A stretch of 33,830 bases of DNA from NCBI GenBank assembly GCA_015485695.1, contig WFTB01000043.1:1-33830 (forward strand), given 5' to 3'. Position 1 is the first letter of the stretch. Each line of letters opens with the position of its first letter. A model generated the notes under the pieces. That model did no database searches. It was given only the letters and a program-made list of their open reading frames with translations, and had not been told where the DNA came from. Made by a program: the position numbers and the translations under genes. Positions 1-33,830 of this stretch are shown piece by piece. This stretch comes from Patescibacteria group bacterium. GTDB lineage: Bacteria; Patescibacteriota; Patescibacteriia; WFTA01; S139-112.

Positions 1-504
1 ATAGACAATTGGATGGAATCGCTTCTTGAAACTCGACCGGCTGTTATTACTGTGCATGGACGCACCGCCAAGAACATGTCCAACGTTCCCGCCGATTGGG
101 AATCGATTGGACGCGCGGTAAAAATCGCTCAAGGAAGCGATACGCTTGTTATCGGCAATGGCGATGTGAAATCTTTGGAAGAAGCGCAAGAGAAAGTTGG
201 TCGGTACGGTGTTGACGGCGTAATGTTTGGTCGCGCGATATTCGGCAATCACTGGTTGTTTGACCGCAATAGAGCGAAACAACCGACAGCGAACGAAAAA
301 CTGGATGCGTTGGTCAGACATGCGGAGCTTTATGAAAAAACGTGGGCAAACAAACGAAACTTCGCGGCGCTTCGCAAGCACTTTAGAGCGTATACGACAA
401 ACATGACGGGAGGCAAACAGCTTCGTATAACTCTCATGGAAGCGAAGACGAGCGAAGAAATAAAGAGAATTATAATTGATTGGAGAAAAAGCAATGATCG
501 TTGA
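1..504 (+). CDS. dus: tRNA-dihydrouridine synthase, C-terminal part (5' end outside window)
   Basis: Frame open from base 1 (IDNWMESLLETRPAVITVHGRT...); Dus-family motifs ITVHGRT, VIGNGDV, GVDGVMFGRAIFGN, ALRKHFRAYT. Confidence 0.9.
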   Translation: MDNWMESLLETRPAVITVHGRTAKNMSNVPADWESIGRAVKIAQGSDTLVIGNGDVKSLEEAQEKVGRYGVDGVMFGRAIFGNHWLFDRNRAKQPTANEKLDALVRHAELYEKTWANKRNFAALRKHFRAYTTNMTGGKQLRITLMEAKTSEEIKRIIIDWRKSNDR

Positions 505-556
505 ACGGAAAATTTCGCCAATGACGTTTTTTGAACTTGCCTCATTTTAATATTTC

Positions 557-2716
557 ATGAGTAATATCAATTTCGCGTTAAAGCGACATTTCGGATACGA
601 TACGTTTCGACCTCAACAAAGAGAGATTGTTTTGAACGTGCTTGATGGGAAAGATACGTTTGTTCTAATGCCGACCGGAAGCGGGAAGTCATTGTGTTAT
701 CAGTTGCCGGCGGTCGCGAGTGACGGGGTGGCGCTTGTTATTTCTCCTTTAATCGCGCTTATGAAAGACCAAGTTGATTCTCTGATTCAAAACGGCATTC
801 AAGCGGCGTACATAAATTCAACGCTTAACAAAGATGAAATAAGAACAATCATGACCGACGCCAAAAGCGGAATGCTCGATATACTATATGTCGCTCCGGA
901 GAGGCTTTCGATAAATGACTTTCAAGAGTTTTTACAATCGCTCAGCATCAGCTTGATTGCGATAGATGAAGCTCATTGCATCTCGGAGTGGGGGCATGAT
1001 TTCAGGCCCGAATATCGAAATCTTCGTCAATTCAAATCCATGTTCCCCGGCGTTCCGATTATTGCGCTTACCGCTACTGCGACAGAAAAAGTTCGAAAGG
1101 ATATAATCTATCAGCTATCACTCGATGACCCTGAGATTTTCATATCCGGTTTCAATAGAGAAAATCTAACACTGAACGTATATCCTAAAAAAAACGCTTA
1201 CGGCACAATCACCAAATTACTCGACAAATACAAAGGCGAATCGGCAATCATTTATTGTTTTTCTCGTAAAAACACGGAAGAATTGGCATATGATTTGGCA
1301 GAGGACGGATATTGCGCTCTTGCGTATCATGCGGGTCTTGACCCGGTGACGCGCAAGAAAAACCAAGAAGCGTTCGTCGCCGATCGTGTGGATATCATTG
1401 TCGCGACAATCGCGTTTGGCATGGGTATCGATAAGCCGGATGTCAGATTGGTTATTCATCACACATTACCGAAGTCTCTTGAAGGATATTATCAAGAGAT
1501 TGGGCGAGCCGGTCGTGACGGGTTGCCGGCGGAGTGTGTCATGCTGTATTCTTACGGCGATAAAACGAAACATGAGTATTTTTTTCGGGATATCAAAGAC
1601 AATAAAGAGCGTGACAACGCTCGCATTAAACTGCAACAGGTGATTGACTATGCTTCATTGCGATCATGTCGCAGAAAACACATTCTTGAGTATTTCGGTG
1701 AAAATTATGAGTCGGAAAATTGTGGCGGATGCGATATTTGCATGAATCCGTCCGAGATGTTTGACGCGACGGAGATTACACAGAAAATTTTATCAGCGTG
1801 TATTCGCACGGGCAACAGGTTCGGGAAGAATTATCTGATTGATATTTTAAAGGGGAAAAAGACCGACCAAGTATTGAGAAACAAACATCACGATTTGTCG
1901 GTTTTCGGTATCGTGTCCGATTATACTCGAGACCAATTAAAAGATATTGTTTCAATGCTTATTCCAACAGGGTACATGTCGATTCGCAAGGGAGAGTATC
2001 CGACACTTTCCGTCACGCGGAAAGCCGCGGAATGGCTTAACGATAAAAACGCAAAGATTGAATTGCCGAAAATAAAAGGAACGGTCATTGACGCATATCG
2101 GGAGGTTTCCGAGGAGTTTGGATTTGACGCCGGGCTTTTTGCAAAGTTGCGCGAACTTCGCAAAAACATTGCGAACGATAAAGGTGTTCCGCCGTTTATA
2201 GTTTTCGGTGATGTGTCACTTCGTGAAATGGCGCGATTTATGCCACAAACACGACAAGAATTCTCGCGAATATCAGGCGTTGGCTCTCAAAAACTGAAAC
2301 TGTTCGGAGACGCGTTTTTATCGGTTATAAGCAAATACCGCCAAGACAACGGAGTTTCGCCGATGTCGTTTCCAAGCATGCCTTCGGCTCGAACGCGAAT
2401 TAGAAAAGGCTCGGCTGGAGCTGATTCCAGATACCAAAAAACAAAAGAACTGTTAGAACAAAAAAAGTCGCTAAAAGATATCGCCGCCGCGCATGGATTC
2501 ACCGTCGGGACAATTCTAAGTCACATAGAAAGGCTCATCGCGGTGGGGGAGAAGCTTGATTTGGCGTATCTAATGCCGAATCAAAAAACCTTCGACGCAG
2601 TGTCAGAGGCATTAGATGTGTGTGGCGACGAAACTCTCGGACCTGTATTCAAACACCTCGACGAAAAATACTCGTATGACACCATTAAACTTGTGAGGTT
2701 GTTGAGGCGGTTTTAA
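557..2716 (+). CDS. recQ: ATP-dependent DNA helicase RecQ
   Basis: 719 aa; FRPQQREIV, MPTGSGKSLCYQLPA, DEAHCISEWGHDFRPEYR, GFNRENL, QEIGRAGRDG, Cys zinc region (CRRKHILEYFGE...CGGCDIC), HRDC-like region, C-terminal HTH-like segment. Confidence 0.97.
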   Translation: MSNINFALKRHFGYDTFRPQQREIVLNVLDGKDTFVLMPTGSGKSLCYQLPAVASDGVALVISPLIALMKDQVDSLIQNGIQAAYINSTLNKDEIRTIMTDAKSGMLDILYVAPERLSINDFQEFLQSLSISLIAIDEAHCISEWGHDFRPEYRNLRQFKSMFPGVPIIALTATATEKVRKDIIYQLSLDDPEIFISGFNRENLTLNVYPKKNAYGTITKLLDKYKGESAIIYCFSRKNTEELAYDLAEDGYCALAYHAGLDPVTRKKNQEAFVADRVDIIVATIAFGMGIDKPDVRLVIHHTLPKSLEGYYQEIGRAGRDGLPAECVMLYSYGDKTKHEYFFRDIKDNKERDNARIKLQQVIDYASLRSCRRKHILEYFGENYESENCGGCDICMNPSEMFDATEITQKILSACIRTGNRFGKNYLIDILKGKKTDQVLRNKHHDLSVFGIVSDYTRDQLKDIVSMLIPTGYMSIRKGEYPTLSVTRKAAEWLNDKNAKIELPKIKGTVIDAYREVSEEFGFDAGLFAKLRELRKNIANDKGVPPFIVFGDVSLREMARFMPQTRQEFSRISGVGSQKLKLFGDAFLSVISKYRQDNGVSPMSFPSMPSARTRIRKGSAGADSRYQKTKELLEQKKSLKDIAAAHGFTVGTILSHIERLIAVGEKLDLAYLMPNQKTFDAVSEALDVCGDETLGPVFKHLDEKYSYDTIKLVRLLRRF

Positions 2717-2780
2717 GTCGTTGCGCGCTTGGTATCGGTTATTTGTGTTTTGGAAGTCTTTGAGATATTTGTCTCTCGTT

Positions 2781-3100
2781 TTACGAACGACCAGATTTGA
2801 TTGTTTCGAGTTCGAGTCGTTGTTTTATTATTGATTCTTTTATTCTTTCTATTTCTTTCAATAAAATCAAATCATCCTCCGTTAACCGGACGGAATGTGA
2901 CGTCACTTCGTTATCGGTATCTTGCGTAAATCTGTAATCCTCTAAAACTGCCGTGTTGTTTTGGCGCGGTGACGGAATCTGCTCTTGTAGTTTTGCGAGC
3001 AATCCTTGCAGTGCTAATTCATCGATTGCAATTCCCGCTTTCAGTTCTGCAATTTTTTTTTCATTTCTTTTTCTCTCTTGCGGTCGGGGTTTTCGAACAT
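2781..3100 (-). CDS. Hypothetical small charged protein, apparently frameshifted at an A9 run (minus strand) at 3053-3061
   Basis: Listed ORF 2781-3002 uses TTG; upstream sense-like sequence MFENPDRKREKEMKKK joins (I)AELKAGIAIDELALQGLLAKLQEQ... only if the A9 run is read as A10. Confidence 0.5.
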
Positions 3101-3185
3101 GTGTTTTCGTATTATGTTCACTTTATATTGATAAGTGAAACGACTTTTTTGTGTGATTTTATTATACCATGGAATGTGCACGTTT

Positions 3186-3359
3186 TTAATCTTTTGTAAT
3201 TAATGCGTTGTTTAATGTTTGCGCGTTGTATTTATCAAGAACGGTTTTGAATAGGAATTCAGATTCGTATTCCATTGAATCATGTCCGGAAAAAGACATG
3301 AATGCATAACTCGTCTCGTATCGTTTCAATAGATCAATGCATGATATTGTATAGTCTTT
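3186..3359 (-). pseudogene. Truncated gene fragment A (C-terminal remnant, unknown family)
   Basis: Minus frame reads LKDYTISCIDLLKRYETSYAFMSFSGHDSMEYESEFLFKTVLDKYNAQTLNNALITKD*; its 5' end abuts the 28-bp repeat at 3361. Confidence 0.45.
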
Positions 3360-3360
3360 C

Positions 3361-3388
3361 AATCTCTAATTCGCGCGAATAGGCGAAT
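3361..3388. repeat. 28-bp direct repeat, copy 1 (AATCTCTAATTCGCGCGAATAGGCGAAT)
   Basis: Identical to 4013-4040; contains the palindrome ATTCGCGCGAAT. Confidence 0.95.
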
Positions 3389-3395
3389 AGCGTAT

Positions 3396-3575
3396 TTATT
3401 CCACCGCCACGAACTTGCCATCCCGAATCGTCTTCATTTCAAAATTGGACCATTGGATTTGACCCTTTTTATTGAAGGATATGGTATCTGTCCCCACACC
3501 TTCTATCGATAGAGAGTCTAATGCGCTCTTAATCTCGGTTCCTTTACGCGCTCCTGCGCGAAATGCTTGCACGAC
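3396..3575 (-). pseudogene. C-terminal remnant of an ABC-transporter substrate-binding protein (branched-chain amino-acid type)
   Basis: Minus frame: VVQAFRAGARKGTEIKSALDSLSIEGVGTDTISFNKKGQIQWSNFEMKTIRDGKFVAVE*; a stop codon lies immediately upstream in frame. Confidence 0.6.
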
Positions 3576-4005
3576 TTATTTTTATAATCCGCACGAATGG
3601 TTTTTTATTGCGCACGAGTACGAGTCGAAAGCATATTTTGAGAGTATCGAATCATACGGAGTTGAACATTATACGGTAGTGGGATCTCGCTCCGACTTGG
3701 ATTTATGGTCAGAAAAAAAGCATCCTGAAAAAACTCTTCGCTACTACTGTTCACCCAAGCAACTCTTCAATCATCGTCTTTACCTCACCGCAATAGGTCA
3801 GTATTATATTCAGGTAAAAATTAGTGAAGAAATGGCGGTAAATATCGACAAACTGTTTCATGACACCAAATTTGATATTGATTCACAAGAACCCCCACAA
3901 CACGTCTCAGATTTCTTCAAACAAAAATCGCCATGCACCATGACGATTGAGAAAAACGCGGAAAAAGCGGAGAAATTCAAGCGGAAGATTGGGAGGTATT
4001 TTTAG
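3574..4005 (+). pseudogene. C-terminal remnant of a possible TrmB-like transcriptional regulator
   Basis: TYFYNPHEWFFIAHEYESKAYFESIESYGVEHYTVVGSRSDLDLWSEKK...; no N-terminal HTH. The listed start at 3472 lies antisense to the SBP remnant. Confidence 0.45.
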
Positions 4006-4012
4006 ATACCTT

Positions 4013-4040
4013 AATCTCTAATTCGCGCGAATAGGCGAAT
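4013..4040. repeat. 28-bp direct repeat, copy 2
   Basis: Identical to 3361-3388; begins 8 bp after the stop codon at 4005. Confidence 0.95.
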
Positions 4041-4052
4041 GGTGCTTTTGTT

Positions 4053-4154
4053 TCACGGTTGTACGACCGCAATACAGACGAAATATGTTGTGCCGGTATC
4101 GATTGGTGTTAATTTACATCCTTTCGTTGTTTGCGTATCGAATTTAACGTTAGT
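4053..4154 (-). pseudogene. Possible short C-terminal gene fragment (unknown family)
   Basis: Minus frame TNVKFDTQTTKGCKLTPIDTGTTYFVCIAVVQP* with a stop immediately upstream. Confidence 0.3.
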
Positions 4155-4222
4155 TTAACGGTTGTGGAATACTGCTGTTGCATTGTGGCTCGTATGGGTA
4201 TAAAGTCCAAATGATGCGATAA

Positions 4223-5287
4223 TTGGAAATATTCGGAACGTATATGCATACACTATCGGAAATGATGTCAAAAAACCATGAACGAGTGTACTTTGGATAC
4301 GACAAAGCCTCGGGCTTGAAAGCGATTATAGCCGTTCATAGCACAGTCCTCGGTCCTGCTCTTGGCGGGACGCGAATGTGGGATTATTCCTCTGAGGAGC
4401 TTGCGTTGCAGGACGTATTGCGTCTTTCGCGTGGCATGACATACAAAGCGGCCATGGCGGGACTCGCGTTGGGAGGAGGGAAAGCGGTTATTATCGGCGA
4501 CTCGACAAAGGATAAAACAGATGACATGATGCGCGCTTTTGGGCGCATGGTTGAGGAACTGGACGGAAAATACATTACAGCGGAAGACGTCGGAACGACC
4601 GAACATGACATGAGCGTGATTTATTCTCAAACAAGACACGTAACCGGTATTCCCAAGTCGTTTGGCGGTAGTGGCGACCCGTCGCCCGTAACAGCGCGCG
4701 GTGTTTATCAAGGCATTCGCGCATGCGTAAAAGAATCGATGCGCGTGACATCGCTGGACGGTTTGAGGGTTGCGGTTCAAGGAATCGGCAATGTTGGTTG
4801 GTATTTGTGCGGATATTTGCACGCTCGCGGAGTTAAACTTTTTATAACGGACATAAATGAATATCGACTTCAAGCGGCGGTCAAGCAATTTGGCGCGACC
4901 GCGGTTGGACCGGATGAAATATATGACGCAGATGTCGATGTTTTTGCGCCGTGCGCTCTCGGCGCGGTTCTGAACGATAATACGGTTTCGCGAATTCGAG
5001 CGCGTATTGTTGCGGGCGGGGCGAACAATCAGCTTGCTCCGGATTTGGCGGACGATGCTCTGATGCGACGCGGCATTCTGTATGCTCCCGATTATGTCAT
5101 CAACGCCGGCGGTCTTATCAGCGCTTCAAGCGAAAAACTAAATCACAGCAATAGAGAAGTTCTGGAAAAGACTGACAATATATATTATACGCTTGAGCGT
5201 ATCTTTAAGTCCTCCGCCGTCGAAGGCGTGCCCACTCACATTATGTCGGATCGTCTTGCCGAACGGCGAATTCAAGGAGCGGTATGA
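4223..5287 (+). CDS. Glu/Leu/Phe/Val dehydrogenase (leucine dehydrogenase-like)
   Basis: 354 aa; GPALGGTRMW, GMTYKAAMAGLALGGGKAVIIGD, TAEDVGTT, VAVQGIGNVGWYL, GGANNQL, APDYVINAGGLI. Confidence 0.93.
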   Translation: MEIFGTYMHTLSEMMSKNHERVYFGYDKASGLKAIIAVHSTVLGPALGGTRMWDYSSEELALQDVLRLSRGMTYKAAMAGLALGGGKAVIIGDSTKDKTDDMMRAFGRMVEELDGKYITAEDVGTTEHDMSVIYSQTRHVTGIPKSFGGSGDPSPVTARGVYQGIRACVKESMRVTSLDGLRVAVQGIGNVGWYLCGYLHARGVKLFITDINEYRLQAAVKQFGATAVGPDEIYDADVDVFAPCALGAVLNDNTVSRIRARIVAGGANNQLAPDLADDALMRRGILYAPDYVINAGGLISASSEKLNHSNREVLEKTDNIYYTLERIFKSSAVEGVPTHIMSDRLAERRIQGAV

Positions 5288-5313
5288 TGCATGTATTGTT
5301 ATGTATTTGTGAC

Positions 5314-5338
5314 AAAAACCGATGGAGTATCGGTTTTT
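5314..5338 (+). terminator. Rho-independent terminator
   Basis: AAAAACCGAT-GGAGT-ATCGGTTTTT followed by a T-rich tract. Confidence 0.8.
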
Positions 5339-5364
5339 TGTTTTTTGTATTATTATAATGGTGT

Positions 5365-6645
5365 ATGAAAATTCACGAAATTTTTGGAAAAAGCATTATC
5401 TATGTCGTTTTCGGGACCGTTGTGTCGATAATGATAGCATATACGGCTTTTGCAATTGACATTTCAGATCGACTAAGCGGGCGAATCGTTCTTCAGGTGG
5501 AACGGGCGGGTCAGGCGTGGTATATAAATCCGGTTGACAAGAGGCGTTATTACATGGGAAGACCGAAGGACGCTTTTTCGCTTATGCGTGAATTGGGTCT
5601 TGGAATTTCCAATGATAATCTTGCGAAAATACCAATCGCGAATCAGGGCGCAAAATCGATAGACGTGAATTTGGCAAATAGACTCAAAGGGCGCATTTTG
5701 CTTCAGGTTGAGGATAAGGGTCAAGCTTGGTATGTGAATCCGGTTGACGGCAACAGGTATTATCTGGGTCGCCCAAAAGACGCTTTTTCAATAATGCGGA
5801 ATTTCGGTCTAGGAATAACTGACGATGACATTTCTCTGATAAGCGTTGCCAGAGGCGAGCCGGTCGAATTGAATTTGCAAGACGCCGATTTTAACTTGAA
5901 GCAAATAGGCAATCAGGAGGTAAGTTTGTCCGGTCCGCTTAAAATCGATGGAAGCGCTCCGATGGATTCCTATTTGACAAATACCGGAATTTTTTTGGAG
6001 ACAAATATGCGCAGGGTTGCCAATGAATTACCCGAATTCAGATACAGCAACGAATTGAGTAAAATGGCTCAGAAAAAAGTTGACGACATGATTGCCAACG
6101 GATATTTCGCTCATGTGTCTCCCGATGGAGTGGGCATAGAGGATTTGGCGCTTGATGTGGGGTACGATTATATTTCAATAGGAGAAAACCTCGCGCTCGG
6201 TAATGTGTTTACAGATGCTTCTCTTCTTGAAGGGTGGATGAACAGTCCGGGTCATCGGGCTAACATATTGAATGATAAGTTCAGCGAGCTTGGTGTAGCG
6301 TCGGCTCAGGGCGAGTATAACGGAACAACCGTTTGGTTCGCGGTTCAGGAATTCGGAAAGCCGATATCGGACTGTCCCGTCGTTGATGATACGCTTAATG
6401 ATAAAATTTCCGTGGAGCAAAAATCCATTGATAAATTGTCAGACATAATTTCGCAACAAAGAAAACGTCTCAACGATTACGCACCGTTGGATACCGGGAA
6501 TCCGGAAGAGGTGAGTGCTTATAATTCCGATGTGGCGACTTATAATTCTCTGGTCAATACATTTAATTCCCAACTGGAGTATTTGAAAAATTTGATTGAT
6601 GAATACAACTCTCAAGTAATCGCGTACACCGAATGCGCTGAATAG
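5365..6645 (+). CDS. Secreted CAP-superfamily (SCP-like) protein with two tandem N-terminal modules
   Basis: N-terminal hydrophobic segment; two GRI(V/L)LQVE..GQAWY(I/V)NPVD..RYY(M/L)GRPKDAFS(L/I)MR modules; CAP motifs HVSPDG, IGENLA, GWMNSPGHRANIL, WFAVQEFG. Confidence 0.9.
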   Translation: MKIHEIFGKSIIYVVFGTVVSIMIAYTAFAIDISDRLSGRIVLQVERAGQAWYINPVDKRRYYMGRPKDAFSLMRELGLGISNDNLAKIPIANQGAKSIDVNLANRLKGRILLQVEDKGQAWYVNPVDGNRYYLGRPKDAFSIMRNFGLGITDDDISLISVARGEPVELNLQDADFNLKQIGNQEVSLSGPLKIDGSAPMDSYLTNTGIFLETNMRRVANELPEFRYSNELSKMAQKKVDDMIANGYFAHVSPDGVGIEDLALDVGYDYISIGENLALGNVFTDASLLEGWMNSPGHRANILNDKFSELGVASAQGEYNGTTVWFAVQEFGKPISDCPVVDDTLNDKISVEQKSIDKLSDIISQQRKRLNDYAPLDTGNPEEVSAYNSDVATYNSLVNTFNSQLEYLKNLIDEYNSQVIAYTECAE

Positions 6646-6771
6646 ATATATCGGCTTCGACTATAAATTACGCTTTAACCTTCGACTGGCTTTTCGGATT
6701 AAATGAAAACAGATTAACATTTGGGTCGTAGACGGCTTTTTGTTTTGTCGTATATTTGGTATACTTCGCGT

Positions 6772-7827
6772 ATGAGATTTGGAGTATTTCAACAATATTT
6801 GTTTATAATTCTGCTATTATCGGTTAGTTTTGTGTTCTTATGGCTCATATTGCCGTTTTTGCAACCGATTTTTTGGGCAATAGTTCTTGCAACTTTGTTT
6901 TATCCGTTGCAAAAATTCTGGGAAAGAGCGACTCATGGTCTTGTTTCTGTAAGCGCATTGCTTACAATCGTTTCCATATCGCTTTTGGTGTTTGTTCCGA
7001 TATATTTTTTGGGAAGCGCGATGCTTCAAGAGACCATAAATGTTTATTATAAAGTGAGCGATTCCGGAGTTGATGTGAGTCAATTGGAAGACGGTCAAAT
7101 GTTAAAACCTGTTCTTCAGTATGTAGATCGTATCGGTTTGAGCGAAGAGAGGGTCATGGAACGGATTTCGGACGGAATGAGAAACGCAAGCGGTTATATA
7201 GCTTCACGCGCTTTGTCGATAGGGCAAAACGCGTTGCGTTTCGCATTGCAGACATTCGTCATGTTGTATATATTGTTTTATCTTCTAAGAAAGGGTCCTG
7301 ATATTTTGCACAAAATATTGCACATAATTCCATTGGGAGCTCGCAAAGAAAAGCGCCTCATAAAGAAATTCATAAGAACCTCAAGAGCGACGATTAAAGG
7401 GACACTTATCATAGGTATAATACAAGGAATTCTCGGCGGAATTTTGTTTTGGGCCGTCGGTATTGGCGGCGCACTGTTATGGGGGTCGGTTATGGCAGTA
7501 TTATCCATTATACCCGCGGTCGGTGCGGGTCTTATTTGGGGTCCGGCAGGTATTTTATTGATTGTCAGTGGCCAGGTAACAGAAGGAGTCATTGTTTTGT
7601 TCGCCGGGACTTTAATAATCGGCATGGTTGACAATGTGCTTCGCCCGCCACTTGTCGGAAAAGATACGCAAATGCCGGATGTCTTGGTCTTACTCTCCAC
7701 ATTAGGAGGTCTTGCTTTGTTTGGCGTTTCCGGATTTATTATAGGTCCGATAATTACATCTCTCTTTATTGCCATGTGGGAGATGTTTGAGGAGGAGCAC
7801 AGAGATGAATTGGTGAAGATGGGATAA
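6772..7827 (+). CDS. AI-2E family transporter (PerM-like)
   Basis: Polytopic; PAVGAGLIWGPAGI, DNVLRPPLVG, PDVLVLLSTLGGLALFGVSGFIIGP. Start moved from TTG 6721 to ATG 6772. Confidence 0.9.
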   Translation: MRFGVFQQYLFIILLLSVSFVFLWLILPFLQPIFWAIVLATLFYPLQKFWERATHGLVSVSALLTIVSISLLVFVPIYFLGSAMLQETINVYYKVSDSGVDVSQLEDGQMLKPVLQYVDRIGLSEERVMERISDGMRNASGYIASRALSIGQNALRFALQTFVMLYILFYLLRKGPDILHKILHIIPLGARKEKRLIKKFIRTSRATIKGTLIIGIIQGILGGILFWAVGIGGALLWGSVMAVLSIIPAVGAGLIWGPAGILLIVSGQVTEGVIVLFAGTLIIGMVDNVLRPPLVGKDTQMPDVLVLLSTLGGLALFGVSGFIIGPIITSLFIAMWEMFEEEHRDELVKMG

Positions 7828-7933
7828 GTTTTGTTATAATCGAAAAGCGAGAAATTCCGTGTTTTTTTATAATTAAAAAAAACACCAAGTAGCCATGTCG
7901 AATGAACGGTCTTGGCGCTTTTTTGTATTCTCT

Positions 7934-8368
7934 TTAGAGAGTGAATGTTGTTGATTCTCGCTCTCTTTTATCTATGGTGGTCAGTTTCTCGTGAAACGCC
8001 AGATACAGAGCGAGACTTGCCAAGCTGAACACTCCGAACAGAATGTTGATGGGCAAGGATTGATTTTGATGCGCGAATATTATTTCTATTGCCGGAGCGA
8101 TAATCGATATTTCGACTATATATTTTATGCTTATGTGGTGCTTTCGGAAATAAAAAAGCAAAACCCTGTACGCTTTAACAAGAACTATAATCAAAGCTAT
8201 GCTATGTATAACATCAATGGCGCTCAAATTAAACAAATCTATAACCAGGTTATACACTTGCATCATCGTGAATACCAATAGAACTACAATCGCGACAAGA
8301 ATACACAAAGAAAAAAGGTAATTCACGATTCCCGTAATATATTTGGTTATCATTTGATGAATTTTCAT
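7934..8368 (-). CDS. PsiE-like membrane protein
   Basis: 144 aa, about four TM segments; pattern similar to the phosphate-starvation-inducible PsiE family. Confidence 0.6.
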   Translation of the reverse strand: MKIHQMITKYITGIVNYLFSLCILVAIVVLLVFTMMQVYNLVIDLFNLSAIDVIHSIALIIVLVKAYRVLLFYFRKHHISIKYIVEISIIAPAIEIIFAHQNQSLPINILFGVFSLASLALYLAFHEKLTTIDKRERESTTFTL

Positions 8369-8444
8369 ACTCGCATTGTCATTTGTTTGTTTTATATTTA
8401 TTTGTCTGAATTCCGATTTAGGCGCTTTAAAGCATCATGCATTA

Positions 8445-8560
8445 ACAACACCGACTCTGTGGATTCCGTCTTAATCGTGAATGGGCGGAGAGAAGGGGCA
8501 CCCAAACACATGAATAGACATGATGTGGTTACGAGACGGAATCCCCAGAGTCGGTGTTGT
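8445..8560. repeat. Long inverted repeat, 27-nt arms (26/27 match), 62-nt loop
   Basis: 8445-8471 ACAACACCGACTCTGTGGATTCCGTCT; 8534-8560 is its reverse complement except one base. Confidence 0.9.
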
Positions 8561-8611
8561 AAGGTTGATGTCTCCAAGTCGGGAAGCCAGAGCATAGATT
8601 GTGTGTATTTC

Positions 8612-9118
8612 CTATGTCTGAATATCCACACTTATTTTTTTCTTCTGTGCTTCTGGCTTTTTAGGTATATACAGCGATAGGGTACCGTTTTTGTTCGTGG
8701 CTTTTATATTGTCGATATCCAGTCCGCCCGGCAGATTGAAAATCCTGTTGAACGCGCCCGATTGTCTTTCGATTCGTATGTAGTTTTCATTCTTCTCTTT
8801 TTCTTCTTTTGTCGTTGTTCCGTTTACGACAAGAGTGTCCCGGTCTGCTTCTATGGTAATGTCCTTCGGGTCAACACCTGGAATATCCATTTTTATTTTA
8901 ATCGACTTGTCTGTTTCGGTTATGTCCGTCCTTGGCCACCATACTTCATTTGAGCGCGAATCGTCGGTCAAAGAATTATAACCATGTGCCGGAAGGTTGA
9001 ACCATGCGTCATCGAACATTCGATTCATTGCATCTTGAAGACTGGATATTGTTTGTGTGAATGGCGATATTGAAGTTGTATTTGCCGACTCTCTTCGTTT
9101 TGTCGTAGGTAGTTTCAT
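8612..9118 (-). CDS. Small heat-shock protein, Hsp20/alpha-crystallin family
   Basis: WWPRTDITETDKSIKIKMDIPGVDPKDITIEADRDTLVVNG...FNRIFNLPGGLDIDNIKATNKNGTLSLYIPK; strong SD AGGAGGTGAG. Confidence 0.95.
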   Translation of the reverse strand: MKLPTTKRRESANTTSISPFTQTISSLQDAMNRMFDDAWFNLPAHGYNSLTDDSRSNEVWWPRTDITETDKSIKIKMDIPGVDPKDITIEADRDTLVVNGTTTKEEKEKNENYIRIERQSGAFNRIFNLPGGLDIDNIKATNKNGTLSLYIPKKPEAQKKKISVDIQT

Positions 9119-9465
9119 ATAGTCTCACCTCCTTTCTTTGAAAATCTCTGTTAGTTTGATTTCGACCTTTATCATCTGATATAACGCAAACAAAGTTTTA
9201 TGTAACTAACAGGATTGAATTGTTCTTGTATTTTAGTAACCGTATTTTCGCGACGTGATTTAAAGTATTTTCACGAACGCTCTTCCTTCTCTCTGGCTTC
9301 CTCGCTTGGAGACACCGGAATTTTAAACCTCAAGATTATGACCGGTGTCCCGTCTTTCTCGGTTTTTCATATGTTTGAAGTTTTATTTCGCGTCACATAA
9401 AATGTTTCTCTCTTCGATAAGTGCCCCGCGGACGGTCGTACTTTTTGCACGGCTCGCCCGAACTC

Positions 9466-9535
9466 GATCGTCGATGTACCGTCAGCGCGTAAGTCGTGAC
9501 GCCATATCTCACGCGCTCCGTGTACATTCGAGATC
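9466..9535. other. Long imperfect hairpin (candidate structured RNA)
   Basis: GATC(G)TCGATGTAC...AGCGCGT-N20-ACGCGCT...GTACATTCGAGATC; inner 7-bp and outer bulged stem. Confidence 0.5.
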
Positions 9536-9540
9536 TTATA

Positions 9541-9576
9541 AGGGTCTTTTTCGAAGGAGCAACGTTAAAAGGCCCT
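9541..9576. other. Hairpin adjacent to 9466-9535
   Basis: AGGGTCTTTT / AAAAGGCCCT: 10-bp stem with one G-T pair and a 16-nt loop. Confidence 0.5.
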
Positions 9577-10077
9577 GTTTGTAAAATAACATCGATTTTG
9601 AATAATTGTTAATATATCAAGTTTCCAATGGCGAATGTTTTTCACGTACAGACCCTTGTTTTGTTATAAAATCTTATTTAGCGATTATAGCTCTCGGTTC
9701 AGGAGGTTTCGCATACCGGATTGATACCGGCATGCCTCTGTCCACGCTCGTCGCGTGCACAGTTTATCGCTTTTCGGTTATTGTTGAATTGTTTTGTATG
9801 AGCAATGTATTCATCGGTTCTATGGCTCTTGTTTTGAGAGTTGGGCTAAATATTATTCTCCCTAAAGGCGTACCATCTGAGCCACTTTAAATTGCTCGAA
9901 CAGTATCGCATACGGGTTTTGTTAATCATCTTCACACAAGAGCGACCTTTGGGTTTTATCCTCTCTCACTATATTAAACACGCAAATCCAAAAAAGGTTT
10001 CATTTGTCGTTTCCATCATTTTTATTTTTCCCGAAAGCGTTTGTTTTTTCGTCTATTGGTTCTTGGCGCGCTCTAAA

Positions 10078-10752
10078 TCACTTTTTATTAATCGGTTTTT
10101 TGAATGCCGGCATGGTGTGTGGTCGGTTGTCGAGTTGAGTGAATTGTTTTATATCGCTGATGTGCGGATGTTCTTTGAGTTTTTTTCGAGCCCTGGACAG
10201 AAGTATTTTAACCGCATTTGGCGTTTTATTCATTACAATCGCTATGTCTTTAATCGGAATTTCCGAACGATAAAACATAAGAAGCGCGTCGCGTTCGTTA
10301 ATTGACAGATTTTGTATAGCTCTCCACAAACGCTCAGCCAAAAGTTTGCGCGTGATTTCTTGTTCGACCGTTATTTCATCCGGCACGTCCGCGATTTCAT
10401 CCAGGGGTATGAAAGGTTTTTTGCGAAAATGGTTTGCCAATATGTTTCTTGCTATTGTGAACAAATATGTCCGATATGAATAACCGCGTTGCTCAAATGT
10501 TGATATGTTTTTGAACGCTCGCACAAACACTTCTTGAGTCAAATCTTCCGCAATATCGGCATCGTGTCCGACTCTGTACCATATATAATTGTACACGTCG
10601 TTCGCGTATTTTTTGTAAATCGATTCATATGCAAGAGGGTCTTTCTTTGACTTTTCCAGAATTAGAGCATCTTCGTCATTTGACGATTCTTTGATTTCAG
10701 AATCAGAAGTTTTCCGGCGCTTTTTCGAGCTTGATTTTGATTTCTTTTTCAT
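10078..10752 (-). CDS. RNA polymerase sigma factor, ECF/sigma-70 family
   Basis: Region 2: DPLAYESIYKKYANDVYNYIWYRVGHDADIAEDLTQEVFVRAFKN; region 4: LSINERDALLMFYRSEIPIKDIAIVMNKTPNAVKILLSRARKKLKE. Confidence 0.93.
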   Translation of the reverse strand: MKKKSKSSSKKRRKTSDSEIKESSNDEDALILEKSKKDPLAYESIYKKYANDVYNYIWYRVGHDADIAEDLTQEVFVRAFKNISTFEQRGYSYRTYLFTIARNILANHFRKKPFIPLDEIADVPDEITVEQEITRKLLAERLWRAIQNLSINERDALLMFYRSEIPIKDIAIVMNKTPNAVKILLSRARKKLKEHPHISDIKQFTQLDNRPHTMPAFKKPINKK

Positions 10753-11980
10753 CTCCTTTTTGATAAATTTTCAGAGTTATTTCTTGCCCGACTTTTTTTT
10801 GTCTTATGATTGACGCCAGCGATGTTCCTTTTTCGAGTTTTTTCCCGTCAACTTCCAATATGATGTCGTTTTCCACTATTCCGGCTTTGTCCGCAGGACT
10901 TCCGGGTATAACGGCAAGCTCATCCGGTGTGTTGCCACGCAACACCAATGCTCCGTATTCGACCGGAAGATTATTCTTTTTTTTCAGGCTGTCCGTTATT
11001 TGCACATAACGAATTCCCATATAAGGTCTTACAATTTCGCCGTTCTCTTTGACAGATTCCACTATGCTTGATACGGCGTTTGACGGCAGAGCGAATCCGA
11101 TATTTTCCGAACCTTTCGCGACCGCCACGTTTACACCGATTACGTTTCCGTTCAAATCAAGCAAAGGACCTCCGGAGTTGCCCGGATTTATCGCGGCGTC
11201 TGTTTGTATGACTCCTTCCAATAATTCGGATTGGCCCATGCCGCTTCCCGCGACTATCGATCTCGATAGTCCGGATACGACACCGACTGAAACGGAATTT
11301 CTAAACTCCGCAAGAGCGTTGCCTATAGCTATTACGCTTTGCCCCGGTTTTAGAGAGTCGGAATCCCCGAAATCCAGGTATTTGAATCCGTTTCCTTTGA
11401 CTTTCAAGACGGCGATATCAAGAACGGAGTCTTTTGCCAAAACTTCGGCTTCAAACTTTTCTCCGTCATTTGTCAGCACCGTATATTCCGCTTCGCTGTC
11501 GTTTACCACATGGCGATTCGTAACTATCAGCCCGTCCGATGTCACAAAAAACCCCGATCCTCCACCTATCTCTTTTTCTTCGGTGCCGTTTTGTCTCTGT
11601 CTTGGTATCCTGATTCCGAATCGTCTGTTGAACATGTCGAAAGGGGAGTCGAACAGTCCGAAATTTTCGAAATAATTCTCTATTATCGGAACGTCTTTTG
11701 TTATTACGATAGATATAACGGCGGGGCTTGCATTTTCAACTATATCGACAATCCTGGTTTCCGTTGACACTTCTTCGATTGACGGGTTGTTGAATTCCTT
11801 TTGTTGTTTATTGTCGATTTCCAGATACGACACAACGGCATTTTTGATTTCGCTCTTGTTGAAAATGAAAATTGACGCGATAAATGCGACAATAAGAGTG
11901 AGTATGATAAGATTCACAATCACGCTTATCATCACTATTGATTTATTGTTGTTTGAGTGTTTTTTGTCCATACTTTCCAA
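10703..11980 (-). CDS. HtrA/DegP-like trypsin-type serine protease with PDZ domain, membrane-anchored
   Basis: N-terminal TM; VTNRHVV, DSVLDIAVLKV, INPGNSGGPLLDLNGNVIGVNVA, PDZ PGSPADKAGIVENDIILEVDGK. Confidence 0.95.
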   Translation of the reverse strand: MESMDKKHSNNNKSIVMISVIVNLIILTLIVAFIASIFIFNKSEIKNAVVSYLEIDNKQQKEFNNPSIEEVSTETRIVDIVENASPAVISIVITKDVPIIENYFENFGLFDSPFDMFNRRFGIRIPRQRQNGTEEKEIGGGSGFFVTSDGLIVTNRHVVNDSEAEYTVLTNDGEKFEAEVLAKDSVLDIAVLKVKGNGFKYLDFGDSDSLKPGQSVIAIGNALAEFRNSVSVGVVSGLSRSIVAGSGMGQSELLEGVIQTDAAINPGNSGGPLLDLNGNVIGVNVAVAKGSENIGFALPSNAVSSIVESVKENGEIVRPYMGIRYVQITDSLKKKNNLPVEYGALVLRGNTPDELAVIPGSPADKAGIVENDIILEVDGKKLEKGTSLASIIRQKKVGQEITLKIYQKGDEKEIKIKLEKAPENF

Positions 11981-12158
11981 AAATAAACTTCAGTGTAACC
12001 GGTTTGTGATATCCTCAAAATTATATTATGCCTTGTCGGTCTTGCATTTGTTGTGCTGTGCGATTTGTGATTCGAAATCTTTGTATTGACGATTTCGGCG
12101 CGAAAAAGACTCCGCTCCCAAGCTGTTGCATTAAGCGCGTTGACGGGGGTGCTTATTA

Positions 12159-12187
12159 GTTAGCACTCTTGCCATGGGAGTGCTAAC
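12159..12187. promoter_or_regulatory. CIRCE element (HrcA operator), perfect
   Basis: GTTAGCACTC-TTGCCATGG-GAGTGCTAAC; exact CIRCE consensus TTAGCACTC-N9-GAGTGCTAA. Confidence 0.96.
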
Positions 12188-12197
12188 TTCCGATTCG

Positions 12198-12227
12198 ATT
12201 ATACAAAATATAAAAATAAAATGTCAA
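12198..12227 (-). promoter_or_regulatory. Sigma70-type promoter for htrA-sigma
   Basis: Minus strand TTGACA-N18-TATAAT; predicted start point falls at the CIRCE edge. Confidence 0.88.
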
Positions 12228-12274
12228 GAGGTTGTACAGTTGGCGAGTTCTGTTTCATATCTCAAGCATTATCT

Positions 12275-13118
12275 CTATCTGTTGACCGTAGGGTTTTTCC
12301 CGGTTCGGATTATTTCAGATAGCGCGCAAATCATTTCTTTGAAATAGAAAAGAACGCCTTGTTTACTGTATGTTTCTTTAAAATGAGACGGCTTGAATCG
12401 TTGATAATAGTATGCTCGTGACCAACATCTGCTCATCCTTACAAATAGAGTTATGTAATATTCAATTCCACTCTTTTGAACGAAATGCTCAATTATTTTT
12501 TTGCGAATGCTTAACGGTACACAGTAATGATGAGTAAGGGTTATTATGTCATCAAAAGGGGAGGTTAGATATTTAAATGTGTGAAAATCTACATGGAACC
12601 ATGAAATCTTCTTTTTATCTTTTTTGATAATTATGTTATAGGGAGCGGTATCAAATAGTGGCACGTTTGCGTTCGACAAGAATATTGAAATTATATCTTT
12701 CTTTACTTTCTTTATTTCCGTGATTATGTCATGCTTCCCGGCTATTAGTAGCAATTCTTCTAAGTCACGAATTACATTTTTAATGTGATATGGATAAAAC
12801 TTTATTTCCTTTGTGGGGGGGGGTGACTTGCATTTTTTTAATATCTTCTACAATAGAGAAAAACAATTTTTCCATAGTGTCCTTGCTGTACTGTTTTGAG
12901 CGCGCTACCTCAGAAAGAGTCTCTCCATGTATATATTCGGTTGTGATGTATTCAGGTGAATAATGCAGTATGTTCGGGACAGGAACATCGGATTTTCGAG
13001 CATGAAGAAGGCCTTCTTTTTCATAAAAGATTTCTTTTTGTCGGTTAGCTTTTTTCGTGTATGTCAGGAATGCTCGATCTCTAGATGCTCTCTCAAGATT
13101 TTTTTGTAATTTTATCAT
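12275..13118 (-). CDS. Phosphotransferase/kinase-like protein, frame broken at a homopolymer of nine G (C on coding strand)
   Basis: ORFs 12780-13118 and 12275-12754 join into one frame if the nine-base run 12815-12823 is read as eight: ...VEDIKKMQVTPPTKEIKFYPYHIKNVIRDLEELLLIAGKHDIITEIKK.... IHGETL and FDTAPYNIII segments resemble kinase-fold proteins. Confidence 0.6.
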
Positions 13119-13133
13119 CTGGTATTTGCTTAA

Positions 13134-14258
13134 TTATTTAAAAATATCCAAATATTTTTTATAAACAAAAGAGCGACCGTATTTTTGGCTTTCGTCTTTT
13201 TGGGACAAAATGCCAAGTTTTACAAAGCGATCAATAACTTTTTGCGCTCCTTGTCTGGTAAAGCCCGTCCATTCTTGAATTTTTGCAACATTAACAATCG
13301 GCATTTGAAAGAGTTTTGGTAAAATTTTGATAGCGCTTTCAGATGAGGTCTTGCTTAAAGATTGAATTTTTTTCATATCTTCTTCTCGCAAAACAGTTAT
13401 TTTTTTGACCGTTTCAATGGCTTCATCAGCGGTTTCAATTACCCCATCCAAAAAAAATTCCAACCATTCTTCCATTCCGTTATCTCGGTATACATCTAAC
13501 TTTTGATAGTATAGTTTTTGGTATTTTTTGAAATACCACGACAAAAAGAGAATAGGCAATTCCAACAAACCGGATAAATGCAGATACAAAGTAATCAACA
13601 TCCGCCCGGTTCTGCCGTTTCCGTCTAAAAACGGATGTATTGTTTCAAATTGAGCATGCAAAATCCCCGCTTTTATAATTGGCAAAACATCATCTTGTTG
13701 GTGTAAAAATTTTTCCAAATCATCAAGCGCTTGATTCATTTCATAAGGTGGCGGAGGTACAAATTGAGCGTTATCGGGCATTGTTCCTCCAATCCAATTT
13801 TGAGAAGCGCGGAAGTTTCCGGGATCGGAAAATTGTGTTGAACGCGCATCTTTCATAAGCTCTTTGTGGACTTCTGTTATAAGACGCAAGCTCATTGGGA
13901 GCGTATTTAGTCGTTTAATTCCGTAATTAAGAGCTTTTATATAATGCAAAATATCATCAACATCTTTTGGGAAATTTTCAGAAGTCTCAGATTCAGCCTC
14001 AATGGCGTCAATCATAGTTGCCCTTGTGCCTTCAATTTGACTGGAATAAGCGGCGTCTTTGCGAATATACATAAAAAGAAAAAAATCAATATCGGGCAGA
14101 AGCTGGGTTATGCCGTCCAGTTTCCCTATTTTAAGGGTGGCAATGTTGGCTTTTTGTATTATTTTTGCTGACAAATCAAATCCGCCTCGTGGAGGGAATG
14201 AGTTGAGAATAAAAGCCTTGAAACCTTGCGGTTGTTGTATATTTTTTCCTATTTTCAT
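13134..14258 (-). CDS. Fic family protein (predicted class II, N-terminal inhibitory helix) with C-terminal winged helix
   Basis: Inhibitory-type motif SSQIEGTRAT; Fic motif HPFLDGNGRTGR; C-terminal IQEWTGFTRQGAQKVIDRFVKLGIL HTH. Confidence 0.95.
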   Translation of the reverse strand: MKIGKNIQQPQGFKAFILNSFPPRGGFDLSAKIIQKANIATLKIGKLDGITQLLPDIDFFLFMYIRKDAAYSSQIEGTRATMIDAIEAESETSENFPKDVDDILHYIKALNYGIKRLNTLPMSLRLITEVHKELMKDARSTQFSDPGNFRASQNWIGGTMPDNAQFVPPPPYEMNQALDDLEKFLHQQDDVLPIIKAGILHAQFETIHPFLDGNGRTGRMLITLYLHLSGLLELPILFLSWYFKKYQKLYYQKLDVYRDNGMEEWLEFFLDGVIETADEAIETVKKITVLREEDMKKIQSLSKTSSESAIKILPKLFQMPIVNVAKIQEWTGFTRQGAQKVIDRFVKLGILSQKDESQKYGRSFVYKKYLDIFK

Positions 14259-14260
14259 AA

Positions 14261-14288
14261 TGTTTACATCTTACTCCAGATGTAAACA
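14261..14288. promoter_or_regulatory. Inverted-repeat operator in the fic leader
   Basis: TGTTTACATC-TTACTCCA-GATGTAAACA: perfect 10-bp arms, 8-bp spacer. Confidence 0.8.
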
Positions 14289-14316
14289 ATTTATCAAAAA
14301 CCGTTTACATTGTCAA
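14288..14316 (-). promoter_or_regulatory. fic promoter with additional operator half-site
   Basis: Minus strand TTGACA-N17-TAAATT; the spacer contains ATGTAAAC. Confidence 0.65.
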
Positions 14317-14569
14317 GAACAAAATAGTGGTGGAGAAAGAAAACCAGAAAATCGAAAGTAAATTGATTTGATTTTTTGAACGTCGGATCGGGGAAATGCA
14401 ACGTGAGGCGCGGAAGGTTGTCACATGCCTAAATGCGTATGCAGAAGAGTAAAATCATTATGTTCTCCACATTCAAGAAACACCATCAAATGCAACTTCC
14501 GCTTCCGAAAGCAAACCGTACCCCGCGCCACGGGCGCGCACGTGGAAACGCCTACCTCTACGCGCCTCA

Positions 14570-14596
14570 GCGTGCGATCAGGCGTTCCGTTCAAAA
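14570..14596. repeat. Diverged GC-rich intergenic element, copy 1 core
   Basis: GCGTGCGATCAGGCGTTCCGTTCAAAA, similar to 17837-17865. Confidence 0.4.
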
Positions 14597-14738
14597 TATG
14601 TTCGCATAAAGGACAAAATCTCACCGTCTTATAAAAACTCCATATTTATGAATTAAATACTGAATTTTATTTTATCACACCAACAGTATTTTATCGGATA
14701 GTTTTTAAGTGATTTTTCGTATTGTGTGTTTGGAGTTG

Positions 14739-15443
14739 TTATTGTGCTTCAATACTCCAGGATCCTTTCGCTGTAACAGCGAAGATGTAATTGCCATCAA
14801 AGACATTTTTGTATTCAAAAACAAGATCGGTGTCGCCGATTTCGTTGACAAGGCGTGAAGTTGAGTTTCCGTTCTCGTCAAAAAGTGTGACTATGAAATT
14901 GCCGCCGCCGGTGTGCGTGGCACGGAATTTATTTATTCCTTCTTTTAGAAAGAATTTTTCTGTTACATTATCACCTATGCCGTCAAATTTTTTCATTTTC
15001 TCTGCGTTCTTTTTCAGTTTTTCCGGCTGTGTAACAGTTATCTCCCACTTGCCACCATCAACCGAGATGTAATAATCTGAATTATATGCTTTGAATGAGA
15101 TTTTTCCATTGTATGCTTCTGCGGCTTTGTATCCCACACTGATGCCGACTCCCGTCCATCCTTCTCCGGAATCAAGTTTTCCATCACCATTTTCATCACG
15201 AGTAACATTGATTGAGAATGAGTCGTTTGGTCCCGTGGAGTTCTTTGCATGGATTATGGTAAGCCCTTCTTTTAGGCTGATTGGTCCCAAAGTCTGTTGT
15301 CCCTCACCGGATAATGTATATTCGGTTTTGTTTCCTGCTTTTTCTTCTTTGGCGGGTGTTTCGGGGGGTTGCAGTAATAATCCAAAAGCGGTTCCCAAAA
15401 CAAATGCGATCAAGATTGCGATTATGTTTGCCTTGTTTTGCAT
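14739..15443 (-). CDS. Membrane-anchored extracellular protein with two related beta-rich modules
   Basis: N-terminal TM (ANIIAILIAFVLGTAFGLLL); two related segments (ISLKEGLTIIHAKNSTG.. / FFLKEGINKFRATHTGG..), each ending in G.W.I/E. Confidence 0.7.
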   Translation of the reverse strand: MQNKANIIAILIAFVLGTAFGLLLQPPETPAKEEKAGNKTEYTLSGEGQQTLGPISLKEGLTIIHAKNSTGPNDSFSINVTRDENGDGKLDSGEGWTGVGISVGYKAAEAYNGKISFKAYNSDYYISVDGGKWEITVTQPEKLKKNAEKMKKFDGIGDNVTEKFFLKEGINKFRATHTGGGNFIVTLFDENGNSTSRLVNEIGDTDLVFEYKNVFDGNYIFAVTAKGSWSIEAQ

Positions 15444-15577
15444 AGATTTTTGTTGTTAACATTGGTAATTTATCTTGTGTATGCCCAATTATACCAAACT
15501 CTGTAATTTATTTACAAATATAATTGACGGGGTGTATAATAAAAAATACATATTACCAGTTCTAATTTTCAAACAGT

Positions 15578-17530
15578 ATGTGGCAAATTGTAAAACAAAC
15601 TGTCAAACCGATTTTTTCCGGAAGCAAGGCGGCGGTTAAATTTTGGGGAAGTGCAATTTTGTTGTTATTGGGTGCTGTGGTAACAACTGTGTATATGATG
15701 ACCGTGTTCGGCGGTAATGTGCGGTATGATGCAATTGCTGTTTGGCAAAACGACGGGGGAGATTCATGGGATATTGTCTACTCTATATACAGCGCAGATA
15801 AGAATCAATGGACAACACGTATTTCATATCCTGCAGGCACCGCCGGCGATAATACAGAAAGAATCGGACTAGTTGGTGCCCTTGAGGGAGACGATCAAGA
15901 CCCGGATATTTCAAGCGCCAAACAGCGGGCTATTGTCGTGTGGAGCAACAGTGGAGCTTCGGGAAATGCCGGCTCTGATATTTTTTATGCGGTATGGGGA
16001 ATGGGCGAGAAAGGGGAGTTTGCATGGAGTATGCCTGAGCGTCTGGCGAGTTTGCCTTATGATGATTATGATCCAACAATCTATATGCCTGATGGGCAAA
16101 ATGCTCTTGCAGTATGGATAAATAAAGGAGTTTATGAAGAGAAGCTTTATTTTGCCGAGTATAAGAACAATAAATGGAGTTCACCGGAAGTTATACAAAT
16201 GCCGTTTACGCTAAATACAATTACCGGCCCGGAACTTGCTTTCAGCGATATTAACACTCGCTATCTTTTGAGTTTTACCGCCCGTGACGGAACGGAAGAG
16301 AAGCCGTTTTTGGGTGTGTATGCAAATGGTGCATGGTCTGTTGCGCAGTTGAAAACGGATTTTCCGGCGCGTGTGGATGAATCGGTGCCGAACACATACC
16401 GCACCGCGTCCGTGATGGATGATTCAATGAAATTGCATATTGCATATACCGGCAAAGACGACAGTTTATGGCTTTATGCACTTACGGGAAGTGATGATAA
16501 AAATAAAAAACCAAAGCGCCTTGCTTCAGATGCAACGCGTCCGGGATTGCTTGCGGACAGCGCTGGTGCGCGGGTGCTTTATTCAGAGCCTGCTTCGCTT
16601 GCGGAAGTTGATGAGTCTGGCAAGGAAAAGATATTTGTAGCGACCACTGAAAACGGGAACACAAGGATTGATGCAGTAAATTTGTATTCCGGTGCGGGCA
16701 AGAAATCACTTGCGCTTTGGAGCAGTCAATCTGCTGGAGGGTCTGATATTAAGTTTTCAACATACAGTTCAAAATGGACGGAACCTGAATTCATAGAAAA
16801 TAAGTATGTCGGAGATGATCTCGCTCCCGCCGTAACTCCGATTGAAGTTGTTGTGGGGAAGGATAAAACAATACGCAAGGAAGAACAGCTTCCTATTGAT
16901 TGGGCCATATGCGGAAATGGTGTTATAGATGACCCTATTGAGGAGTGTGAGATAGGAGTTTCGTGCGCGGCTGCAAGCGATATGTGTGATTGGGATGTTA
17001 TTACCAATGCGCTTGGAAAAGCTTTCGCGGTGGCGTTTGCGTCTTGTGAATGTACAACACCTGATGATATGATTGACGGCGGCAATACAGGAAAGAACAA
17101 AAAACAAGGTCGTGGCGGTTCACTTCCCAGGTTTCCAAACCCATTTGAAGGTTTAGATGCACCCAATGTTGCGGATGTTAGTGTTTATTCGGGAGCGGCA
17201 TGCGGTTTTGACAAATTAACCATAGTGAAAGAAAAAGAAGACGAAGTAATGGTTACTTTTACCCCTGCTTCTTCCAGTGGTGATACTGAATCATTTACTT
17301 TAAATGACAGTGGAAGTTGGTCGGTTACCAACACTACCGGGACAATGAAAATATTCCCCAAAGCCGGTGTCGGCGATCAGCCATCCGCAATTGTATTTTT
17401 AGAGATTGGTCCGGATACCGTTAAGATGAGAGGATTGGTTGCGTCAAACGGATTTCAGCTTTGCGATGGGAAGTTTAGTGAAGATGGTTCTGCTACTGGG
17501 GGGAATTTAAAGCCTGCTCCGGCGCAGTAG
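15578..17530 (+). CDS. Large anchored secreted protein, beta-propeller-like repeats with Cys-rich segment
   Basis: 650 aa; N-terminal TM; recurring AVW..N.G../I.Y..Y....W segments; CGNGVIDDPIEECE Cys-rich motif. Confidence 0.75.
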   Translation: MWQIVKQTVKPIFSGSKAAVKFWGSAILLLLGAVVTTVYMMTVFGGNVRYDAIAVWQNDGGDSWDIVYSIYSADKNQWTTRISYPAGTAGDNTERIGLVGALEGDDQDPDISSAKQRAIVVWSNSGASGNAGSDIFYAVWGMGEKGEFAWSMPERLASLPYDDYDPTIYMPDGQNALAVWINKGVYEEKLYFAEYKNNKWSSPEVIQMPFTLNTITGPELAFSDINTRYLLSFTARDGTEEKPFLGVYANGAWSVAQLKTDFPARVDESVPNTYRTASVMDDSMKLHIAYTGKDDSLWLYALTGSDDKNKKPKRLASDATRPGLLADSAGARVLYSEPASLAEVDESGKEKIFVATTENGNTRIDAVNLYSGAGKKSLALWSSQSAGGSDIKFSTYSSKWTEPEFIENKYVGDDLAPAVTPIEVVVGKDKTIRKEEQLPIDWAICGNGVIDDPIEECEIGVSCAAASDMCDWDVITNALGKAFAVAFASCECTTPDDMIDGGNTGKNKKQGRGGSLPRFPNPFEGLDAPNVADVSVYSGAACGFDKLTIVKEKEDEVMVTFTPASSSGDTESFTLNDSGSWSVTNTTGTMKIFPKAGVGDQPSAIVFLEIGPDTVKMRGLVASNGFQLCDGKFSEDGSATGGNLKPAPAQ

Positions 17531-17712
17531 TGGTGGATATGATTTAAAAAGTAAGGAATTCATGTCCTGCGATTACTACGCTACGCTCATAAGTATCGCT
17601 GAACGTGGCTCGCGGTGCTTGCGCTTGGGAAGCGCGCTCGCACAATGATCCGTCGTTCTTAGTCACTACGTAAAGCGCGCAAGCGCTTTTCTCACTCTCG
17701 CGGGTCTTACTC

Positions 17713-17737
17713 CGTGTGTGCGTTGCACACACGGAAT
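17713..17737. repeat. Perfect 11-bp hairpin in a GC-rich intergenic region
   Basis: TCCGTGTGTGC-GTT-GCACACACGGA. Confidence 0.8.
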
Positions 17738-17836
17738 TTGCCGAAGTGAGGACGGAGCGACCCCGAGGCGCGGTGGAGTTAGTGTTACTACGCGCTCCGC
17801 GCGTAAGATGAAGTTTGAAGCTGCCACGCGCTCGAT

Positions 17837-17865
17837 GCGTGCGTCAGTCGGGGTTCTGTTCAAAA
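17837..17865. repeat. Diverged GC-rich intergenic element, copy 2 core
   Basis: GCGTGCGTCAGTCGGGGTTCTGTTCAAAA, similar to 14570-14596. Confidence 0.4.
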
Positions 17866-17891
17866 AAAGTTAGAATTTCAATCAAAAGGTA

Positions 17892-17940
17892 CCGCCAAAA
17901 TAAAAACTCCATAACAATTATGGAGTTTTTATTTTGGCGG
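17892..17940. terminator. Bidirectional terminator-like perfect hairpin, 23-bp arms and 3-nt loop, overlapping the tRNA-Ser 3' end
   Basis: CCGCCAAAATAAAAACTCCATAA-CAA-TTATGGAGTTTTTATTTTGGCGG. Confidence 0.85.
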
Positions 17941-18024
17941 AGAGGGGGGGATTCGAACCCCCGATGCCCGTGAAGACATACCGCCTTTCCAAGGCGGCGC
18001 ACTCGGCCACTATGCGACCTCTCC
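17935..18024 (-). tRNA. tRNA-Ser (GGA), CCA encoded
   Basis: Minus strand GGAGAGGTCGCATAGTGGCCGAGTGCGCCGCCTTGGAAAGGCGG...GGGGGTTCGAATCCCCCCCTCTCCGCCA; long variable arm, class II. Confidence 0.95.
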
Positions 18025-18139
18025 GTGTGGGCGTATATTATACCAAAATCGTCAATTTGTCGATGTTTGGTCGTTGTGAATCTTTTTTTATCGTTTTTGA
18101 GGCTGTTGAGGTGTTATTTGGGTTTTTATGACAAACACA

Positions 18140-18161
18140 AAAGCCCCGTTTTTGGGGCTTT
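18140..18161. terminator. Terminator hairpin downstream of ppsA
   Basis: AAAGCCCC-GTTTTT-GGGGCTTT. Confidence 0.8.
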
Positions 18162-18178
18162 GTTTGTATTGGGTATTT

Positions 18179-20572
18179 TTATCGCTTTGCTAATTTTAGT
18201 CGCGTGGACAAGGCGGTGTCAGGAGTTAATGAGATTGAGTCAATATTCTCTTTTAGCAGGAATTTGGCGAACTCGGGGTAATCAGAGGGTGCTTGTCCAC
18301 AGATTCCTATTTTAATTTTGTGTTTCTTGGCGATGTCTATCGCGTATTTTATGAGCGATTTCACGGATTCGTTCTGCTCGTCGTAAACATGAGATACTAT
18401 TTCCGAGTCTCTGTCCACCCCCAAAGTCAGTTGGGTTAAGTCGTTTGATCCTATTGAAAATCCATCGAATATTTTGGCGAATTGATCGGCGAGGACAACA
18501 TTGGACGGTACTTCAACCATCATGTATATTTGCAAATCGTTTTTGCCTTGAACCAGTCCGTTTTTTTTCATTATGCCTATTACGTTTTTAGCCTCTTCGA
18601 TGGTCCTGACAAACGGTACCATTATCTTGACGTTGACAAGTCCCATGTCTCTTCTCACTTTTTTGAAAGCCATGCACTCCATGTCGAACGCGGGTCTGAA
18701 GGTTGGGTCATAATAACGGCTCGCTCCTCGCCACCCAATCATCGGATTCGACTCTTCCGGCTCGAATTCTTCACCGCCAATCAAACTGCGGTATTCGTTG
18801 GTTTTGAAATCCGACAAGCGAACAATCACGTCTTTTGGATAAAAAGCGGCGGCGATTCTCGCTATTCCTTCGGTTAGCTCGCTTATGAACATCTCTTTTC
18901 CGTTTGAATATCCTTTTTCGGTGATTATTTTTTCGATTTGCTTTTTTGTCTTTGCGTTTTTCAGTTTTTTGACGTTTAGCAATGCGAGAGGGTGAGCTTT
19001 GATGTGTTCGTTTATTATGAATTCCAGGCGCGCCAGACCCACGCCGTCGTTCGGTATTTTGCTAAAAGAGAATGCCCTAGACGGTTCCCCGACGTTTAAC
19101 ATTATTTTTGATGAGAGTTTGGGTATTTTCGATATGTTCGTCTCTTTCACGTCAAACGGAATTATTCCTTCGTATATTTTCCCTATATCGCCCTGAGAAC
19201 AGTCTACCGTTATTTTGCTACCGGTTTTTATTTTTTCGGAAGCGTCGCGTGTTCCGACTATCGCGGGTATTCCAAGTTCCCGAGACACAATCGCGGCGTG
19301 AGCCGTCCTGCCTCCGAAGTCGGTTACTATCGCTGATGCCATTTTCATTATCGGCTCCCAATCGGGAGTAGTCATATCCGTTATCAGAACTTCTCCCTTT
19401 TTGAATGTGTGCATGTCTGAACTGTCCATTATTACTCTCGCTTTTCCTTGACCGATTTTCTTACCGACCGATACTCCCGTCGCGAGCGTTACTCGAGGTT
19501 TATTTTTTAGGCTGTATTCGCGCAGAATTTGCGAATCTTCTCCGGAACGCACCGTCTCCGGTCTTGCTTGTACGATGAACAATTTGCCGGTTATTCCGTC
19601 CTTCGCCCACTCTATGTCCATTGGTTTTTTGTAGTGATTCTCGATTAGCACCGCCCATTTCGCGAGTTGCGTGATTTCCTTGTCCGTGATCGAGAATTTC
19701 ATCTGTTCGGAGCGTTTTACGGGTATGTTCTTTACCGGTTTCTTTGTGTCATATACCATGCGCATGCTTTTGGTTCCCATCCGTTTGCTCAATATCGCGT
19801 ACTTTCCTTTTGCCAGTGTCGGCTTGAACACTATGAATTCATCCGGCCTTACCGCTCCTTGGACTATGTTTTCCCCGAGTCCGTAGATTGAATTTATCAG
19901 AACCACATCTTTGAATCCGGATTCGGTGTCCAGTGTAAACATAACCCCAGAACTTGCTTTGTCCGATCGCACCATGAGTTGTACGCCGACCGAGAGCGCA
20001 ACCTTCATGTGACTGAATCCCTTATCCTCTCTGTATGAAATCGCCCTGTCGGTGAACAATGACGCGAACGCTCTTCGAACCGCGTCCAAAACATTGTCTA
20101 TGCCTCGAATGTTAAGATATGTGTCTTGCTGGCCCGCAAATGAAGCGTCCGGCAAATCTTCGGCTGTCGCCGATGACCTTATGGCGACGTCAGCCCCGGG
20201 TTTTTTTCTCTTGCCTCCTAGTTTTAGGTATGCTCCGACTATCGCTTGTTCTAACTCTTCCGGAAATTCGCCATTTAGCATTGCGGATCGTATTTTTTCG
20301 CCTTTTTGCGCCAAATTTTTCGTATCATTCGTATTGAGTCCTCTTAGCGTGGTTTGGATTTTGTCTCTCAATTTATTGTGCTCAAGGAACAAACGATAAC
20401 TTTCCGCGGTTACCGCGAATCCGTTCGGCACCGGCACTCCGGATGACCTTAGTTTTTGAAACATTTCTCCGAGGGAAGCGTTTTTTCCTCCGACCAACGA
20501 GACATCGGTGTTGCTGATTTCGTCAAACCATAGAATTAGAGAAGGGGATTTGTGAGCCATATTTTCGTTCAT
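18179..20572 (-). CDS. ppsA: Phosphoenolpyruvate synthase (pyruvate, water dikinase)
   Basis: LVGGKNASLGEMF, RSSATAEDLPDASFAGQQDTYLN, GGRTAHAAIVSRELGIPAIVGT, FSIGSNDLTQLTLGVDRDS, ICGQAPSDYPEF. Confidence 0.97.
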   Translation of the reverse strand: MNENMAHKSPSLILWFDEISNTDVSLVGGKNASLGEMFQKLRSSGVPVPNGFAVTAESYRLFLEHNKLRDKIQTTLRGLNTNDTKNLAQKGEKIRSAMLNGEFPEELEQAIVGAYLKLGGKRKKPGADVAIRSSATAEDLPDASFAGQQDTYLNIRGIDNVLDAVRRAFASLFTDRAISYREDKGFSHMKVALSVGVQLMVRSDKASSGVMFTLDTESGFKDVVLINSIYGLGENIVQGAVRPDEFIVFKPTLAKGKYAILSKRMGTKSMRMVYDTKKPVKNIPVKRSEQMKFSITDKEITQLAKWAVLIENHYKKPMDIEWAKDGITGKLFIVQARPETVRSGEDSQILREYSLKNKPRVTLATGVSVGKKIGQGKARVIMDSSDMHTFKKGEVLITDMTTPDWEPIMKMASAIVTDFGGRTAHAAIVSRELGIPAIVGTRDASEKIKTGSKITVDCSQGDIGKIYEGIIPFDVKETNISKIPKLSSKIMLNVGEPSRAFSFSKIPNDGVGLARLEFIINEHIKAHPLALLNVKKLKNAKTKKQIEKIITEKGYSNGKEMFISELTEGIARIAAAFYPKDVIVRLSDFKTNEYRSLIGGEEFEPEESNPMIGWRGASRYYDPTFRPAFDMECMAFKKVRRDMGLVNVKIMVPFVRTIEEAKNVIGIMKKNGLVQGKNDLQIYMMVEVPSNVVLADQFAKIFDGFSIGSNDLTQLTLGVDRDSEIVSHVYDEQNESVKSLIKYAIDIAKKHKIKIGICGQAPSDYPEFAKFLLKENIDSISLTPDTALSTRLKLAKR

Positions 20573-20617
20573 TATGTTGAATTTATTATAAGTATTGATT
20601 TTGTTTAAGCTTTTTAT

Positions 20618-21133
20618 TTATATTGATTGATTTTGCGTACTTGAATCTTCCGTCGAATAAAATATTCCGCTTACAATGCTTGCGATTCCGGCGAATATCG
20701 CTCCTTCCGATCCGTGCGCTATCGGCTCTATGAACATATTGACTATCGTCCACGTTTCCATGAACATGAATATTTTGAACAAAGCGACGTAAATTCCCAG
20801 AAAAACTCCAATAATCAATCCCGAAGAAATCGGAATCAGAAACCTTTCGAATGCGTGTTTTTCGTTTTTTCTGTATTTTGCAATCAGCCACCCGACCCAG
20901 GCGTATGATATGAATTCAATTACGGTTACAACCGATGTGAACACAAAGTCAAACATGGCGTTCATGTTCGGAAGCATTCCGACAAGGTACAGCGCGGAGT
21001 TCAATGCAGACAGGTATATCACTGCTCGCGCTATAAATCCGTGGTGAAGTTTGACGCCGGACAGTATAAGACGACACGCGATAAATGAGTCGCTTGGTTT
21101 CGAAGCTTTGCTTGTTTGATTGATTTTGTCCAT
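20618..21133 (-). CDS. Hypothetical membrane protein
   Basis: 171 aa with several hydrophobic segments; lies between groEL and ppsA. Confidence 0.75.
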   Translation of the reverse strand: MDKINQTSKASKPSDSFIACRLILSGVKLHHGFIARAVIYLSALNSALYLVGMLPNMNAMFDFVFTSVVTVIEFISYAWVGWLIAKYRKNEKHAFERFLIPISSGLIIGVFLGIYVALFKIFMFMETWTIVNMFIEPIAHGSEGAIFAGIASIVSGIFYSTEDSSTQNQSI

Positions 21134-21192
21134 GCTTGTGACGAGCGAGTCTTGTTGCGGGGTTAATTATAGCATTTTAGCGGAGAAAACAA

Positions 21193-21216
21193 AAACTCCG
21201 GCATTAGCCGGAGTTT
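21193..21216. terminator. Terminator hairpin downstream of groEL
   Basis: AAACTCCGGC-ATTA-GCCGGAGTTT. Confidence 0.8.
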
Positions 21217-21239
21217 GTTCTTGATTTGCGGTTTTGAGT

Positions 21240-22889
<1,650 letters not shown>

Positions 22890-22892
22890 CTA

Positions 22893-23183
22893 TTATTCTA
22901 CTATTGCGATTATGTCTGATTCGGAGAGGACCAAATATTCTTCTCCATCGACCTTGATTTCATCCGGTGCGTATTTTTTAAATATCACCGTTTGACCGAC
23001 GCTTACCGACATTTCGGCGCGTTGTCCGTTATCGAGCATTTTGCCCGGACCAACCGCGACAACTTCGCCCTTCTCCGGGCGCTCCTTATCGGCGGTATCC
23101 GGCAATACTATCCCTGCTTTCGTCGTGGTATCTTCCGAGACACCTTTGACGATGATGTTGTTACCGATTGGTTTGATTTTCAT
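22893..23183 (-). CDS. groES: Co-chaperonin GroES
   Basis: 96 aa; IKPIGNNIIVKG, TAGIVLPDTA-type segment, KGEVVAVGPGK, VIFKKYAPDEIKVDGEEYLVLSESDIIAIVE. Confidence 0.98.
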   Translation of the reverse strand: MKIKPIGNNIIVKGVSEDTTTKAGIVLPDTADKERPEKGEVVAVGPGKMLDNGQRAEMSVSVGQTVIFKKYAPDEIKVDGEEYLVLSESDIIAIVE

Positions 23184-23200
23184 AAAACACCTTTATTGAA

Positions 23201-23227
23201 TTAGCACTCTTGTTGTGAAAGTGCTAA
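23201..23227. promoter_or_regulatory. CIRCE element upstream of groES
   Basis: TTAGCACTC-TTGTTGTGA-AAGTGCTAA; one mismatch to consensus. Confidence 0.94.
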
Positions 23228-23243
23228 AATTAATAACAAGCAA

Positions 23244-23272
23244 ATTCTAAGACAGTTTTTTATCTTTGTCAA
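23244..23272 (-). promoter_or_regulatory. groESL promoter
   Basis: Minus strand TTGACA-N17-TAGAAT immediately upstream of CIRCE. Confidence 0.8.
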
Positions 23273-23325
23273 GAGCAAATTATCCTTGTAATACGACGTA
23301 AAACGATATAGAATTCAGTGAGCTT

Positions 23326-24540
23326 ATGAAAATGTATAAAAATGATTTTCCATTGCTTGTTTTTGATACGAATCTTGCGTATTTGGACAGTGGAGCGACG
23401 TCTCAAAAACCTCAATGCGTCATTGACGCGGTGAGTGAATTTTACGCTCGAAAAAACTCCAACATACACAGAGGTATTTACAAACTCTCTGAAAATGCGA
23501 CAATCGAATATGAAGGGGTTCGAGAAAAAGTCAAACGGTTCATAAATGCCGAATCTTCAGAAGAGATAGTGTTAACGTCGGGCGCGACAGAATCTATTAA
23601 TCTGGTCGCGGGGAGCTTGTCAAAATATCGCCCTTGGTCGAATGAAGAAGAAAAACGCCCATTGAGAGTTTTGTTATCCGTTGCCGAGCATCACGCCAAC
23701 ATAATTCCGTGGCAATTAAATGGCTGTGAATTGAAAACAGTTAAGTATGACTCCGATTTTCGTTTGGATATCGAGAATTATAAAAGCGAGCTTTCAAAAG
23801 GTGTTGACCTTGTGGCGATAAATCATGTATCCAATGTTCTCGGAACGGTTAATCCGATTAAAGAAATAGTTGATTTGGCTCACGGCGCCGGCGCTCGAGT
23901 GTTGGTCGATGGTGCTCAAGCGGTTCCGCACTTGCCGGTGAATGTTCGAGAGTTGGGCGCGGATTTTTACGTGTTTTCCGGTCATAAGATGTGCGGTCCG
24001 ACGGGTACGGGAGTGTTATATGCGAAAATGGAGTTACTTGATTCCATGGAGCCGATTATTGGAGGAGGGGACATGGTCGAGCGTGTCGGATTTGACGTGT
24101 CGGAATGGACGGGCGCTCCGTGGAAATTCGAGCCTGGAACTCCCAATATAGCCGGTATAATCGGTCTTGGTCGCGCCATTGATTATTTGTACGATATCGG
24201 TTTTGACGAAATTCGAAAAAAAGAAGTCGAAATTGGGAAATACGCTCTGGAAAAGATAAGCCGGATAGACGGATTAAGATTATACGGACCCGATACGATG
24301 ACAGACAGAGTCGCCGTGTTTTCGTTTGCTTTTGACGGCATACACGCGCATGACATAGCATCGATTCTCGATGAGCGAAATATAGCGGTTCGCGCCGGAC
24401 ATCATTGTTGTATGCCTTTGCATGACGGTTTTATAAATCAACCCGCAACCGTCAGGGCGAGCTTATATATTTACAACGAAAAAAACGATATTGACAGATT
24501 GGCAGACGGTTTGGAAGAGGTGAAAAAAATATTAAAGTAA
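23326..24540 (+). CDS. sufS: Cysteine desulfurase, SufS type
   Basis: YLDSGATSQKPQ, NSNIHRGIYKLSENAT, TSGATESINLVA, DGAQAVPHLPVNVRELGADFYVFSGHKMCGPTGTGVLY, RAGHHCCMPLH. Confidence 0.96.
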   Translation: MKMYKNDFPLLVFDTNLAYLDSGATSQKPQCVIDAVSEFYARKNSNIHRGIYKLSENATIEYEGVREKVKRFINAESSEEIVLTSGATESINLVAGSLSKYRPWSNEEEKRPLRVLLSVAEHHANIIPWQLNGCELKTVKYDSDFRLDIENYKSELSKGVDLVAINHVSNVLGTVNPIKEIVDLAHGAGARVLVDGAQAVPHLPVNVRELGADFYVFSGHKMCGPTGTGVLYAKMELLDSMEPIIGGGDMVERVGFDVSEWTGAPWKFEPGTPNIAGIIGLGRAIDYLYDIGFDEIRKKEVEIGKYALEKISRIDGLRLYGPDTMTDRVAVFSFAFDGIHAHDIASILDERNIAVRAGHHCCMPLHDGFINQPATVRASLYIYNEKNDIDRLADGLEEVKKILK

Positions 24541-24628
24541 GTTTGATGATTGGGCGTTTGCCGAAAAGAAATCGATTTTCAATTCATACACGGTTTGTAA
24601 ATACTCGCGATAGGGAAAATATTTAAAC

Positions 24629-25009
24629 ATGTCAACTTTGTATAAAGAAGAATTGCTGGAACACTATAAAAATCCGAATAATTTCGGCGCGCTTGAAGAC
24701 GCCGATTTTGCGCTTGAAAAAATAAATCCGCTATGCGGTGACAAGCAAAAGTGGTACATTAAATTCGCTTTAAACGAAACGGGCGACAAGATCGTATCAA
24801 GCGCAGGATTCACGGGAGACGGGTGCGCCATATCAATCGCCATGGCATCGATTTTGTCAGAAGCGATAAAAGGAAAGACAAAAGAAGATATACTAAACAT
24901 TACAAAAGACAATATGTCGGACATGATTGGGACTCAAGTGTCTCCCGCGCGAACGAAATGTCTGTTACTATCCTTGCATGCTGTTCAAGAAATTGTCAAT
25001 CAACAATAA
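24629..25009 (+). CDS. sufU: Fe-S cluster assembly scaffold, SufU/IscU-NifU family
   Basis: LYKEELLEHYKNPNNFG, NPLCGD, FTGDGCAISIAMASILSE, ARTKCLLLSL. Confidence 0.93.
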   Translation: MSTLYKEELLEHYKNPNNFGALEDADFALEKINPLCGDKQKWYIKFALNETGDKIVSSAGFTGDGCAISIAMASILSEAIKGKTKEDILNITKDNMSDMIGTQVSPARTKCLLLSLHAVQEIVNQQ

Positions 25010-26468
25010 ATCGATATTCTTTTTTGTTTTTTGCATTGTAGTATTGATTGCGTTCGGATTGAGATTGTACGGTCTTGATATAAAACCGATGCATTTTGAT
25101 GAAGGTGTTCATTGGGATTATTTTGTTCGGAAAATATCAATAGGAGAACCGTTGACGTATTATCCAAATTTTCACGGATTTACTTCTTGGTATCTTAGCG
25201 CCATACCTGTTTTTTTTATTGAAAACTCAATCGTCGCTATGCGTGTCGCAGTCGCAATCGCCGGTTCTTTGATTGTTGCGTTTTGGTGGTTTTTGAAGAA
25301 TGGTGTCGGAAGATTCGGCATGCTTGTCTCGGGGGCGTTCATGGCGATTTCGCCGACTTTCATATATTACGGAAGGCATGTGGCGCAACACACTTATTTT
25401 GTATTGTTTACGCTGATTGTCGTGCTGTCGGTCTTCGCTTATCTTAGAACGCTGAAAAATCGATATTTTTATCTCTCCGCATTTGTGTCGGCTCTTCTTT
25501 ATACCACTCACGGATTCTCGATGTTGTTTTTCGCCATTCTCGTTTCTTTTGCCGGTGTTGCGTATTATTTTACTATCGACGCGACAAGAACAACGGAACA
25601 TTTCCGGAGAATTGCTCGCGCATTCAGTATCAAGACCTTTATCATCGGATTGTTGATTTTCGCGTTTGTGGTGACGGCGGTAATGTCATCGTTTTTCGCG
25701 GATATGTCCGGTCTTTCGGATTTCGTCAGAAATCAAATATCATCATCCGAATTTCAAAAAACTTTCAACACAGGGCACAATAAGCCTTTTCTGTATTATA
25801 TTAAAACGTTTTTGCCGATTGAGTCTTTCGCCTTTCTCGGCTTTGCTTTGTATTTCTTTTTCTTTCGCAGGACGTATTTTTCGATGTTCACTCTGTATTG
25901 GACATTGGTCAGTTTGTTCGTGTTTTCCATTATTCCGTACAAGATACCTTGGTTGTTCATCATCGTTTTATTGCCCATGTATGTTTTATCCGGCATTACG
26001 ATTGATGAGATATTAAAGCGAACAAGACAAAATAGAATCGCGAGATTCTTCGTGTGCGCCATATTGTCCGTTCTAATCGTGTATACGGGATACCTTACTG
26101 TCTTGTATAATTATATCCTGCCTACGGCATACGCAAGAGAAAATCCGCTAAATTATGTCGGGCCCGTAAACGACAGTTACCGGTTTATAAGTGATTTGAA
26201 AAACGTCGCGGGGAGAATCGATAATCCTCGAATTTTGATAGGTACGAACGGCGTTCCGGAATCCAGATATTATTTGAATGGCGAATATTTGAAAATAATA
26301 CCGGACGATGTGTCAGACCTTAATCCGTTTTATTCTTCTTTTGATATTTTCGTAGTTCCGCAATCGGCATCGTATGATAGCGATATGGTAAAGGATTTGG
26401 GATTATATGAAATCAGAGAAAGATATTTTGTCCGGTTGTTGATAAGCGCTCCTCAAACCGGCTCTTAA
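24978..26468 (+). CDS. Polytopic membrane glycosyltransferase-like protein (GT39-like)
   Basis: GLRLYGLDIKPMHFDEGVHWDYF near N-terminus, many TM segments. Start moved to ATG 24978; overlaps the sufU end. Confidence 0.75.
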   Translation: MLFKKLSINNKSIFFFVFCIVVLIAFGLRLYGLDIKPMHFDEGVHWDYFVRKISIGEPLTYYPNFHGFTSWYLSAIPVFFIENSIVAMRVAVAIAGSLIVAFWWFLKNGVGRFGMLVSGAFMAISPTFIYYGRHVAQHTYFVLFTLIVVLSVFAYLRTLKNRYFYLSAFVSALLYTTHGFSMLFFAILVSFAGVAYYFTIDATRTTEHFRRIARAFSIKTFIIGLLIFAFVVTAVMSSFFADMSGLSDFVRNQISSSEFQKTFNTGHNKPFLYYIKTFLPIESFAFLGFALYFFFFRRTYFSMFTLYWTLVSLFVFSIIPYKIPWLFIIVLLPMYVLSGITIDEILKRTRQNRIARFFVCAILSVLIVYTGYLTVLYNYILPTAYARENPLNYVGPVNDSYRFISDLKNVAGRIDNPRILIGTNGVPESRYYLNGEYLKIIPDDVSDLNPFYSSFDIFVVPQSASYDSDMVKDLGLYEIRERYFVRLLISAPQTGS

Positions 26469-26478
26469 GATACGTACT

Positions 26479-27165
26479 TTAATCTTTGAATCGATATTTG
26501 ATAAGTGTCCATGCCGTAATCAAGCCGTCCTTTGCGCGCATTTTTTTGCCTTCGCTGATTCGACGCGGATTGTATGAAATCGGGACTTCGAATATTCGTA
26601 TGTTTTTTTTGGCTATTTTCGCAGTCACCTCGGGACAGAATTCAAATCCTTCGCATTTTAAATCGATACCCTTGAGTACTTCCGAGCGAAACAGTTTATA
26701 GCAAGTCGGTTCGTCCGTTATATTTGTTTTATAAAGAACATTGGTAAGCCATGTGACAAGCGCGCCACCCCAGAAAAACAACATGTGCGAGTGCCGAGTG
26801 TTGGACCGGTTTAAACGGCGAGAGCCGTATACCACGGATTCTCCTTCGTTTAAAATCGGAGCGAGCAAAGACGGATAATCGTCAACTCTGTATTCCATGT
26901 CCGCATCTTGTATAATTATTAAATCTCCCGTAGCGTGTTTTATTCCGGATCGTATCGCCGCGCCTTTGCCCATGTTGCGATTATGATATATTTTTATTAT
27001 ATCGTCCGGAAGGTTAGCGATTATCGCTCCGGTTCCGTCGGTTGATCCGTCATCGATAATTATGATTTCCTTTTTTGTCGGAAGGTTTATCGCTCGCACT
27101 CTGGATATTATTTCTCGAAGCGTATTTTTTTCGTTGTAAACGGGAATTATTATCGTAAGAGTCAT
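26479..27165 (-). CDS. Glycosyltransferase family 2 (DPM synthase-like)
   Basis: IIIPVYNEKNTLREIISRV, IIDDGSTDGT, GKGAAIRSGIKHATGDLIIIQDADMEY. Confidence 0.93.
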   Translation of the reverse strand: MTLTIIIPVYNEKNTLREIISRVRAINLPTKKEIIIIDDGSTDGTGAIIANLPDDIIKIYHNRNMGKGAAIRSGIKHATGDLIIIQDADMEYRVDDYPSLLAPILNEGESVVYGSRRLNRSNTRHSHMLFFWGGALVTWLTNVLYKTNITDEPTCYKLFRSEVLKGIDLKCEGFEFCPEVTAKIAKKNIRIFEVPISYNPRRISEGKKMRAKDGLITAWTLIKYRFKD

Positions 27166-27226
27166 GGTTTTCGAGTTAATGAAGTTTATGGTATCATGAC
27201 TTCGACAAACGAGACAAACTTTTAAT

Positions 27227-27481
27227 GTGGCTTATCGTCGTATGGATGATGATAAACAATCACCTATATCAAAAGATTCGATTTTGGGCGATGTTGTCCA
27301 GCGATATCCCGAAACCGCGGAGATTATGCTCGAATACGGACTGCATTGCGTGGGGTGTTTCGCGAATCAGTTTGACACGGTAGAGCAAGGGGCGCTTCTT
27401 CACGGCATGGACGAAGAGGAGATAGAAGAGATGCTCGACAGGGTGAATGAAGCCGTTCGGGAACGGGAATCTCATACCTGA
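27227..27481 (+). CDS. DUF1858-like small redox-associated protein
   Basis: SILGDVVQRYPETAEIMLEYGLHCVGCFANQFDTVEQGALLHGMDEEEIEEML; CxxC. The start may be ATG 27242. Confidence 0.85.
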   Translation: MAYRRMDDDKQSPISKDSILGDVVQRYPETAEIMLEYGLHCVGCFANQFDTVEQGALLHGMDEEEIEEMLDRVNEAVRERESHT

Positions 27482-27571
27482 TGCTAGTTTTAAATTTTAA
27501 ATTTAGCAATTAGTTTTCAATAATCTGATTTTAATTTAAAATCGAGAATTGAAAATTCATAAATTAAATCC

Positions 27572-27835
27572 ATGACCGAATACAAACAAGAAAAAAAACG
27601 GCAACGCAAGATTGCCAAAATAGTTGTTAAAAGAGAAGATTGCATTGGCGCGTCTCCGTGTATCGCGGTTGCTCCCGACGCGTATGAATTGGACGAAGAA
27701 AACATTGCGGTGGTAAAGAGCAGTTGGAAAAATCATTCAGATGAAGAGATTTTGCTTTCGGCTCAGTCGTGTCCGACTTTTGCGATATACCTTTATGACG
27801 CAGATGGCAATCAGATATTCCCCGAGGACGGTTAA
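27572..27835 (+). CDS. Ferredoxin-like Fe-S protein with three Cys ligands
   Basis: REDCIGASPCIAVAPDAYELDEENIAVV...LLSAQSCPTFAIYLYD. Confidence 0.8.
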   Translation: MTEYKQEKKRQRKIAKIVVKREDCIGASPCIAVAPDAYELDEENIAVVKSSWKNHSDEEILLSAQSCPTFAIYLYDADGNQIFPEDG

Positions 27836-28314
27836 AGTTTCGGAATATTGATTTGCGCCCATATAAGCGACAACAATAACGGTATTTGTATCGCGATGCC
27901 CGACTTCAGGGACAGATTGTCCTTCCAGGTGTTTTGAATCTTATCGTGAAGTTTTGATATTGTTCCGAGCGGTTTTATTCGTTTTCCGGTGATTATATAA
28001 AGGCCCCATATCAAATCCGGAACAGCGGAACCGACGGACGTCCAGTATGCCACTTCCGGATTCGATATCGGCAGTCGTTTCATGGCAAATATCGCAAACA
28101 CCCATACAAACAAAATATCCGTTAACGCTACGAATAGGATTTTTATCTTTTTTCGTTTTGGAGTTTTTTCAACCCATTCTTTCAGTCCCTTGTCGCCGTG
28201 CGGGAAAAAATCCAAAAACAAATGAGATATTACGCCCGCGACGAAACCAATGATTCGCGATGAGATTGTTTCCGATATTACGACCGCTGTTGCGACGTGA
28301 ACCGTTATGAACAT
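27832..28314 (-). CDS. Hypothetical membrane protein (His/Asp-containing TM protein)
   Basis: 160 aa; HVATAVVISETI, SHLFLDFFPHGD, several TM segments. Confidence 0.7.
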   Translation of the reverse strand: MFITVHVATAVVISETISSRIIGFVAGVISHLFLDFFPHGDKGLKEWVEKTPKRKKIKILFVALTDILFVWVFAIFAMKRLPISNPEVAYWTSVGSAVPDLIWGLYIITGKRIKPLGTISKLHDKIQNTWKDNLSLKSGIAIQIPLLLSLIWAQINIPKL

Positions 28315-28334
28315 ATATTATTTCTCGTTTGATA

Positions 28335-28363
28335 TTGACATCAATTCCCGTATGCAGTATACT
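28335..28363 (+). promoter_or_regulatory. Promoter for tRNA-Met
   Basis: TTGACA-N17-TATACT, 33 bp upstream of the tRNA. Confidence 0.85.
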
Positions 28364-28395
28364 GCGCGGTGACGTTGAATGCAATATAACGATGA

Positions 28396-28470
28396 CGCGG
28401 GGTAGAGCAATGGCAGCTCGTCTGGCTCATAACCAGAAGGTTGTCGGTTCGAATCCGACCCCCGCCACCA
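28396..28470 (+). tRNA. Initiator-like tRNA-Met (CAU), CCA encoded
   Basis: CGCGGGGTAGAGCAATGGCAGCTCGTCTGGCTCATAACCAGAAGGTTGTCGGTTCGAATCCGACCCCCGCCACCA; unpaired 1:72, A11:U24, very close to bacterial tRNA-fMet. Confidence 0.92.
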
Positions 28471-28500
28471 AAAAACACCGACCGCAAGTCGGTGTTTTTT
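28470..28500 (+). terminator. Rho-independent terminator after tRNA-Met
   Basis: AAAAAACACCGAC-CGCAA-GTCGGTGTTTTTT. Confidence 0.92.
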
Positions 28501-28509
28501 GATATTGAA

Positions 28510-28776
28510 TCATTTGTTTAATATTTTATAAAACGCGCTCTGTCTGTTGGCAAGTATGTGCGAACCGCGCGTAACGGTATTGATCCCCACGCCTAATTCA
28601 TCGACAATCTCACGTTGGCTCATACCTTCGTTTAGCAGTTTGACCACTTGCCATCGTTGCGCAAGATATAGCTGTTCGGCGGGAGTTAGAAGGTCTGTGA
28701 GAAACGCGGTTAGAGATTGTTTGGTGTGAGCCGATTTTTGTATGAGAGTTATATTGCTACAAGTTGATTTAAACTT
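28510..28776 (-). CDS. TrpR-family HTH protein without a canonical start codon in its open frame
   Basis: Minus open frame ...NITLIQKSAHTKQSLTAFLTDLLTPAEQLYLAQRWQVVKLLNEGMSQREIVDELGVGINTVTRGSHILANRQSAFYKILNK*; MSQRE..(D/N)ELG.GI.T(V/I)TRGS matches TrpR. Not in the ORF track on this strand. Confidence 0.75.
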   Translation of the reverse strand, partial: KFKSTCSNITLIQKSAHTKQSLTAFLTDLLTPAEQLYLAQRWQVVKLLNEGMSQREIVDELGVGINTVTRGSHILANRQSAFYKILNK

Positions 28777-29396
28777 TCATATTCGTCTTTAGGGTTGTCA
28801 GATTTCCAAATACCGGAGCCGATTACGATTCGATTTGCTCCCGCTAGAGAAATATCGGTGATGTTGTCTTTTTTTATACCGCCGTCAATTTCTATCGTTA
28901 TGTCTTTGTCGTTTTTTCGTATTTCGCGGATTTTGTTCAGAGTTTCGCGCTCGAACCGACGGCCCTGAGCGCCGGGCGTTACGGAGAGCAATAATACGAA
29001 ATCAATATCATGCATTTGCGCTTTGATATCTTCAATCGGCGTTTTTGGGTTTATGGCAAACCCTATTTCCATTCCGTACTCTCGCATTTCTCTGATTATC
29101 CTGTTCGGTTCTTCCATGGCTTCCATGTGCGCCGATACGCGATTGAATCCGAGTGAATACAAAGTGGCGAAATACCGTTCCGGATTTTGGACCATAAGAT
29201 GCGCTTCTAGGGTGAGTGTATTGTCGGAAACCGCGAATGCGTCAAGTTCGTCCGGAGACAATGTCTTGGAATCGACGAACTTGCCATCGGTAAAATCGAT
29301 TTGGACCGTTTGAGCGCCAAACTCTTCGGCTTGCTTTAACTGGGATTTGAGCACGGCATTATCATCGGTAAGAATGGCGGGAATTATTTCTATCAT
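28749..29396 (-). CDS. rpe: Ribulose-phosphate 3-epimerase family protein
   Basis: IPAILTDD, QIDFTDGKFV, LEAHLMVQNPERY, LLSVTPGAQGRRF, IEIDGGIKKDNI, ANRIVIGSGIW. Confidence 0.9.
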   Translation of the reverse strand: MIEIIPAILTDDNAVLKSQLKQAEEFGAQTVQIDFTDGKFVDSKTLSPDELDAFAVSDNTLTLEAHLMVQNPERYFATLYSLGFNRVSAHMEAMEEPNRIIREMREYGMEIGFAINPKTPIEDIKAQMHDIDFVLLLSVTPGAQGRRFERETLNKIREIRKNDKDITIEIDGGIKKDNITDISLAGANRIVIGSGIWKSDNPKDEYESLNQLVAI

Positions 29397-29508
29397 ATAT
29401 CACAGAAAACATAAAACCACATTATCACCCCGTAAGTATATCACGGTGCGTGTTTTTTGAATATGCGCGCCATGGAAGTGCGCTACGATACAATGAGCAT
29501 ACATCGAC

Positions 29509-29539
29509 TTGACAACTCTCTCTCTCTCTCTGCTTAGAT
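29509..29539 (+). promoter_or_regulatory. Promoter-like sequence with microsatellite spacer
   Basis: TTGACA (29509-29514), 19-bp spacer containing (CT)8, TG-C-TTAGAT extended -10 (29531-29539). Confidence 0.6.
29516..29531 (+). repeat. (CT)8 microsatellite
   Basis: CTCTCTCTCTCTCTCT, uninterrupted. Confidence 0.97.
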
Positions 29540-29609
29540 GAGCGGATACAATCCGTTCTTTTTTCACATTTATCTTAAACCACCCTAGCGGGTGGGAAAG
29601 GAGCGCGCG

Positions 29610-29747
29610 ATGCCACTTTTAGCTGTCGCCATAGCATTTTTTTTGTTTTTCATTATTTTTGCGGGGGATGTCGTAAAGTCTCTCAGTCGCATCGCTGATG
29701 CGATTGAGAGACTGAAGAATCAGGACGATTCTTCTTTCGAAGGGTGA
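29610..29747 (+). CDS. 45-aa single-TM membrane micro-protein
   Basis: SD GGAAAGGAG then ATG: MPLLAVAIAFFLFFIIFAGDVVKSLSRIADAIERLKNQDDSSFEG*; followed by a terminator. Below the ORF-track length cutoff. Confidence 0.75.
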   Translation: MPLLAVAIAFFLFFIIFAGDVVKSLSRIADAIERLKNQDDSSFEG

Positions 29748-29753
29748 TTTTAT

Positions 29754-29791
29754 CGGGAGATAACACGTATGTGCGATCTCCCGCCTTTTTT
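29754..29791 (+). terminator. Rho-independent terminator after the 45-aa ORF
   Basis: CGGGAGAT...ATCTCCCG then CCTTTTTTT. Confidence 0.85.
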
Positions 29792-29797
29792 TATCTC

Positions 29798-31141
29798 TTA
29801 ATTCATTCGGTATTCCAGGTTTGCTCGTTGTATAACGGACATGATAAGCCACCATATAAAAAACATCGAAGGAAGAGTCCAGAGATAGTGATCGAACAAT
29901 CCGAGCAATAACAATGAAACAAGAATCGTCGCGAACGCCGTTTTCTCGACAGCCAATTCTCGGCTTTGTTTCGGTATTACTATGTTAAGGGCTATTATTA
30001 TAATCAACGCGATCAAGCCTGCAATGCCGAGTTCTGCAAATACGAGCAAATATACGTTATGAACAGGCTGAATATCATAATCCTCTCTTTGGGGATTTTT
30101 TTGTTGTAAGGTTTTTGTATATGTTCCTATTCCGACGCCAAGAATAGGTTTTGCCTGTATCATATCTCTCGCTTCAGATATGCCCGCGACGCGTTCCGTT
30201 ATGCTTCGCTGTTCGAGACGTCCTGACGCGTCAAGTCGGGAATCGATAATGGACGGATATATCGCAACATACAAAGAGATTATCGTTATTATCGGAAGAA
30301 TCGCGATTTGAGCGAAGCTTGCGGGTTTTAATGGCTTGGATAATCGCTTTGCGAGACATGCGATTGCGATAATTGAAATCGCGACCCACGCGGACCTTGA
30401 AAATGTCAACAGAAGAGAAATGGCAAGCAAGATATAACAGGCGACAAGCGACAATCTCTTGATTATGAAAACTTCATAACTCTTTTTGAATTCCAGAGTT
30501 TGTATCAGATAGCTGACAAGAATCATTCCGATGACAATCAATCCTCCCAGCACGTTCGGATGAGGCTGTGAACCGTACGCTCGAAGCCACCTGCCGTCAC
30601 TTGTCTCTATGACCGATGTTCCGGATACCGACGCGTCATGAGGCGCCATGCCGAGCCATTTGCTTGTTATGATGTCGCTTTGCGTTAAGAACTGCGCGAT
30701 TCCAAGTGTCGCTTGAATCGTTATCGCAAGCGCCAAAACAATCGAGAGTTTTCTGATATTGACGGATGTTTTCGGTATTATATGCAAAATCGTTATTCCG
30801 AGCAACAGCCTGATTGACCAATACAGAGATAGATTCACATCGAATGACCTAATGACGCTGATTAAAGATATTATCAAAAGAAAGCATGATATCAGGATAA
30901 TCCAATGATACCGGTTTTTGGTGTCAAATCCGGACGGTATTTTGATGTCCGAATTTTTAATTCCTTTGAAAAACCATATAACGACAACGGCAATGAGAAC
31001 GATGTCAAATGCGTAGATGCTCATCTGCTGAAATGGTATATCGGAGTCAACAAAAATCCACCGCGTTTGCAGTGGCAATAAAAACACAAAAAGATAGATG
31101 AGTGAATCTATGAGGTTGTTTTGTTTGAGCAGGCGAAACAT
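29798..31141 (-). CDS. O-antigen ligase/polymerase family membrane protein
   Basis: 447 aa polytopic; SQPHPNVLGGLIVIGMIL, LLLTFSRSAWVAI, ILGVGIGTYTKTL, PVHNVYLLVFAELGIAGLIALI. Confidence 0.9.
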   Translation of the reverse strand: MFRLLKQNNLIDSLIYLFVFLLPLQTRWIFVDSDIPFQQMSIYAFDIVLIAVVVIWFFKGIKNSDIKIPSGFDTKNRYHWIILISCFLLIISLISVIRSFDVNLSLYWSIRLLLGITILHIIPKTSVNIRKLSIVLALAITIQATLGIAQFLTQSDIITSKWLGMAPHDASVSGTSVIETSDGRWLRAYGSQPHPNVLGGLIVIGMILVSYLIQTLEFKKSYEVFIIKRLSLVACYILLAISLLLTFSRSAWVAISIIAIACLAKRLSKPLKPASFAQIAILPIITIISLYVAIYPSIIDSRLDASGRLEQRSITERVAGISEARDMIQAKPILGVGIGTYTKTLQQKNPQREDYDIQPVHNVYLLVFAELGIAGLIALIIIIALNIVIPKQSRELAVEKTAFATILVSLLLLGLFDHYLWTLPSMFFIWWLIMSVIQRANLEYRMN

Positions 31142-31278
31142 GGAATATGGCGTGTTAACCTGCGCGATAAAAAATTGACGGTTTGAAAATTTTCAATTAT
31201 CGATTTTCACCGAATTTTCTATTTTTGCGTGTGTTTATTGAAAATTGGAAATTGAAATATTGATTATTGGGAACGTGA

Positions 31279-32229
31279 TTATGTAAATTGATTTTGAATG
31301 ACACTTTGTGTTCTTTGAGCCCATAGTTCTTTATAGCGCTTTCTTCTGTCTTGGTCGTGGAATTTTAGCATAGTGTCGGAAATTACAACAGCGTTTGTCG
31401 AGTCTTTCCCCATTTTTTTGAGTTTTTCGGGCATGATTCGCATCTCGAACCATCTGGCTAAACGTTCTTGATATTTTGCGTCAAATATCGACATCATGCC
31501 GTGTACCCAAGTCGGTGGCGGATTTATTCTGCGTCGATAAGCTGGTATATAAGATATTTCATTCGGGACATAACTTTGCGTCCACGAATTTCGTTGAACG
31601 AATTTTTCGTATGTTTGGTTTTTGTTATAAATCGGAACAATGGTGCTTATCCAATACGCAAGATATATGTCATCCGGTATTGCGATTGCTCTCAGGTCGC
31701 AGTCGGTGTCGGTTATATAAAAACTCGCGTCGATTTTATCTTTTCGGTTTTCGCGCGCGTCTCCAAAACGCTTGAGCCTGGGGCGTAATCTGAGAACCCT
31801 AAGAGGAGCGACAACAAAAAATCTTGTAATCCATATACGACCGTTTTCGGTTATTATGAACAAATCTATATCGGAGTCGTCTTTCGCGTTGCTTATTCCG
31901 AGTGTGTTGCAAACGGATATCATATTAATCCATGGAATGAAAGATAATATTTTGGAAATTTTCAACGCGCGCTTGAATTTGCGTTCTGCATGGTTGTATC
32001 GCGTTTTACGAGAGCGAACAGTATCGCTTCGTCCTTTTAGAAAAAAGAACGCCTCGGAAGATTCAATCCGCTTGTTCAATTCTTTCGAGTTTTGGAGTGA
32101 ATTCTCAACTTCGGACAGTTCGGCTTTGTGTCGCCACAGGTGCCGGTGGATTTCACGAGAAGTAAGAGGAAAGTCAAACAAGTCGAACCAGGCTAGAGTT
32201 TTGATTATGGCGTTATCGAGCGCGTTCAT
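31279..32229 (-). CDS. Nucleotidyltransferase-like protein
   Basis: DDSDIDLFIITENGRIWITRFFVV; N-terminal winged-helix-like segment. Start adjusted from 32391 to ATG 32229 (MNALDNAIIKTLAWFDLF). Confidence 0.65.
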   Translation of the reverse strand: MNALDNAIIKTLAWFDLFDFPLTSREIHRHLWRHKAELSEVENSLQNSKELNKRIESSEAFFFLKGRSDTVRSRKTRYNHAERKFKRALKISKILSFIPWINMISVCNTLGISNAKDDSDIDLFIITENGRIWITRFFVVAPLRVLRLRPRLKRFGDARENRKDKIDASFYITDTDCDLRAIAIPDDIYLAYWISTIVPIYNKNQTYEKFVQRNSWTQSYVPNEISYIPAYRRRINPPPTWVHGMMSIFDAKYQERLARWFEMRIMPEKLKKMGKDSTNAVVISDTMLKFHDQDRRKRYKELWAQRTQSVIQNQFT

Positions 32230-32333
32230 AATGTGATAATAGTCAAGGAACAAGTTGCGAAAATAAACAAAATCAAACCCAGGCGGACAAGCGTTTAAAA
32301 AATCCGGAATTATGTTTTTCGCGAGCTTGTTTT

Positions 32334-33830
32334 TCAAGTTATCCCTTGAAGTATTGTAATATCCGCGCCGAGTTTGTTCAAGCGGGGGCAAACATCTTCA
32401 TAACCGCGATTTATTGTGTAGACGTTTCGAAGTATTGATGTCCCTTTTGCCGCCAGCATTGCGATTAGCAACATGGCGGCGGGTCTGAGCGCCGGGGGCG
32501 AGACGATGTCGGCGGGCGCGAAATCGGTCGGGCCGTCTATGTATATTCTATGCGGGTCTGCCAGAGTTACGCGAGCCCCAAGTTTGTTAAGTTCGGTCAT
32601 GTATATCGCGCGGTTTTCGTACATCCAGTCATGGATAAGGGTGCGTCCGGATGCCAACGCCGCGATAGGGGCGAAAAAAGGAAGATTGTCGGCATTGATA
32701 CCCGGATAGGGGAGTGAATGGATTTTGTCCGTGCCACCGAGGGCGGTAAGTTTCGATTGATATGTCTTTATGTCCACAAGATCGGTATATCCGTTGGCCG
32801 CCTTGTATTGTCGTGTTATTTCATACTTAAATCCCATGTTCTCAAGTTTTAGAAGTTCGAGTTCGAGAAAATCTATGGGACAACGTTTTACCGTTATCGA
32901 CGATTGCGTCACTATGCCTGCAGTGATAAACAGCATCGACTCAATCGGGTCTTCCGTCAAAGTATATGTTATATCGGTATTGATGTCCGGTTTTCCTCGC
33001 ACGACAAGTTTGGATGTTCCTATGCCCTCTATCTTAACACCAAGCGCTTGCAGGAAATAGCATGTTTCTTGCACTTGATAATTTGCGGGAGCTTTTTTGA
33101 TTGTTGTGACGCCGTCTATTGTCGCCGCCGCGAGAAGGGCGTTTTCGACCACCGTGTCGCCGGCTTCGTACAGCACTATGGTATTTGCTCGCTTTTCCTT
33201 GATTGATACGGTGTATGTTTTGTCTTTAATCTCAATATTCAACCCGAGCTTTTCAAGGGCAAGCAAGTGTGGCTTGACGGTTCGCACTCCAAGTACGCAA
33301 CCTCCCGCAAACGGAATACTATACCGTTTCAGCTTATGGCTCAATGCGCCAAGCAACAAAAAAGCGATGCGAGTTCGTCGCGCCGATTCGATATTGATTG
33401 TGTTCATCGACGGTTTTTTCGGAGGGATTATCGTCAGGTCTCTTCCATGCCATTTGATTGATACGCCGATACTTGTCAGAACTTCTATAACTCGATGCAC
33501 TTCTTCGATATGGGGTACGTTTTTTATGGTTGTTGCGCCTTTGTTTATGAGAGACGCGAACAAAAGGGCGATTGCTCCGTTTTTTGACGTATTGGTCGTT
33601 ATGCTTCCTCTCAGTTTTTTACCGCCAACAACTTTATAACTGATGGTGCCCCGAGAGAGTGAGATAATATTGTGGTTCAGCGCGGTACTGATTTTGAGGA
33701 GCATCTCGGTGCTGAAATTTTGTTCACCCTTTTCCATGCGCGCGACGGCGGACTGGCTGGTGTTGAGCATTTTTGCAAACTCCTTTTGCGTGATATGCTG
33801 GCGCTTGCGCAACTCGGTAATGAATTTACC
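32334..33830 (-). CDS. murA: UDP-GlcNAc 1-carboxyvinyltransferase (MurA) with N-terminal XRE/Cro-type HTH; start lies beyond the window
   Basis: HTH: GKFITELRKRQHITQKEFAKMLNTSQSAVARMEKGEQNFSTEMLLKIS; MurA: SKNGAIALLFASL, FAGGCVLGVRTVKPHLLALEKLG, EDPIESMLFITAG, PPALRPAAMLLIAMLA. Frame open to base 33830. Confidence 0.92.
   Translation of the reverse strand, partial: GKFITELRKRQHITQKEFAKMLNTSQSAVARMEKGEQNFSTEMLLKISTALNHNIISLSRGTISYKVVGGKKLRGSITTNTSKNGAIALLFASLINKGATTIKNVPHIEEVHRVIEVLTSIGVSIKWHGRDLTIIPPKKPSMNTINIESARRTRIAFLLLGALSHKLKRYSIPFAGGCVLGVRTVKPHLLALEKLGLNIEIKDKTYTVSIKEKRANTIVLYEAGDTVVENALLAAATIDGVTTIKKAPANYQVQETCYFLQALGVKIEGIGTSKLVVRGKPDINTDITYTLTEDPIESMLFITAGIVTQSSITVKRCPIDFLELELLKLENMGFKYEITRQYKAANGYTDLVDIKTYQSKLTALGGTDKIHSLPYPGINADNLPFFAPIAALASGRTLIHDWMYENRAIYMTELNKLGARVTLADPHRIYIDGPTDFAPADIVSPPALRPAAMLLIAMLAAKGTSILRNVYTINRGYEDVCPRLNKLGADITILQGIT

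What the first reader, a model, noticed from the sequence alone, without database searches (positions are those of the whole stretch)
29509..29747. Possible phase-variable promoter: (CT)8 between -35 and -10 of a 45-aa membrane micro-gene
TTGACA and an extended -10 (TGC-TTAGAT) are separated by 19 bp, nearly all a perfect (CT)8. Loss of one CT gives the optimal 17-bp spacer. Repeat-length switching in promoter spacers is established for Haemophilus hifA/B and Neisseria porA. The downstream unit is self-contained: hairpin CCACCC-TAGC-GGGTGG, strong SD, ATG, one TM helix plus amphipathic tail, terminator. No phase-variation data are available here.
Basis: partly seen in the sequence, partly recalled or inferred. 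Interest (0 to 1): 0.68.

Follow-up and report, generated by a model that had tools for sequence, protein, structure and literature searches.

The report
Four-copy CT-repeat promoter family
In this tiny-genome bacterium four separate genes, most of them for very small membrane proteins, share a promoter whose spacer is a CT repeat of different length at each gene (6, 6, 7 and 8 units), which is what a repeat-driven on/off or volume switch would look like, although no switching has been observed yet.

Summary
In detail: TTGACA (29509-29514), A(CT)8, TGC-TTAGAT (29534-29539), 19-bp spacer, 45-aa membrane ORF (29610-29747), terminator. It is not an isolated oddity. The whole genome (0.98 Mb, G000) has only four CT tracts of 6 or more units, and all four sit in the same module: TTGACAA-(CT)n-GN-TTnnnT, a short leader, a strong SD, an ORF with a membrane segment. 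Tract lengths are 6, 6, 7 and 8, so spacers are 15, 15, 17 and 19 bp. The genome's own promoters peak sharply at 17 bp, also those with an extended -10. Sequence similarity starts at TTGACA and is not detectable upstream. The module was not found in 94 relatives above chance, nor in GTDB scans. In the nearest relative (same family) the ligase and rpe genes abut, so the cassette is lineage-specific. No MutS was found. All this is what spacer-type SSR phase variation of a small gene family predicts. No reads, strains or expression data exist here, so switching remains inferred (about 0.5). Weak points: all four -10 boxes have T at the critical second position; n = 4; an unexplained dyad follows the -10. 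Main rival: a spread, conserved promoter or operator in which CT number is not a switch.

The parts
29509..29514 (+). -35 box TTGACA; start of the sequence shared by all four modules
   Evidence: upstream flanks of the four copies are not similar
29516..29531 (+). (CT)8 tract in the spacer; the other copies have 6, 6 and 7 units
29531..29539 (+). extended -10, TGC-TTAGAT; all four copies have TGn-TTnnnT
   Evidence: inferred to be the -10, start site not mapped
29540..29564 (+). dyad GAGCGGAT-ACA-ATCCGTTC followed by T6; a dyad near this position occurs in all four copies; role unknown
   Evidence: z -5.9 here, -4.3, -1.5 and -2.8 in the others
29580..29595 (+). leader hairpin CCACCC-TAGC-GGGTGG, only in this copy
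29597..29603 (+). strong Shine-Dalgarno sequence AAAGGAG
   Evidence: SD cores of 6 nt or more in 15 of 462 genes of the sample
29610..29747 (+). 45-aa ORF, one hydrophobic segment plus charged tail; orphan
29754..29792 (+). intrinsic terminator, CGGGAGAT...ATCTCCCG then T7
   Evidence: read from sequence

Best explanation
29509-29747 is one member of a four-copy, lineage-specific family of expression cassettes. Shown from sequence: each has TTGACA, a CT-repeat spacer, a TGn-TTnnnT extended -10, a strong SD and an ORF with a membrane segment. Inferred: the CT tract gains or loses units by replication slippage, left uncorrected because no MutS was found, which moves the -35 relative to the -10 in 2-bp steps. 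n = 7 gives the 17-bp spacing that this genome's promoters use, hence high transcription; n = 6 (15 bp) and n = 8 (19 bp) give low transcription. Each membrane protein would thus be switched or graded independently, as in Haemophilus hifA/hifB. In the sequenced state the C27 copy (n = 7) would be on; the window copy (n = 8) and the two n = 6 copies would be low.
For: Only four (CT)6+ tracts in the genome, all in this module. Tract lengths 6, 6, 7, 8 among related promoters, so length has changed since they diverged or was set separately. Genome spacing optimum 17 bp: 27 TTGACA-TANNNT pairs at 17 against 1-7 at each other spacing; with TGn 12 of 14 at 17. No MutS_V hit in a genome rated 99% complete, with 11 of 14 control genomes positive. 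Strong SD and membrane ORF behind all four. Precedent for a dinucleotide repeat changing -35/-10 spacing: hifA/hifB (PMC2651432).
Against: No reads, strains or expression data. All four -10 boxes have T at position 2, and TTnnnT at 17 bp is hardly above background in this genome (7, including C27, against 1-9 at other spacings). Tracts of 6-8 dinucleotide units are short for known switches (hifA has 9-11 TA). Only four copies, so the scatter around 17 bp could be drift. A dyad beside the -10 suggests another level of control.
Confidence: 0.5

Rival explanations
1. A promoter or operator sequence has spread within the genome in front of unrelated small genes (a mobile or duplicated promoter, or a regulon whose regulator binds TTGACAACTCTCTCTCT and/or the dyad). 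The CT tract is conserved as sequence; its length differences are neutral or only set basal strength and are not a switch.
For: Similarity begins at TTGACA and covers the leader, with unrelated flanks; spacer sequence is normally not conserved between promoters; a dyad follows the -10 in all four; extended -10 promoters can depend less on -35 spacing (general knowledge).
Against: In this genome extended -10 promoters with TTGACA are also strict about 17 bp (12 of 14). A regulator site should keep a fixed distance to the -10, but here the distance varies in 2-bp steps. Dyad loop lengths differ between copies.
Confidence: 0.33
2. The CT tracts are neutral slippage products in promoters that came from recent duplication of one cassette; expression hardly depends on them and the micro-genes are dispensable.
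For: Window and C2 leaders are clearly related; no homologues of the proteins elsewhere; the cassette is absent between ligase and rpe in the nearest relative.
Against: Perfect -35, TGn and strong SDs are kept in all four although flanks and ORFs have diverged.
Confidence: 0.13
3. Chance: a CT tract happens to lie between promoter-like boxes.
For: CT tracts can arise by slippage anywhere.
Against: Four of four tracts lie directly behind TTGACAA in one genome and none elsewhere in it; in the 94 relatives TTGACA plus (CT)4 occurs no more often than its reversed control.
Confidence: 0.02

Closest known systems
Haemophilus influenzae hifA/hifB divergent fimbrial promoters, (TA)9-11 (as described in PMC2651432)
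   Same: Dinucleotide repeat proposed to change -35/-10 spacing; membrane or surface product
   Different: There one divergent region with demonstrated switching; here four dispersed promoters, CT units, 6-8 copies, no data on switching
Mycoplasma hyorhinis vlp promoters (poly-A tract in the spacer region; from general knowledge, the work of Citti and Wise is cited in PMC4198240)
   Same: Family of promoters, each with its own repeat, in front of small surface protein genes in a reduced genome
   Different: vlp genes are homologous, clustered lipoprotein genes with a homopolymer; here the genes are dispersed and not clearly homologous
Neisseria nadA (PMC2791445, abstract) and porA (general knowledge)
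   Same: Repeat length alters spacing of promoter elements
   Different: In nadA the repeat is linked to a repressor and distal elements; here it fills the core spacer
Propagated or mobile promoters in prokaryotes (general knowledge)
   Same: Related promoter sequence in front of unrelated genes
   Different: Those are not defined by a variable repeat in the spacer

Membership tests
SSR-mediated transcriptional phase variation, spacer type (hifA/B, porA, vlp) | Simple repeat located between -35 and -10 | tested here: met
   All four copies; -10 assignment inferred
SSR-mediated transcriptional phase variation, spacer type (hifA/B, porA, vlp) | Repeat lengths move spacing around the organism's optimum | tested here: met
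   15, 15, 17, 19 bp against a 17-bp optimum in this genome; between paralogous promoters, not between cells
SSR-mediated transcriptional phase variation, spacer type (hifA/B, porA, vlp) | Repeat number varies between cells or strains at one locus | not testable with these tools
   No reads and no conspecific or congeneric genome among those held; only one same-family genome, which lacks the module
SSR-mediated transcriptional phase variation, spacer type (hifA/B, porA, vlp) | Expression changes with repeat number | not testable with these tools
   No expression data
SSR-mediated transcriptional phase variation, spacer type (hifA/B, porA, vlp) | Tract long enough to be hypermutable | tested here: inconclusive
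   6-8 units, the longest dinucleotide tracts in the sample; no MutS; rate unknown
Propagated (mobile) promoters | Homologous promoters upstream of non-homologous genes, with unrelated flanks | tested here: met
   leaders of window and C2 related (0 of 1000 shuffles reach the score), weaker for the others; upstream flanks not; ORFs show only hydrophobic-segment similarity

The most novel reading that the evidence does not exclude
An ultra-small-genome bacterium without MutS runs a multi-locus contingency system: at least four independently slipping CT-spacer promoters that set the levels of orphan membrane proteins, plus at least one frame-switched gene at a C9 tract in the same window. To my knowledge this would be the first spacer-type repeat switch described in such a lineage.
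Probability: 0.4. Interest if true: 0.75.

Novelty: new member of a known kind. Interest (0 to 1): 0.55.

Why it matters
If real, it would show that a reduced, probably host-attached bacterium uses repeat slippage to diversify small membrane proteins, a strategy known mainly from pathogens of animals. It gives a precise test that needs only existing metagenome reads: count CT units at four named loci. It would also mark four small genes, three of them under 50 codons, as real and probably strongly translated. My search of the paper library for Patescibacteria plus phase variation returned one paper, whose title and abstract concern archaeal DNA methylation.

Tried and rejected
Homologues of the 45-aa protein in 94 relatives and of the 160-aa C2 protein in 191 relatives: none convincing. 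Pfam and PHROGs: only weak matches, the best to a PHROG of unknown function. Same module in GTDB genomes and IMG/VR by pattern: three matches, rejected as chance after reading the sequence (no longer CT tract, no comparable leader). Rfam: only two tRNAs in the window. Further degenerate copies in the genome: none convincing. Same-family genome G001, 252-kb sample: no CT tracts of 5 or more units, only TA/AT tracts. Homology between the four ORFs beyond hydrophobic similarity: not convincing at DNA level. xseB-uvrA synteny in G001, to test whether the C17 copy is also an insertion: not syntenic, uninformative. TACAAT (29547-29552) as the true -10: rejected, no usable -35 and absent from the C27 and C17 copies.

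Full report
Observation. The sequence is as described: TTGACA 29509-29514, A, (CT)8 29516-29531, GC, TTAGAT 29534-29539, spacer 19 bp; a leader with a GC hairpin (29580-29595), SD AAAGGAG (29597-29603), a 45-aa ORF (29610-29747) and a terminator (29754-29792). The window is contig C43 of a 983,626-base genome, rated 99% complete; the sampled relatives of its class have genomes of 0.6-1.4 Mb. That it is a Candidate Phyla Radiation type bacterium is my inference from this.

Three more copies. A DNA search with the intergenic region found related sequence in the same genome. A whole-genome search for (CT)6 found only four loci. All four are the same module: window TTGACAA(CT)8GCTTAGATGAG; C2:31547 TTGACAA(CT)6GATTAGATGGAA; C27:1311(-) TTGACAA(CT)7GCTTAACTGGAA; C17:3555(-) TTGACAA(CT)6GGTTCAATGGAA. 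Each is followed by a leader, an SD of AAAGGAG or AAGGAGG and an ORF of 45, 160, 27 or 37 aa with a hydrophobic segment. Terminator-like hairpins with T-runs follow in the window, C27 and C17 copies. In a 676-kb sample no other CT tract of 5 or more units exists; simulations give 0.4 AG-type tracts of 5+ and 0 of 6+. SD cores of 6 nt or more occur in only 15 of 462 genes in the sample.

Spacing. In intergenic DNA of this genome, TTGACA followed by TANNNT is concentrated at 17 bp (27 pairs, against 1-7 at each other spacing from 12 to 23), and with TGn 12 of 14 pairs are at 17 bp. The four modules sit at 15, 15, 17 and 19 bp, always in 2-bp steps because of the repeat unit.

Origin. Similarity starts at TTGACA; the upstream flanks are unrelated, and the leaders of window and C2 are clearly related. 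The module is not found in 94 relatives above the control rate, nor convincingly in GTDB or viral contigs. The nearest relative, same family, has the ligase and rpe genes overlapping with no micro-gene between them, so the cassette is a lineage-specific insertion, or was lost in the relative. The two proteins searched have no convincing homologues in the genomes searched.

Mechanism. The most economical reading is a spacer-type repeat switch or tuner: slippage changes CT number and thereby -35/-10 spacing. The genome has no hit to the MutS domain while 11 of 14 control genomes do, which would favour slippage. In the same window a kinase-like gene (12275-13118, minus strand; N-terminal half weakly similar to ABC1 kinases, below the family cut-off) has its reading frame broken at a C9 tract (12815-12823): one frame is open for 106 codons up to it and another for 179 codons after it. 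It is the only G/C tract of 8 or more with that signature in the sample. With so few tracts this is not statistical proof (random positions show the signature at about 3%), and a sequencing error is possible.

What is not shown. No reads, strains, start sites or expression. All four -10 boxes carry T at position 2, and TTnnnT at 17 bp is hardly above background in this genome. A dyad close behind the -10 in all four is unexplained: too close to the -10 for a complete RNA hairpin in three of four, and too variable in loop length for a simple operator.

Comparison. It works like hifA/hifB (PMC2651432) or vlp if the inference holds. Membership among phase-variable promoters is not established, because the two features that define switching could not be tested. 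I therefore file it as a strong candidate, a new member of a known kind, and rate interest 0.55.

Noticed in passing
window 12275-13118 (-), tract 12815-12823: Kinase-like gene whose reading frame is broken at a C9 tract: two long open frames (106 and 179 codons) meet there. Candidate frame-type contingency gene, or a sequencing or assembly indel.
   Followed up: partly
window 29540-29564; L088 11573 onwards; L082 about 1281 (-); L034 about 3527 (-): A dyad begins 0-6 nt behind the TTnnnT box in all four CT modules, followed by a T-run in three of them. Role unknown.
   Followed up: partly
L130 1495-3454 against window 28749-31141: In the same-family genome G001 the O-antigen-ligase-like gene and rpe overlap; in this genome the micro-gene cassette lies between them on the opposite strand.
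   Followed up: yes
C27:47578-47587 (L084 7578-7587): Intergenic C10 tract, the longest G/C homopolymer in the sample, next to a hairpin with a G8 arm.
   Followed up: partly
whole-genome sample: About three quarters of genes (351 of 462) have no recognisable Shine-Dalgarno sequence; strong ones mark a small set including an Hsp20-like gene (window 9118, minus) and a probably secreted protein (L088 8313, minus).
   Followed up: no
window 29436-29444 (-): Extended -10 TGA-TATACT in front of rpe on the minus strand, so rpe probably has its own promoter, divergent from the micro-gene.
   Followed up: no
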